Assembly (NCBI GenBank): GCA_018400955.1
Contig: JAGYLH010000001.1
Span: 62,001-126,000, forward strand
From: Bacteroidales bacterium
GTDB lineage: Bacteria; Bacteroidota; Bacteroidia; Bacteroidales; F082
Reading direction: 5' to 3'
DNA length: 64,000 nucleotides
Numbering within the stretch: position 1 is the first letter of the stretch; each line of letters begins with the position of its first letter. Position numbers and translations under genes: made by a program. Below, in pieces: positions 1-64,000 of the stretch. The notes under the pieces were generated by a model. That model was not told where the DNA came from. It made no database searches and was given only the letters and a program-made list of their open reading frames with translations.

Positions 1-1186
1 ATGAATGTTCAAACCATGACAGCATTAGCGAACGGTATGCCGCCTCATCCTCAGCCAGTTCGCGTATCATATCCATTTCAGTACGTGCATGCGACAACAT
101 ATCAATAAAATTATAAACAATTATGTTTAATCTGTTTTCCAGTAGATTTGGTAGATTTTCCACCAATCTTTTTCCTGCATTCAGGTTTAGGATTTTATTG
201 TAGGAAAAGCGGATGTTTTTCCCAAAACGCTTTAGTTGTTCACCTAACAGTTCTGATTCAAATTGATTTTTCGTACCTTCCTCTTCCTCGTCTGTCCAGT
301 AGCTGGGATATTTTTTTCTTATTTCGCCGGGCATTAGTCCGGCAAATAAGGCATTTCGTGCATATTGGGTGGTCGTTGGCAATATGCTGTAGTAGATTTC
401 ATCCTGTTCCACCCGATAGTATTCTTCAATCAAAGGCTGAATGGCTTTCCATTGGTCGTAGCGCAAATTGTCGATCACCAGCACAAAAAGGGAATTATCC
501 CCATTTTTATCAAGATACGGCAACACCTTGTCCCTGAACAATGTATGCGACATAATGGGTTTTGAATCGGATTTCCCACCCACCCAATCCAGGTAATTCT
601 TCTCAATAAACTTCGAAAAAACCGTATTGGCCTCATCTTTTTGCATCTGCAAAACCTGAATGATGCCGTCATCTTTCGATTTCTCCAACTCTGTCTCCCA
701 CCGCACCAATTTCTTATATACTTCTGTCCATTCCTGGAAATTCATCCGATTGCTGAGTTCCATACCAATATTGCGGAACTCTTGCTGATAGGAAAGGGTA
801 CTTTTTTCGCTGACCAGTTTTTTATTCTCCAGGTTTCGCTTTAACGAAAGCAATATTTGGTTGGGCTTTACAGGTTTTATCAAATAATCGGCAATATTGG
901 AGCCAATGGCATCCTCCATGATCGACTCCTCCTCGCTTTTTGTAATCATGACAACAGGGAGGTTGGGAAAGTCGATTTTAATCTTTTCGAGTGTTTCAAT
1001 CCCCGAAAGCCCGGGCATATTTTCATCCAGAAAAACTATATCAAAATGGCGCGAAACAACCAGGTCAAGCGCTTCATCACCGTTGTTTGTTGTGACTACT
1101 TCATAACCTTTTTGTTCGAGAAAAATAACATGGGGCTTCAGGATATCGATTTCATCATCGGCCCAAAGAATACTAACTTTTTCCAT
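1..1186 (-). CDS. porX: PorX-type response regulator with PglZ domain (3' end beyond window)
   Basis: Response regulator of the PorX family, which with the histidine kinase PorY controls type IX secretion genes in Bacteroidota. The protein starts MEKVSILWADDEIDILKPH. The receiver domain covers about residues 1-120, with acidic residues in WADDE, the phosphoacceptor Asp in VFLDENMPG and the conserved Lys in YLIKPVKP. The rest belongs to the alkaline-phosphatase-like PglZ domain and is still open at base 1, where it reads MLSHARTEMDMIRELAEDEAAYRSL, typical of PorX. About 395 of an expected 510-520 residues are present. The start at 1186 is the only ATG that gives an intact receiver domain. It is divergent from the HD-domain gene. 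Family assignment is firm; the role in T9SS is from family knowledge, and the T9SS sorting domain near 60.5 kb fits it. Confidence 0.93.
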   Translation of the reverse strand, partial: MEKVSILWADDEIDILKPHVIFLEQKGYEVVTTNNGDEALDLVVSRHFDIVFLDENMPGLSGIETLEKIKIDFPNLPVVMITKSEEESIMEDAIGSNIADYLIKPVKPNQILLSLKRNLENKKLVSEKSTLSYQQEFRNIGMELSNRMNFQEWTEVYKKLVRWETELEKSKDDGIIQVLQMQKDEANTVFSKFIEKNYLDWVGGKSDSKPIMSHTLFRDKVLPYLDKNGDNSLFVLVIDNLRYDQWKAIQPLIEEYYRVEQDEIYYSILPTTTQYARNALFAGLMPGEIRKKYPSYWTDEEEEGTKNQFESELLGEQLKRFGKNIRFSYNKILNLNAGKRLVENLPNLLENRLNIIVYNFIDMLSHARTEMDMIRELAEDEAAYRSLMLSWFEHS

Positions 1187-1237
1187 AATTCACATTTTAA
1201 AGGGGTTTAATGAGCGTAGAGACGAACCGATAAGTAT

Positions 1238-1245
1238 TACTTTTG
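1238..1245 (+). promoter_or_regulatory. Bacteroidota -7 element upstream of HD gene
   Basis: TACTTTTG matches the Bacteroidota sigma-A -7 consensus TAnnTTTG. It lies about 70 bp before the chosen ATG at 1318. No good TTTG is visible at -33. Its position also argues against a start at 1255, which would leave almost no leader. Confidence 0.5.
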
Positions 1246-1317
1246 TAACATTAAATGTATAAATGGGCAAATATATTGCCCGTCGTTAAAACTATTGATA
1301 CAAATTTAACAAAATTT

Positions 1318-2559
1318 ATGCCCAGCACGAAGCCCAACAAAAAGAAAATCTTCAATGATCCGGTATATGGCTTTGTGAGCATTCCAGATGAGTTGCATTT
1401 TGATATTATCGAGCACCCTTATTTTCAGCGGCTAAGGCGAATAAAGCAATTGGGACTTACCCATTTGGTTTATCCCGGTGCTTTGCACACACGCTTTCAG
1501 CATAGTCTGGGGGCCATGCACCTTATGCAATACGCCATTGGAGTGCTCAAGGCAAAAGGCCAGGTCATCTCTGCCGAAGAAGCACAAGCAGCTTCGCTGG
1601 CAATCTTGTTGCACGACCTGGGCCACGCACCTTATTCGCACACCCTGGAAAAAGCCATTGCCCATCATATTTCTCACGAGGAATTGTCCATTTTGTTTAT
1701 GCGACGATTGAATAAATATTTTAACGGACGCCTGGAAATGGCCAATGCCATATTCAATGGAAGTTATCCGAAAAAGTTTCTGCATCAATTGGTTTCAAGC
1801 CAGTTGGATATGGATCGCATCGATTACCTGAAACGTGACAGCTTTTTTTCTGGTGTTTCGGATGGCACCATCAGCGATGAACGGCTTATCAGTATGCTGG
1901 ATGTGGCTGACGACAGATTGGTTGTTGAAGCAAAAGGCATTTACTCGGTCGAAAAGTTCATCATTGCACGCCGCCTGATGTATTGGCAGGTATATTTGCA
2001 CAAAACCGTGTTGGCGGCGGAGTTTATGCTCATGAATGTGCTGAAACGCGCAAGGCAATTGACACAATCAGGTGTTGAACTTTTTGCCAGCCCTGCCCTT
2101 GCCTTTTTCCTCAAACATGATTTGAACACAGCCGAACTTGAAAACCACGATAGTGCCCTCGATTATTTTGCGGCCCTTGATGATTTTGATATTTTCTTTG
2201 CACTCAAAATGTGGACAAATCATTCGGATAAAACACTTGCCTATCTGAGTAAAAGTATAGTAAACAGGCAACTTTTTAAGGTTGAATTAAGTAATCAGGT
2301 TTTTGAACAGGAATATGTTGATAACTTAAAAAGCAAGATAACAGCCGATTTCCATGATTTTAATCAGGCAACTGAGTATCTCTTTATTCAAGAATCTACT
2401 TCCAACAACGCTTATAATCCAGGGCATTCAAGTATCAACATCTTATTTAAAAATGGTGAAACAATGGATATTTCGCAGGCCTCGGATCAATTAAATATAT
2501 CCATGCTGGCCAAGCCGGTCGTAAAGAATTTTATTTGCTATCCCAAACCAGAAAACTAA
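1318..2559 (+). CDS. HD domain metal-dependent phosphohydrolase
   Basis: Protein of 413 residues of the bacterial HD-domain family annotated as dGTPase-like phosphohydrolase or metal-dependent phosphohydrolase. The start KKKIFNDPVYGFVSIP and the motifs HTRFQHSLGAMHL, LLHDLGHAPYSH and DMDRIDYLKRDS supply the metal-binding His and Asp residues. I chose the ATG at 1318, giving MPSTKPNKKKIFNDPVYG; the frame stays open upstream to an ATG at 1255, but homologues start close to KKIFNDP. It lies between porX and lpxD. The substrate is not evident: dNTP hydrolysis is a family guess. The C-terminal 150 residues are less conserved and I see no other domain in them. Confidence 0.85.
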   Translation: MPSTKPNKKKIFNDPVYGFVSIPDELHFDIIEHPYFQRLRRIKQLGLTHLVYPGALHTRFQHSLGAMHLMQYAIGVLKAKGQVISAEEAQAASLAILLHDLGHAPYSHTLEKAIAHHISHEELSILFMRRLNKYFNGRLEMANAIFNGSYPKKFLHQLVSSQLDMDRIDYLKRDSFFSGVSDGTISDERLISMLDVADDRLVVEAKGIYSVEKFIIARRLMYWQVYLHKTVLAAEFMLMNVLKRARQLTQSGVELFASPALAFFLKHDLNTAELENHDSALDYFAALDDFDIFFALKMWTNHSDKTLAYLSKSIVNRQLFKVELSNQVFEQEYVDNLKSKITADFHDFNQATEYLFIQESTSNNAYNPGHSSINILFKNGETMDISQASDQLNISMLAKPVVKNFICYPKPEN

Positions 2560-2608
2560 AGAATCAGACAAAACTAACTTACACCTATACACCTAACACC
2601 CTAATAAA

Positions 2609-3658
2609 ATGGAATTTACAGCCAAACAAATCGCAGAACTGCTAGAAGGTAAAGTTGATGGAAATCCTGATACCGTCGTTTCATCCATTGAAAAAATTGA
2701 AGGAGGGCATGAAAGAAGCCTGAGTTTTTTGGCCAACCCAAAATACACGCCTTTTATATATACGACCAAATCAGCTGTTGTGATCGTGCAAAATGATTTT
2801 ACGCCCGAAAAACCGGTACCAACACTTATTCGCGTAGTAGATGCTTATGCTGCTTTTGCCCGTTTACTCGAAATCTATCAGCAGTTAACCACCGACAAAA
2901 AAGGAATAGCTGAGCTTGCCTACACTGCTGATGATGCTATTTTGGGAAAGGATGTTTATGTAGGGGAATTTGCTTATATTGGCTCCAGGACTACAATCGC
3001 TGATCAGGTTAAAATTTACCCGCAGGTATTTTTAGGCGACAACTGCCAGATAGGCCAGAATACGATAATTTATGCAGGGGCAAAAATATATGCGGGTACC
3101 ATTATAGGTGCCAATTGCATCATTCACGCCGGTGCTGTTATCGGCAGCGATGGTTTTGGATTTGCGCCTCAGGCAGATAATCAGTATAAAAAAGTACCAC
3201 AAACTGGCCATGTTATTATTGAAGACCATGTTGAGATTGGTGCAAACACCACCATTGACAGGGCCACGCTGGGCTCAACCATTATCCGTAAAGGCGTAAA
3301 ACTGGACAACCTGGTGCAGATAGCCCACAATGTTGAAATCGGCGAAAATACAGTAATCGCAGCACAGAGTGGTATCAGTGGTTCCACCAAGGTAGGGCGC
3401 AATTGTATGTTTGGAGGACAGGTTGGACTCGCAGGACACATTCAAATTGCCGATGGGGTGAAGCTGAATGCGCAATCTGGCGTACCGTCAAGTATCAAGC
3501 ACGAAGACCAGGCATTTATGGGCACACCCATCATGCCGATGAAGGATTTTATGCGGGCCTTTATACATTTCAAACAATTGGACAAATTATCTAAGCGTCT
3601 GCAAGAACTTGAACAAAAGGTAAATAGCATGCGTAATCAAGGCAACATAAAGGCTTAA
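2609..3658 (+). CDS. lpxD: UDP-3-O-acylglucosamine N-acyltransferase LpxD
   Basis: LpxD adds the second (N-linked) 3-hydroxyacyl chain in lipid A synthesis, using acyl-ACP at the cytoplasmic face. The 349 residues match the usual length. The N-terminal uridine-binding domain (about 1-100) is followed by a left-handed beta-helix of hexapeptide repeats (about 105-310), for example [19 protein letters not shown], and a C-terminal helix. The segment [13 protein letters not shown] followed by [10 protein letters not shown] carries the expected catalytic His. It starts an lpxD / lpxC-fabZ / lpxA run on one strand, though a separate promoter core precedes lpxC. Confidence 0.96.
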
Positions 3659-3670
3659 CAGTAATTTCTT

Positions 3671-3678
3671 TACTTTTG
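3671..3678 (+). promoter_or_regulatory. Bacteroidota -7 element before lpxC-fabZ
   Basis: TACTTTTG fits TAnnTTTG and lies 38 bp before the lpxC-fabZ ATG. No clear -33 TTTG. It would allow lpxC-fabZ and lpxA to be transcribed independently of lpxD. Confidence 0.45.
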
Positions 3679-3716
3679 CCAAAATTTCATCTACATAATT
3701 ACCCGTATTTACCTTT

Positions 3717-5105
3717 ATGGCGGATAAACAAACAACGATTACCAGGTCAGTAAGTGTTGATGGCACCGGTTTGCATACCGGACAGCAAGGAAAACTTACA
3801 TTTCATCCGGCACCAGCCAATCATGGAATAAAGTTCAGGCGCATTGATCAGGACAAGCAACCTGTAATTGATGCATTGATTGAAAATGTGGTGGACACCT
3901 CACGTGGCACTACAATAGCCATGAATGGTGTTCGAGTTTATACCATTGAGCATGTGCTTGCCACGCTTACAGGTTTTGGCATTGACAACGTGCTGATTGA
4001 TTTGGATATGGAAGAAATTCCCATCAAAGACGGTAGCGCCTATTATTTTGTAAAAGCCTTGGAAGAAGCAGGAAGTACCACACTTGATGCCGACCGCACT
4101 TACATTACAATAACCGAAGAAATCAAGTTGGTTGATGCAGATAAAGGCTTTGAAATGAGCATTTCACCAGCTGATCGCTTTATGCTTGATGTTGAAATAG
4201 ACTATGGCACTGAAGTACTAAATGTTCAGCATGCCAGTTTGCAGCATATTGAAGATTTTAAAACTGAGATTGCCCCCTGCCGGACTTTCGTTTTTTTGCA
4301 TGAATTGGAATACCTGCTGCAAAACAACTTGATAAAAGGAGGCGACCTGAGCAATGCCATTGTGTTTGTGAACCGTAAAGTTAGCCAGCAAGAACTTGAC
4401 CGCCTGGCTGAATTGTTTCAAAAACCCAGGGTAAAAGTAAAGGATGAAGGAATTCTAAACAACCTAGACCTGCATTTTGAAAACGAACCGGCAAGGCACA
4501 AATTACTTGACGTTATCGGCGATCTTTCTTTATTGGGCAAACCCATCAAAGGACATGTAAAAGCCAAACGCCCCGGTCATTTTGCCAACACCCAATTTGC
4601 GAGATTAATAAAAAAACAATTAAAAACTAAAGTAATGAACATAAAACCACCTTTTGATATTTATCAGCCACCAGTTTTTGATATTAACGGCATACAAAAG
4701 ATAATACCGCACCGTCCTCCATTTTTATTGGTTGATAAAATATTGGAAATCACTGACCAATATATAGTTGGATTAAAAAACGTGACCATGAATGAACCAT
4801 TTTTTGTTGGGCACTTCCCTCAGGAACCCGTTATGCCAGGTGTTTTGCAGGTGGAAGCCATGGCTCAAACTGGCGGTATTTTTGTGTTGCATACGGTCCC
4901 CGACCCTGAAAACTATATAACCTATTTCCTCAAAATTGACGATGTAAAATTCAGGCATAAGGTTGTCCCTGGCGACACCTTGATATTTGTTCTTGAACTA
5001 ACCTCTCCGGTGCGTCGGGGCATATGCAACATGAAAGGTATTGCCTACGTCGGGGATAAGGTAGTTACTGAAGGTACCCTCATGGCACAAATTGCAAAGA
5101 AATAA
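3717..5105 (+). CDS. lpxC-fabZ: Bifunctional LpxC deacetylase / FabZ dehydratase
   Basis: Fusion of 462 residues. Residues about 1-300 are LpxC, the zinc UDP-3-O-acyl-GlcNAc deacetylase that commits to lipid A synthesis. It shows TIEHVLATL with H79 and ARHKLLDVIGDLSLLG, which carries the other zinc His/Asp ligands. Residues about 315-462 are FabZ, 3-hydroxyacyl-ACP dehydratase, with HRPPFLLVDKI, catalytic His in GHFPQEPVMPG and Glu in LQVEAMAQTGG. The fusion is standard in Bacteroidota. It places in one polypeptide two enzymes that compete for the 3-hydroxyacyl-ACP pool. lpxA follows after 22 bp. Confidence 0.97.
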   Translation: MADKQTTITRSVSVDGTGLHTGQQGKLTFHPAPANHGIKFRRIDQDKQPVIDALIENVVDTSRGTTIAMNGVRVYTIEHVLATLTGFGIDNVLIDLDMEEIPIKDGSAYYFVKALEEAGSTTLDADRTYITITEEIKLVDADKGFEMSISPADRFMLDVEIDYGTEVLNVQHASLQHIEDFKTEIAPCRTFVFLHELEYLLQNNLIKGGDLSNAIVFVNRKVSQQELDRLAELFQKPRVKVKDEGILNNLDLHFENEPARHKLLDVIGDLSLLGKPIKGHVKAKRPGHFANTQFARLIKKQLKTKVMNIKPPFDIYQPPVFDINGIQKIIPHRPPFLLVDKILEITDQYIVGLKNVTMNEPFFVGHFPQEPVMPGVLQVEAMAQTGGIFVLHTVPDPENYITYFLKIDDVKFRHKVVPGDTLIFVLELTSPVRRGICNMKGIAYVGDKVVTEGTLMAQIAKK

Positions 5106-5127
5106 GCCCATCCATTAATCTTTTGTT

Positions 5128-5922
5128 ATGAATCAACCATTAGCATACGTACATCCACAAGCAAAAATCGCCAACAATGTTGTTATTGAACCCTTTGTAA
5201 ACATTGAAAAAAATGTTGTAATTGATGAAGGCACCTGGATTGGCTCCAATGTTACCATCATGGAGGGTGCCCGTATCGGCAAAAACTGCCGGATATTTCC
5301 CGGGGCAGTTATATCAGCCATACCTCAAGACCTAAAATTCGCTGGCGAGGATACCCTGGTTCGTATTGGCGACAATACCACCATTCGCGAGTTTGCTACA
5401 ATTAACAGGGGCACTAAGGCCAATTGGGAAACCGTAGTAGGAAAAAACTGTCTTTTGATGGCTTATGTGCATGTAGCGCACGACTGCATCATAGGGAACA
5501 ATGTAATCCTTGCCAATGCCTGTAACCTGGCTGGCCATATCCGAATTGATGATTTCGCTATCATAGGTGGATTGGCAGCCGTGCATCAGTTTGTGCAGAT
5601 CGGAGCCCACTCAATGATTTCGGGAGGCGGCATGGCACGCAAAGATGTGCCTCCATTTACCAAAGCCGGCCGTGAGCCACTGTCCTATATTGGCGTGAAT
5701 TCTATTGGTTTGCGCCGAAGGGGCTTTAGCGAAAAACGAATCAATGCCATACAGAATATTTACCGCATTATTTACCTGAAAGGCTATAATGTTTCGCAAG
5801 CAATCAGCTACATTGAAGCCAATGAACCTGTATCGCCCGACCGTGACGAAATTCTTAGCTTCATAGCCAATTCCACACGTGGCATCATGAAAGGCTATGG
5901 AAAAACAAGGGAAAAAGAATAG
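5128..5922 (+). CDS. lpxA: UDP-GlcNAc O-acyltransferase LpxA
   Basis: LpxA transfers a 3-hydroxyacyl group from ACP to the 3-OH of UDP-GlcNAc, the first step of lipid A synthesis. At 264 residues it is the normal size. A left-handed beta-helix of hexapeptide repeats fills the N-terminal two thirds, with the catalytic His in LMAYVHVAHDCIIG. The C-terminal helical domain begins near GLRRRGFSEKRINAIQ. It lies 22 bp after lpxC-fabZ and is probably cotranscribed. Confidence 0.96.
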   Translation: MNQPLAYVHPQAKIANNVVIEPFVNIEKNVVIDEGTWIGSNVTIMEGARIGKNCRIFPGAVISAIPQDLKFAGEDTLVRIGDNTTIREFATINRGTKANWETVVGKNCLLMAYVHVAHDCIIGNNVILANACNLAGHIRIDDFAIIGGLAAVHQFVQIGAHSMISGGGMARKDVPPFTKAGREPLSYIGVNSIGLRRRGFSEKRINAIQNIYRIIYLKGYNVSQAISYIEANEPVSPDRDEILSFIANSTRGIMKGYGKTREKE

Positions 5923-5978
5923 TAAAAGGCAGTTAACCTGACTCTAAGTAGCTGATTATAAATATATATTTTGATTAA

Positions 5979-6338
5979 TCAGGCGTCTTTATTTACGGAT
6001 GTTTGATTCTCCTTTTTTTTTCTAAAAGGAAGAATTGCTGCAAAACGACCCAAAAAACGCTTCTCAAAATTCCAGAAAAAACGGAATTGCCCAAAAATAA
6101 AGCCGTAAAACAGAAGTAAAATCTGGTAAATGGGCATAATGATACCAATGGAAAGAAGTATGCGCCAAAAAATAGAAATATCTTTGGTAATACCCAGCAA
6201 ATCAAATACCCAGGTTCTTACATAAAGTATAGAGAAACCTGTTGTGGCAAACACAGTCATAATTAATAAGAACTGCCAAAAGCTGTTTACACCCCAGCGG
6301 TTTCTTAGTTTGTCGTAAATATTTTTGATTTTTCCCAT
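5979..6338 (-). CDS. Small membrane protein, DUF6787-like
   Basis: Protein of 119 residues with a basic N-terminus (MGKIKNIYDKLRNRWGV), two predicted membrane helices (about 20-45 and 60-85) and the segment FGQFRFFWNFEKRF followed by a basic tail. The pattern RWGV..FWQ...I..VFA.TG and GQFRFFW.FEKR resembles the small Bacteroidota family DUF6787. No function is known to me. The ATG at 6338 is preferred to the TTG two codons upstream. A divergent promoter region separates it from the AI-2E transporter gene, with its -7 core only 14 bp from the ATG, so the leader would be very short. Confidence 0.75.
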   Translation of the reverse strand: MGKIKNIYDKLRNRWGVNSFWQFLLIMTVFATTGFSILYVRTWVFDLLGITKDISIFWRILLSIGIIMPIYQILLLFYGFIFGQFRFFWNFEKRFLGRFAAILPFRKKKENQTSVNKDA

Positions 6339-6352
6339 AACCAATTAGGGCG

Positions 6353-6380
6353 CAAAAGTAGCAATTTCGTTGTATCTTTA
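6353..6380. promoter_or_regulatory. Overlapping divergent promoter cores
   Basis: On the minus strand 6360-6353 reads TACTTTTG, an exact TAnnTTTG, with TTTG 22 nt further upstream (6383-6386), serving the DUF6787-like gene. On the plus strand 6373-6380 reads TATCTTTA, a 7/8 match placed 17 bp before the transporter ATG. The two promoters would share the same short interval. Confidence 0.45.
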
Positions 6381-6397
6381 TCCAAATTTTTTAATTC

Positions 6398-7522
6398 ATG
6401 AAAAGCATCCTCGAATACCTTAAACCACTTAGCGGCCTGATTGTTTTCGCTTTTATGGCCTGGTACTTCTCTGATATTACCACTTACATCATTATTGCAG
6501 CTGTGCTATCCCTGATGGGCAGGCCCTTGGTAAAATTTTTTATGGTTTTACATTATCGCCATTTCAGGCTTAACAAAACCATCGCCTCGTCACTCAGCCT
6601 GATCACTATGCTCCTGATTATCTTTCTTTTTATCCTGTTCATTATCCCCCTGGTACAAATTCAAGCACGGATAATCGCGCAAATTGATATTACTGAAGTG
6701 ACCAATTATTTTAGCGACACCATTCAGAAGACACACGCCTTTCTGGTGAGCAACCACGTAATTGAACCCGACAAAAGCATTGGTGTACTAATTGAAGATC
6801 AGCTGAATAAATTAATTGAGATGGTGCTTTTTACCAACTTTTTTGCCCATTTGCTCAGTGCAACCGGATCAATTATGTTGGGACTTTTTGTAGTGCTATT
6901 TCTCACTTTCTTCTTTCTGAAAGACGAAAACCTGCTCAAGAGTATTTTACTGGCCATCACACCCGACAAACACACCGAAGATGTAAAGCAAGTGCTTACT
7001 GATTCAAGGCTTTTGCTCACCCGCTATTTTTTGGGCATTTTGCTCGAATTGGTTTCCATGATGACGCTGATTACCATCGGCTTGAGTGTTTTTGGAATTG
7101 AAAACGCAATTATCATTGGGTTTTTGGGCGGCTTGATGAATATTATCCCCTATCTGGGACCGATGATTGGAGCAAGCATTGGGGTGATAATAGGAACCAT
7201 TTCGGTACTCAGCCTGGGCTATTATGATCAGGTCATTGCTACCACCTTGATCATAGTAGGCACATTTGCAGCTGCCAATACCATTGATAACATTCTGCTG
7301 CAACCCCTGATTTATGCAAAGAGCGTTAAGGCACATCCAATTGAGATTTTTCTGGTAATTATCATTGCCGGAAAAATTGGTGGTGTTGTCGGTATGATTA
7401 TCGCCATCCCAACCTATACCCTTATCCGGATAGTGGCCAGGCAATTCCTGAGTCAGCTGAAATTTGTAAAGGTGCTTACTGAAAGCCTGCAAATTGACAA
7501 TGAAGAGGAAAGGGAGAATTAA
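6398..7522 (+). CDS. AI-2E family transporter (TqsA/PerM-like membrane protein)
   Basis: Protein of 374 residues of the AI-2E transporter family (PF01594), inner-membrane proteins with about eight helices. Hydrophobic segments lie near the N-terminus (two), at 60-85, around 150-180 and in a cluster from 210 to 350. The hallmark stretch GGLMNIIPYLGPMIGASIGVIIG and the later HPIEIFLVIIIAGKIGGVVGMIIAIP are both present. Members have been linked to autoinducer-2 export or ion antiport, but substrate cannot be read from sequence. Confidence 0.9.
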   Translation: MKSILEYLKPLSGLIVFAFMAWYFSDITTYIIIAAVLSLMGRPLVKFFMVLHYRHFRLNKTIASSLSLITMLLIIFLFILFIIPLVQIQARIIAQIDITEVTNYFSDTIQKTHAFLVSNHVIEPDKSIGVLIEDQLNKLIEMVLFTNFFAHLLSATGSIMLGLFVVLFLTFFFLKDENLLKSILLAITPDKHTEDVKQVLTDSRLLLTRYFLGILLELVSMMTLITIGLSVFGIENAIIIGFLGGLMNIIPYLGPMIGASIGVIIGTISVLSLGYYDQVIATTLIIVGTFAAANTIDNILLQPLIYAKSVKAHPIEIFLVIIIAGKIGGVVGMIIAIPTYTLIRIVARQFLSQLKFVKVLTESLQIDNEEEREN

Positions 7523-7578
7523 ATAGCATTCATGCCATCATTAATTTACTATATTGATCACCAATAGTTTAAATTTAG

Positions 7579-7609
7579 TTTGATTTTTAGTTTTTTTTTC
7601 TTATCTTTG
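7579..7609 (+). promoter_or_regulatory. Complete Bacteroidota promoter before ytxH-like gene
   Basis: TTTG at 7579-7582, a 19-nt spacer, then TATCTTTG at 7602-7609: an exact match to the Bacteroidota housekeeping pattern TTTG-N19-TAnnTTTG. It lies 51 bp before the YtxH-like start. Confidence 0.75.
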
Positions 7610-7660
7610 TCGGAAACAACATTATTAAATTAAATTATTAACCTTTAAAAACTTAATATT

Positions 7661-7918
7661 ATGAGTAGCAATGGATCAAAAATGATTATTTCTTTTGGAA
7701 CCGGAATGATAATTGGCGCAGTAGCAGGTGCCGTAGCAGGTGTTTTATTTGCACCCGATAAAGGTACTGAAACACGCAAGAAAATCAGTGACAAAACAAA
7801 AGACCTGCAAAAGGACCTTACGGGGAAAATTGATAGCCTCCGCGAAACGATCGAAACAAAAATGTCGGAGGCGATGCCACAACAAGCGCCAGACAAGAAA
7901 GCGTCAAAAGCAGTTTAG
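7661..7918 (+). CDS. YtxH domain protein
   Basis: Small protein of 85 residues with one glycine/alanine-rich membrane helix (about 9-30, containing GMIIGAVAGAVAGVLFAPDKG) followed by a charged amphipathic tail rich in Lys and Asp. This is the YtxH/Gas-vesicle-protein-like family. Family members are general-stress or envelope proteins of unknown mechanism. It is driven by a very good promoter and followed by a terminator-like hairpin, suggesting abundant monocistronic transcript with some read-through to the next membrane gene. Confidence 0.85.
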   Translation: MSSNGSKMIISFGTGMIIGAVAGAVAGVLFAPDKGTETRKKISDKTKDLQKDLTGKIDSLRETIETKMSEAMPQQAPDKKASKAV

Positions 7919-7971
7919 CGTAATGGCTAATCGCGAAACAATTTATGAGAATTAAAGTATAAACTTTACGA

Positions 7972-8011
7972 AACTTTGAGTCGGACAGTAGTGCCGACCA
8001 AAGTTTTTTTT
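7972..8011 (+). terminator. Rho-independent terminator after ytxH-like gene
   Basis: Left arm AACTTTG..TCGG (7972-7984) pairs with CCGA.CAAAGTT (7994-8004), with an unpaired bulge, and is followed directly by a run of T up to 8011. It sits between the YtxH-like gene and the next gene, 34 bp before its ATG, so partial termination is possible. Confidence 0.7.
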
Positions 8012-8044
8012 ATGTAGAAAGTGTAAATTCATAACCCCTACCCC

Positions 8045-8674
8045 ATGATTCAGGAAGAACTTACCCGCCCAATCAAAAACTACGGCGAGGCCATACAAGA
8101 CCATGTAAACCTTCGCATCAACCTGATCGGACTTCAAATCAGCAAACGATTGGCGGATTTTGCCGCCAACCTTATCAGCATAGTTTTAATGGCTGGTTTG
8201 CTGGCTCTGGTCATTATTATGCTTTCGTTTGCATTTGTTTTTTGGTACGGAAGCTCAGTTGGCCCATACCATCATGGTTTTTTGATCGTAAGCCTTTTAT
8301 ATATATTTTCAGGTTTGATGCTGTATTTATTCCGTGAAAAAATAATTATCGATCCTTTTTTACGAAAAATGGGCCCAACAAGCTTTGGTTTGGATCAGGA
8401 TGGCAATTTTACTGAACTAGGCAAGTTAAAATCGATGAAAGATTTGCGAAAGCGCGAAGAAATTATGAAGTTGCAGGTGGAACACAGCAGTTTGATTATT
8501 CAACAACGTTTGCACCTGATGAACGAGGCTTATGCCCCAAAACAACTAATAAAGACCCTACTGGATAGCGTATTAAATTCAACAACTATGCTTACACGCA
8601 TTGCGCTTGTGGTGATAAACGTCATTCGGAAACAGAGGGAAAATAAGGATGAAGATGAGGCTAAACAGTCATAA
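8045..8674 (+). CDS. Holin-superfamily-like membrane protein (YqjE-like)
   Basis: Protein of 209 residues with a soluble N-terminus of about 40 residues, two adjacent membrane helices (about 42-65 and 75-98) and a charged, probably cytoplasmic C-terminus rich in Lys/Glu. The layout YtxH gene followed by a two-helix membrane protein of the phage-holin-III/YqjE superfamily is common in Bacteroidota. There is no phage gene nearby, so the name holin should not be taken as lytic function. Its last 14 bases overlap the convergent frr gene. Confidence 0.65.
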   Translation: MIQEELTRPIKNYGEAIQDHVNLRINLIGLQISKRLADFAANLISIVLMAGLLALVIIMLSFAFVFWYGSSVGPYHHGFLIVSLLYIFSGLMLYLFREKIIIDPFLRKMGPTSFGLDQDGNFTELGKLKSMKDLRKREEIMKLQVEHSSLIIQQRLHLMNEAYAPKQLIKTLLDSVLNSTTMLTRIALVVINVIRKQRENKDEDEAKQS

Positions 8675-9224
8675 TATCCTTTTCTTTCAGATCCAATAGC
8701 TTATCAACTTCCTGAATATATTTGTCGGTAAGTTCTTGAACTTTCTCAATCAAACGCTTGGCATCGTCTTCAGGCAAGCCATCCTTCTCCATCTTTTTAG
8801 CTTCATCATTTCCTTGTCGACGCGCATTGCGGATGCTGATTTTGGCTTCCTCAGCTTCATTTTTGGCCCTTTTCACCAGGTCTTTTCTACGCTCCTCGGT
8901 TAATGGTGGCACATTTATTCGGATCAATTCACCTTCATTTTGTGGATTAAATCCCAAATTGGCTGCCAAAATAGCCTTTTCGATGGCATTGATACTGCTT
9001 TTGTCAAAAGGTTGAACAATGATTTGCCGAGGATCGGGGGTGTTGATGTTTGATGTTTGCTCAATCGGGACGGTTGTGCCATAATACTCAACTAAGACCC
9101 CGCCCAGCATGGCAGGGCTGGCCTTTCCCGCTCTGATTTTATTAAATTCCTTTTCGAGGTGCATCAGGGCATTTTGCATGTTTTCTTCTGTCGAATCCAA
9201 TACAAATTGAGCTTCTTCTGTCAT
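8661..9224 (-). CDS. frr: Ribosome recycling factor
   Basis: RRF releases ribosomes from mRNA after termination, together with EF-G. The 187-residue product from the ATG at 9224 (MTEEAQFVLDSTEENMQ) matches the standard length of 185-187. The frame is open upstream to 9371 but that extension is not RRF-like. Conserved segments include RAGKASPAMLGGVLVEYYG, PFDKSSINAIEKAI and LTEERRKDLVKRAKNEAEEAKISIRN. It is last in the minus-strand run. The usual neighbour pyrH lies one gene upstream. Confidence 0.96.
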   Translation of the reverse strand: MTEEAQFVLDSTEENMQNALMHLEKEFNKIRAGKASPAMLGGVLVEYYGTTVPIEQTSNINTPDPRQIIVQPFDKSSINAIEKAILAANLGFNPQNEGELIRINVPPLTEERRKDLVKRAKNEAEEAKISIRNARRQGNDEAKKMEKDGLPEDDAKRLIEKVQELTDKYIQEVDKLLDLKEKDIMTV

Positions 9225-9373
9225 AGCATAAGGATTAAGGGGTTTGCAAAACAAAAATATGGTTTTTATTAAAATCCCGTACATGAAAATGAAAGAAAGT
9301 TTGACAAACCTCGTTTTTGGGCAATAGCTCACTCCAGGACTAAGAATTACCGTCTTAAAAAAAACATTCAATA

Positions 9374-11257
9374 CTACAAGGGTTCGAACAAGCCCAAAAT
9401 ATTAGGATGTTGAAGGCCTGTTTTCAGAATGTGGTCGTGCATCATAAAACGTGCTTCGTCCTGGTTCCAAATATATGAACGGACTAAAAAATCGCGATGA
9501 GGCAAATCCAGGCTTGGAAGACGTGCCGTTGTGTGCAAACGATGCGACTGGCCTGGCAGCAAAACATCCGTCATTAAAGTACCTGCTTGCCAGTGTATAA
9601 GTTCATTACTAACCGGATGTCGCACCTCAAAAACCAATCTAAGCTTCCGCAAAGTGTCAATAGCTGTTACCCTGGCTGAGATCATCAGCAAATCGTTTTT
9701 TCCGTCAAGGATATGATTAGCCGATACTTCAAACAAGGATCCATAGATACGATTCTTATCAAACATTTGCTCATTATCATCAGATTTCTCCATATTTCCA
9801 TAAAATAATTGCTCATTTTCAAGCAATAGTGCAGCACCTTCTTCAGGCCTTTTTGATAACAAGAAATAAGCTGTGTTGAACCAATATTTGTCTTTTAAAA
9901 TATAAGGATAGAAATCACGGGCCACTTCAACCCAATCAAGTGAGGCATAATCGGCCCAACTGAAAGCCAGAAAAGGATACCGATCAGATTGTTGATCCAG
10001 CAAGGCAAACATTTCTGAGGGGCGTTGTTCTTTTGAAAAATAAGAAACATGCCCCTCGCCTGCCCGATCCATATAAAAGGCAGGCATTTCAGGCCTTGCT
10101 GTGCGCACAACCACAAACAAACTATCGCCAAAAGCTGACCGGTCGATGGCTGTTTCTATGGCTATCTGGTCGAAACCCTGTTTGTACATTTGTTCATAAT
10201 GTTTACGGTCTTCAATTAAGGTGTAAATACCAGCAATTAAAATTATAGTTACAATCAGGGTGTTGTATTTATAGGATAGTGGCCTCGCGAATGAGGCAAC
10301 TGCCATCAATACAAAAGGAAAACTAAAATAGAGCGTACTGAATTGAATGATTGGGCTGCGATAAAGCGAATAGAGGTATGCTGTGGAAAATGTTATCAAA
10401 AACCAGATTATGGACAGCACGCGAAACTTATTTGATAATAAACTATTCATGCTATTTCTGGAGAATGTGAAAGCCAGTACCAAAAACGAGAAAAGCATGA
10501 AAACCCAGCTAAAATGAAACACATATTGCATGAAACGCCATGCAAAATCAACGTCGGGTGCTGCCAACCAGCCCCCGATAGTCCCGTCGCGAAGCTGGTG
10601 CCAGAAAACAGGAATGTGCGGCGAATAAAGCACAATGGCAAAAATCCCAGAAAGCAAGTAGGGCTTTCGTTTAGAATTGTTGATTAAGAAAAAGCCACTT
10701 AAATAAACCAATCCGGCCATAAAAAGCGTAAAGGCATGCATCAATGCAGCAAATACCAGAAAAAGGGAGAAAACCAACCATTTCCACCGCTTGCTTGTGT
10801 TTGCATGAACAATCAAGGTCCATATCCAAACAAGCAATAATACGGCAAACAAACCGGCAGCATAGGGCCTGGCTAATTGGCTGTAAAAAACAAAAAATTG
10901 CATCACAGTTACCCATGAGGCTGCAATAAGGGCAGATGTTTCATTAAACCACCTTTTACCAATACGATAAACCAGAAAAACAGACAAAATCCCCATGACG
11001 GCAAAAGGCAGTTTCACCCAATACTCATTAAAGCTTACCAACTTTACCCAATAAAATAAAAAAACCTGAACGCCAGCCGGGTGCGAATCATTTTCCATTA
11101 CACCGAGGCGCACCAATTCGGCAAATGACTCATAATGTGTACGCAAAAGGGCACTGAATTCGTCGTACATAAACGGTAAATCAGCAAAAGACCAAAGTCG
11201 CAGCAAGGAAGCAGCAAGCATCAAAAGTAAAACGGGGATATACTTTTTATAGGCCAT
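9374..11257 (-). CDS. GT-C fold membrane glycosyltransferase (family 39-like)
   Basis: Protein of 627 residues with a hydrophobic N-terminal half (about ten helices up to residue 350) and a soluble C-terminal half. The first extracytoplasmic loop carries Asp-Glu in FMYDEFSALLRTHYES, and DSHPAGVQ follows, as in polyprenol-phosphate-dependent GT-C enzymes (ArnT/PMT-2, GT39). Later RPYAAGLFAVLLL resembles the second conserved loop. Such enzymes transfer sugars outside the cytoplasmic membrane to lipids or proteins; acceptor unknown. It lies between pyrH (30 bp upstream) and frr, splitting a pair that is often adjacent. Confidence 0.8.
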   Translation of the reverse strand: MAYKKYIPVLLLMLAASLLRLWSFADLPFMYDEFSALLRTHYESFAELVRLGVMENDSHPAGVQVFLFYWVKLVSFNEYWVKLPFAVMGILSVFLVYRIGKRWFNETSALIAASWVTVMQFFVFYSQLARPYAAGLFAVLLLVWIWTLIVHANTSKRWKWLVFSLFLVFAALMHAFTLFMAGLVYLSGFFLINNSKRKPYLLSGIFAIVLYSPHIPVFWHQLRDGTIGGWLAAPDVDFAWRFMQYVFHFSWVFMLFSFLVLAFTFSRNSMNSLLSNKFRVLSIIWFLITFSTAYLYSLYRSPIIQFSTLYFSFPFVLMAVASFARPLSYKYNTLIVTIILIAGIYTLIEDRKHYEQMYKQGFDQIAIETAIDRSAFGDSLFVVVRTARPEMPAFYMDRAGEGHVSYFSKEQRPSEMFALLDQQSDRYPFLAFSWADYASLDWVEVARDFYPYILKDKYWFNTAYFLLSKRPEEGAALLLENEQLFYGNMEKSDDNEQMFDKNRIYGSLFEVSANHILDGKNDLLMISARVTAIDTLRKLRLVFEVRHPVSNELIHWQAGTLMTDVLLPGQSHRLHTTARLPSLDLPHRDFLVRSYIWNQDEARFMMHDHILKTGLQHPNILGLFEPL

Positions 11258-11287
11258 GAATCCTATCTTGGCTTTATGAATTAAAAA

Positions 11288-11995
11288 TCAAGTGCTCACA
11301 ATGGTACCAAGAGACTCTCCATTCAGCACTTTGCTGAGATTGTCTTTTTTATTCATATCAAATACCAGAATGGGCATCTTGTTTTCGCGGCAAAGTGTAA
11401 ATGCTGTTTGATCCATCACCTTGAGCCCATCGGCAATGGCCTTATCATAAGTGAGCTTATCATATTTAACGGCTGAGCTGTCTTTTTCAGGATCAGCATT
11501 GTAAATACCATCTACACGCGTGCCTTTGAGTATGATATCAGCCTGAATTTCGATTGCGCGCAATGCAGAAGCCGTATCGGTTGTGAAAAACGGATTACCG
11601 GTACCACCGGCAATGATGACTACTTCGCCCAATTCGAGCAAATCAATGGCTTTGGGGCCGCTCATTGATTCAGCAATCCTGTCGATAGGTAAGCCCGACA
11701 ACAAAGAAGCTTTTATTCCTTTTTCCTTAAGTACAGCCTGTAACGCCATGCTATTGATGGTGGTGGCCAACATCCCCATATAATCGCCTTGAACACGGTC
11801 CATTCCCTGACTTGCACCTTGCAACCCCCTGAAAATATTGCCTCCACCGATTACAATGGCCAATTGTCCTCCTGATTTCAACGCAGACACAATTTCATCG
11901 GCATAAAATGCCAGTTGCTTGGCGTCAATACCATATTGTCCATCGCCCATAAGCGATTCGCCACTAAGTTTCAATAATACCCTTTTAAATTTCAT
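11288..11995 (-). CDS. pyrH: Uridylate (UMP) kinase
   Basis: UMP kinase of the bacterial amino-acid-kinase fold, making UDP for nucleic acid and UDP-sugar synthesis. At 235 residues it is the normal size. Motifs: KRVLLKLSGESLMG at the N-terminus, GGGNIFRG for phosphate binding, DYMGMLATTINSMAL, GGTGNPFFTTDTASALRA and a C-terminal DMNKKDNLSKVL. It begins 11 bp after the patatin gene stop and precedes the GT-C gene by 30 bp, within the packed minus-strand run. Confidence 0.97.
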   Translation of the reverse strand: MKFKRVLLKLSGESLMGDGQYGIDAKQLAFYADEIVSALKSGGQLAIVIGGGNIFRGLQGASQGMDRVQGDYMGMLATTINSMALQAVLKEKGIKASLLSGLPIDRIAESMSGPKAIDLLELGEVVIIAGGTGNPFFTTDTASALRAIEIQADIILKGTRVDGIYNADPEKDSSAVKYDKLTYDKAIADGLKVMDQTAFTLCRENKMPILVFDMNKKDNLSKVLNGESLGTIVST

Positions 11996-12006
11996 GATAA
12001 ATTTTG

Positions 12007-14229
12007 CTAAAATGTATAACCTATATTAAAGTAAGTAACCAATCCTGAATTGCCGTTAGATCCCATCAGGCTAAATTCAACTGGTCCAATAAAACTATCG
12101 TATCCCATCGAAACTCCGTAACCGGTTAATAGGTTTGGAGATTGTATTGCATCGCCAATATCGTCAGTAATAATACCTATGTCCACTTTTGGTGTGATAT
12201 AAAAGCGGGGGTAAACCTCATATTGCCAGCCAATGTATGCTGCCAGGGCATGCTGTCCTGTATATTCTACGAAACGCAAACCTGTGAAAGGAAAGAACCC
12301 ATCAAAGTAATCTTTAGATGTTTGCCCTCCCAGGATAAACCAATGTTGAGGCGGTGAAAGTGTATTATTGAGTGTTGTACCAAAATTTAATCCGGTTCGT
12401 ATGGTGCTTAAGCTGCTTACAGGAATAGCATGGCCATATTTGGCAACAAGTACAAAAGGATTCGACATCAGCTCGTTGGACCAATTGTTTGTTAATGTCG
12501 AAATATATTTTGCTTTTAAACTATAGCTTAACCCGGACCGGGGAAATGATAACCTATCATAGGTATCTGAATTCCAGTCAACAAAAAGGCTAACATAAGA
12601 TGTGAAATCAGAAAAACCATCAGGATTAATTTCCTGAATGATACGACTGTATTCATATTCAATTCCTCCACGAAACTGCATGGAGTTTTTGTAGGTAAGC
12701 AGCAAATAGGCATCAACATTATTATGGCTGGCCCTGTATGACTCTATCACACGTCCCTTTTCAAACTCCCTAAAATCGAGGCGGAGGCTCGAAACCCCAA
12801 TGCCAAAACCAGGTTTGCGACCGCGATCAATCAGGTAGGAACCTGAAAAAAGTGGATTCTCGCCCAGATTGAGATCAAGAAACAGCTTGGATCCCTTAAA
12901 CAACACATTTTTAAATGAAGCATTTAGCAGCAGGGACACTTTATACTCTGTATCATAATTTACCCCTGCGCCCAATACGCCCGAACTGGCCTCCCTGGCC
13001 TCAATTACAAGGCGCGCACCATCCTGATCAGGCAGAAGATAATAGCTGATATGTTCAAAGAATCTACTACCGTATGCCTGTAAAATAGCATTTTCAAGTT
13101 GGTCAAGATTTAAATAGGTGCGTGGCTTGATATCCAATATACCTATAAGGTAGGAGCGGCTAACATCCTGCAGGCCCCTATATTCGGTAACAGAAACAAA
13201 AACAGAATCAAGTGGCTTTGCTGCAAAAGTATTGGCTTCACGCGGGGCAATCTGATTAAGCGAATCAGCCAGTTGTATGAGCTGACCCATAAACTGCCTC
13301 GCACGGTTTTCACCTCGCATGATGATGCTATCGTGTTGTGTAAAACTCATTATATCAAATGAGTTAACATCAGGCTTAATATAAATATCGGTCATTTCAA
13401 TGGCTTCGTTGCTGGCCTCCACCCGATAAAAAGTTACTACCTGATCCATAACCCTGACCATAGAATTCAGTTCATCGCGGCTGTACAATCCACTCTGAAC
13501 ATCAACACCAATAATAATATCGGCACCCATATCGACGACCTCCTGTACCGGGTAATTATTGATTACACCGCCATCAACGAGCAATTTCCCATCAATTTCA
13601 ACAGGGGTAAAAAAGCTTGGAATAGACATACTTGCCCTAATGGCGCGAGACAAAACACCTTCACGCATAACCACATTTGAACCATCTTCGAGATTGGTAC
13701 CTATACAAACAAATGGCAAGGGGAGCCTGGAAAAATCTGATTCGTGATAAACAACACTACTCAATCGGCTGAGCAACAAATCAATTAAAAAACCATTGTT
13801 GATCCCCTGCCTCATCAACACCTTGCGCCCGCGTATCGGGAAATCAATCAGGATGCGTTCGGCATTTCGCTTTTCTTCAATGGGAATATATTTTCTGGGA
13901 ATCCGGTCGTTCATCAGGGAGTTCCAATCCTGATCACCAACTATGTTCATCATCGAATCGGGATGATAGCCCATCGCATACAGCCCTCCGATGATGCTTC
14001 CCATGCTTGTCCCACCAACATAATCAAATTGCAATCCTGCTTCGTGAAACACTTTTAAGGCCCCGATATGTGCAAAGCCTTTGGCTCCTCCTCCACTTAG
14101 AACCAAACCTAACTTGGGCCTTTTAGTCTCATTTTGTGGGACCTGAGCAAACATGTAAATGGGCAAACAAAACAGCAATACCAATCCAACAACTATGTTT
14201 TGAGGTAAAATGTTTTTGGATTTATCCAT
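12007..14229 (-). CDS. Patatin-like phospholipase with outer-membrane barrel (type Vd-like)
   Basis: Protein of 740 residues. A hydrophobic signal-like segment occupies about residues 10-29. The patatin domain (about 38-330) has the oxyanion loop SGGGAKG (45-51), the nucleophile Ser75 in GGTSMGS and the catalytic Asp219 in VDGG. A POTRA-like region (about 345-410) leads to a beta-barrel of the BamA/surface-antigen type ending in aromatic residues (NIGYTF). This is the PlpD/RssA-like architecture: an esterase or phospholipase tethered to or passed through an outer-membrane pore. Substrate unknown. It follows a lipoprotein gene by 15 bp and precedes pyrH by 11 bp. Confidence 0.9.
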   Translation of the reverse strand: MDKSKNILPQNIVVGLVLLFCLPIYMFAQVPQNETKRPKLGLVLSGGGAKGFAHIGALKVFHEAGLQFDYVGGTSMGSIIGGLYAMGYHPDSMMNIVGDQDWNSLMNDRIPRKYIPIEEKRNAERILIDFPIRGRKVLMRQGINNGFLIDLLLSRLSSVVYHESDFSRLPLPFVCIGTNLEDGSNVVMREGVLSRAIRASMSIPSFFTPVEIDGKLLVDGGVINNYPVQEVVDMGADIIIGVDVQSGLYSRDELNSMVRVMDQVVTFYRVEASNEAIEMTDIYIKPDVNSFDIMSFTQHDSIIMRGENRARQFMGQLIQLADSLNQIAPREANTFAAKPLDSVFVSVTEYRGLQDVSRSYLIGILDIKPRTYLNLDQLENAILQAYGSRFFEHISYYLLPDQDGARLVIEAREASSGVLGAGVNYDTEYKVSLLLNASFKNVLFKGSKLFLDLNLGENPLFSGSYLIDRGRKPGFGIGVSSLRLDFREFEKGRVIESYRASHNNVDAYLLLTYKNSMQFRGGIEYEYSRIIQEINPDGFSDFTSYVSLFVDWNSDTYDRLSFPRSGLSYSLKAKYISTLTNNWSNELMSNPFVLVAKYGHAIPVSSLSTIRTGLNFGTTLNNTLSPPQHWFILGGQTSKDYFDGFFPFTGLRFVEYTGQHALAAYIGWQYEVYPRFYITPKVDIGIITDDIGDAIQSPNLLTGYGVSMGYDSFIGPVEFSLMGSNGNSGLVTYFNIGYTF

Positions 14230-14244
14230 TACAATATAAACAAA

Positions 14245-14676
14245 TTAAGGGAACTTGGATTCAAAGTCATCATATTCAATATCTAGCTTTCTAAAGCCAA
14301 CAAAGTAATTGAAAATATCATCATAGTTGTTATTGTTCATGATAACCATATAGGATAAATCACCGGAAAGCCCAATCGTATCAATGGATCTGATAGATTT
14401 GAGCGAATCATTTTGCTTGATAAACAGATTGGCTTTACCATCACCTCTTTTTTCAAGCTCCCACACACCGTTATCTGCAAATGTAATTTCAGCAACCTTA
14501 TCACCTGGTGTGGACAAATTAAAGACAATCAGGAATTCGTCAGGTGGGTTTTCGATAGGTTGGTTATAAGGCAAAACTGGAATATCAGGCCCTTCCCCAT
14601 TGTTTTTATAGCAACTACTGGCTTGGGTTAACCCAATTACCAATATGCTGAGTGCGATCTGGCGTAGTGTTTTCAT
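14245..14676 (-). CDS. Small putative lipoprotein, function unknown
   Basis: Protein of 143 residues with an N-terminal signal (MKTLRQIALSILVIGLTQ) ending in ASSC, an acceptable lipobox with Cys22. The mature part, with PDEFLIVFNLSTPGD and TFADNGVWELEKRGDG, looks like a single beta-rich domain. I do not recognise the family. It lies between secA (19 bp upstream) and the patatin gene (15 bp downstream), so it is likely in the same transcript, and a link to the outer-membrane esterase is a guess from position only. Confidence 0.7.
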   Translation of the reverse strand: MKTLRQIALSILVIGLTQASSCYKNNGEGPDIPVLPYNQPIENPPDEFLIVFNLSTPGDKVAEITFADNGVWELEKRGDGKANLFIKQNDSLKSIRSIDTIGLSGDLSYMVIMNNNNYDDIFNYFVGFRKLDIEYDDFESKFP

Positions 14677-14695
14677 ACCACTAAATTACATCTAT

Positions 14696-17998
<3,303 letters not shown>

Positions 17999-18097
17999 AA
18001 GGTGTTTTCAGTATTTTTTTTTACAGTATCAAACATCATACCCCGAAAAATGCTGTCAGTAAAATAATGACCTGAAATCAAATTCCGGAATATGCTA

Positions 18098-18105
18098 CAA
18101 AAGTA
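18098..18105 (-). promoter_or_regulatory. Bacteroidota -7 element upstream of secA
   Basis: On the minus strand the bases read TACTTTTG, an exact TAnnTTTG, 100 bp before the secA ATG. No TTTG at the -33 position. It may drive the whole secA to frr run. Confidence 0.45.
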
Positions 18106-18192
18106 AGGCAAAATATGAAAGGCAGTAATTAACGAATCGTCAATTCTGCCTTTACACACGCTTCTAAACGTTTTTAAAAAAAAAGTTTTAGC

Positions 18193-19392
18193 TTAGTTTG
18201 TTTTACCTGGATAAACCAATAATGCTTGGGCCAGAGCTTCCATTGATTTAGATAAATCATTTACATTCAAAACATAACTGATTCTCACTTCATCTTTACC
18301 GCGTCCAGGTGTGGAATAAAAGCCACTTGCCGGGGCCAACATAACAGTTTGCATTTCATGTTCGAAGGAGTCGAGCAGCCATTGGCAAAATTTGTCGGAA
18401 TCGTCAATGGGCAGCTTGGCTACCACATAAAAGGCACCTTTGGGTTCGGGGCAGAAAGCTCCCGGTATATTGTTGATGGCTTTGACAACCACATCACGAC
18501 GGGCGAGGTACTCATTAAGTACTTCAACAAAATAGGAATCAGGTGTGTTGATGGCTGCTTCGGCCACTACTTGCCCCAGGCTTGGAGGGCTGAGCCTGGC
18601 CTGTGCAAACTTCAGGGCTGTTTTCATCAACTCCTTATTCTTCGATATCATACAGCCAATACGCACTCCGCAAGCACTATAACGCTTTGATACACTATCA
18701 ATAAGGATTACATTATTTTCGATGCCCTCAAGGTGCATGCAAGAATAATGCTTAATGCCATCATAGCAAAACTCTCGATATACCTCATCGGCAATCAGGT
18801 AAAGGTCATGTTTCAAGACCAATTGGCGTAAGGTTTCCAACTCCTCTTTGGAGTATAAATAACCAGTTGGATTGTTGGGGTTACAAACCAGAATGGCCTT
18901 GGTTTTGGGGGTTATAGACTTTTCAAACTCAGCAATGGGAGGCAAAGCAAAACCTGTTTCTATGGAAGAATAAATGGGCTTTACGCGCACCCCGGCATTG
19001 ATGGCAAAACCATTGTAATTGGCATAAAAGGGTTCGGGGATGATTACCTCATCATCAGGATCCATTATACTTTGAAAAGCAAACAAAATGGCTTCAGAGG
19101 CTCCGGCCCCTACAATGATGTCGTCAGCAGTGATGTGAATATTATGCTTCTTGTAGTATTCAGCCAATTTTTTTCGGTAAGAAGGAATACCTGCTGAGTG
19201 GCTGTATTCGATTACTTTATCAGAAAAATTATGCAGTGCCTCCAATGCTACGTCAGGTGTTTGAATATCGGGTTGACCAATATTCAAGTGATAAACTTTA
19301 ACGCCACGTTGCTTGGCTGCTTCGGCATAAGGAACAAGTTTTCGGATGGGTGATTCGGGCATCATACGCCCTTTTGCTGAAATTTTTGGCAT
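18193..19392 (-). CDS. PLP-dependent class I/II aminotransferase
   Basis: Fold-type I aminotransferase of 399 residues. The chosen start gives MPKISAKGRMMPESPIRKLVP. The 19-residue upstream extension overlaps a terminator hairpin and is rejected. Features: NIGQPDIQTPD at the N-terminus, GAGASEAILFAF for phosphate binding, CNPNNPTGYLYSKEEL, LIADEVYREFCYDG with the PLP-binding Asp, the Schiff-base Lys in DSVSKRYSACGVRIG, and RISYVLN near the end. It belongs to the aspartate/aromatic aminotransferase group common in Bacteroidota. Amino acid specificity cannot be stated. Confidence 0.9.
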   Translation of the reverse strand: MPKISAKGRMMPESPIRKLVPYAEAAKQRGVKVYHLNIGQPDIQTPDVALEALHNFSDKVIEYSHSAGIPSYRKKLAEYYKKHNIHITADDIIVGAGASEAILFAFQSIMDPDDEVIIPEPFYANYNGFAINAGVRVKPIYSSIETGFALPPIAEFEKSITPKTKAILVCNPNNPTGYLYSKEELETLRQLVLKHDLYLIADEVYREFCYDGIKHYSCMHLEGIENNVILIDSVSKRYSACGVRIGCMISKNKELMKTALKFAQARLSPPSLGQVVAEAAINTPDSYFVEVLNEYLARRDVVVKAINNIPGAFCPEPKGAFYVVAKLPIDDSDKFCQWLLDSFEHEMQTVMLAPASGFYSTPGRGKDEVRISYVLNVNDLSKSMEALAQALLVYPGKTN

Positions 19393-19439
19393 CTTGAATG
19401 GGTTTTGAAAATTTGGTTTTATGAAATCAATACCGTGCA

Positions 19440-19473
19440 AAAAAGACAATTCCCGGCTTTTTAAAACCGGGAA
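19440..19473 (-). terminator. Rho-independent terminator after DUF1573 gene
   Basis: The 7-bp arms TTCCCGG (19450-19456) and CCGGGAA (19467-19473) are perfectly complementary around a 10-nt loop. Reading the minus strand, the stem is followed by TTGTCTTTTTT. It ends the DUF1573 gene transcript and lies in the gap before the aminotransferase start. Confidence 0.75.
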
Positions 19474-19498
19474 AAGTCCTTTATTAAACTTTTGTCAA

Positions 19499-19960
19499 TT
19501 ATTTTTTACCTGGATTGGCAACAAGTCCTTCATTTTTTTCGAGCAGATTGGCTTCTGGCTTTTGCACAACATTTCCGGTAATACGCAGTGCGACACTACT
19601 GTTCTTTTTGGCATTTGACATAATGATTACCGATTTATTGATCCGTCCGGCCCTCGATGTATTATAAGTTACAGTAATGCTATCCGATTCGCCGGGCAAA
19701 ATAGGCTGCCGCGGCCATGTAGGTACCGTACATCCGCATGAGGAACGTGGTCTGGATAAAATCAATGGCTCATTACCTGAATTGGTAAAAACAAACATTG
19801 AGCTACCATCGCTGCCTACGAATATTTCGCCATAGTCATGTACCGTTTTGTTAAAAGTAATTTCCGGCCCATTGGCAGCAGCGGTTTCATGGTTATCCTG
19901 CGCTGCAACATGCATAACCAAAAAGCTCATTACGACAAATAAAGTGATTATTGCTTTCAT
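19499..19960 (-). CDS. Exported DUF1573 protein
   Basis: Protein of 153 residues with a signal peptide (MKAIITLFVVMSFLVMHVAAQD) and a DUF1573 beta-sandwich: ITFNKTVHDYGEIFVGSDG, FVFTNSGNEPLILSRPRSSCGCTVPTWP and SDSITVTYNTSRAGRINKSV. The CGC motif after a proline-rich turn is the family hallmark. The domain is related to ASPM/SPD-2/Hydin immunoglobulin-like folds. No enzymatic role is known. It is monocistronic, with a terminator after it and a candidate -7 element (minus TAATTTTG, 20013-20006) before it. Confidence 0.88.
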   Translation of the reverse strand: MKAIITLFVVMSFLVMHVAAQDNHETAAANGPEITFNKTVHDYGEIFVGSDGSSMFVFTNSGNEPLILSRPRSSCGCTVPTWPRQPILPGESDSITVTYNTSRAGRINKSVIIMSNAKKNSSVALRITGNVVQKPEANLLEKNEGLVANPGKK

Positions 19961-20111
19961 GGCAAATTAAAATTTAAAATTTATTACTGCGTGAATTCAT
20001 CCTTGCAAAATTACGTATAAAACTACGCCAAACTATTATATTTTTTTAAGAAAAATGCTTCTTTCAAGACATAATTGGGCAAAATGAAGAAAAAGACATA
20101 AAATCTACCTT

Positions 20112-20459
20112 TTACCGCTCTGTATATTGCGACCATTGTGGAAATTGCAGGCCCATTGCATTTCCAGTCAATTGCAGTTTAGCCAAGGTTTCAACCAGCA
20201 TATTTTCGCTTTTCTTGCATTGCAATTGCCAGACGTCAGGTACTTTTTGGCGCAATTCCCTGTCTCCTTTCACAAAAAGATAAGCTGTTTCGGCATTTTT
20301 AAATTCAAGTAACAAACCGACAAGCTGCTTATTATTTGCAAGCAATAAGGCCACTATTTCATTTTCATTTTTACCGGCTGCTTGTTGCTCAAGGTCAAAA
20401 TGCATCAACAGCATTTTAACGACCTGTTGAAAAAGATTTTTGTTTCCTACATTATTCAT
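20112..20459 (-). CDS. Small soluble protein of unknown function
   Basis: Protein of 115 residues without signal peptide or membrane helix, mostly alpha-helical by composition (VVKMLLMHFDLEQQAAGKNENEIVALLLANN). I do not recognise a family. I keep it as a gene because a complete promoter (TTTG, 20 nt, TACATTTG) lies 33 bp before its ATG, the gap is otherwise empty, and no competing frame reads better. It is divergent from the DNA polymerase gene, with both promoters in the same 100 bp. Confidence 0.6.
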   Translation of the reverse strand: MNNVGNKNLFQQVVKMLLMHFDLEQQAAGKNENEIVALLLANNKQLVGLLLEFKNAETAYLFVKGDRELRQKVPDVWQLQCKKSENMLVETLAKLQLTGNAMGLQFPQWSQYTER

Positions 20460-20491
20460 TTTGCGAAGGTAAACTGCTTTTTGATCTGAAC

Positions 20492-20523
20492 CAAATGTAA
20501 GACCTCAAGAAGTTTTCAACAAA
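20492..20523 (-). promoter_or_regulatory. Complete Bacteroidota promoter for small unknown gene
   Basis: Minus strand: TTTG at 20523-20520, a 20-nt spacer, then TACATTTG at 20499-20492. Both elements match the consensus exactly. Start codon 33 bp downstream. Confidence 0.65.
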
Positions 20524-20549
20524 AGTCTCGCAAAAATTGGATAATACCC

Positions 20550-20557
20550 TACTTTTG
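20550..20557 (+). promoter_or_regulatory. Bacteroidota -7 element before dnaE
   Basis: TACTTTTG fits TAnnTTTG and lies 59 bp before the polymerase ATG. No clear -33 element. Confidence 0.45.
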
Positions 20558-20615
20558 TAAATTAGTCTTCTGTTTCTATTATACTCACATTCAATTATTT
20601 AATAATACTTAAGAT

Positions 20616-23600
20616 ATGTTCCTCATTTTTGATACCGAAACAACCGGCTTGCCCCGCGACAAGAAAGCCCCCTTAACGGATTTTGAGAATTGGCCCCGGG
20701 CGGTGCAGATTGCCTGGCAATTGCATGATGAGGAGGGGAACTTGATTGAATCAGCCAATTACCTGATCAAACCGGATGGGTTTACCATACCTTTTAATGC
20801 ATCGAAGGTGCATGGTATTGATACTGCATTTGCCGAAAAAAATGGACTTCCACTAAAGGAAGTACTTGAAAAGTTTAATATGGCACTTGGGGCCGCCAAA
20901 GTAATGGTTGGGCACAACATCGACTTTGATTTCAGCATAATGGGTGCTGAGTACCTTCGCATGCACATGGACTCACCTTTAATGAGCTTGCCCCAAATTG
21001 ACACCTGCTCTGAAAAAACAGCCAGCTTTTGCCAACTACCCGGCGGGCGTGGTGGCAAATTCAAGCTACCTACCCTAGAGGAATTGCACCAAAAATTGTT
21101 TTCCGAAGGTTTTGGTGATGCCCATAATGCTTCTGCAGATGTGGAGGCTACTACCCGTATTTTTTTAGAGCTGATACGTATTGAACAGCTTACAGCCAGG
21201 GAATTACACATAGACGAAAGCACTGTTCAGCAGTTTATCAGTTCCAACCCGGAACCCATCAAAGCTGCCGGCATTCACATTGAGGCCAATTATGAAACCG
21301 ATGCAGTGCCCGAAGCCAAATCTCTAGAGACTCCGGTTGTCCCTGAAAAGGATCACTTAGCATCTGCGCCTGTTACAAGATTTTCCCATTTGCGAAACCA
21401 CACCACTTTTAGCATCTTGAATTCCACTACGGCGGTTGTTGATTTGGTGAAGTATGCGGCCAAAAGTAAAATGCCAGCCGTGGGGCTGACTGATACGGGC
21501 AATATGATGGGGTCTTTCCGTTTTGTTAACGCCATTAACAGCTTCAACAGCAAGGAAATAGCAGCTGTTGAATCAGGTGAAAAGGAAATAGCGCATCTTA
21601 TCAAAGGGCTTGTAGGCTCTGAACTATACATTTGCCGAAACCACCTGGACAAATCGGTGAAGGACAATGGCCAACTCGTTCCATTTTTTGCCAAAAACAA
21701 AAAAGGATTTGCCAATCTGAGCATGTTGAGCTCACTTTCCTATACACAAGGCTTTTACTATGTGCCCCGTATTGATAAAGAATTGTTGTTGCAACACAAG
21801 AGCGACCTGATTGTCACAAGCGGGGGGCTGAGTGGCGACATACCTAATTTATTGCTAAACGTAGGCGAGCACCAGGCCGAAGAGGCTGTTGTATGGTGGA
21901 AGGAACATTTTGGAGAAGATTTTTACCTTGAGTTAAACCGCCACAACCTGGATGAAGAAAAGCACGTAAATGACTTCCTGCTCGCAATGGCTGCCAAATA
22001 CAACATCAAATATTTTGCATCCAACAACAATTACTATCTACAACAAGAAGATGCTGATGCACAGGATTTTCTAATCTGCATCAAAGACAATACGCGTAAA
22101 GCAGATCCTGTCGGACGGGGATATGGCTACCGGTTTGGTTTTCCGAACAGCGAATTTTACTTTAAGAATCAGGAACAAATGCAGGATCTTTTTGCTGACC
22201 TGCCCGATGCCATTGAAACAATACAAGAAATTGTGGATAAGGTAGAGCCTTTTGAACTGGCCCGCAACATATCCCTGCCTGAGTTTGAAATACCGAAGGA
22301 ATTTCTTGATGAGGAAGATAAAAAAGACCATGGACAAAGGGGCGAAAATGCTTTCTTGAGCCATTTGGCTTACGAAGGTGCCAAAAAGAGGTTTAGCGAA
22401 ATTACCGACGAAATAAGTTCGCGGCTCGATTTTGAGCTGGAAACAATCCAGCGCACCGGCTATCCCGGTTATTTCCTTATTGTTCAGGATTTGATTGCCG
22501 AAGCGCGTAAAATGGGCGTTGCTGTGGGCCCCGGGCGGGGATCTGCTGCCGGCTCGCTGGTGGCCTATTGCACAGGCATCACCAATGTTGACCCCCTTCA
22601 GTATGGCTTACTTTTCGAGCGCTTCCTCAACCCTGACCGCATTTCGATGCCCGATATCGATATCGACTTTGATGATGAAGGACGTTCAAAGGTAATTGAC
22701 TATGTAACCAAAAAATATGGGCAGAACAAAGTGGCCCAAATTATAACCTATGGCACATTGGGCACCAAATCGGCGATACGTGATATTGGCAGGGCATTGG
22801 ATGCCGATCTGGGACTTGTGAATAAGCTTGCGAGCTCCACATTAAACGTAACACTTTCAGACTTCTACAAGCTATCGCATGAAAAACTGAAGGAAAAATA
22901 CAGGCCTGACCAGATGGAAGCCGGCGAAATGCTAAAGAAAAAGGCAGAAGAGCAAAATGTGGAAGGCGAAATACTGCGCAACACCATAAAACTTGAAGGT
23001 TCGGTGCGCAATACGGGAATTCATGCCTGCGGGTTTGTCATCACACCAACAGATTTGCGCGAACTTGTCCCGGTAATTTTGCCCAAGGAGTCGAAAGACG
23101 GGCGAGAATCAGCCCTTTGGGCTACCCAATTTGACAATGATGTAGCTGAAGCTGCCGGGCTGCTTAAGGTAGATTTTTTGGGCCTTAAAACATTATCGCT
23201 CATCAAGGAAACCCTGGCCATCATTAAAAAAAAGCATGGAAAAACCATCGATCCGGATCAGATTCCGCTCGACGACCTAAAAACCTACGAGCTGTTTCAA
23301 CGTGGCGAAACGGTAGGCATTTTCCAATATGAAAGTCCGGGAATGCGCAAAAACCTGAAGGAGCTCAAACCCACCACTTTTAACGATTTGATTGCCATGA
23401 ATGCCCTCTACAGGCCAGGCCCCATGGCGTATATCCCCAATTACATCAAGCGTAAGCACAAGCTCGAACCAATTAGTTTTGATCTGGAAGAAACGCGTGA
23501 AATTCTTGAAGAAACTTTTGGCATTACCGTTTATCAGGAGCAAGTGATGCTGCTTTCGCAACGCCTGGCAAGTTTTACCAAAGGTGAAGCCGACTCCTTG

Positions 23601-24983
23601 CGCAAAGCCATGGGTAAGAAAATAAAGGCCATGTTGCCGCCGCTTAAGGAAAAATTTATGGCAGGTGGCATCAAAAACAACCATCCTGAAAAAGTGCTGG
23701 AAAAGATATGGAACGACTGGCTAGCTTTTGCGAATTATGCCTTTAACAAATCCCACTCCACTTGCTATGCCCTGGTAGCTTTTCAAACAGCCTATCTCAA
23801 AGCCAATTACCCTGCCGAATTTATGGCTGCAGTGTTGAGCAATAACAGTGGTGATATCAAGCAGGTAACCTTCTTTATGGAAGAATGCAGGCGCATGGGC
23901 ATCAAAACCCTTGGGCCCGACCTGAACGAATCATTCCATAAGTTTACTGTAAACGATAAGGGTGAAATCCGCTTTGGCATGGGTGCCGTAAAAAATATGG
24001 GTGACGCAGCTGTGCAGAATATTATAGAAGAACGTGAGTCGAATGGATTGTTTAGCAGTGTTTTTGATTTTCTAAGCCGAATCAATTTACGTAATGTAAA
24101 CAAACGAACCCTGGAGGCACTGGCTATGGCAGGTGCTTTTGATTCATTTGCCGGCGTGCACCGTGCACAGTTTTTTTATAAGGAAGCCAACGAAAACACG
24201 ACCTTTTTGGAAAAAGCAGTTCGTTATGCTGCCCAAATACAGGAAATGAAGAATTCGGCACAGACCAATTTATTTGGCGAGGAGACAACAACTGAAACAG
24301 CCGAGTTGAATTTCCCTGACTGCCAACCCTGGTCGAAAATGCAGGAGCTGAATATGGAACTTGAAACCATCGGTTTTTATATAAGCAGCCACCCGATGGA
24401 TGATTATAAAATCCCCATCAAATTTTTCACCAATGCCACCATCAGCCATATTAACAGTGAAATAGGCAACCTCAAGGGCAACAAACTCAATTTTGCAGGG
24501 CAAGTAGTTTCAGCTGATCACCTTATCACACAAAACGGCAAGGCTTATGCCCGGTTCAAAGTAGAGGACCACAGCGATTCCATTGAATTGATGCTCTGGT
24601 CAGAAAACTACCTCAAATTCAAACACTTGATTGAAACAAACACCTTTGTTTACATTGTGGCCCAGGTGCAGCAGTCCTATCGCAATCAAGATCAGAACGA
24701 GTTGAAGATTCAGGAAGTGAAACTATTGGACGAAGTACTCGAAAAGATGACCAAAGAAATCAACTTTGTTTTGGACATTGAGGAAATTGACGAAGAAGGC
24801 ATGAACAGCTTCATTGAACTGATAGAGGAAAGCAAGGGAGGCAAGGTGCAATTCACCATCAGACTGAAAGACCCTGAAGTGGAGATGAGCACACTGTTGC
24901 GTCCCATGAAAGGTGCACTTGAGGTAGGCAAGTTGATTGATAAATTGGAAGATTTCAGTTTCTTAGAGTATAGATTGCAATAA
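20616..24983 (+). CDS. dnaE: DNA polymerase III alpha subunit with N-terminal DnaQ-like exonuclease
   Basis: Replicative polymerase of 1455 residues; ordinary DnaE has about 1160. Residues 1-190 form a DEDDh exonuclease: D6 and E8 in FDTETTG, D103 in HNIDFDF, H170 and D175 in HNASADVEATT. A PHP domain follows from about 252. In it, SHLRNHTTFS has Arg260 where the HxH motif expects His, and LTDTGNMMG has Thr294 where TDHGN has His, so metal binding by PHP is probably lost. Catalytic residues are in PDIDIDFDDEGR (about 678-690), after GPGRGSAAGSLVAYC. The clamp-binding motif QTNLF is at 1216-1220, followed by an OB domain. Proofreading is therefore expected to come from the fused domain. Confidence 0.95.
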   Translation: MFLIFDTETTGLPRDKKAPLTDFENWPRAVQIAWQLHDEEGNLIESANYLIKPDGFTIPFNASKVHGIDTAFAEKNGLPLKEVLEKFNMALGAAKVMVGHNIDFDFSIMGAEYLRMHMDSPLMSLPQIDTCSEKTASFCQLPGGRGGKFKLPTLEELHQKLFSEGFGDAHNASADVEATTRIFLELIRIEQLTARELHIDESTVQQFISSNPEPIKAAGIHIEANYETDAVPEAKSLETPVVPEKDHLASAPVTRFSHLRNHTTFSILNSTTAVVDLVKYAAKSKMPAVGLTDTGNMMGSFRFVNAINSFNSKEIAAVESGEKEIAHLIKGLVGSELYICRNHLDKSVKDNGQLVPFFAKNKKGFANLSMLSSLSYTQGFYYVPRIDKELLLQHKSDLIVTSGGLSGDIPNLLLNVGEHQAEEAVVWWKEHFGEDFYLELNRHNLDEEKHVNDFLLAMAAKYNIKYFASNNNYYLQQEDADAQDFLICIKDNTRKADPVGRGYGYRFGFPNSEFYFKNQEQMQDLFADLPDAIETIQEIVDKVEPFELARNISLPEFEIPKEFLDEEDKKDHGQRGENAFLSHLAYEGAKKRFSEITDEISSRLDFELETIQRTGYPGYFLIVQDLIAEARKMGVAVGPGRGSAAGSLVAYCTGITNVDPLQYGLLFERFLNPDRISMPDIDIDFDDEGRSKVIDYVTKKYGQNKVAQIITYGTLGTKSAIRDIGRALDADLGLVNKLASSTLNVTLSDFYKLSHEKLKEKYRPDQMEAGEMLKKKAEEQNVEGEILRNTIKLEGSVRNTGIHACGFVITPTDLRELVPVILPKESKDGRESALWATQFDNDVAEAAGLLKVDFLGLKTLSLIKETLAIIKKKHGKTIDPDQIPLDDLKTYELFQRGETVGIFQYESPGMRKNLKELKPTTFNDLIAMNALYRPGPMAYIPNYIKRKHKLEPISFDLEETREILEETFGITVYQEQVMLLSQRLASFTKGEADSLRKAMGKKIKAMLPPLKEKFMAGGIKNNHPEKVLEKIWNDWLAFANYAFNKSHSTCYALVAFQTAYLKANYPAEFMAAVLSNNSGDIKQVTFFMEECRRMGIKTLGPDLNESFHKFTVNDKGEIRFGMGAVKNMGDAAVQNIIEERESNGLFSSVFDFLSRINLRNVNKRTLEALAMAGAFDSFAGVHRAQFFYKEANENTTFLEKAVRYAAQIQEMKNSAQTNLFGEETTTETAELNFPDCQPWSKMQELNMELETIGFYISSHPMDDYKIPIKFFTNATISHINSEIGNLKGNKLNFAGQVVSADHLITQNGKAYARFKVEDHSDSIELMLWSENYLKFKHLIETNTFVYIVAQVQQSYRNQDQNELKIQEVKLLDEVLEKMTKEINFVLDIEEIDEEGMNSFIELIEESKGGKVQFTIRLKDPEVEMSTLLRPMKGALEVGKLIDKLEDFSFLEYRLQ

Positions 24984-25076
24984 GATTATAAAGCCATTTT
25001 TGATCGCCACTAATATCATTTTACAATGGGCCTTTGATTTCTTTTACGGCTATCTCAAAATTCTAAAAGAATTTCC

Positions 25077-25084
25077 TATTTTTG
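25077..25084 (+). promoter_or_regulatory. Bacteroidota -7 element before polysaccharide genes
   Basis: TATTTTTG fits TAnnTTTG, 30 bp before the ATG at 25114. No -33 match. It probably serves the three following genes. Confidence 0.4.
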
Positions 25085-25113
25085 CCTTTCTTTTTTTTTA
25101 ATATACAGTGCAG

Positions 25114-26142
25114 ATGCAACAAACCACAAATGGTGATTTAGATTCAAAAAGCCTGGTTCAACTGCTTCAAAGTAATCGCAAGGCGCTTGTCCTGCTGCTG
25201 CTGATTACAGCGATCTTTACCTATATTTTTACCCTACCGGTATTTATAACACCACTATACAGGTCGGATGTGATATTGTACCCCACTTCTACCAACTCCA
25301 TATCCAAGGTTTTACTCAGCTCTACCAATCAGCAAAACAAGGACTTGCTTGAATTTGGGGAAGACGAGCAAACAGAGCGCATGCTGCAAATCCTCAGCTC
25401 GAATAAAATAAGGGACAAGGTGATTGATCAGTTCGACCTGATGAACCACTATGGCATCAAGGCCGATTCGCGCTACCGCCTGTCAAGGCTTTACAAATCC
25501 TACGAAAGCAAAATAAAGTTCAGAAGAACGGAGTATATGGCCGTGAAGATTTCTGTAATGGATAAAGATCCGGTCATTGGCGCTAAAATTGCCAATGAGA
25601 TAGCCGAATTGTTTGATTCCACCATGAATGGCATGCAGAAAGAGGTGGCGAAACGTGCATTTGAAATTGTTGAGACAGAATATTTTAAACTCAGGAATGA
25701 GGTGCGAATGATGGAGGATAGCCTGACGGTTCTGCGCAGCTTTGGTGTGCACGATTACGAAAGCCAGGCAGAAATGATCAACCAGCAGTTGGCCATTGAG
25801 TTGGCCAAAGACAACAGGGAAGGTATTCGCCGACTTGAAGAAAGATTAGATGTGCTTGCCAAATATGGAGGCCCTTATGTTTCGATCAGGGACAACCTGG
25901 AACATGAGCGCAAACAATTATCGCACCTGAAAGCCAAGTATGAAGAGGCCAAAGTGGATGCCACTGAGAACCTACCACACAAGTTTATAGTAACAAGTGC
26001 CTACGAAGCCGAACGAAAAGCCTATCCCATCCGCTGGCTGATTATGTTAATCTCACTATCGTCCGTCTTTTTTCTTGGCATGATTATCATCATCTACCTT
26101 GATCAGTTTCATCCGGCAACGGCACTAAAAAAAAAACCTTAA
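25114..26142 (+). CDS. Chain-length determinant (Wzz-like) membrane protein
   Basis: Protein of 342 residues from the ATG at 25114; a GTG two codons earlier is possible. One membrane helix near residues 28-50 is followed by a long periplasmic part with coiled-coil stretches (about 175-285), and a second helix lies at about 308-330. FITPLYRSDVILYPTSTNS after helix 1 is the Wzz-type signature. Wzz/polysaccharide co-polymerase proteins set polymer length of O-antigen or capsule. No tyrosine kinase domain is attached. It is followed by a related gene. Confidence 0.85.
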   Translation: MQQTTNGDLDSKSLVQLLQSNRKALVLLLLITAIFTYIFTLPVFITPLYRSDVILYPTSTNSISKVLLSSTNQQNKDLLEFGEDEQTERMLQILSSNKIRDKVIDQFDLMNHYGIKADSRYRLSRLYKSYESKIKFRRTEYMAVKISVMDKDPVIGAKIANEIAELFDSTMNGMQKEVAKRAFEIVETEYFKLRNEVRMMEDSLTVLRSFGVHDYESQAEMINQQLAIELAKDNREGIRRLEERLDVLAKYGGPYVSIRDNLEHERKQLSHLKAKYEEAKVDATENLPHKFIVTSAYEAERKAYPIRWLIMLISLSSVFFLGMIIIIYLDQFHPATALKKKP

Positions 26143-26255
26143 GATGGCCTAATTTGCCTGACTTAGTAAATATACCGATAAAAATACCAACCAAAACAAT
26201 ATCTGCTGAAATAGAAACGAAAGTTAAAATCCCAAAGCATAACACAACAAAAACC

Positions 26256-27227
26256 ATGGATAACTACTTTAACAATACCGCAATCGTCAGGCTGATTATA
26301 CGTTGGCGTTACCACCTGGCGGTAATTGTCCTTATAGCAGCCGTGCTTGGGGCAATTTTTTCGGGGCCTTTCTTTTTAACCCCACTCTACCGCTCTGAAG
26401 CTGTAGTGTATCCAGCCAATATCAACAGTTACTCGGATGAGAGCGAAACTGAACAGATGCTTCAACTACTTCAAGGTCAAGACATCGTTGATTCAATGAT
26501 ACGTATTTTCAACCTGGGTGAGCATTATGAAATCGATCCCGACTATAAATACTACCGTACTGCACTTTTTCTTGAATACGGAGCAAATGTAAAAATCAGC
26601 AAAACACCTTACGAAGCCATCAGTATAACGGTGCGGGACAAAAACCCCGAACAGGCAGCCCTCATGGCCAGTGAAATTTTACGGCTGTACGACAGCAAAG
26701 TAGCTTATATGCACAAGAGTAAAGGCAAAGAAGTGATTGATATGTACATGAAGCAACTGAAGTTGAAGAAAGATGTAATCGATTCGCTGCAAAACCGACT
26801 CTATACCTTAGGAACCGATTATGGTTTGATAGATTACTCATCACAATCGCAGGAAATCATGCGTGGCTATTTACGTACTGTATATGGCACCAATATGTCA
26901 AACATCAACACCAAGGGAGTTAATGAACTAAAAACCAATATTGAACAGCATGGTGGCGAACTACTTGTGCTTATTGAAATGTTGCAACACGAATCGCGCA
27001 CCTTTGTTGAAGCAAGGGTTGAATATGAGCAAGCATTGCGTTTTTATAATGCTGAAATGACGTATTCCAATATCATTACCCACCCCTTCCCTTCTGATAA
27101 AAAAGCTTTTCCGGTGCGCTGGGTTATTGTAGCCCTGTCAGCTTTGGGTGCCTTTTTACTTAGCATGTTGGTTATATTTATGTTGGAAAACAAACACATC
27201 ATTGTTGGCATTCAGCAAGAAAGCTAA
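26256..27227 (+). CDS. Second chain-length determinant (Wzz-like) protein
   Basis: Protein of 323 residues, clearly related to the previous one: FFLTPLYRSEAVVYPANINS after the first helix, EQMLQLLQGQDIVDSMI matching EDEQTERMLQILSSNKI, and the closing AFPVRWVIVALSALGAFLL. I chose the ATG at 26256 (MDNYFNNTAIVRLIIRWRYH). The frame extends upstream to a TTG at 26154 with a lysine/threonine-rich stretch unlike the family. A tandem duplication gave the pair. Two copies may set different length classes or form a mixed oligomer; this is inference. Confidence 0.85.
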   Translation: MDNYFNNTAIVRLIIRWRYHLAVIVLIAAVLGAIFSGPFFLTPLYRSEAVVYPANINSYSDESETEQMLQLLQGQDIVDSMIRIFNLGEHYEIDPDYKYYRTALFLEYGANVKISKTPYEAISITVRDKNPEQAALMASEILRLYDSKVAYMHKSKGKEVIDMYMKQLKLKKDVIDSLQNRLYTLGTDYGLIDYSSQSQEIMRGYLRTVYGTNMSNINTKGVNELKTNIEQHGGELLVLIEMLQHESRTFVEARVEYEQALRFYNAEMTYSNIITHPFPSDKKAFPVRWVIVALSALGAFLLSMLVIFMLENKHIIVGIQQES

Positions 27228-27239
27228 ACCACTGACCCA

Positions 27240-28673
27240 TTGACCGAACGGATTAAAATAGCATGGCTTTACCTGGCAGCAGCCTTATTTTTGGCTGTTA
27301 ACTTCTACTTGGTCATCAACAAGGATTTCTACTACTTGTTTGCATTGCCTGTCGTTTTGGGCGTGCTGCTTTTATATGTTTTTTCGCTTGATAAGGTTTT
27401 GTTGCTTATCACTTTCCTCACACCACTTTCCATCGATATTACCGATATTGAAGCAGGGCTTGGGGTTTCACTGCCTGCCGAGCCCATGATGTTTGCTGTT
27501 TTGTTGTTGTTTCTTGCGCGCATTCTCTACGACAAAGGCTATGATATGCATATTGCCAACCATCGAATCAGTTACGTAATTTACCTGATGTTTGGCTGGA
27601 TGCTACTGACCACATTCACCAGCGAGTTGCCTATGGTATCGTTAAAATTTCTTGTTTCGCGCCTTTGGTTTGTAGTACCCTTTTTCTTTCTGGGTGCACT
27701 TGTTTTTCAACGCCTTAAGAATATTCACTGGTATTTTTGGTTGTACAATGCAAGCTTAATCATCGCCATTGCATACACCAACATACGGCATGCCAGTTTT
27801 GGTTTCAGTGAAGCTTCGGCACACTGGGTAATGAAACCACTCTATAATGACCATACTGCTTATGGAGCGGCTCTGGCCATGTACCTGATTGTTACCATTG
27901 GGTATATGTTTTATCCCGGGCTAAGCAAAACCAAACGTTTTTGGGTATATATTATGGTTTTTATTCTCGCTGTCGCCACCCTACTCTCAGTTAGCCGTGC
28001 TGCCTGGATCAGCCTTGCTGCTGCCTTGCTGGTGTATTTCGCAGTTTTACTGCGAATAAAATTCAAATGGATACTAGCTACGGTTGCCATTTTGGCAGGC
28101 ATACTGTTTACCTTCCAGCACCAAATTATTGATGCCCTTGAAAAAAACAAACAGGATTCATCTGCTGACTTCATAGAACACGTGCAATCCATTTACAATA
28201 TATCTTCTGATGCCTCCAACCTGGAGCGCATCAATCGCTGGCAATCTGCCATACGCTTGTTCAACGAAAGACCTGTATTTGGCTGGGGACCCGGAACCTA
28301 TCAATTTGTTTACGGCCCTTTTCAGCGTTCTAAGGAAAAAACCATTATCAGCACCAATGTTGGTGATGGCGGCAATGCACACAGTGAATACATTGGCCCA
28401 CTATCCGAAATGGGCTTAATCGGTATGCTGATTGTTATGCTGCTGGTTGGCACCATGGTTTATACCGGCTTGAGTGTGCACAAAAGAGCACGTTCCAAAA
28501 AAGTAAAAGTACTTAGCATGTCCGTAACATTGGCCCTGATCAGCTATTTTGTTCATGGCTTGCTGAATAATTTTCTGGATACAGATAAGCTGTCTGTTCC
28601 GGTATGGGGTTTTATGGCCATACTGGTCGTGCTCGACCTTTATTATGTTGATAAAGAGGATGTAAAAGAATAA
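27240..28673 (+). CDS. O-antigen ligase-like (Wzy_C) membrane protein
   Basis: Protein of 477 residues with about eleven to twelve hydrophobic helices and a large loop (about residues 300-385). The loop has RINRWQSAIRLFNERPVFGWGPGTYQFVYGP and NAHSEYIGPLSEMGLIG, the conserved Wzy_C pattern with HSEY. Family members join O-antigen to lipid A core or polymerise sugar units. The start appears to be TTG at 27240, 13 bp after the second Wzz gene; no in-frame ATG exists before the first helices. Together with two Wzz-like proteins it makes a small polymer-assembly cluster without glycosyltransferases. Confidence 0.85.
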   Translation: MTERIKIAWLYLAAALFLAVNFYLVINKDFYYLFALPVVLGVLLLYVFSLDKVLLLITFLTPLSIDITDIEAGLGVSLPAEPMMFAVLLLFLARILYDKGYDMHIANHRISYVIYLMFGWMLLTTFTSELPMVSLKFLVSRLWFVVPFFFLGALVFQRLKNIHWYFWLYNASLIIAIAYTNIRHASFGFSEASAHWVMKPLYNDHTAYGAALAMYLIVTIGYMFYPGLSKTKRFWVYIMVFILAVATLLSVSRAAWISLAAALLVYFAVLLRIKFKWILATVAILAGILFTFQHQIIDALEKNKQDSSADFIEHVQSIYNISSDASNLERINRWQSAIRLFNERPVFGWGPGTYQFVYGPFQRSKEKTIISTNVGDGGNAHSEYIGPLSEMGLIGMLIVMLLVGTMVYTGLSVHKRARSKKVKVLSMSVTLALISYFVHGLLNNFLDTDKLSVPVWGFMAILVVLDLYYVDKEDVKE

Positions 28674-28709
28674 GCAACACATCCAGGTTTACAATCAACG
28701 GATCACCAC

Positions 28710-29510
28710 TTACAAATTCAATTTCATCTGTATAGCCTGCACTTCTTTTTGCAGCTGTTTCACGGTTTCGGTAAGGGGGTCACGTTCACGATTGGTCTCA
28801 GGCATTTCGGAGCTGATATAATGCACAAATTTCCATACCTCACGAATTTCGTCAACAGGGAGCTCAAAAGGCTCATACAATGTATTTAGCGAATACAACC
28901 CCAGTTTACCTTCCTCCTTGATTTTGTTTTCAACAATTTTAAAAACCACCCCCTCTTCGCGCGTAAGAATGATATAAGGTTGGTGGCTGCGGACAAAATT
29001 CCAGTCGGTTACATACTCGCCGGTCACGTACGAACCATCGGGTATGGGCAGCATGGAGTCGCCACTGATTTGAAAGCTGCGGTACTTTTTATTGCGCGAC
29101 AAAAACGGCAAGTGAAAAGCGGGCAGCACCCGAATGTATTCCGGATCGGCAAAACCGGTGCTGTAGCCTGCTTTGGCCTTTTCGCTTACCAGCTCGATAT
29201 TTTCATTGTTTTCGCTATCGATGGTGGTGGTCAGCACACGCAGATTGCTCCCACGGATATAAACATCGTAACCCCGTTCAAGCTGACTGAGCTGGCCTTC
29301 GCTCAGAGCCGAAAGGTCAACCTTCACAAGGGTGTCAATGGCTACTTTAAAGTATTTGGAAAAGGCAATCAGCGAATCAAGGGCTGGCTGGGCCACCTGG
29401 TTTTCGTAACCACTCAGGGTGGAACGTTTCATGCCTAAAGCAAAGGCTACATCGTCCTGGGTGCGGCCGAGCCGTTTGCGCAAAAGTTTTATGTTGGTGC
29501 TAAAGTACAT
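28710..29510 (-). CDS. XRE/HTH regulator with S24 LexA-like C-terminal domain
   Basis: Protein of 266 residues from the ATG at 29510 (MYFSTNIKLLRKRLGRTQDD); 11 further codons are open upstream. HTH of the XRE type at about 5-60 (RTQDDVAFALGMKRSTLSGYEN). The S24-like fold follows: FQISGDSMLPIPDGSYVTGEYV carries the Ser of GDSM, and VVFKIVENKIKEEGKLGLYSLN occupies the Lys region. C-terminal coiled coil. Domain order matches SOS-type repressors of the CI/HdiR/UmuD type. It is divergent from a Y-family polymerase gene, so repression of that gene relieved by DNA damage is a reasonable inference. Whether self-cleavage occurs is uncertain; I see no clear Ala-Gly cleavage site. Confidence 0.85.
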   Translation of the reverse strand: MYFSTNIKLLRKRLGRTQDDVAFALGMKRSTLSGYENQVAQPALDSLIAFSKYFKVAIDTLVKVDLSALSEGQLSQLERGYDVYIRGSNLRVLTTTIDSENNENIELVSEKAKAGYSTGFADPEYIRVLPAFHLPFLSRNKKYRSFQISGDSMLPIPDGSYVTGEYVTDWNFVRSHQPYIILTREEGVVFKIVENKIKEEGKLGLYSLNTLYEPFELPVDEIREVWKFVHYISSEMPETNRERDPLTETVKQLQKEVQAIQMKLNL

Positions 29511-29587
29511 GGTATTGAGGTGATATGGGTTCATAAAGGTCAAAATAAAAAATCATGTTTTTTTTGATTTGTATTCCTTGTAAATTA

Positions 29588-29660
29588 AAAATGATTATTT
29601 TGCTGTCGCTAAAATGATTAATTTCACATCAAAGATACAATCAATAATAAAAATGTCAAG
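29588..29660. promoter_or_regulatory. Divergent control region of S24 regulator and dinB
   Basis: The minus strand shows CTTG (29660-29657), a 19-nt spacer and TATCTTTG (29637-29630), a near-perfect Bacteroidota promoter for the regulator gene. Just inside its transcript lie two direct copies of AAAATGATTA, at 29588-29597 and 29611-29620, spaced 23 bp, about two helical turns. They are candidates for repressor binding sites. Promoter call is fair; operator call is speculative. Confidence 0.45.
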
Positions 29661-29694
29661 TATTTAGGCAAAAAATATTTTAGCCACTTAAAAA

Positions 29695-30858
29695 ATGATA
29701 GCAAAAACGATCGTACACATGGACCTCGACACTTTTTTTGTGTCGGTTGAGCGGCTGGTCAATCCCATGCTGGAGGGCAAGCCTGTTATCATAGGCGGCA
29801 CTTCGGACCGGGGCGTTGTGGCTAGCTGCAGTTACGAGGCGCGGCGTTTTGGGGTGCATTCGGCCATGCCCATGCGGATGGCGCGGCAGTTGTGTGCACA
29901 GGCCGTTTATGTGCGTGGCGATATGGAACTTTACAGCCGCTACTCGCGCCTGGTAACCGATGTGATTGCCGACAGTGCCCCCCTTTATGAGAAAACCTCC
30001 ATTGATGAGCATTACCTCGATATAACGGGCATGGACCGCTTTTTTGGTTGCCACAAATGGACGCACGAGCTGCGCCAACGCATCATTAAACATACAGGGC
30101 TGCCCATCTCGTTTGGATTGTCGTCCAACAAAACAGTTTCGAAAATAGCTACAGGCCAGGCCAAGCCCAATGGCGAGCTGCAAGTGCTGCCCATACAGGT
30201 GAATGCTTTCCTCGATCCGCTTTCAATCAGTAAAATACCGATGGTAGGCGATGTGGGCTACCGCTTGCTGCGCTCTATGGGCGTTAGCCGTATTGGCACC
30301 TTGCGCATGATGCCTCCCGATATGGTACAGCAGGTACTGGGCAAAAACGGCTTGGTTATCTGGCGCAAAGCCAACGGCATCGACCCCAGCCCGGTGAAAC
30401 CTTATACCGAACGCAAATCAATAAGCAGCGAGCATACCTATGATCAGGACACAACCGATCTGGCTGTGCTTCGCCAAACACTGAGTCATATGGTAGAAAA
30501 ACTGGCTTTTGAAATGCGTTCCAAACAAAAACTTACGGGTTGCGTAACCGTGAAAATACGCTACACCAACTTCGACACCCACACACTGCAAAAGCAGATT
30601 GCCTATACCGCTTTCGATCATATTTTACTGGATACGGTTTTTGGGTTGTTCGAAAAACTCTACAGCCGCCGCATGCTAATCAGGCTGGTAGGAGTAAAAT
30701 TCAGCCAGCTTGTAGGCGGTGCACAACAACTCAACATGTTTGAAGATACGCCTGAAATGACAAACCTTTATCAGGCCATGGACAGGATACGGACCCGCTT
30801 TGGCAAACAGGCCATTGGCAGGGCTGGTGGGATTTTAGCTACCCCAAAGCAACACTAA
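29695..30858 (+). CDS. dinB: Y-family DNA polymerase (Pol IV / DinB-like)
   Basis: Translesion polymerase of 387 residues. Catalytic motifs: VHMDLDTFFVSVERL (first Asp; Phe-Phe steric position), YSRLVTDVI, and SIDEHYLDITGMD with Asp-Glu. His at SIDEHYLD replaces the more common Ala. Thumb HhH region: ISKIPMVGDVGYRLLRSMGV. The little finger includes RKSISSEHTYDQDTTD. There is a clamp-binding-like QLNMFE near residue 345. Start ATG at 29695. The divergent S24 regulator suggests damage-inducible control. Confidence 0.93.
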   Translation: MIAKTIVHMDLDTFFVSVERLVNPMLEGKPVIIGGTSDRGVVASCSYEARRFGVHSAMPMRMARQLCAQAVYVRGDMELYSRYSRLVTDVIADSAPLYEKTSIDEHYLDITGMDRFFGCHKWTHELRQRIIKHTGLPISFGLSSNKTVSKIATGQAKPNGELQVLPIQVNAFLDPLSISKIPMVGDVGYRLLRSMGVSRIGTLRMMPPDMVQQVLGKNGLVIWRKANGIDPSPVKPYTERKSISSEHTYDQDTTDLAVLRQTLSHMVEKLAFEMRSKQKLTGCVTVKIRYTNFDTHTLQKQIAYTAFDHILLDTVFGLFEKLYSRRMLIRLVGVKFSQLVGGAQQLNMFEDTPEMTNLYQAMDRIRTRFGKQAIGRAGGILATPKQH

Positions 30859-30887
30859 GCCATGTTGTTCATCTGCTAAAAAAAGCT

Positions 30888-31061
30888 TTACTGCTTTGCC
30901 TCAAGCGCATCAATTTCTTTTAAAACAGCTTGTGCTTCAGCAAATTTTTTGTCGCTTTCGGCCCTGTTTGAGGTGGAAAGGGTATGTGATTGAGCCATCA
31001 ACTTTTCGTATTGGTCATTCAACTTATCAATGGCCGTTTTTTTCTTGAATAGTCCAAACAT
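30888..31061 (-). CDS. Lacal_2735-like small protein
   Basis: Very short protein of 57 residues, MFGLFKKKTAIDKLNDQYE at the N-terminus, then SHTLSTSNRAESDKKFAEA and a helical tail ending in EAKQ. The amphipathic MFGLFKKK start and the SHxLSTxNRxxSD motif fit the small Bacteroidota family named after Lacal_2735. No function is known to me. It lies between dinB (convergent) and a DUF2892 gene, and has no obvious promoter of its own. Confidence 0.75.
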   Translation of the reverse strand: MFGLFKKKTAIDKLNDQYEKLMAQSHTLSTSNRAESDKKFAEAQAVLKEIDALEAKQ

Positions 31062-31146
31062 GGTACTTTGGGTTTATAGGATTAAGATTACAACTATAAA
31101 ACTGAGATAAAGGCCAAATGTTCAACCCGGCCCAGATAAATCATTC

Positions 31147-31180
31147 AAAAAAGCTCCCCTAAAGCATTGCCTTAGGGGAG
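31147..31180 (-). terminator. Rho-independent terminator after DUF2892 gene
   Basis: Perfect 9-bp arms CTCCCCTAA (31154-31162) and TTAGGGGAG (31172-31180) around a 9-nt loop. On the minus strand the stem is followed by CTTTTTTGA. It ends the DUF2892 gene and separates it from the Lacal_2735-like gene. Confidence 0.85.
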
Positions 31181-31202
31181 TTTGAAGTGTGCAAAACAGC
31201 TT

Positions 31203-31397
31203 TTATTCTGCTTCGGCTTTTTTGCATGTACTCCAGCCAAAAATTGAATACAGCCCGCATGTGCTAAAAAGGCCTGTAGCCAGGGGGATAAGTCCGATAA
31301 GACCCAGCCAGCTTTCGTAATAAACGCCTGCTGCCCCAATGAGCAAGCCAAGGACAATGCGCAAAATACGGTCGATGCCGCCAACATTTTTTTTCAT
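31203..31397 (-). CDS. DUF2892 (YgaP-type transmembrane) protein
   Basis: Protein of 64 residues: MKKNVGGIDRILRIVLGLLIG starts the first of two short membrane helices, and LIGLIPLATGLFSTCGLYSIFGWSTCKK makes the second with the conserved Cys and PL..G..S.CP-like pattern. DUF2892 is the membrane tail found in YgaP-type proteins, here on its own with no rhodanese domain. Function unknown. A 7/8 -7 element (minus TATCTTTA, 31435-31428) lies 31 bp upstream and a strong terminator follows. Confidence 0.85.
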   Translation of the reverse strand: MKKNVGGIDRILRIVLGLLIGAAGVYYESWLGLIGLIPLATGLFSTCGLYSIFGWSTCKKAEAE

Positions 31398-31484
31398 TCC
31401 TGTGGTTTTTTATGGTTAATTTAATGGTAAAGATATGCATTAAACAGCGATGGCAAGGAAATGTTTCCTTTCGAGCCAGGCTAA

Positions 31485-33278
31485 TTATTCATCATCAACT
31501 GACATATCAAGTAATTGCTGGCGGTAAGCATTAAAAATATTGGCCCGCGACAGGCATCCTACGAATTTACCATTTTCAACAACCACCATATTGTAGTTGC
31601 CGGTGCGGTTGAATTTATCAACAATTAGCCGGGCAGGTTCATTGATGCTGGTCAAGTCGTTTTCAGAAAGTTGTATCATGTACTTGGTAATCGGTGTGCT
31701 ATACCTCTCAGGTTTGAACAAATCCTTGCGCACATAATCGAGGTGGACAATACCCAGCAGGGTTTCATCGCGATCAATAACAGCAAACAGGTTTCTTGGC
31801 GATTGTTCAACCAGTTTGGTCAGGTCTCCCAAATTGGCGTGTATAGGTATTGAAAGCACATCTTTCTCAATCAAGTTATTCAGGTTCAGCACATTTAATA
31901 CTGATTTGTCTTTATGGTGGGAGAGCATATCCCCTTTTGCGGCCAGATCATAAGTGAATAGCGAATAAGGTTCAAAAGCCTTTATGGTCATATAAGCAAT
32001 AGCTGTTGCAAGCATAAGCGGAACAATGAGCTCATAACCGTTTGACATTTCAGCCACCAGGAAAATAGCCGTTAAAGGCGCGTGCAGCACGGCTCCAAGC
32101 ACAGCGGCCATGCCTACCAGTGTAAAATTACTTTCGTGAAGAGGCGATTTGATGCCAAAATCGTTGATTAACCTGGCAAACGAAAACCCCAGCAAACCAC
32201 CCGTAACAGCAGCAGGGCCAAAAATACCACCTATGCCCCCCGAAGAAGTTGTCAATGAAGTAGCCACCACCTTAAGCACAATGAGCAAAAAGATAAAACC
32301 AAGAAATATCCATATATTATCCTTAAAATGTACAAGATAGCTATTATCAAGTAAGCTTTCTGCCTGTCCGGACATAATAAGCCTGATCATATCATACCCC
32401 TCACCATAAAGGGGCGGAAAAAGAAAAATCAACAGACTGAGAATTGCTCCGCCAATGATTACACGCTTGTAAATATTGGTTATCAATTCAATTTTTTTCT
32501 GTACAAATTGATGCATCCTGGTGAAGTATAGCGAAATAAGGCCTGCCACCAAACCAAGCACGATAAAGTAGAAAATATCTGTTATCACAAAAGGTTCAGT
32601 TACCTTAAAATGCACCAACAATTGCTCAGAAAGCAGTATTTTGGTGGTAATGGCTCCGGTAACCGAAGCAATGAGCAGGGGAATAATTGAAGCCATCGTC
32701 AGGTCGAGCATGAGCACTTCGAGGCTAAAAACTACGGCCGCAATGGGTGTGGTAAAGATAGAAGCCATTGCACCAGCTGAACCGCATCCAATCAGCAGGG
32801 TCCTGAATTTGTAATCCAGGCGGAATTTGTTGGCCAGATTGGAGCCAATTGATGCGCCTGTGGAAATAATGGGTGACTCAAGTCCGGCTGATCCGCCAAA
32901 GCCTGTTGTGAGGGCACCACCAATTACCGAAGAAAATGTTTTGTGGGGTTTCATTCGGCCCTCCAGACGGGCGATGGTATAGAGGATGGTTGGTATGCCA
33001 TGACGGGTTTCATCACCAATTACATAACGTAAAAACAAAACAGTAAGCAATATACCCAGCAGGGGAACAAACAAAACAATAAAATTGAGTTCATCAAAAT
33101 TGAAACCTCCCGTAACCAAACGCTTAACAATGAACACACTAATTTTAAGAAAATAAGCAGCAAATCCTGCGAGTATGCCCATAACCGCAGCAAGCACAAT
33201 CATAAAAACCTTGTCAGATACATGACGTACACGCCACGAAATAAAACGAGCCATTAAATTATACTTCGTTTTTGTCAT
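31485..33278 (-). CDS. ClC-family chloride channel/transporter with CBS domains
   Basis: Protein of 597 residues from the ATG at 33278; a TTG six codons upstream is less likely. The ClC membrane domain spans about 15-430 with many hydrophobic helices, GGSAGLESPIISTGASIGSNLA (conserved Gly-rich loop with Glu), SAGAMASIFTTPIAAVVFSLEV, and GIGGIFGPAAVTGG. The C-terminal part (about 455-595) is a pair of CBS domains. The Glu in GLESP sits where the gating glutamate GREGP lies in transporters. Channel versus exchanger is not decidable here. Confidence 0.92.
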   Translation of the reverse strand: MTKTKYNLMARFISWRVRHVSDKVFMIVLAAVMGILAGFAAYFLKISVFIVKRLVTGGFNFDELNFIVLFVPLLGILLTVLFLRYVIGDETRHGIPTILYTIARLEGRMKPHKTFSSVIGGALTTGFGGSAGLESPIISTGASIGSNLANKFRLDYKFRTLLIGCGSAGAMASIFTTPIAAVVFSLEVLMLDLTMASIIPLLIASVTGAITTKILLSEQLLVHFKVTEPFVITDIFYFIVLGLVAGLISLYFTRMHQFVQKKIELITNIYKRVIIGGAILSLLIFLFPPLYGEGYDMIRLIMSGQAESLLDNSYLVHFKDNIWIFLGFIFLLIVLKVVATSLTTSSGGIGGIFGPAAVTGGLLGFSFARLINDFGIKSPLHESNFTLVGMAAVLGAVLHAPLTAIFLVAEMSNGYELIVPLMLATAIAYMTIKAFEPYSLFTYDLAAKGDMLSHHKDKSVLNVLNLNNLIEKDVLSIPIHANLGDLTKLVEQSPRNLFAVIDRDETLLGIVHLDYVRKDLFKPERYSTPITKYMIQLSENDLTSINEPARLIVDKFNRTGNYNMVVVENGKFVGCLSRANIFNAYRQQLLDMSVDDE

Positions 33279-33577
33279 GCCGGATAAATTGGACAAAGCG
33301 AAAATAAAGAAAATTAGGTAATTATTTTTAAAAAAAATGTATCGCCATCTAAACCTGATTATTTACACCAACATTATTTCCCTGCTTGGTGATCCCTCAG
33401 CAAAAAAATCTGCGGCTGGTCGTATTACACGGTATTTGAACATCTTGTAACAAAAATTTATGAATTAATCAGGTATAAAAACGAAAGCCTTCGCCTAAAC
33501 CACCTTGTTGGTTTTATTTTTCTTATTTTGACCGCTTATTTTATTTTTAAAAAATAAATCTGAATGAAGGTAGTTTG
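33279..33577. other. AT-rich intergenic region
   Basis: I see no gene here. A weak hairpin AAACCA/TGGTTT (33497-33514) is followed by TTATTTTTC. Otherwise the region is AT-rich leader between divergent genes. Confidence 0.5.
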
Positions 33578-33585
33578 TATTTTTG
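33578..33585 (+). promoter_or_regulatory. Bacteroidota -7 element before acidic protein gene
   Basis: TATTTTTG fits TAnnTTTG, 43 bp before the ATG at 33628. It places transcription start near 33592 and so excludes the longer open frame beginning at 33583. Confidence 0.5.
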
Positions 33586-33627
33586 CCGCATAATAAAAAT
33601 GATTTACAACAAACAAAAAGAAATGCT

Positions 33628-33987
33628 ATGAAGTTCTATGATGTTGATTCCGAGTTTACTTTTGGTAAGTATGAAGGAAAGACCATCAAAGAGGTTTTCG
33701 AAAAGGATCCCAAGTATATCGACTTTTGCTTCAACAATATTGATGAGTTTTATGTTTCCCCGTCTGTTTTGAAGGATTTAAAAGCCGGGGGCAAGATGCC
33801 TGCAGCGCCAGCAGATGATACGGATGACGTTTTGGATTCCTTTTTTGAAGACGCCGAAGAGGTTGACGATTTTGAGCCTGAGATTGACGAGGACGAAGAA
33901 TTCGATTGGGATGACGACGACCTAAACCTTATTGATGATGATGATTTTGAAAACTTCGACGATTTTGATGATGATGATGACTATTAA
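33628..33987 (+). CDS. Small protein with highly acidic tail
   Basis: Protein of 119 residues starting MKFYDVDSEFTFGKYEGKTI. A compact N-terminal domain (about 1-60) with FGKYEGKTIKEVFEKDPKYIDFCF resembles the DUF/exodeoxyribonuclease-X C-terminal-like motif (fGKYkGktieei..DP.Yi.W) found in several nuclease-associated proteins. The second half is almost pure Asp/Glu with a few aromatics, ending DDFDDDDDY. The acidic tail may mimic nucleic acid or bind basic proteins; this is inference. Single gene with its own promoter core. Confidence 0.7.
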   Translation: MKFYDVDSEFTFGKYEGKTIKEVFEKDPKYIDFCFNNIDEFYVSPSVLKDLKAGGKMPAAPADDTDDVLDSFFEDAEEVDDFEPEIDEDEEFDWDDDDLNLIDDDDFENFDDFDDDDDY

Positions 33988-34040
33988 AACCTGGCTATCT
34001 AGGATAGCAAATTGAATCTTCAAAAGCTTATTGGTTTTTC

Positions 34041-34215
34041 GAAACACATAGGCACATTTGGCACAATAGGATTTTTTTCAAAGAAATTTATTCCGGTTAA
34101 GATTCATTTCTCTGGCTATTTGTTTGCATTGCCAAGCAACTTATGGGCTATCTGTGTCCTATGTGCCAATGTGGTTCATCCTGGTTTTGAAACACATAGG
34201 CACATTGGGCACAAT
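34041..34215. repeat. Short intergenic repeats, direct and inverted
   Basis: A 27-bp sequence starting GAAACACATAGGCACAT occurs at 34041-34067 and again at 34189-34215 with one mismatch. Between them TCCTATGTGCCAATGTG (34158-34174) is an inverted copy of its core. Both direct copies run into T-rich tracts. The inverted copy and the second direct copy could form a large hairpin. An open frame of 72 codons across this region is not a credible gene. Confidence 0.65.
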
Positions 34216-34242
34216 CTTTTTTTTAGATAACAGAAACTAAAA

Positions 34243-37200
34243 TCAAATCCACTTCAGCAAAGGGAAATCCATCCTGTGCGGAAGCAATTCATTTTTTGGA
34301 AATATCCTAAAGGTATAGTCATACACACCGGCCTGATGGATCGGGACATTTACCCGATAGCTGGCCCAACCTTCTCCCGAGCCACTCATTTTCATTTCCT
34401 CCTTAAAGATAATCTCATCAACGCGGTCATGGATTTTGCGGCCAAACAGCAATTCAATCCCAACATCGCCGGTTTTAAGATTGGGGGTGTTTAAGGTGAT
34501 TTCTGCAATAAAATTCTCTCCAAAATCAAGGGGCCTTACAGTAGGGTCAGGCACCTTAATAGATTCCACCTCAATACCATTCCAATTATCCCTTACATTT
34601 TTCTTCCAATCGCTTATCTTGTAGACCAATTTGTAATCGTCCTTGCGCATTAGTTTGGTGCGATCAAGCAATTTGTTGTAAAACAGCCTGTAATAATCAT
34701 CAAGCATGCGTTTCATGGTAAAATGCGGGACAATTTCCATGATGTTGTTTTTGATAAACTTTATCCATTTTTCAGGAATTCCTACTTTGTTTCGATTAAA
34801 GTATTCCGGTATAATTTCGTTCTCCAGCAGGGTATATATTGTTTCTGCATCCAATTCATCCTGATGCACCTGGTTGCTGTAAGTGCGCGATTCTTCAATA
34901 GCCCAACCGGCATTTGGTTTGAACCCTTCGGCCCACCAGCCATCAAGCACACTAAAATTGAGCACACCGTTCATCACTGCTTTTTCGCCACTTGTGCCAG
35001 AAGCTTCCAATGGACGTGTGGGGGTATTCAACCAAATATCAACACAATTGGTTAGTTTTTTGCCTAGTTCCATATCATAATTTTCAATAAACAGCACCTT
35101 TCCAATAAAAGCTGGCATTTTTGAAATATCGATAATCCGCTTAATCAAGTCTTGACCGGCTTTATCATTTGGATGGGCCTTGCCGGCAAACAAAAACAAC
35201 AAGGGTTTATCGGCATCGTTAACAATGGCAGAAAGCCTGTCCAGGTTGCTAAAAAGCAAATGTGCCCGTTTGTAAGTTGCAAAACGGCGCGCAAAACCAA
35301 TAATCAAAGCTTTGTCATTCAAGCCTTCAATGGTTTTCAAAATCAGTGTGGGACTTTCTTGCCTTTCCGTAAGGTCTTTCTTAACCCTGTATTTTATATA
35401 AGCAATCAGTTCGGACTTCAATTGGGTACGAATTTCCCAAATCTCGCTGTCATCAACCCCATTTATTGCTTTCCAATATTCAGGGTTCGACTGGTCTTGT
35501 TCAAAACCTTTATCGAAATACTTTCGGTATAATTGCTGCCAAAGTGTATCAGTCCAGGTGGGATAATGCACTCCGTTGGTCACATGGCCAATATGCAACT
35601 CATCAGGAAAGTAGCCCTGATATAAAGGCTGAAACATATCGCGCGAAACTTTGCCATGTATTTTGCTCACCCCATTTATTTCCTGGCTAAGTTTTGCAGC
35701 CAGCACACTCATCGAAAACTTCTCCATAGGATCGTTCTCCCTAAATTTCCCCAGGTTAAGAAAATCTTCCCAACTGATATTGAGCCTGGCAGGATAGTGG
35801 GGCATATAGGTACGGATTAAAGTTTCCTCAAAGGAATCATGCCCGGCTGGAACTGGCGTATGTGTGGTGAAAAGATTAGAAGCACGAACAATTTCGCGAG
35901 CAATGTCGAACGGCAAACCATGCTGTTCAATATAGCCCCGCAAGCGTTCCAGTCCGATAAATGACGAATGGCCTTCGTTGCTGTGGAAAATTGAAGGGTT
36001 GATTCCAAGCTTTTCTAAGAGCCTGATGCCACCGATCCCAAGCACAATTTCTTGTTTGAAACGCATTTCGCTGTCGCCACCGTACAGTTGGAATGTAATT
36101 CCCCTGTCTTCGGCTGTATTTTCTTCAATATCAGTATCCAGCAAATACAATGGGATGCGGCCAACCGGGACTTTCCAAGCCTTTGCAATAAGCGTTCTTC
36201 CGGGCAATTCGATACTTATTGTTACCCAATCGCCATTTTTATCACGTACTGGTTCGAGCGGAAGATGGGTGAATTTCTGGGGAACTTTTTGCGAAATCTG
36301 ATCACCAAATTGTGATATTTCCTGTTTAAAATATCCATATCTGTAGAGCAAACCTATTGCAGCCATATTGGAGGCCGAATCGCTGGCTTGTTTCAGGTAG
36401 TCTCCTGCCAAAACACCCAGTCCACCTGAATAAATCTTCAAACTCTTGTGCAAACCATATTCCATGCTGAAATAGGCAATCAAACCATTGCCATCGGCTG
36501 CTCCCTTCATATATTCCTGAAAGTTTGCATACACATGGTTCAGCTTTTTGATGAAGTTTTTATCATTTTCGAGCTCATCCATTTTCTGTCTGGACAAATT
36601 CTCCATCAGCGGGATAGGGTTTTGCTCCATCTGTTCCCACAAAAGCGGATCGATGGATTCGAAAAGGGAAATGGCCTCAAAGTTCCACGTCCACCAAAGG
36701 TTTTGCGTCAGTTCGTGCAGTTTTTTCAATTCATTGGTGTAAACCGGCTGAATAAGGATTTTTTTCCAGGTCGGTTGATCTTGTTTGCGATAATTAAAAT
36801 TGCGCAATGTTTCGTGAAAGCGTTTCGACTCAAACAAATCCTCCCTTTGTGCTACTTTGGCCAAAGCCATATCCCAGGCTTCATAATATTTATCGGCAAG
36901 GTCGCCCCAATTGGCTTTTGCTGCCAATTCCACGGCTTTTTTATGGAGGGTTTTCCATTTTGCCGGACTTGTATTCATGGCTTTGACCAAACGCTCAATA
37001 ATGGCATTTACAACAGATGTTTCGTTATCATCGTTTCGTTCGATAACACCAACCACTTCCTGGTCAGCACTTTCATTGTTGGCCCAAACACCAAAACCGG
37101 CCAGGCTTGTAGTAATTGTGGGTATGCCAAAGCCAATACTTTCGAGCGGTGTATATCCCCATGGTTCGTAGTAGGACGGGAACACCGATAAGTCAAATCC

Positions 37201-38469
37201 CATTAGAAAATCATAGTAGTTCAGGTTGAAAATGCCGTCCTTTCCATTCAAATAAGTCGGCACAAACAGAATTTTTACTTTATCGGAAGCCTGGTTATTT
37301 AGGTGGTTTTCGCGAATGCGTTTCACCACGGGGTCGTTTACGGCATCAAACAGGCGGTGCGATGTATGTACCTCGCTTAGGGTAGCTGCAGTATCGGGAT
37401 TGCTAAGGCGGTCGTTCAATTCTCTGTTTATGTGGGCTATATGTGCCGGAACCGCAATTATTGCAAGCACATCCGATTTGAGTGATTTGTCTTCATTCAG
37501 TTTTCCCAGGGCATCAATAAACAGGTCTATTCCTTTGTTCCTGAATTCATATCTCCCGCTATTGACTATCATCAGGGTTTTATCCGAAAGTTGCTGTCCG
37601 GTCATGGCTGAAGCCACCTCAAGTATTCGCTGACGTGCGGCTTTTCTTTTGCCTTGAACGAGCTCAGGTTCGGGCACAAAGGATTTGTCAAAGCCGTTAA
37701 TGGTTACAACATCAGGCTGACGCTCAAGAAACTGAACACATTCCCGCGCTGTTGTATTACTCACGGTGGTAAATACATCGGCATGGGTAGCGGCATGCTT
37801 TTCTAGGGAATGTTTGGCTTCTATGTTAAACCTGCCAGCAATGGATGCCGCATTAAAGTTGTTGAAGTCACGATACAATGGCAGGTTGTTTCCTGCAATG
37901 GCACGTCCAACAGCCGTAGCATGTGTGGTGAATGCAGTAGCTATCTCGGGAGTGTTGGCTTTGAGGTATAAAACACCAGTGCCTGTCATCCACTCATGGA
38001 AATGCGCCACCACATGGTCATAACCTGTAAGGTAGAAATCATAAAAACTTTCAATCACTTGTCCGGCAGCATAGCCAAACATGGCAGGCTCCACATAGTC
38101 CCATTGGCCGCGAATGGAGTCTAGGTGAAACTGTTCCCACAACTTGGCAAAAACGGCGTCTTTTTGTATGAAAAGGGGCGTAAAATCAATAAGTATAGCA
38201 ATTGGCTTACCCGGGATAGCCCAATGCCCTACCCTTATTTTGAGGCCTTGTTCGGAGGCACGTTGCCGCCATTCGGGAAAAAGGGTCTGGTCTTCATTAA
38301 AATAGGGATTCTCGGTTGTCTCTTTCCAAACATCCGGGCCAACAGTAATATAGTGTTCGCCCCATTTTTTGGCCATTGTTGGGGCTTTGGTGGACAGTAC
38401 TGTATAAATCCCACCAATCATATTACACACTTCCCAGCTGGTTTCAAAAATATAATCAGGTTTCTTCAT
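34243..38469 (-). CDS. Glycogen synthase-like / alpha-glucan phosphorylase fusion
   Basis: Protein of 1408 residues. Residues about 1-555 are a GT3-type glycogen-synthase-like domain (FETSWEVCNMIGGIYTVLSTKAP at the start, then VFPSYYEPWGYTPLESIGFGIPT with the conserved catalytic-loop Glu). About 575-665 is DUF3417 (LTQNLWWTWNFEAISLFE). From about 670 a GT35 phosphorylase follows: YFSMEYGLHKSLKIYSGGLGVLAGD, GFARRFATYKRAHLL and GEKAVMNGVLNFSVLDGWW, which carries the PLP Lys. A short beta-rich C-terminal domain is present. The arrangement is known in Bacteroidota. It closes a four-gene glycogen cluster. Confidence 0.93.
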   Translation of the reverse strand: MKKPDYIFETSWEVCNMIGGIYTVLSTKAPTMAKKWGEHYITVGPDVWKETTENPYFNEDQTLFPEWRQRASEQGLKIRVGHWAIPGKPIAILIDFTPLFIQKDAVFAKLWEQFHLDSIRGQWDYVEPAMFGYAAGQVIESFYDFYLTGYDHVVAHFHEWMTGTGVLYLKANTPEIATAFTTHATAVGRAIAGNNLPLYRDFNNFNAASIAGRFNIEAKHSLEKHAATHADVFTTVSNTTARECVQFLERQPDVVTINGFDKSFVPEPELVQGKRKAARQRILEVASAMTGQQLSDKTLMIVNSGRYEFRNKGIDLFIDALGKLNEDKSLKSDVLAIIAVPAHIAHINRELNDRLSNPDTAATLSEVHTSHRLFDAVNDPVVKRIRENHLNNQASDKVKILFVPTYLNGKDGIFNLNYYDFLMGFDLSVFPSYYEPWGYTPLESIGFGIPTITTSLAGFGVWANNESADQEVVGVIERNDDNETSVVNAIIERLVKAMNTSPAKWKTLHKKAVELAAKANWGDLADKYYEAWDMALAKVAQREDLFESKRFHETLRNFNYRKQDQPTWKKILIQPVYTNELKKLHELTQNLWWTWNFEAISLFESIDPLLWEQMEQNPIPLMENLSRQKMDELENDKNFIKKLNHVYANFQEYMKGAADGNGLIAYFSMEYGLHKSLKIYSGGLGVLAGDYLKQASDSASNMAAIGLLYRYGYFKQEISQFGDQISQKVPQKFTHLPLEPVRDKNGDWVTISIELPGRTLIAKAWKVPVGRIPLYLLDTDIEENTAEDRGITFQLYGGDSEMRFKQEIVLGIGGIRLLEKLGINPSIFHSNEGHSSFIGLERLRGYIEQHGLPFDIAREIVRASNLFTTHTPVPAGHDSFEETLIRTYMPHYPARLNISWEDFLNLGKFRENDPMEKFSMSVLAAKLSQEINGVSKIHGKVSRDMFQPLYQGYFPDELHIGHVTNGVHYPTWTDTLWQQLYRKYFDKGFEQDQSNPEYWKAINGVDDSEIWEIRTQLKSELIAYIKYRVKKDLTERQESPTLILKTIEGLNDKALIIGFARRFATYKRAHLLFSNLDRLSAIVNDADKPLLFLFAGKAHPNDKAGQDLIKRIIDISKMPAFIGKVLFIENYDMELGKKLTNCVDIWLNTPTRPLEASGTSGEKAVMNGVLNFSVLDGWWAEGFKPNAGWAIEESRTYSNQVHQDELDAETIYTLLENEIIPEYFNRNKVGIPEKWIKFIKNNIMEIVPHFTMKRMLDDYYRLFYNKLLDRTKLMRKDDYKLVYKISDWKKNVRDNWNGIEVESIKVPDPTVRPLDFGENFIAEITLNTPNLKTGDVGIELLFGRKIHDRVDEIIFKEEMKMSGSGEGWASYRVNVPIHQAGVYDYTFRIFPKNELLPHRMDFPLLKWI

Positions 38470-38571
38470 TATGTTTCTTTCGTAAGATTAAGTCAATAAT
38501 TTATTGGACAACCCAATGATTGGGATTTGCCGTGATTTATTTAAAATGTAAATTTATTTGGTTAAAATGCA

Positions 38572-40119
38572 CTAAAACAGTTCCTTCAGTTTTTCTTCAA
38601 TCTGCTTTCTCATCTTGCTGATATCTGTTTTCTTAACCCTTGTGATTTCTTTTTGCAAATCCTCGTACTTCTTGCGTGCCGATTTGTTAAGGTTGGGAAT
38701 AACCCGCTCAATGATTTCTTCTTCAGCATCGCGAAAAGCAACTACAAGTGATTCCATATCCATCTCCTTAACAAGTTTTTTAATCTTGCTGTCGCTGAGG
38801 TCTTTGATATCATCAAAAACGGGTTTTGATCTGGCAATGCTTTGTTTTACCCTGGCTTTGGTAGCTTTTCCCATTTCTTTGCCTAGTTGCTTGCCTTTTT
38901 CTACAAACTCATCAAATTTCAATCCTGTATTATTGGCTTTTTGTTCCACCCGGATAATAAAATCCGAGAGCACATTCATATAGTTGATATAAGCCTCATA
39001 AGGCGAGGGATAATGGTTGAAGTATTTATGCACATCACCATCCGAAAACCATTTGGTGCACATATAATAAAAGTGGTCGCTTGATTGCAGCAGGTACCAA
39101 TCGCGCAAAAGTTCAGCGTCATTGATCTGACGAACCATTCCGGCATATTCATAGAGCTTGTCGTAGGTTTCATCCTGCAAATCATTACCAATCCAAGCAG
39201 TCAGGTCACGTTCTTCGTCGGCCCAAGATATTGGATTGGGAACATGCACTGCTGAAACCGGCTGCAATTTTTTTTCCAATTCGGATGGTGTTGCAAAACC
39301 AAATTTGGTGTTATTGAAAACCGCTGCCGGCAGGGCTTTCATAAAATCGAAAATGCCGGTTGAAGCCCATTGATGCTCACCAAATGTTTCGTAATCCATA
39401 AAAATATTTACCACTTCTTCATGCTGAGGAAAGGCATTGAGCCAGCCTGCAAACTTTTCAGCTGTTACCGGCCATTCGGGCCAGCTTTGTTGCGAAAACC
39501 TGAAAGTGATATCATCGCTCAGTCGGTAATTGCGTAACAACACCTTAAGCTTTGGATTTATAGCATTGGCATACATATAGTTGGGACTTTTCCACCCCAA
39601 TACATGTTTTGCACCTTCTGCAAGCATAACTTTATAACCCATATCAGCTACAAGTGCTCCGATTTCGTCGGAATAAATCAATTCCGTATTCCGGAAACTG
39701 CTTGGGCGCACCCCAAACAATTGTTCTACCTTGTTGCTATGGTCCTGAACCTGTTTCCTGAATTCATCTGTGTTTTTTAATGCACTAAGTGAATGGGCAT
39801 AGGTTTCGGCCAGGATTTCGACATTTCCGGTTTGTACTAATTTTTTAAAACTATCGAGCACTTCCGGGGCATACATTTCCATCTGTTCCATGGCCAAGCC
39901 CGAAAACGAAAAGCTTACTTTAAATTTAACCCCATATTGTTCAATCAGCTCCAGAAGCAATTTATTCATAGGCAGGTAGCATTTCTCAGCAACCCGCCGC
40001 ATAATCATACGGTTAAAATACTCATCATAGTAATGGTGGTTTTTTCCGATATCGAAAAAACGGTAGGTCCGCAAGCGAAATGGTTGGTGAACCTGAAAGT
40101 AAAAACAAATTGATTTCAT
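38572..40119 (-). CDS. GH57 alpha-amylase / glucan-processing enzyme
   Basis: Protein of 515 residues. The GH57 barrel is recognised from FYFQVHQPFRLRTYRF, AETYAHSLSAL, the nucleophile Glu in SFRNTELIYSDEIG and the acid/base Asp in IFMDYETFGEHQW. The last 130 residues form a lysine/glutamate-rich helical extension (KGKQLGKEMGKATKARVKQS onwards) not part of the catalytic fold. Substrate is probably glycogen-type alpha-glucan given the neighbours: GT4 gene 28 bp upstream, phosphorylase downstream. Confidence 0.9.
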   Translation of the reverse strand: MKSICFYFQVHQPFRLRTYRFFDIGKNHHYYDEYFNRMIMRRVAEKCYLPMNKLLLELIEQYGVKFKVSFSFSGLAMEQMEMYAPEVLDSFKKLVQTGNVEILAETYAHSLSALKNTDEFRKQVQDHSNKVEQLFGVRPSSFRNTELIYSDEIGALVADMGYKVMLAEGAKHVLGWKSPNYMYANAINPKLKVLLRNYRLSDDITFRFSQQSWPEWPVTAEKFAGWLNAFPQHEEVVNIFMDYETFGEHQWASTGIFDFMKALPAAVFNNTKFGFATPSELEKKLQPVSAVHVPNPISWADEERDLTAWIGNDLQDETYDKLYEYAGMVRQINDAELLRDWYLLQSSDHFYYMCTKWFSDGDVHKYFNHYPSPYEAYINYMNVLSDFIIRVEQKANNTGLKFDEFVEKGKQLGKEMGKATKARVKQSIARSKPVFDDIKDLSDSKIKKLVKEMDMESLVVAFRDAEEEIIERVIPNLNKSARKKYEDLQKEITRVKKTDISKMRKQIEEKLKELF

Positions 40120-40147
40120 TGCCGGTTAGTGTTTTAGAACAAATTGG

Positions 40148-41431
40148 TTATTTGAGAACTGACTCATATACTTGTTTGATGTGAAAGGCTGAATGTTCCC
40201 ATTTAAGGCTATCCACCTCATCCTTTCCATATTTAATAAAGGTTTTTGAAAGGGGCTCATAATGGCACAAGCCATAAATGGCATCGGCCATCCCATCAAT
40301 ATCCCAGAAATCAACTTTGAGGGCATGCTTCAATACTTCGGCCACTCCTGATTGTTTTGAAATAACGACAGGCACATTGGACCGCATGGCCTCAAGTGGC
40401 ACAATACCAAATGGTTCGGATATTGATGGCATCACAAAAACATCTGACATGGCAAACATTTTGTCCACATCATCCCCCTTGAGGAAACCCGTAAAGTGAA
40501 ACTTATGCCCAATACGCAACTGGGCCACACGTTGTACCATTTTGTTAAGCATATCTCCCGAGCCAGCCATTACAAAACGTACGTTCGAATCGCGCATCAA
40601 TACTTTACGTGCTGCCTCAACAAAATACTCTGGTCCCTTTTGGTAGGTAATACGCCCCAAAAAAGTAACTACTTTTTCGCTTACCTGTTTGCCTATATGC
40701 GACATTTCCCGTTTATCACTAGGTTCCACGGCATTGTGCACAGTAACTACTTTATTGGGGTCGATGCCATAGCGCTCAATAACTGTTTTGCGTGTCATAT
40801 TGCTCACTGCAATTACGCGGTCAGCGGCTTGCATGCCCCGCTGCTCAATGGCAAACACATCTGTATTAATATTTTCGCCCGATCGGTCGAATTCGGTGGC
40901 GTGCATATGCACCACCAGAGGTTTGCCGGTGGTTTCCTTTGCCGCTACGCCAGCCGAATAAGTGAGCCAGTCGTGGGCATGGATAATATCAAAATCTGTT
41001 TTGGTAGCTATGGCTGATCCAACAAGGGCATAGCGGGCTACCTCTTCCATCAGGTCGAGGCCGTATTTTCCTGAAAACTCATACTTCTGCGAAAAAACCT
41101 TGCTTTTAAACGATTTGGTCGAGCGCTTTTCTTCTTCCGTTATTCTGGCAAACTCTTCGGGTCCGATATAAGGTATAATGTTGGAGCCCACTTCCATGTA
41201 TTGAACACGGTCCCAATAAGCCACCTCTTCTTCTTTGTCAAGGTCGATAGTCACATCACTGGCATTAACAATCCTGACAGCCTCCTGGCTTTCGTCGCCA
41301 TAAGCTTTGGGTACCACAAAAACTATATCCACATCATGTTTCACAAGCCCTTTTGTCAACCCAAAACAGGCTGTACCCAGGCCTCCGGTGATATGCGGTG
41401 GAAATTCCCAACCAAACATTAATATTTTCAT
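40148..41431 (-). CDS. GT4 glycosyltransferase (glycogen/trehalose-synthase-like)
   Basis: Protein of 427 residues with a GT-B fold. N-terminal MKILMFGWEFPPHITGGLGTACFGL has the glycine-rich nucleotide-sugar start seen in GT4/GT5. HAHDWLTYSAGVAAKETTGKP and FLGRITYQKGPEYFVEAA precede the C-terminal SISEPFGIVPLEAMRSNVPVV with the E-x7-E donor motif. Its place between a debranching enzyme gene (8 bp upstream) and a GH57 gene supports a role in alpha-glucan synthesis. Confidence 0.9.
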   Translation of the reverse strand: MKILMFGWEFPPHITGGLGTACFGLTKGLVKHDVDIVFVVPKAYGDESQEAVRIVNASDVTIDLDKEEEVAYWDRVQYMEVGSNIIPYIGPEEFARITEEEKRSTKSFKSKVFSQKYEFSGKYGLDLMEEVARYALVGSAIATKTDFDIIHAHDWLTYSAGVAAKETTGKPLVVHMHATEFDRSGENINTDVFAIEQRGMQAADRVIAVSNMTRKTVIERYGIDPNKVVTVHNAVEPSDKREMSHIGKQVSEKVVTFLGRITYQKGPEYFVEAARKVLMRDSNVRFVMAGSGDMLNKMVQRVAQLRIGHKFHFTGFLKGDDVDKMFAMSDVFVMPSISEPFGIVPLEAMRSNVPVVISKQSGVAEVLKHALKVDFWDIDGMADAIYGLCHYEPLSKTFIKYGKDEVDSLKWEHSAFHIKQVYESVLK

Positions 41432-41439
41432 GCTTGTTT

Positions 41440-43392
41440 TTATTTCTTTTGTTTCATTGCTTCAATCATATTTTTCAGTCTGAGCAGCTCTGCCACATTC
41501 CAGGCTTGCGAAATACCGCCTCTTGCATGATGAGGGGGATCGCCATCGTAAACTTCCGAAATATTACCAATTCCTGCTTCCAATAGGGTTTCCTCAAAAC
41601 CATTAAAGATATCTTCAACCAGCTGCAAACCACCTTTTCCATACAATTTGAGCCAGGCCTCACCAAAATGTCCAGCCAGCCAGGGGAATACTGTTCCCTG
41701 GTGATAGGCCTGATCACGTTCATCCTGGTTGCCGAGCAACATGCCTTTATAAAGCGGATTTTTTGGGGCCAATGATCGTAATCCTTTAGACGTTAACAGC
41801 TCCGATTTAACAACTGCCATTACGGCTACCTGCTTTTCTTCATCCAGGGGGCTATAGGGCAACGAAACTGCAAATAGCATATTGGGCCGCACTGACCAAT
41901 CTTTAAAATCGCCGTCAGTATAGTCGGCCAGGTATTTCTTTTTATCATCCCAGAAGTTACCTACAAAAGCAGCTGCCATGTCTTCAGCAACAGGTTTCCA
42001 TGATTTTATAAACTGCTTATCGGAAGCAGCTTCAGCCAATTCGAGGGCGAAATTTACGGCATTGTACCACAGGGCATTCACCTCAACAGCAAGGCCGGTT
42101 CGTGGCGTAACTGGGCGGCCATGGCTTACCACATCCATCCAGGTTAGTGCCATGCCTTTCATACCTGCTAATATTAAGCCATTATCGAGCATTCTTATAT
42201 TAAACTCGGTACCTTCCCTGTAGCCATCCAGAATTGTTTTGAGTTTTTTACCATATTTTTTCCACAATTCAAGCTTGTGTTCCTTTTTAGCGGCGTATTG
42301 CTGCAAAGTCCAAAAAAACCAGAGGGGTGCATCAACCGAGGCATAATCGGATTGATTGTTGCGGCCTATATTGGGAAATAAGGGACCTTGCAGATTTGCC
42401 GTCATAGTTTCAACAACGGCTTTAAAAGTTTTCAGGTCGTTTCGTAATAAGGAAAGTCCCGGCAAGGCAATAAATGTATCGCGTCCCCAAGTGCCAAACC
42501 AGGGGAAACCAGCCATTACTTCAGTTTTGCGTTTGTCTTTTACGATAAATTGCTCTGCTGAATTCAAGAGACAATTCTCAAAAGTATCACGAGGAACCCG
42601 CTTTTTGGTCTCAGCCAGAAATTGTTTTTTGAAACCCACTGCACTTTTCTCCTCAAGTCCAATAGAAACGATGATACTCTCCCCTTTTTTAATTGGCATT
42701 TCAAAAAAACCGGGGACAAAAAGATCTTCTTCAGCCGGAAATCCACGGGAAGCTTCGCGAATGTATGAAACATCATAATACCAGTCGGGGATATGGGTAT
42801 ATTCCACTTTTTTGGACGTTTGCATAAATAAGCGGGAATAGCCACCATACATTTGCCAACTAACGCCATTTTCAGCTTCCTGAAATTTGTTGTTCATATT
42901 GTAGTTGGCCTTGGTAAGCTGATGAACATTTCTGAAAGCTAAAAAGGGCTTAAGCCGCAGCGTAGTTTTTGAATGGGCGTCAATCAGCGTGTAACGAATT
43001 AAAATGCGTGATTCGCTCTCGGCAAAAACCATTTCTTTACTAAATACTACACCTCCCACCTGGTAAACAATCCTGGGAATGGGTTCAGCCGTAAAAGAAA
43101 GTAAATATTTATGGCCCCTTGGCTCATAAACGCCGTTTGGATACATCCTTACACCAAGATTAAACTCTGTGCCGTGCTGGATTATAGTTTCGTCGAGATT
43201 GGACAATAACACATGGTTATCGCTATCGAGCCAAGGCTGCGGTACAACCAATAGGCCATGATATTTGCGGGTGTTGCAACCAGCAATGGTGGTGCTGGCA
43301 TACCCACCTGAGCGGTTTGAACGCACCAGTTCGCGATTGAGTGCAAATTCGAGGTTGACGAGCTGTTTTTTATTGAAAGATATATAACTCAT
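41440..43392 (-). CDS. Glycogen debranching enzyme (amylo-alpha-1,6-glucosidase)
   Basis: Protein of 650 residues. The N-terminal GDE_N beta domain (about 15-235) opens with NRELVRSNRSGGYASTTIAGCNTRKYHGLLV. The C-terminal (alpha/alpha)6 catalytic domain (about 270-640, GH133) includes AGFPWFGTWGRDTFIALPGLSL with the catalytic Asp, VDAPLWFFWTLQ and HQGTVFPWLAGHFGEAWLK. It hydrolyses alpha-1,6 branches of glycogen. First gene of the minus-strand glycogen run. Confidence 0.95.
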   Translation of the reverse strand: MSYISFNKKQLVNLEFALNRELVRSNRSGGYASTTIAGCNTRKYHGLLVVPQPWLDSDNHVLLSNLDETIIQHGTEFNLGVRMYPNGVYEPRGHKYLLSFTAEPIPRIVYQVGGVVFSKEMVFAESESRILIRYTLIDAHSKTTLRLKPFLAFRNVHQLTKANYNMNNKFQEAENGVSWQMYGGYSRLFMQTSKKVEYTHIPDWYYDVSYIREASRGFPAEEDLFVPGFFEMPIKKGESIIVSIGLEEKSAVGFKKQFLAETKKRVPRDTFENCLLNSAEQFIVKDKRKTEVMAGFPWFGTWGRDTFIALPGLSLLRNDLKTFKAVVETMTANLQGPLFPNIGRNNQSDYASVDAPLWFFWTLQQYAAKKEHKLELWKKYGKKLKTILDGYREGTEFNIRMLDNGLILAGMKGMALTWMDVVSHGRPVTPRTGLAVEVNALWYNAVNFALELAEAASDKQFIKSWKPVAEDMAAAFVGNFWDDKKKYLADYTDGDFKDWSVRPNMLFAVSLPYSPLDEEKQVAVMAVVKSELLTSKGLRSLAPKNPLYKGMLLGNQDERDQAYHQGTVFPWLAGHFGEAWLKLYGKGGLQLVEDIFNGFEETLLEAGIGNISEVYDGDPPHHARGGISQAWNVAELLRLKNMIEAMKQKK

Positions 43393-43714
43393 TGTAAAAT
43401 ATTTACAAATTAAGGATGGTCGTTCTTTTCAGTTTACAAATATAAGCTTTTAGGCTTGCCACGGAGCTATCTAAACCGTTAAATTCAAAAGGAAAAAAAT
43501 ATAATGACAAATCGTTCAGGTTTTTACATTTTAAAAGAGGGATTTCCAATAAAGAAGTTTTTTTCCGTAATCGTTTGCAAACCCATCGAATGTGCGCAGG
43601 CAAATAGGTTTTTGATCTGTGACTCAAGACTGACTCACGACTCAAGACTATTGACTCTTTGATTCACAAAATAAGCTCCTTCAAACACACTGACTCAAAT
43701 GATCACAAAAAAAC
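43393..43714. other. Intergenic region with promoter core and short repeats
   Basis: Minus strand TATATTTG (43444-43437), 45 bp before the debranching enzyme ATG, fits TAnnTTTG and may drive the glycogen genes. At 43619-43668 the words GACTCAAGACT and TGACTC are repeated several times over about 50 bp, with no coding sense. I see no gene. Confidence 0.45.
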
Positions 43715-45970
43715 CTACGCCTCCATCATCTTGATTAAATTCAAAGCACTTCCTGCCTTAAACCATTCGATCTGATTTTCGTTGTAAGTATGGTTCACTT
43801 CAAAAACCTCTGTTGATCCATCAGCATGATTCAACCTGATTTGCAAAGGCTTGCCAACGCCAAAATGCTTTAGGCCAACAATATCAATCCGGTCGTCTTC
43901 ACGAATTTTATCGTAATCGTCTTTATTGGCAAAGGTTAAAGCCAGCATGCCTTGTTTTTTGAGGTTGGTTTCGTGAATACGGGCAAAAGATTTCACCAAA
44001 ACAGCCCTGGCTCCCATAAAACGAGGTTCCATTGCGGCATGCTCGCGTGAAGAACCTTCGCCATAGTTTTCATCGCCGATAACAATAGACCCAAAACCGG
44101 CATCGCGGTATGACTTGGCCGCATCCGGCACCTTGTTTACCTCGCCGGTGATTTGATTTACCACTGCATTGGTTTTCTCCCCGAAAAAGTTCACAGCACC
44201 TATCAACAGATTTTGCGAAATATTTTCCAGATGGCCACGATACCGCAGCCAAGGGCCTGCCATCGAAATATGATCGGTTGTACATTTACCTTTTGCTTTT
44301 ATTAGCAGATAAAGCCCTTCAATATCAGTGCCTTCCCAGGGTTTGAATGGCTCAAGCAATTGCAGTCGGTTTGAATCTTGTGCCACGTTCACCTCAATAG
44401 CAGAACCATCTTCAGCTGGGGCCTGATAACCTGCATCTTCAACAGCAAAGCCCTGAGGCGGGAATTCAACACCCAAAGGCTCGTCCAGTTTCACTTTTTC
44501 CCCATTTTCATTCAGCAGGTAATCCGTCATGGGATTAAATTTGAGTGTGCCGGCAATGGCAAAGGCTGTCACAATTTCAGGTGAAGCAACAAAACCGTGC
44601 GTATTCGGGTTACCATCGTTGCGTTTGGCAAAATTCCTGTTGAAAGAAGTCATGATGGAATTTTTCTCTTGCTTGTCTGCGTTGTGGCGTGCCCATTGTC
44701 CGATGCAAGGCCCGCAAGCATTGGCAAGCACAACGCCCCCCATGTCTTCAAAGGTTTTCAAAAAACCATCCCGCTCAACGGTATAGCGCACCATTTCGGA
44801 GCCGGGTGTAACTGTATATTCTGATTTGGCCTTTAAATTTTTAGTAGCGGCCTGACTGGCAATGGATGCCGCACGCGAAATATCTTCATAGGAGGAGTTT
44901 GTACACGATCCGATCAGACCAACTTCCAGTTTCTCAGGCCATCCGTTTTCTGCTACTATTCTGGCAAATTCGGACACAGGCGTGGCCAAATCCGGGGTGA
45001 AGGGCCCATTGATATGAGGCTCCAGTTCCGATAAATTGATCTCAATCACCTGATCAAAATACTTTTCAGGATTGTCATAAACTGTTGCATCAGCAGCAAG
45101 ATAGTTTTTAATCTTATCTGCTTCATCGGCCACCTCTGACCTGCTGGTTCCACGCAGGTATTCGGACATTTTATCGTCGTAGCCAAACAAAGATGTTGTG
45201 GCCCCAATTTCGGCACCCATATTGCAAATGGTGCCTTTTCCGGTGCATGAGATGCTGTCGGCACCTTCTCCAAAATACTCAAGGATTGCTCCTGTTCCGC
45301 CTTTACTGAAAGGATACATCTGCAACTTTTAGAATAACATCTTGGCAGAAGTCCAACCACTGAGGCGACCTGTTAGTTTTACACCAAATCAGTTTCCTGG
45401 AATTTAAGTTCCCAGGGCATACCTGGCCATCACATCAACGGTATCTGCACCACCACCAATAGCTACCATACCCAGTCCACCTGCATTCACGGTATGCGAA
45501 TCGGTCCCAATCATCATCCTACCAGGGAAAGCATAATTTTCTGGAGAACGACCTGATGGATAATGCCCGCACCGTTTCCAAAACCCGATTCCATATTTAT
45601 TGGAGACTGTGGCCAGAAAATCAAAAACCTCTTTGTTCTGCTCTTTGGAAGATTTTAAGTCGGCAACAGCACCCGTTTCAGCTAAAATCAAATGGTCGCA
45701 GTGCACCGTACTTGGTACAGCATTTACTTTTACTGGCCTGTATAAACTGAAGTAAGGCCATTTGTGCTGCTGCGTCTTGTAGCGGCTACGCGATCGGGAT
45801 TAAAATCAACATAAGACCCACCCGCGCGTGAAGGGCTCGGCAAGGCCTGAGGACTGTATAATATTTTTCGGTTAATGGGCGGGCGGTTCAATGGGGTTGC
45901 GCGTATCATCCACCTTTCGGCAGACCCAGCATATACCGCTTAATCATGTCTAAATCAAAACTTTTGTCAT
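43715..45970 (-). pseudogene. acnA: Aconitate hydratase, N-terminal third frameshifted
   Basis: Aconitase interconverts citrate and isocitrate in the TCA cycle. Bases 43715-45325 give an intact C-terminal 536 residues with cluster-ligand Cys regions ([24 protein letters not shown]), [14 protein letters not shown] and the swivel domain. The first third is present but broken. 45404-45706 reads the family block [22 protein letters not shown]; upstream [13 protein letters not shown] and FDLDMIKR occur in changing frames; GRLSGWTSAK is seen at 45370-45340. At least four indels are needed. All pieces are in order and no segment is lost, so sequence errors are as likely as decay. The intended start is near 45970. 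Confidence 0.85.
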
Positions 45971-46178
45971 ATTTATAAGTTTAATCTGTCGGTTTTGTTG
46001 ACGTTAATTGATTAAAATAAAACCTTGCTTGCTGCAATGTATGAATTTTTGCCCATATCTTAAAAAAGCATTAATGCAGCAGCGGCAGATATTTATTAAT
46101 TGATTCTTCAAAAGCTTATGAATTACGTTAATAAGTGCACCTGAAAATCAACTTCTATCCTGTATTAATAAATAAAGC

Positions 46179-46186
46179 TATTTTTG
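46179..46186 (+). promoter_or_regulatory. Bacteroidota -7 element before PD40 lipoprotein gene
   Basis: TATTTTTG fits TAnnTTTG and lies 28 bp before the ATG at 46214. Confidence 0.45.
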
Positions 46187-46213
46187 CCCTCAAATCTTAA
46201 CCCTAAAATACAA

Positions 46214-47860
46214 ATGAAATATACCTTTTTTATTAGTTGCATATCTATTCGTTGGCTGCGACCAAAGGCAAACCATGACCACGATCAATGAACACGAGCA
46301 TGACCATTAGCCATCAACATGCCCATGAAGGCCATGACCAGTATTCCCGGAACAATTCATTGCGAAGAGACACATCTCACAAATATCAAGCAACTGACAT
46401 TTGTGGCGACAATGCAGAAGCCTACTCTTTAGTTTCAATCGATGAAATGATTGTTTTTCAGTCAAACAATTCGCATGGTCGTGCTGATTGGTGACCAGAT
46501 TTTTACACCACCCGGACGAGTCCAATATGGGTGAAGAAATTCCGCAATTGATAAGCAGGCCTTGGCCGGACTACATGCTCCTACTTTATGCCCGGCGACA
46601 CTACGATTTTGTTTGCTTCTGACCCATATGGCTGGCTGGTAGCTGTCCGTAATGTGCCACCACGCCGCGAAGATGGAAAAATATACCCGCCCATTTATGA
46701 TGATTATAATATTTTACGTTGATCTTCATGGCAATATTATTGATACACTGACCAATGATATTGGCTATGATGCTATAACTGTTTCGCCAACAGGTACAAA
46801 ATCGTATTTACCTTCCTTACGTTCAGGCGATCTGAGCTTTGGCACTCATGGATATTGGATGGTAGCAATGAAGCAATAACATCCGGCCTTGGCTACGATG
46901 GAGGTGTTTCTTCTCACCCGACGGTTCAAAGTTTGCTTTCAGGTCATCGCGCCCTCAGCCAGATGAGGAAATCGCTGAATATAAGGGAATTGCTTGCCTG
47001 AAAAACAGGCTAAACTGAAATGAAATATATGTCTGCGATGTGGATGGATCTAACTCTCGCTAAGTAACAAATCTGGGGCAAGTTTAATTAATCTTACTCT
47101 TCACCCCTCAGGCGAAAAAAATTCTTTTAGTTCGAACCACCACCTGAACGCGGTTTTCTAACGGGCTTTTATGATTAATCTGATGGCACCGGATTGAAGC
47201 AAATTACTTTGACAACACATTTGATTCATTCCCCATGTTTTCCTTTGATGTACCAAATTGATATTTTCGAGCAACTCGCAATAACGGAGGTACCGCGACA
47301 CCAATATCTACATTGCCGACTGGGTGGAATAAAAATGGACGCAATCCAACAGGTTTTGATAAAACTGGAACGCCCTGTATTCTTATGAAGCCCAATAACA
47401 TCCGCCAACCCCAACCATTGAGGATGTGTCAAGTATTGAAGGATACGGATGCTTACTGTAAAAATCTGTTTTCAGGAACTGGCAGGAAATCGGCACTACC
47501 TTGTTATATTTTGATTGTCGCAGCAAACCTCAGCATTCATGAGTTGAAAAAAATGCTGGAAACAAGGCAAACCATCCTTCGCCTCCGAAAAAAACGGCCT
47601 AATAAGTATCTAGGAGTAAACCCATCTGTCTCACCTTTTGCTTTGATAAAACGATACTGAGAAGCAGGTTACCGTCTTTATCGACAAAATCTATTGGGTG
47701 TCGACGTCTGAGCTTTCAAATTTAACGACAATACCTGCTCTTGGCCATCGGTTTGAAGGATTTTATTAAATATCTTGATAATCAGGGAAACAGCTATTCA
47801 TTTTAGAATTATATGCCGATCTGATTCTGACAGAGAGCCTCATTAAATTGTAAATGATAG
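46214..47860 (+). pseudogene. Frameshifted His-rich lipoprotein with TolB-like PD40 propeller
   Basis: No single frame is long, but pieces in successive frames assemble into one protein. It begins MKYTFFISC, then a frame with GCDQ (a lipobox-like Cys), then a histidine-rich run (HEHDH, HQHAHEGHD). PD40/TolB beta-propeller repeats follow: IKQLTF, GDNAEAY, SPTGTKSYLPSLRSGDL, DGSNEAIT-like, SPDGSKFAF, CDVDGSNLT, HPSGEKILF, LDGTGLKQITF, SFDGTKLIFSSNRNNGG and NIYIADW. The tail after 47400 (AANL-IHELKKML) weakly recalls the N-terminal part of M28 peptidases, which are often fused to such propellers. About ten indels are required. Propeller identity is fair, the tail uncertain. Confidence 0.6.
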
Positions 47861-47882
47861 ATCTAACTGACTATTAAGTAGT

Positions 47883-48272
47883 TGACTTGAAGTATATATT
47901 TTACGGGCTCAGTTGTAATGGTAATCACGGCTTATGTACATTCCACCTCCCAATCCTCCACTGCTATGTGAGACTGCAGGGCTGCTGTTCCACAATCTTA
48001 ATCTGTATTTGTATTCATAGTACCTCCGGTCGAATCAAGCCAAACTTCCTGCTGTTGACCAACATAGTGCTGTCAGTTTCAATTGGGAAGCACATTGATT
48101 ATGGTATCCTTCATGGAGGAATGGCTCAACATATGGTGGTGGCCATAGCTGCCAGTTTTTTTCGTGCACAAAATAGCTCCCTATATATTTGTTCCGTATC
48201 AGTGTGCTTTTCATCTGCTTTATCATAAGCAGCAAAAAGCAACAGGAATAGGATAAACGATAACCATTTCAT
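47883..48272 (-). pseudogene. Fragmented small secreted protein, unknown
   Basis: From an ATG at 48272 the minus strand gives a signal-like start MKWLSFILFLLLFAAYDKADE, then charged sequence, and breaks after about 50 codons. Further pieces continue in other frames (EVWLDSTGGTMNTNTD, VEDWEVEMYISRDYHYN). It lies convergent to the PD40 gene in the same error-rich stretch. No family recognised. Confidence 0.35.
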
Positions 48273-48429
48273 ATTCATGTAAATATGATCATAAATGACC
48301 TAAATATCATCATCTAAAAAACGTAAAACAATACACAAATTTAGTGGCTACATTTTAATTAAAGTGTAAAAGTCGGAAATAAGTCCGATTTTTGCATTTT
48401 AGATCTCATTTACCTATCACTTTTCCATT

Positions 48430-49695
48430 ATGGCAAACAATAATATTGAAATCAACATCAATTCCGAAATCGGGCAGCTCGAAACAGTAATCATTCACAC
48501 CCCGGGTATTGAGGTAGAGAATATGACCCCCGAAAATGCAGCCAGGGCTTTGTATAGCGATATTCTTAACCTGAGTGTGGCACTTCCTGAATACAATGAA
48601 TTTAAAGGTATTTTAAAAAAGTTTGCCCAGGTTTTTGAGATAAAAGATTTGCTCGTGGATATCCTGAAAAACGAAAAGGTGAAAATGAGCCTAATTTCGC
48701 GTATCTGCAAGCATGAAGAAGTAGATGACGTATGCAGAACAATCAGCGATACCCCCGTTGAGGAAGTTGCCCGCCAACTGATAGAAGGAGTGGAAATGAG
48801 AAAAGACACATTAACAAAATATCTTGATAATGAGCGATTTTCATTGCATCCCCTCCCCAATTTCTTTTTTACCCGCGATGCTTCCTTCAGCATGAACAAC
48901 CATGTGATGATTAGCAAAATGGCCAGCAGGGTACGCGATCGTGAATCGTTGATAATGGAATCCATATTTGACTACCACCCCATGTTCTCGACCCATACAG
49001 TGAACCCGGTGAAGCTGTTTGACAAAAGTGGGAAAGCCAGCATTGAAGGTGGTGACGTTTTGATTGCCAAAGAAAACATTTACCTTTCTGGAATAAGCGG
49101 ACGCACTTCGAGCCAGGGCATTGATGCCATGCTCGAGTACCTGAAAACCATCCCGGGCTCAAAACACCTGATCCTTCAGGAACTGCCGTATCAACCGGAA
49201 TCATTTATCCATCTTGATATGGTTTTCACTTTTCTCGACAGGGACAAATGTATGATATTCGAGCCATTGATTTTGCATTCGAGCCGGCACCTGACCATTC
49301 ACATCATTTTGGAGGACGACAAGGTGGTACAGATTCAGGAGGAAAACAATATCCTGGTTGCACTTAAAAAACTGGGTGTTGATCTGGAACCCGTTTTATG
49401 CGGTGGTGTAAAGGACTTATACAATATGGAGCGCGAACAGTGGCAAAGCGGGGCCAATTTTTTCGCCCTTGCCCCGGGCAAGGTAATTGGTTATGGCCGA
49501 AACACGCATACGATGGAGCAACTAAACAAACACGGTTTTGAAATTTTTAAGGCGCGCGATGTGCTCAAAGGAAGGGTGAACCTGGATGATTATGCCAAAT
49601 ATGTAGTCACCATCGAAGGCGATGAACTGTCGCGCGGCGGTGGTGGTGCACGCTGTATGACCATGCCCGTGAGCCGCAAAGCAGTTGATTGGTAA
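48430..49695 (+). CDS. arcA: Arginine deiminase
   Basis: Hydrolyses arginine to citrulline and ammonia; cytoplasmic. The 421 residues match the usual 405-420. Guanidino-group enzyme motifs: PNFFFTRDASFSMNN (catalytic Asp), IEGGDVLIAKENIYLSGISGRTS, LDMVFTFLDRDKCMIFEP, and the nucleophile Cys in GGGGARCMTMPVSRK close to the C-terminus. No carbamate kinase, ornithine transcarbamylase or antiporter gene is adjacent, so it is not part of a full arginine deiminase operon here. An imperfect hairpin AAAGTCGGA/TCCGATTTT (48369-48393) precedes it by 37 bp. Confidence 0.93.
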   Translation: MANNNIEININSEIGQLETVIIHTPGIEVENMTPENAARALYSDILNLSVALPEYNEFKGILKKFAQVFEIKDLLVDILKNEKVKMSLISRICKHEEVDDVCRTISDTPVEEVARQLIEGVEMRKDTLTKYLDNERFSLHPLPNFFFTRDASFSMNNHVMISKMASRVRDRESLIMESIFDYHPMFSTHTVNPVKLFDKSGKASIEGGDVLIAKENIYLSGISGRTSSQGIDAMLEYLKTIPGSKHLILQELPYQPESFIHLDMVFTFLDRDKCMIFEPLILHSSRHLTIHIILEDDKVVQIQEENNILVALKKLGVDLEPVLCGGVKDLYNMEREQWQSGANFFALAPGKVIGYGRNTHTMEQLNKHGFEIFKARDVLKGRVNLDDYAKYVVTIEGDELSRGGGGARCMTMPVSRKAVDW

Positions 49696-49748
49696 AAGTT
49701 TAGGAATAGCGATTTTAATACATTAGTTCATACAAAACATCACCAGCT

Positions 49749-51755
49749 TTGGTAAGAACCAAAATACCGCGATACTATGGCTTACGGATTTACCTGATTG
49801 CCGTAATGCTCTATCTTTTATTGGTTTTTCCCATTGCTATGATTATGCTGTTTAAATACGGCCCCTACTGGATGGAAGAGCGCGGGTTCAATGCCCAGCA
49901 ATTTACCACCGCCCTCACACAAAACCCACCGGATTCCGCACTAAGAGATACACTTGCTCTGCAAGCTGAAAATCCTGATGAAGCAAATAACTTCCCTATT
50001 GGTGAAATTGATGGCGATGAAATACGCTTTGGTGAAAGTTTAGGCCTGTTACTGCGCCTGCTTTTGGCAAGTTTTATCCTGGGCTTTGCATGGCACCTGC
50101 CTTTCAAACGATTATCATACCTGAAAAGAAAAGGTAAGCCCATCAAAAAGGAATTGCTTTCGTTTTGTCGTAGATGGCTCATTTACACACCCATAGTAAA
50201 CAGTACAATACTTGGCCTGGGGTTTGGAATTTCATTAATTTATATGGGTTATCAAGTATTCCAACCTGAATCGGGAAGTGCTATGAGTCAGCAATTTCAC
50301 GAGCAGTTTTTTTATATTTCATTGTTGGCTTCTTTTCTTTCGGTCCTCTTTGTATATTTCTGGCAGAAACATCGTGTGCGTTTTAAATACCTTGATTATG
50401 TGTTCGATAGCCTGAGTCTTTACAAAGCCAACACCCTAAACAACGATAGTAAAATAAAATACAGGTTGTGGATCAGTAGTGCCATGACAACCCTGCTCCC
50501 ACTTAGTATTGTTGTTTTTTACCTATTTCTGAGCACCACAGCCATTAAGGAAATGTTTCAGGATCCGCTTACACAGGAACAAACCATTGTGCTCTTCGGT
50601 AAATATTTGAATTTTATACAAATGACAGATTTTGAGGCAAGTGCTCATAACCTGTTCTATGTGAACACCATTGACAGCTTGCTTATGTTTGTAGGAATAT
50701 TTACCGGGATAATTATCAGTATAATATATCTGTTTTTCTTTGTGCATTGGACTACCCAGAGCATAGCCGTGCCAATGGGCGAAATATTGGGCAAAATGAA
50801 GGAGAGTGGTGAAGGCAAATTGGGAAGGCTCGCCATTGTGCGCACACCTGACGAATTTGGCCGATTGGCTACCGGATTCAATGAAATGGCTGTACGCATC
50901 AGTAGAAATATTGATGAGCTAAAGGAAATCACACAGGCCAACCAGCGTTTTGTTCCCGATGAATTTTTGCAATTGATGGGAAAGAAAAGTATTACGGAAG
51001 TAAATTTGGGTGATCAGGTGCAAAAAACCATGGCGGTTCTTTTTATCGATATCCATGCATTTACAAGTATTTCTGAAAGCATGAGCCCACGTGAAAACTT
51101 CAATTTTTTGAACAATTACCTCGGCTATATGGAACCCGAAATACGGAAACACCACGGGTTTATTGACAAATTTATTGGCGATTCCATTATGGCACTTTTT
51201 GAAATCAAGCCTGACGATGCCATTGATGCTGCTATCGCAATGCGACGTAAACTGAAGGATTTTAACCTTTTGCTAAAACAAACAGGAAGGCCTGAAATAG
51301 AAACAGGGACCGGCATTCATATTGGCAAACTCATGTTGGGAGTCGTGGGTGGTGAAGGCCGGATGGAAACAACAGTGATTTCAGATGCTGTGAACCTGGC
51401 CTCGCGCCTGGAAGGGCTGACGCGAGAATACAACGCTGGAATAATCATTTCGGCCAACACCATGGAGCAAATCACCGACAAGGAAAAATATACTTACCGG
51501 TATCTCGACAAGGTTTTGGTTAAAGGGCGCAAAGAAGCAGTCCGGATTTTTGAGATCTTCACCCCTGGCGTTAACTGCCCGTCTGCAAGCTATATTGTTG
51601 CATACCACGAGGCCATTGAGCTATTTATCGCCGGTCATTTCAAAAAAGCCCGTGAAATTTTTGTAAGATTGCTCCTTGAGCAGCCAGCCGATCAGGTGGT
51701 AAAAAAATATAAGCAACGCTGCGAACAACTGCTCAGCGAGTCAAATAAAATTTAA
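49749..51755 (+). CDS. Membrane-bound class III adenylate/guanylate cyclase with HAMP
   Basis: Protein of 668 residues from a TTG at 49749 (next in-frame ATG lies inside the first helix). There are several membrane helices: about 10-30, 95-115, 140-165, 180-200, 245-265 and 305-330. A HAMP-like segment follows, then the class III cyclase domain (about 420-600). Metal Asp434 (FIDIHAFTS) and Asp478 (FIGDSIMALF) are 44 residues apart as expected. Lys475 in DKFIGDS and Thr in METTVISDAVNLASRLEG match the adenine-selecting positions, so cAMP is the likely product. The HD hydrolase gene starts 10 bp downstream. Confidence 0.88.
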   Translation: MVRTKIPRYYGLRIYLIAVMLYLLLVFPIAMIMLFKYGPYWMEERGFNAQQFTTALTQNPPDSALRDTLALQAENPDEANNFPIGEIDGDEIRFGESLGLLLRLLLASFILGFAWHLPFKRLSYLKRKGKPIKKELLSFCRRWLIYTPIVNSTILGLGFGISLIYMGYQVFQPESGSAMSQQFHEQFFYISLLASFLSVLFVYFWQKHRVRFKYLDYVFDSLSLYKANTLNNDSKIKYRLWISSAMTTLLPLSIVVFYLFLSTTAIKEMFQDPLTQEQTIVLFGKYLNFIQMTDFEASAHNLFYVNTIDSLLMFVGIFTGIIISIIYLFFFVHWTTQSIAVPMGEILGKMKESGEGKLGRLAIVRTPDEFGRLATGFNEMAVRISRNIDELKEITQANQRFVPDEFLQLMGKKSITEVNLGDQVQKTMAVLFIDIHAFTSISESMSPRENFNFLNNYLGYMEPEIRKHHGFIDKFIGDSIMALFEIKPDDAIDAAIAMRRKLKDFNLLLKQTGRPEIETGTGIHIGKLMLGVVGGEGRMETTVISDAVNLASRLEGLTREYNAGIIISANTMEQITDKEKYTYRYLDKVLVKGRKEAVRIFEIFTPGVNCPSASYIVAYHEAIELFIAGHFKKAREIFVRLLLEQPADQVVKKYKQRCEQLLSESNKI

Positions 51756-51765
51756 AATAATCAGT

Positions 51766-52353
51766 ATGAACTATATAGCTGCACATGCATTTGTAATGGA
51801 AACTTTGGAGAACAATCTCCCTCGCCATTTATACTACCACAATCCACCCCACACAGCAGATGTGGTGCAGGCTGCCGAATCAATCGGAAGAAAGTGCAAA
51901 CTGAGTAATGCTGATTTGTTACTATTGCGCACCGCTGCCCTGTTTCATGATACGGGTATGATTAAAGAGTACAAGAACCATGAAATGGCTTCGGTAGCCT
52001 TCGCGCATGAGCACTTGCCGGGCTTTGGATATTCAGCTGCATCCATTGAAAAAATTAGCGAGATCATTATGGCCACCAAAATGCCACAACAACCCAAGTG
52101 CCTGATTTCAGAAATATTATGCGATTCTGACCTCGACTATCTTGGCCGGCCTGATTATTTTGCTGTGTCGCACAAATTACGTTTGGAATGGATGTATGCC
52201 ATCCATCATGAAGATTCATTGCTTGAATGGTACCAAAAACAGCACATTTTTCTTTCGTCACATCAGTATTTTACAGCTATTTCGCGTAGTATGCGTGAAC
52301 AAGGAAAGCAAAATAATTTGCAACAAATAAATGAATTGCTGGGTATTAAATAA
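51766..52353 (+). CDS. HD domain phosphohydrolase next to cyclase
   Basis: Protein of 195 residues with a compact HD domain: LYYHNPPHTADVVQAAESI gives the first His, TAALFHDTGMIKEYKNHE gives the His-Asp pair and a further His, and EILCDSDLDYLGRPDYF gives the last Asp. It is short, with no receiver or membrane part. It lies 10 bp after the cyclase stop, so cotranscription is likely. A role in hydrolysing the cyclase product is plausible from this pairing but not shown by sequence. HD domains also hydrolyse nucleotides. Confidence 0.82.
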   Translation: MNYIAAHAFVMETLENNLPRHLYYHNPPHTADVVQAAESIGRKCKLSNADLLLLRTAALFHDTGMIKEYKNHEMASVAFAHEHLPGFGYSAASIEKISEIIMATKMPQQPKCLISEILCDSDLDYLGRPDYFAVSHKLRLEWMYAIHHEDSLLEWYQKQHIFLSSHQYFTAISRSMREQGKQNNLQQINELLGIK

Positions 52354-52426
52354 TTGCACAACTGGATAATTATCTATTTTTGTGTGAATAACATCAAAAA
52401 ACAAAGTCCGCTAAAAAACAACATAG

Positions 52427-56028
<3,602 letters not shown>

Positions 56029-56348
56029 CTAAAGCCAATCAAGGGGCGTAGCCCTTACATCTCGGTAACAGCAAAGCCAAAATAGAGAACAAAGTGGCTT
56101 TAGCCCTGACATCTTTTTCTCAAAGGAAAAAAGTGGTTTTTATGGCAATAATTATAAATCTGCACTGGTCTGACAAATCATTCTCAAATGCATTTAGTGC
56201 GGATTGCAAATCCACATCATCGCAGTAAAGATGTCAGGGCTAAAGCCCCTTTGAACAGGATTGCAGCCAAATTGCTACCAAGATTGCAGGGCGCTGCCCC
56301 TGCATCACCAAAAAGTACGGCCCTACCACCTATAAAATTGTAAAATAG
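56029..56348. repeat. Intergenic region with scattered REP-like hairpin copies
   Basis: No gene. 56041-56073 is a copy of the array motif (AAGGGGCGTAGCCC, then CATCTCGGTA). 56095-56114 is a degenerate copy (GGCTTTAGCCCTGACATCT). 56228-56253 is an inverted copy (AAGATGTCAGGGCTAAAGCC). From 56203 to 56310 the sequence resembles 57660-57765, with shared words TTGCAAATCCACATC, AAGATGTCAGGGCT and CTACCAAGATT-CAGGGCGCT. Confidence 0.75.
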
Positions 56349-57010
56349 ATATAAAGGGGCGTAGCCCTGACATCTCGGTTGCAAAAAATAATCATGCACG
56401 ATCAAAGGGGCGTAGCCCTGACATCTCGGTAGCAAAGAAAGATCATGCACGATCAAAGGGGCGTAGCCCTGACATCTCGGTAGCAAAGAAGGATCATGCA
56501 CGATCAAAGGGGCGTAGCCCTGACATCTCGGTAGCAAAGAAAGATCATGCACGATCAAAGGGGCGTAGCCCTGACATCTCGGTAGCAAAGAAAGATCATG
56601 CACGATCAAAGGGGCGTAGCCCTGACATCTCGGTAGCAAAGAAGGATCATGCACGATCAAAGGGGCGTAGCCCTGACATCTCGGTAGCAAAGAAAGATCA
56701 TGCACGATCAAAGGGGCGTAGCCCTGACATCTCGGTAGCAAAGAAAGATCATGCACGATCAAAGGGCGTAGCCCTGACATCTCGGTAGCAAAAAATAATC
56801 ATGCACGATCAAAGGGGCGTAGCCCTGACATCTCGGTAGCAAAAAATAATCATGCACGATCAAAGGGGCATAGCCCTGATATCTCGGTAGCAAAGAAAGA
56901 TCATGCACGATCAAAGGGGCGTAGCCCTGACATCTCGGTAAAGGGGCGCAAAAGAATCTCGGTTGCAAAGAAAGATCATGCACGATCAAAGGGGCGTAGC
57001 CCTGACATCT
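56349..57010 (+). repeat. 51-bp tandem array with REP-like hairpin in each unit
   Basis: Twelve full units and a partial one start at 56349, 56400, 56451, 56502, 56553, 56604, 56655, 56706, 56757 (one base short), 56807, 56858, 56909 (irregular, 75 bp) and 56984. Each unit holds AAAGGGGCGTAGCCCTGACA, where GGGC and GCCC can pair around GTA, then CATCTCGGTAGCAAA, a short variable part and the near-palindrome GATCATGCACGATC. Units differ mainly in the variable part. There are no unique spacers, so it is not CRISPR. The array ends 6 bp from the stop of the Y1 transposase gene. Confidence 0.93.
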
Positions 57011-57016
57011 ATAGAA

Positions 57017-57478
57017 TTATTCTATCCAATCAAACAAATATTTAAGCTCATAATCAATCTCAAATTTTTTTAAAAAGCCCAGGTATTCCTCTCTAAAGGA
57101 ATGTTTCTTATGATGCAAAGGTTGGTCTAGAATATATTGAACAACCCTTTCTGTTTGTGATTTAGAATAAGAAAAAGCACCATAACCTCCCTGCCAATGG
57201 AATTTTTGCGGAAGGAATTTCTTTTCGTTCATCCATTTTGAAGAACCGGATTTTATTTGTTCAATTAGTTTTGAAACAGATATTGCAGGGTTTAAACCAA
57301 CCAAAACATGCGTATGATCAGGATTACAATAAATAGCATAGGTTTTCGATTGATGATTTGTGACAATACCACAAATAACCTTTTCCAATTCATCTCTGAA
57401 TATTTCTTTAATAAGGTTTTCTCTGCCTTTAACTGTAAATACATATTGAATGTAAATCTGAGTGTAAGAATTTGCCAT
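57017..57478 (-). CDS. Y1 (HUH-type) transposase, IS200/REP-associated kind
   Basis: Single-strand DNA transposase-like protein of 153 residues. MANSYTQIYIQYVFTVKGRENLI is the first beta strand. The metal-binding pair is in YCNPDHTHVLVGLNPAISV (His-Thr-His in place of HUH). SVSKLIEQIKSGSSKWMNE and FHWQGGYGAFSYSKSQ follow, and the likely nucleophile is the Tyr of VVQYILDQPLHHKK. Relatives excise, copy or process DNA at small hairpins. The gene is intact while the nearby IS66 transposase is not, and REP-like hairpins lie on both sides. This resembles REP-associated tyrosine transposases, but the assignment to RAYT rather than IS200 is inference. Confidence 0.85.
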   Translation of the reverse strand: MANSYTQIYIQYVFTVKGRENLIKEIFRDELEKVICGIVTNHQSKTYAIYCNPDHTHVLVGLNPAISVSKLIEQIKSGSSKWMNEKKFLPQKFHWQGGYGAFSYSKSQTERVVQYILDQPLHHKKHSFREEYLGFLKKFEIDYELKYLFDWIE

Positions 57479-58081
57479 TTCTTTTATTTTTAGTTAGTAA
57501 CGAATTGGTTTCACAGCAAAGATAGTTGATGTTTTACAACTGCAATTTGCATTTACCTTCAAATGATGATGTTACAAAAGAATGAGAAAATTATTATTTT
57601 GGCAAGAATTTTATTCCAAACAAGCTTTAGGAATTTATTATCGAATGCAATTATTACAGTTTGCAAATCCACATCTTCCTGACAGAAAAGATGTCAGGGC
57701 TGCGCCCCTTAGATATACCGACCACATCACTTTCTACCAAGATTACAGGGCGCTACCTTCATGCATTGGCTGCAATCCAATCCTTGAATTTATTTAAAAC
57801 CTACATAGCTAAAAAATGCTAAATCTTTTTCTTGTTTTACTTAAAAGCTTTAACTTAGTGCTGGCAAAACCATCATCCATGAAGGCACAGTGCAGCAGCA
57901 AGGTGTATATGACCTTGAATATCATTAGTATGATTCGATCCGATCAAGTCCTGTTCGCGAAAAAAGCAAGACAACAAGCACTAAAATCACTGAACCTTTA
58001 CGTGGCAACAGCCGTTCGCACGGAAGCGGTGAGTTTATCCCCTGATTTGCATTTGCATACATTTTAATATTTTATTTTGAT
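57479..58081. repeat. Intergenic region with inverted REP-like copy
   Basis: No credible gene in about 600 bp. 57686-57710 is AAAAGATGTCAGGGCTGCGC followed by CCCTT, the REP-like hairpin in the orientation opposite to the array, placed upstream of the transposase gene. It lies in a segment (57660-57765) similar to 56203-56310. The rest is unremarkable; an 83-codon open frame at 57816 has no recognisable content. Confidence 0.7.
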
Positions 58082-58386
58082 ATGAAGACCTATACAAAAT
58101 TATTTAGTTTGATGTTTTTAATGTTTCTATCAGAACAAATTTTTAGTCAAATCCAGTTTTATGACTATTCACCAGATACGGTCATAACTGTTTATGAAAA
58201 TAACTCTTTTGATGAGGCGTACTTTTTTGTAGACATAAATGGAGATTCAATTGATGATATCCGCTTTAGACTTTATTATCAATACAATTTTGTTTCGCCG
58301 CATTCTACTGCAAATTTTTTTGTGACTGTTTCTTCCATTAATGGAAACTTTAAGTTTGGTGAGCGAGATCCAAATTATTTTTGTTT
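58082..58386 (+). pseudogene. T9SS cargo-type protein, 5' part, split by IS66
   Basis: N-terminal 101 codons of a secreted protein: signal peptide MKTYTKLFSLMFLMFLSEQIFSQ, then a beta-rich domain with FVDINGDSIDDIRFRLYY, a calcium-loop-like DxNGDxxDD motif. It ends at GERDPNYFC where the IS66 left end begins, and the next codons come from the IS. The remainder, with the sorting domain, lies at 60075-60625. The reading frame matches across the junction once the element and the target duplication are removed. Confidence 0.85.
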
Positions 58387-60074
58387 GTAATTATTTAGCT
58401 GCTCCCATGCAAAACTATGCCCTTGTCAACAATTTTTCGTGATGCTTGTTGATAACTCTTTGTTTTTAAAGATTCTAAGCCTCCTGAGATTTTGCTATTT
58501 GCTGCTGTAAATTTTTATTCGTCAAATATGCTATTCTCGGGAAGGTTGTTTTGTAAAATCAGTGGATATCAACATTTTTGGTGTTGTGGTGTTGGTAACA
58601 ATATGGGTAAATATTTGACATTCAAGATGTGGTCAACATACCTTTGCCAAAAACTATAGATTTGTACGAAGACCGCCTCATATCGGCATTACTAAAACGC
58701 ATTGATGAGCTCATTGCGCCTCGATCAGGCGGAAAAACGGGTGTGGCCCTCAAGGCTGGCGATGAACTCAAAGCCAGGCTGTCGAGCAATAGCAAAAACG
58801 GCAACAAACCGCCCTTCGAGTGATGGCTATACCAAGAAACCGGCGTTTCCCAAGCAGGCCAAGGAAAGCATGGCGGACAAATTGGCCATAGTGGCAATAC
58901 GTTGCGCCAATCACAAAAACCAAGATCAAATAGTTAAGTTGCAAGCCTGCCAATTGTACATGCGGGCATTCCTTTAGTGAGCAGGAAATGGAGTTGTCAG
59001 AAAAGCGGCAGTTATTCGAATTGCCACAACCCAAACTAGAAGTCACCGGAGTACCAGATATGCAAAGGCACCTGTCCCGGCTGCGGATTGTCCATAAAGG
59101 CTTGGCCCCTGTGATCGTAGTAAGTTCCCCTGTTCAATACGGCGGCAATAATGTAAAAGGCGCTGGCTGTGTTGAACGTACAATACAAACTGCCTTTCAG
59201 AAAGTACAACAATTGTTTGGCAGTTGTTCTTGCCCCATAAAACGAGTCATCAGTTTATTCAACATCCTTGCGATTAACTATAAGGACCTTGATGAAAGTG
59301 AACAAATAATCAAATCAAAAGTGGCCCAAAACAATGTTGTACATGTTGATGAAACAGGCTTGCGGGTTGAAGGCCTTTTGCGGTAGCTCCATACTGCTTC
59401 CACAAACCTATACACCTATCTTTTTGTGCATGACAAAAGAGGAGGGCAAGCACTACAAAGCGACAAATCAATCATAAACAACTTCACAGGATGGCTTGTC
59501 CATGATTGCTGGGGCAGTTATTTCAAATTTACCGGCACCAAACATGCCCTTTGTGGTGCCCATATACTCAGGGAACTGCAAGCCGAAATAGAAACAGGCC
59601 AAAGCAAATGGGCCAAAACGCTTAAAACGTTTTTAATGCATGTGTATGAAATGCCCTTTCAGCAAAGGGCAGTGCAACGGCAAAAAATAATATCAAGGTA
59701 CAAGCGTATATGCCAATTCGGTCTAAAGGCTGAACCCCCGCCCATAAAAACCCCCGGAAAACGGGGGCGGATGAAAAGGACAAAAGCCAGAAACCTGGTC
59801 GAGCGCCTGATCAGAGAACAAGATGCAGTGCTTGCCTTTGCTTTTAACGAAGAAGTCCCATTCACAAACAACCTTGCAGAAAGGGATATCAGGCCTGTAA
59901 AAGTCAAACAGAAAATCTCAAACTGCTTCCGGTCATTCAAAGGGGCTCAAATCTATGCCAGGATAGAGGGATTTGTTTCAACTGCCAGAAAACAGAAACG
60001 AAACGTGTTCTCAGAATTATGTCATACTTTTGATGGTTACAATTTCGTGACGGAAGGGGTAGCTAAATAATTAC
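58387..60074 (+). mobile_element. IS66-type insertion sequence, single-transposase form
   Basis: Left end GTAATTATTTAGCTGCTCC (58387-58405) and right end (60074-60056, reverse complement) GTAATTATTTAGCTACCCC match at 17 of 19 positions and begin GTAA as in IS66. Length is 1688 bp with only one transposase gene, as in the ISBst12-type subgroup lacking tnpA/tnpB. Flanks are TTTTGTTT on the left and CTTGTTTT on the right, an imperfect version of the expected 8-bp duplication. The transposase stop codon lies inside the right repeat. The transposase is broken, so the copy is probably immobile. Confidence 0.9.
58629..60070 (+). pseudogene. IS66 transposase, disrupted
   Basis: All parts of an IS66 transposase are present in order but not in one frame. 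The N-terminal part (KARLSSNSKNGNKPPF, then NKPPSSDGYTKKPAFPKQ in another frame) needs two or more shifts, and the zinc-finger-like CKGTCPGCG at 59060 is out of frame with its neighbours. 58988-59386 gives VVHVDETGLRVEGLLR (catalytic Asp). TAG at 59384-59386 replaces the Trp expected in LLRWLHTAS, an in-frame nonsense change. 59426-60070 completes it with HDCWGSYF, CGAHILREL and NNLAERDIRPVKVKQKI. Confidence 0.88.
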
Positions 60075-60625
60075 CTTGTTTTATAAAAGGTTTTATCGCC
60101 GGCGATACGATTGATGACAGAATTGGCTGGGATCCTATGTATAGTTTTTTACTATTTGAAACCAACTTTGATTATTGTAATGATTTTGAAACAGATCGTT
60201 ATCTTGCATTCAGACACACAATAAATGGTGATAGTTTGTATGGATGGATTTTACTCAAAACTAATACATGGTATGGACAACCAGATGCAACTGCTTTTGT
60301 CAGATTAATTGTTAAAGAATTTGCTTATAACAATAATTCAAAACATGGCATCATTGCAGGGGATACAATAAACAGTATTTATCCAACGTCCATTGATAAT
60401 CCATCATTAAATGGTAAACCAAAATTATACCCAAACCCTACATCAGGGAAGTTATTCATAAAGAACACAGAACATAAAAAAATTGAAATCCTTAATATAA
60501 TGGGCGTGGTCATTTCAGAAACAAGCGACAATGAAATTGATATAGGTGATTACCCCAATGGATTGTATTTTGCGCGATTTTATTATGGAGGAAAACTAAT
60601 CACGAGAAAAATTATAAAAAACTAA
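60075..60625 (+). pseudogene. T9SS cargo-type protein, 3' part with sorting domain
   Basis: Second half of the gene split by IS66. The frame begins at 60077 with CFIKGFIAGDTIDDRIGWDP. The last 70 residues are a type A T9SS C-terminal sorting domain: LYPNPTSGKLFIKN, KIEILNIMGVVI and DYPNGLYFARFYYGGKLITRKII. Together with 58082-58386 it would make a protein of about 283 residues exported by Sec, carried through the outer membrane by T9SS and anchored or released there. With no start codon or signal peptide of its own, this half is unlikely to be exported. Confidence 0.88.
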
Positions 60626-60876
60626 AACTTAATTGCCTGATCAGCCTAAGGCAACCCATATATAGGCAAGCGAAAAATGCCATCCACTAAGGTTACAGAA
60701 CGCAAGGTCAATAGAGAACGGAGAGTGGCATAGCAACAAACTAACCTCCAAAACAAACAGCAAATTGATAAAATATTTCAGCAGGAAAGAGCATAGCGAG
60801 CTAACAGGCTGCATTTGCCATCTCAAAGCAATTGGGGTCTCAGTTTTTCCTCAACACCATCACCTACGCGCCAAAT
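60626..60876. other. Intergenic region, nothing recognised
   Basis: About 250 bp between the sorting-domain gene end and the convergent GyrI-like gene. I see no gene, terminator or repeat of note. Confidence 0.5.
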
Positions 60877-61850
60877 TCATTCTTTTATCCTTACAGGATA
60901 GATCACTTCGGTAATCCAATTATCAGAGGGCTCGTCATCAAAACGGCCTTTGTGATAAACTTCAAAAGAGATTCCTTCGAGGGGAATCTGAAATTCTGCT
61001 GCATATAACTTGAGTTCATCATGAGCTTGCTTTACGGATGCAGAATGTCCGTAATGTGTTGCCATAATGGCATTTCCGCCAGAATATTCATAAAGCAGGA
61101 AACGCCCGCTTTCGCGTAACTCCCTGTCCCAAACCGGCAAGCACACCTTGAATTTCAGTATGGTTTTGTCATCAAAATCTATGAAAACGGCGAATGGTTT
61201 ACCGGCAATATCCAATCCTGTTAATTGCGCATGTGCCAACAAAAGGGAATGATTTGTCTGGATTATACTATCATAATTGTTTTGAAATCCTGAATCAACA
61301 ACACAAACAGCTGATATCGGATCCATTACTACTTCCATGATTTCGTATGACGGTGGTTTTTCCTCGGCAATTTGCTGTAGATTACCCAAGCCTTTTGCAG
61401 CACCCCTTTAATAAAACCAGGAATAAATATTCCTGCAATGCGTCAAGTGGGTAGCCCAATTTATCAAGTAATGGTCAGCTAACATTTACGCCATTCTGAT
61501 TTTCTACAAATCGCCACTCATCATGAATCATATCGCCTCCATTGAAACCAATCCGGTTCAGGATGTATAGTAGGTCGGCTTTCAACAATGGCCAAACTGC
61601 AATCACCGAGCTGAACTCTTCCCGATTGATGTTTAGCACTATTACCAAGGCTGCCTTCAAAACGGGAAATTATTTCCGGGTCTTCAGCTTCAAGGACTCC
61701 AAACGAGTGCGGTTTGTCAAGATATTCACTTGCCTGAAGGCCAGCTTAGGCTCGGCATGGATCTGTTACTTTCGGAAACTTTTACCGAGCTTGGCAAAAA
61801 GGCAGAGTATAGTCAACACAGGCGGCCATGATTATGATCACAATTCGACA
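60877..61850 (-). pseudogene. SRPBCC/GyrI-like protein, 5' half frameshifted
   Basis: The 3' part (60877-61389) is a clean frame of 170 codons containing a GyrI-like/AraC effector-binding domain: KPPSYEIMEVVMDPISAVCVVDSG, a central beta sheet, and the end WITEVIYPVRIKE. Upstream pieces continue the same protein in other frames: LGYPLDAL, FIKG, GGDMIHDEWRFVENQNGVNVS, DCSLAIVESRP and EDPEIISRFEG. These fit the SRPBCC domain that often precedes GyrI in Bacteroidota proteins of about 330 residues. At least three indels are needed. Likely a small-ligand-binding protein. The 5' limit is approximate. Confidence 0.65.
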
Positions 61851-62096
61851 ACCTTTGTCATTCATATTGGGCTCCTTTTGGGAGGTGACTGTCCGTAAAG
61901 GAAACGAAAAAACGGCATAAAAGTTTCAAAAACAACGTTTATGCTGTAAAGAAGCATGCTGTTGTATTACCTGCTTAGGTTAAACCTGTAAGCGATGGCA
62001 GCTGTAAAAGCATTGAACGCACCGGTTGTTTTGTATTACATCCTTTGCCATCATTCTCAAATTCAAAATTAAAATTACTACTAACAAATTCAGCAT

Positions 62097-62510
62097 TCAA
62101 ATTACAGGCTCAATGGTAAAAGGGCTGAATCTAATTCCGGCACTTGAGTATAAAGCAAAATTCGCAGAAACTGCAAATTGTTCATCATTATTTTTAATTA
62201 CTCCAGGCCCAGCCAATAAAACATTGCCTTCTGGCTTTCTGGCAATATAAAAACCCGATAACAATTTAAATGTAAAAGAAAATTTTTTCGCTTGTAGGTA
62301 AATCTTAAAAGCCAATCATTGGAGCAAGCGTCATAAATGGTTTCACATCAACAATGGCTTGATCATATTCAGGAAAACTAAGCAAGTAATTTGATTTAAG
62401 GCTATCAACATCTATTGCATGGTAATGAGATTAATCAACCCTCCGAAACCAATGTTTTCTGTATAAAAATATGCCCCTTCGAGATCCCATATTCATTCCT
62501 GGATTTGCAT
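62097..62510 (-). pseudogene. Remnant of possible outer-membrane beta-barrel protein
   Basis: 62315-62097 on the minus strand reads KFSFTFKLLSGFYIARKPEGN to SSAGIRFSPFTIEPVI with alternating hydrophobic residues and a stop, like the last strands of a barrel. Pieces with FGTYANPGMNMGSRRGIFLY and DVKPFMTLAPMIGF occur just upstream in other frames. No family can be named. It is broken by at least two indels. Confidence 0.3.
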
Positions 62511-62721
62511 ATGTTCCAAATTTAAAATCGCTCTTCTTACGTCCAAAAACACTCATAGGATGGGAATAACGCCATTATGGCAACATAGCTAGGCCACTGT
62601 ATATCTATAATACTGTGAATAAACCATATTTGGCAAAAAGACACTTTGGAGGATAAAACATGATTAGAAAAAAGAGGAAAGAGTATTTCATAAATATAAT
62701 CAGTTGCTTTGACTATAGTTC

Positions 62722-63908
62722 TTACTGTACGATAATGGGTGTTAAAGTTCCGAAAAAAACAGCATAAAGTTTCTCCATGGCCAGGCTTACCGTCGCCAGC
62801 GGACAAGCCGGAGTTGATGCGCATACAACCTTCGCCTCCGTCCCAAACATCAAACCAGAGGCCAATCCAAGGCCTGCGTCTTCAATCATACATCGTTTCA
62901 GCTCAGCATCATCCATCCCATAAGCGCCGAAATCAAGCCAAACCATATATGTTGCTTCGGGTACATATACCCTTATTAGTGGTAGCTTTTCTGGCGAAGG
63001 AACCCAACTGCAAACTTTACATTATTATCCACATAATCAAGCATTTCCTTCGAGCCAGCTATGCCTTGCGAAAAAGCAGCATTGGAGGCCGTAATTCCGA
63101 AAAGGTTGCCATGTCCGACGTGTAATTTCTCATAAACATCAACCACTTTCTTCGCAACCCTTCATCCGATATAATCAGCGAAGAGTGGCAAGGCCAGCCA
63201 GGTTAAAGGTTTTTGCTGGGCGCATGTGCTGTTACTGTTTAGCGCAATTTCGGGAGATAAATCGGCGAAAACCTGATGTCTAAAACCTGGAAGGACCAGG
63301 TCTGCATGGATTTCATCTGATAGCACAAGCAGGTCGTGCTTCAGGCAGATTTTTGCAAGATGTTCAAGCTCATCCTGTTCCAAGCCTGGCCAACAAGTTG
63401 TGCGATTGCAGAGCAAAAGCAAACAGGCACTTTTTGCTTGCTTTTTCAAGAGTCGAAATCAATGGTATATGTTATTGTCTGATTTAACCAATTGATTGTA
63501 TATCAATACCCTGTCATGTTCTGTAGCTGCACCAAAAAAGGGGAAATAAACCGGTGGTTGTACAATTATTTCGTCTTTTGGCTGCGTCAATGCCAGCACA
63601 ACAAGGTTGAGCGCCGGAACAATACCTGGACTAAACACAATCCATTCTTTTTGAATGTGCCAATTATGGCGACGTTCAAACCACTCTATAATATACTGAT
63701 AATAGGCATCATCCCTGAAGGTGTAACCATAAATTGGATGTTTGGCCCTTTCAACAATGGCCTCTCGGATGAAATCAGGGGTTTCAAAATCCATATCGGC
63801 AACCCACATGGGCAACACCTCATCACTGTCGAAAAAAGTTTTTCGCAGGTCAAATTTCACACTGGAGGTTCCTTGCCTGTCTATCAGTTTATCAAAATCG
63901 TATGACAT
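62722..63908 (-). pseudogene. MalY/PatB-like cystathionine beta-lyase, frameshifted
   Basis: PLP-dependent aminotransferase-fold protein of the MalY/PatB group (C-S lyase). From the ATG at 63908, 149 codons read cleanly: FDKLIDRQGTSSVKFD, LPMWVADMDFETP, YGYTF, EWIVFSPGIVPALN. After 63460 the frame changes. 63449-63162 contains HDLLVLSDEIHADLVLPG, with the PLP Asp, and the Lys region APSK is seen one frame away near 63220. MVWLDFGAYGMDDAELKR and FGTE, followed by GCMRINSG in another frame, form the C-terminal part. At least four indels are needed. A complete family member would be about 390 residues. Confidence 0.8.
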
Positions 63909-64000
63909 AATTGACTATTATCTAAAAAAGCGGCAAGGTAGATAAATCTGTAAATACAGGCAGTAGTTTTTAAATTATTACACATTATTTCTCTACATCT

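Follow-up and report, generated by a model that had tools for sequence, protein, structure and literature searches.

A transposase gene that ends beside a regular tandem array of small hairpins raises the question of whether the hairpins belong to the enzyme and, if they do, whether the enzyme built the array. We addressed this question in a 64,000-nt stretch of DNA (the window) from a draft Bacteroidota genome of 3.65 Mb in 235 contigs (83% complete), whose family has genomes deposited as Bacteroidales among its members, and in relatives of the gene. Judged by sequence comparison, the locus is probably a REPtron-like cassette in which hairpins accompany a subclass 1.2 transposase and, at this site, one flank has expanded in tandem; the same reading makes the cassette family low-copy and widespread in Bacteroidota.

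The transposase gene and its class

The gene tnpA (57017–57478, minus strand, stop codon at 57017–57019) is intact and encodes a Y1 (HUH) transposase of 153 aa, with a Pfam Y1_Tnp score of 84 bits and the motifs DHTH, HWQ, and YILDQPLHH. The neighbors of the locus are ligA (53983–56028) on one side and, on the other, an IS66-type transposase (58988–60070). The latter is probably a broken copy and lies in two ORFs (58988–59386 and 59426–60070), of which only the second matches DDE_Tnp_IS66.

Several lines of evidence bear on the class of the enzyme. The window protein passes the NCBIfam IS200 model (65 bits, cut-off 55), and the best structural matches of its AlphaFold model (pLDDT 88.8) are the TnpA proteins of ISDra2 and IS608, followed by the REP transposase 4er8. 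The subclass 1.2 motifs Y---Q--HH (here YILDQPLHH), PDHTH, and HWQ are present, in a protein of 153 aa compared with a length criterion of ~148 aa, and the Y motif was found in 102 of 108 relatives. The window's own genome contains one Y1 gene, and paralogues in other genomes are divergent, in agreement with the low copy number of subclass 1.2. No tnpB adjoins the window tnpA. By its sequence, TnpA is a class 1 (IS200-like) enzyme with the signature of subclass 1.2, as assigned by the published motifs rather than by the profile of Quentin et al.

An earlier note on this DNA had described the transposase as of the IS200/REP-associated type, and the REP-associated part of that label is not supported. 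Class 2 RAYT identity was rejected because the Y---NP signature is absent (Y---Q--HH stands in its place), the score for REP_Tyr_transpos is 39 bits against a cut-off of 80, and the hairpins have no GT[AG]G foot. Their conserved foot or tail is TGACATC, and GTAG appears as loop context, C-GTA-G, and at a greater distance in TCTTNGTAG.

Hairpins in the window and in its genome

The tandem array (56353–57010, plus strand) lies on the 3' side of tnpA and contains 13 hairpins of the form GGGC-GTA-GCCC-TGACATCT with a period of 51 bp, as delimited by Tandem Repeats Finder and a pattern count. Tandem Repeats Finder by itself reported 56353–56940 (period 51, 11.5 copies, 96% match) and no second tandem array in the whole window. 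Read out from the sequence, the hairpins (GGGC[G/A]TAGCCC, at 56357 through 56992) follow one another in steps of 51 bp ten times, 50 bp once, and 75 bp once; the longest step is unit 12, which has a 24-bp internal insertion. We note that this count may differ from the true number of units, because the array comes from a draft MAG assembly. The pattern GGGGCGTAGCCCTGACATCT, with up to three mismatches, had 16 matches in the window compared with 0.01 expected in shuffles. The order of variants along the array is block-like, with A, G, A appearing in units 2–4 and again in units 5–7.

Six bases (57011–57016) lie between the last unit and the tnpA stop codon. The inner hairpin next to the gene, HP2 (56991–57010, plus strand), has its tail toward the stop codon and is the counterpart of the conserved downstream hairpin of relatives. 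An intact Y1 gene six bases from a regular 51-bp hairpin array, as first described, is therefore confirmed by Pfam, the ORF, and Tandem Repeats Finder, but the count of 12 units is replaced by 13 hairpins. The near-palindrome GATCATGCACGATC, originally considered a key feature of the unit, proved to be a linker feature that was not found in the relatives examined and is disrupted in this genome's other array (contig C165). The folding energy of one unit is weak (z of −0.7 and −1.2 for the two strands). The single hairpin is short and not significantly stable alone, and the case for its reality thus rests on covariation in relatives. A search of Rfam returned no family at its gathering score for the hairpins.

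On its 5' side, the window tnpA has no hairpin near the ATG. An inverted inner hairpin, HP2' (GGGGCGCAGCCCTGACATCT, 57689–57708, minus strand), was located by pattern match unusually far (~210 bp) from the ATG, and a degenerate outer hairpin, HP1' (57735–57759, minus strand), lies ~53 bp outside HP2' and has a conserved AATCTTGGTAG tail similar to one in relatives. A further group of hairpins at 56043–56305, with plus hairpins at 56044 and 56095 and minus hairpins at 56237 and 56289 (spacings of ~51 and 52 bp), is probably a gene-less hairpin cassette, by comparison with the gene-less cassettes of relatives.

A pattern search of the window's own genome found the hairpin motif in two places only, around tnpA and on C165, where three further tandem units of the window type occur with the gene absent. 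This stand-alone array lies inside a long imperfect direct duplication (L018, G000:C165:21500-24000, ~900–2050). The second copy resembles the first with many small deletions, which may reflect either a misassembly or the decay of a true duplication.

Mirrored hairpins flank the gene in most relatives

We gathered 127 relatives across Bacteroidota, with the flanks playing no part in their choice. A scan of GTDB genomes provided 80 loci (53%–76% identity), and a search of 149 family genomes gave matches in 109, from which 50 loci were read; ~25 loci belong to Chryseobacterium or near relatives and are not independent. Repeated 13-mers (three or more copies) were present in the 600-bp flanks of 28 out of 54 loci compared with one out of 54 at 2.2–2.8 kb, and inspection traced them to short hairpins with the loop GTA or similar, in mirrored order. 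Among 124 usable loci, a GC-rich hairpin was found no more than 70 bp upstream of the gene at 89 loci and no more than 70 bp downstream at 100, compared with 12% and 21% of 147 control genes from the same loci, under a stem filter that misses AT-rich stems. Matching stems on both sides were found at 56 of the 124 loci (45%) and in 0.7% of control genes, and 1000 permutations of the pairs gave a mean of 11.5 and a maximum of 21.

The arrangement of these hairpins follows a strict pattern. The nearest upstream hairpin was in plus orientation in 74 out of 74 cases and the nearest downstream hairpin in minus orientation in 73 out of 75, such that 147 out of 149 kept the rule. The median distance was 24 bp to the ATG for the upstream hairpin and 14 bp from the stop codon for the downstream one, and a second hairpin frequently lay ~50 bp beyond the first. 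Neighbors in the same orientation were 46–57 bp apart in 155 out of 230 cases (67%), and the 51-bp period seen in the window is thus the usual hairpin distance of this family. Twenty of the 127 relatives had no hairpins detectable by a loop-anchored test. Most relatives lie between mirrored hairpins, and the transposase does not regularly occur with unrelated ends.

Further features were noted at single loci. At L044 (G007:C11), a GCCTC-GTA-GAGGC hairpin recurs with a 25-bp period, half the usual spacing, on both sides of the gene. At L023 (G017:C42:17456-20911), several different small hairpins lie upstream of a subclass 1.2 gene that stands amid genes which, by eye, resemble type I CRISPR cas7 and cas5/cas3. 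No relative was found in phages, and four plasmids carry distant to moderate relatives. The copy on a Bernardetia plasmid (61%) has another stem, GTTGC-TCT-GCAAC, which was missed by the GC filter and spotted only by eye.

Stem variation follows the protein

When the loop C[G/A]TAG alone was used as an anchor, the four outward pairs were all complementary in 40% of 709 flanking anchors, compared with 3% of anchors far away and 0 out of 81 inside genes. The paired flanking anchors fell into 28 stem types. We interpret this pattern as compensatory variation, and it is the main evidence that the hairpins matter. Stem type required 31 changes on the protein tree, compared with a mean of 69 and a minimum of 62 after shuffling, on a tree that was quickly made and has many weakly supported forks. 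The GGGC stem belongs to one clade with members in Bacteroidales, Marinilabiliales, Cytophagales, Flavobacteriales, Chitinophagales, and Saprospirales, and its presence across several orders suggests that gene and hairpins spread horizontally as one. Paralogues within a single genome (seen in G024 and in G031) have different stems, each matched on its two sides.

The window motif was present in seven of the 149 family genomes. In at least four of the seven, it flanks a closely related transposase gene, which is intact in G000, G055, and G031, a pseudogene in G069, and cut by an assembly gap in G034; the remaining two, G007 and G064, are congeneric with G055, G034, and G069. The 51-bp motif is thus not found mainly in genomes without a related transposase. 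Across 13 named genomes, the motif was clustered at the transposase locus, with a few pairs elsewhere. The link between hairpins and transposase, initially proposed from their positions in the window, is supported by the enrichment and mirrored sequence of the hairpins, by their compensatory variation and clade-specific stems, and by their occurrence together with the gene in different genomes.

Gene-less cassettes and unit number

Two Cognataquiflexum species share a block around the gene that extends from outer hairpin to outer hairpin, beyond which the flanks are unrelated. We rejected this pair as two insertions of one element, as comparison of the flanks shows a more complex history with neighboring cassettes at shared sites; no clean empty site was found in that comparison. 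Two gene-less copies 208 kb apart in one genome have homology that stops at the outer hairpins. Gene-less cassettes retain a few bases of each gene end and so look like internal-deletion derivatives, and some of the gene-less copies could be what deletion left behind at old sites and not mobilized copies. The gene-less copies of G151 are not used as proof of mobility because a larger element, which has inverted repeats of its own, contains most of them.

Variation in unit number, which had been suggested for study between strains, was observed between related species at orthologous sites. One such site in Labilibaculum and a relative has two, three, and four upstream 102-bp (double) units, and unit number also differs among three species of one genus. 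The Labilibaculum repeat unit runs from the first bases of tnpA through both hairpins, which shows that the flank was duplicated and not a free hairpin.

Other repeat arrangements were also observed. A stand-alone array of 8–9 hairpins ~54 bp apart (L183, G034:C50:38800-42400, 1341–1860) had no transposase gene in the surrounding 3.6 kb. At L142 (G156:C12:119000-121300), several 225-bp tandem units, with one GGGCGTAGCCCTGAAATC hairpin each, lie beside a gene-less cassette. In two Marinifilum species (L061 and L067), one 1.2-kb neighboring segment lies to one side of the transposase gene in the first and to the other side in the second, a local rearrangement with its limits near the inner hairpins.

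Origin of the cassette and of the array

By comparison among relatives, we consider the following to be established: the architecture, the matched and covarying stems, the association with the gene, separate gene-less copies bounded by outer hairpins, and unit number that varies between related species. The cassette has the order HP1, ~50 bp, HP2, tnpA, inverted HP2', ~50 bp, inverted HP1'. TnpA, as a predicted single-strand HUH/Y1 nuclease-ligase, would recognize its own hairpin pair on an exposed strand, with both binding and cutting putative. By cutting and rejoining at the hairpins, it may move the whole cassette or gene-less versions of it, in the way proposed for REPtrons and their REPINs. 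On the 3' side of the window gene, tandem copying would have raised the hairpin unit to ~12 units. Two similar hairpins normally lie ~50 bp apart, so that one step of slippage, unequal recombination, or transposase rejoining could produce a repeat of this period, here 51 bp.

The driver of this amplification is a separate matter from the cassette itself. We give an even chance to a neutral tandem repeat that grew by replication slippage or unequal crossing-over, with the transposase irrelevant to array growth and the hairpins still its ends; this explanation concerns array growth only and is compatible with the cassette reading. Slippage or recombination between hairpins 51 bp apart would be enough, and the repeated variant block of the window leans that way. 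Together with the Labilibaculum units that include the gene start, it makes ordinary recombination or slippage fit as well as transposase action, and the differences in unit number between species also agree with it. On the other hand, the hairpin type occurs only in genomes with a matching transposase or of such a genus, and the period equals the usual hairpin spacing of unamplified relatives, although neither observation excludes slippage. Array growth driven by the enzyme is possible. A stronger proposal, that subclass 1.2 is a distinct phylum-wide hairpin-cassette system whose enzyme cuts and rejoins hairpins ~50 nt apart and builds arrays beside its own gene unit by unit, seems to us unlikely.

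Two further explanations address the hairpins themselves. The locus could be an ordinary IS200-type insertion sequence, with the hairpins as terminal recognition structures and the array as a damaged end, which we regard as rather unlikely. The class 1 assignment by NCBIfam, the Y---Q motif, the IS608 and ISDra2 structural matches, and homology blocks that stop at hairpins all agree with it. However, guides in IS200/IS605 elements lie 5' of each palindrome on one strand, that is, in direct orientation (PMC8266576), whereas the ends here are inverted in 147 out of 149 cases. Likewise, members of subclass 1.1 occur in multiple copies that are 99% identical within a genome (PMC6006769), whereas the gene here is single and its paralogues elsewhere are divergent. 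We note that the difference between an IS200-type element and a REPtron is one of degree. A role of the hairpins in RNA-level or transcriptional control of tnpA, as a 5' leader and a 3' terminator rather than as DNA substrates, is in our view very improbable. Their closeness to the start and stop codons would suit such a role, but leaders and terminators would not be expected to show mirrored orientation with matched sequence on both sides, or outer second hairpins, gene-less cassettes, and gene-free arrays, and the empty Rfam result also speaks against it.

Comparison with known systems and significance

The REPtron-like cassette remains our preferred reading, and it shares several features with class 2 TnpA-REP/RAYT systems of E. 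coli, Stenotrophomonas, and Marinomonas (PMC6006769, PMC8266576, PMC3116915). These include a low-copy Y1 gene between inverted hairpins, a separate hairpin family for each gene, and small gene-less elements of paired hairpins; REPs of Marinomonas are also concentrated near their gene. In contrast to REPtrons, the transposase here is class 1 (Y---Q--HH, not Y---NP), no GT[AG]G foot immediately precedes the stem on its 5' side (the tail reads TGACATC, and outer units contain TCTTNGTAG), the two-hairpin ends are ~50 bp apart, and copies are few and mostly at the gene locus rather than many and dispersed. IS200/IS605 elements (subclass 1.1, including IS608 and ISDra2) have the same fold, catalytic motifs (HUH Y1, Y---Q), and hairpin ends, but differ from these cassettes, which have inverted ends with two hairpins per end in many loci, one gene copy in the window's own genome, and no tnpB beside the window gene.

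A third published system is subclass 1.2 (PMC6006769), with which the family agrees in length, HUH, WQ, and Y---Q--HH motifs, low copy number, and occurrence in Bacteroidetes. Quentin et al. (2018, PMC6006769) list this subclass in a table with no REP and an unknown role, and describe it in the text as generally without typical terminal IS200 structures, whereas most members here have mirrored, covarying hairpins. The absence of REPs is a description and not a defining feature, and so the flanking hairpins revise the account of subclass 1.2 and do not exclude membership. We found no earlier report of hairpins for subclass 1.2 in the open-access literature, a scope that leaves out subscription papers and ISfinder. 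The array was at first thought an unusual form, but tandem REPIN clusters adjoin the three RAYT genes of P. fluorescens SBW25 (PMC3116915), and the novelty therefore lies in the class of the enzyme and in the conserved cassette, whereas the array itself has precedent.

These results suggest that a transposase group listed without cognate DNA sites has candidate ones, under a simple rule of mirrored C-GTA-G hairpins with an outer partner 50 bp away and a stem matched to the protein clade. They offer concrete candidate substrates for a first assay of subclass 1.2 enzymes, and the naturally occurring protein and stem variants form a series in which to study hairpin reading by Y1 enzymes. The family may represent an intermediate between mobile IS200 elements and domesticated REP transposases, and cassette hairpins would account for part of the short intergenic repeats in Bacteroidota genomes.
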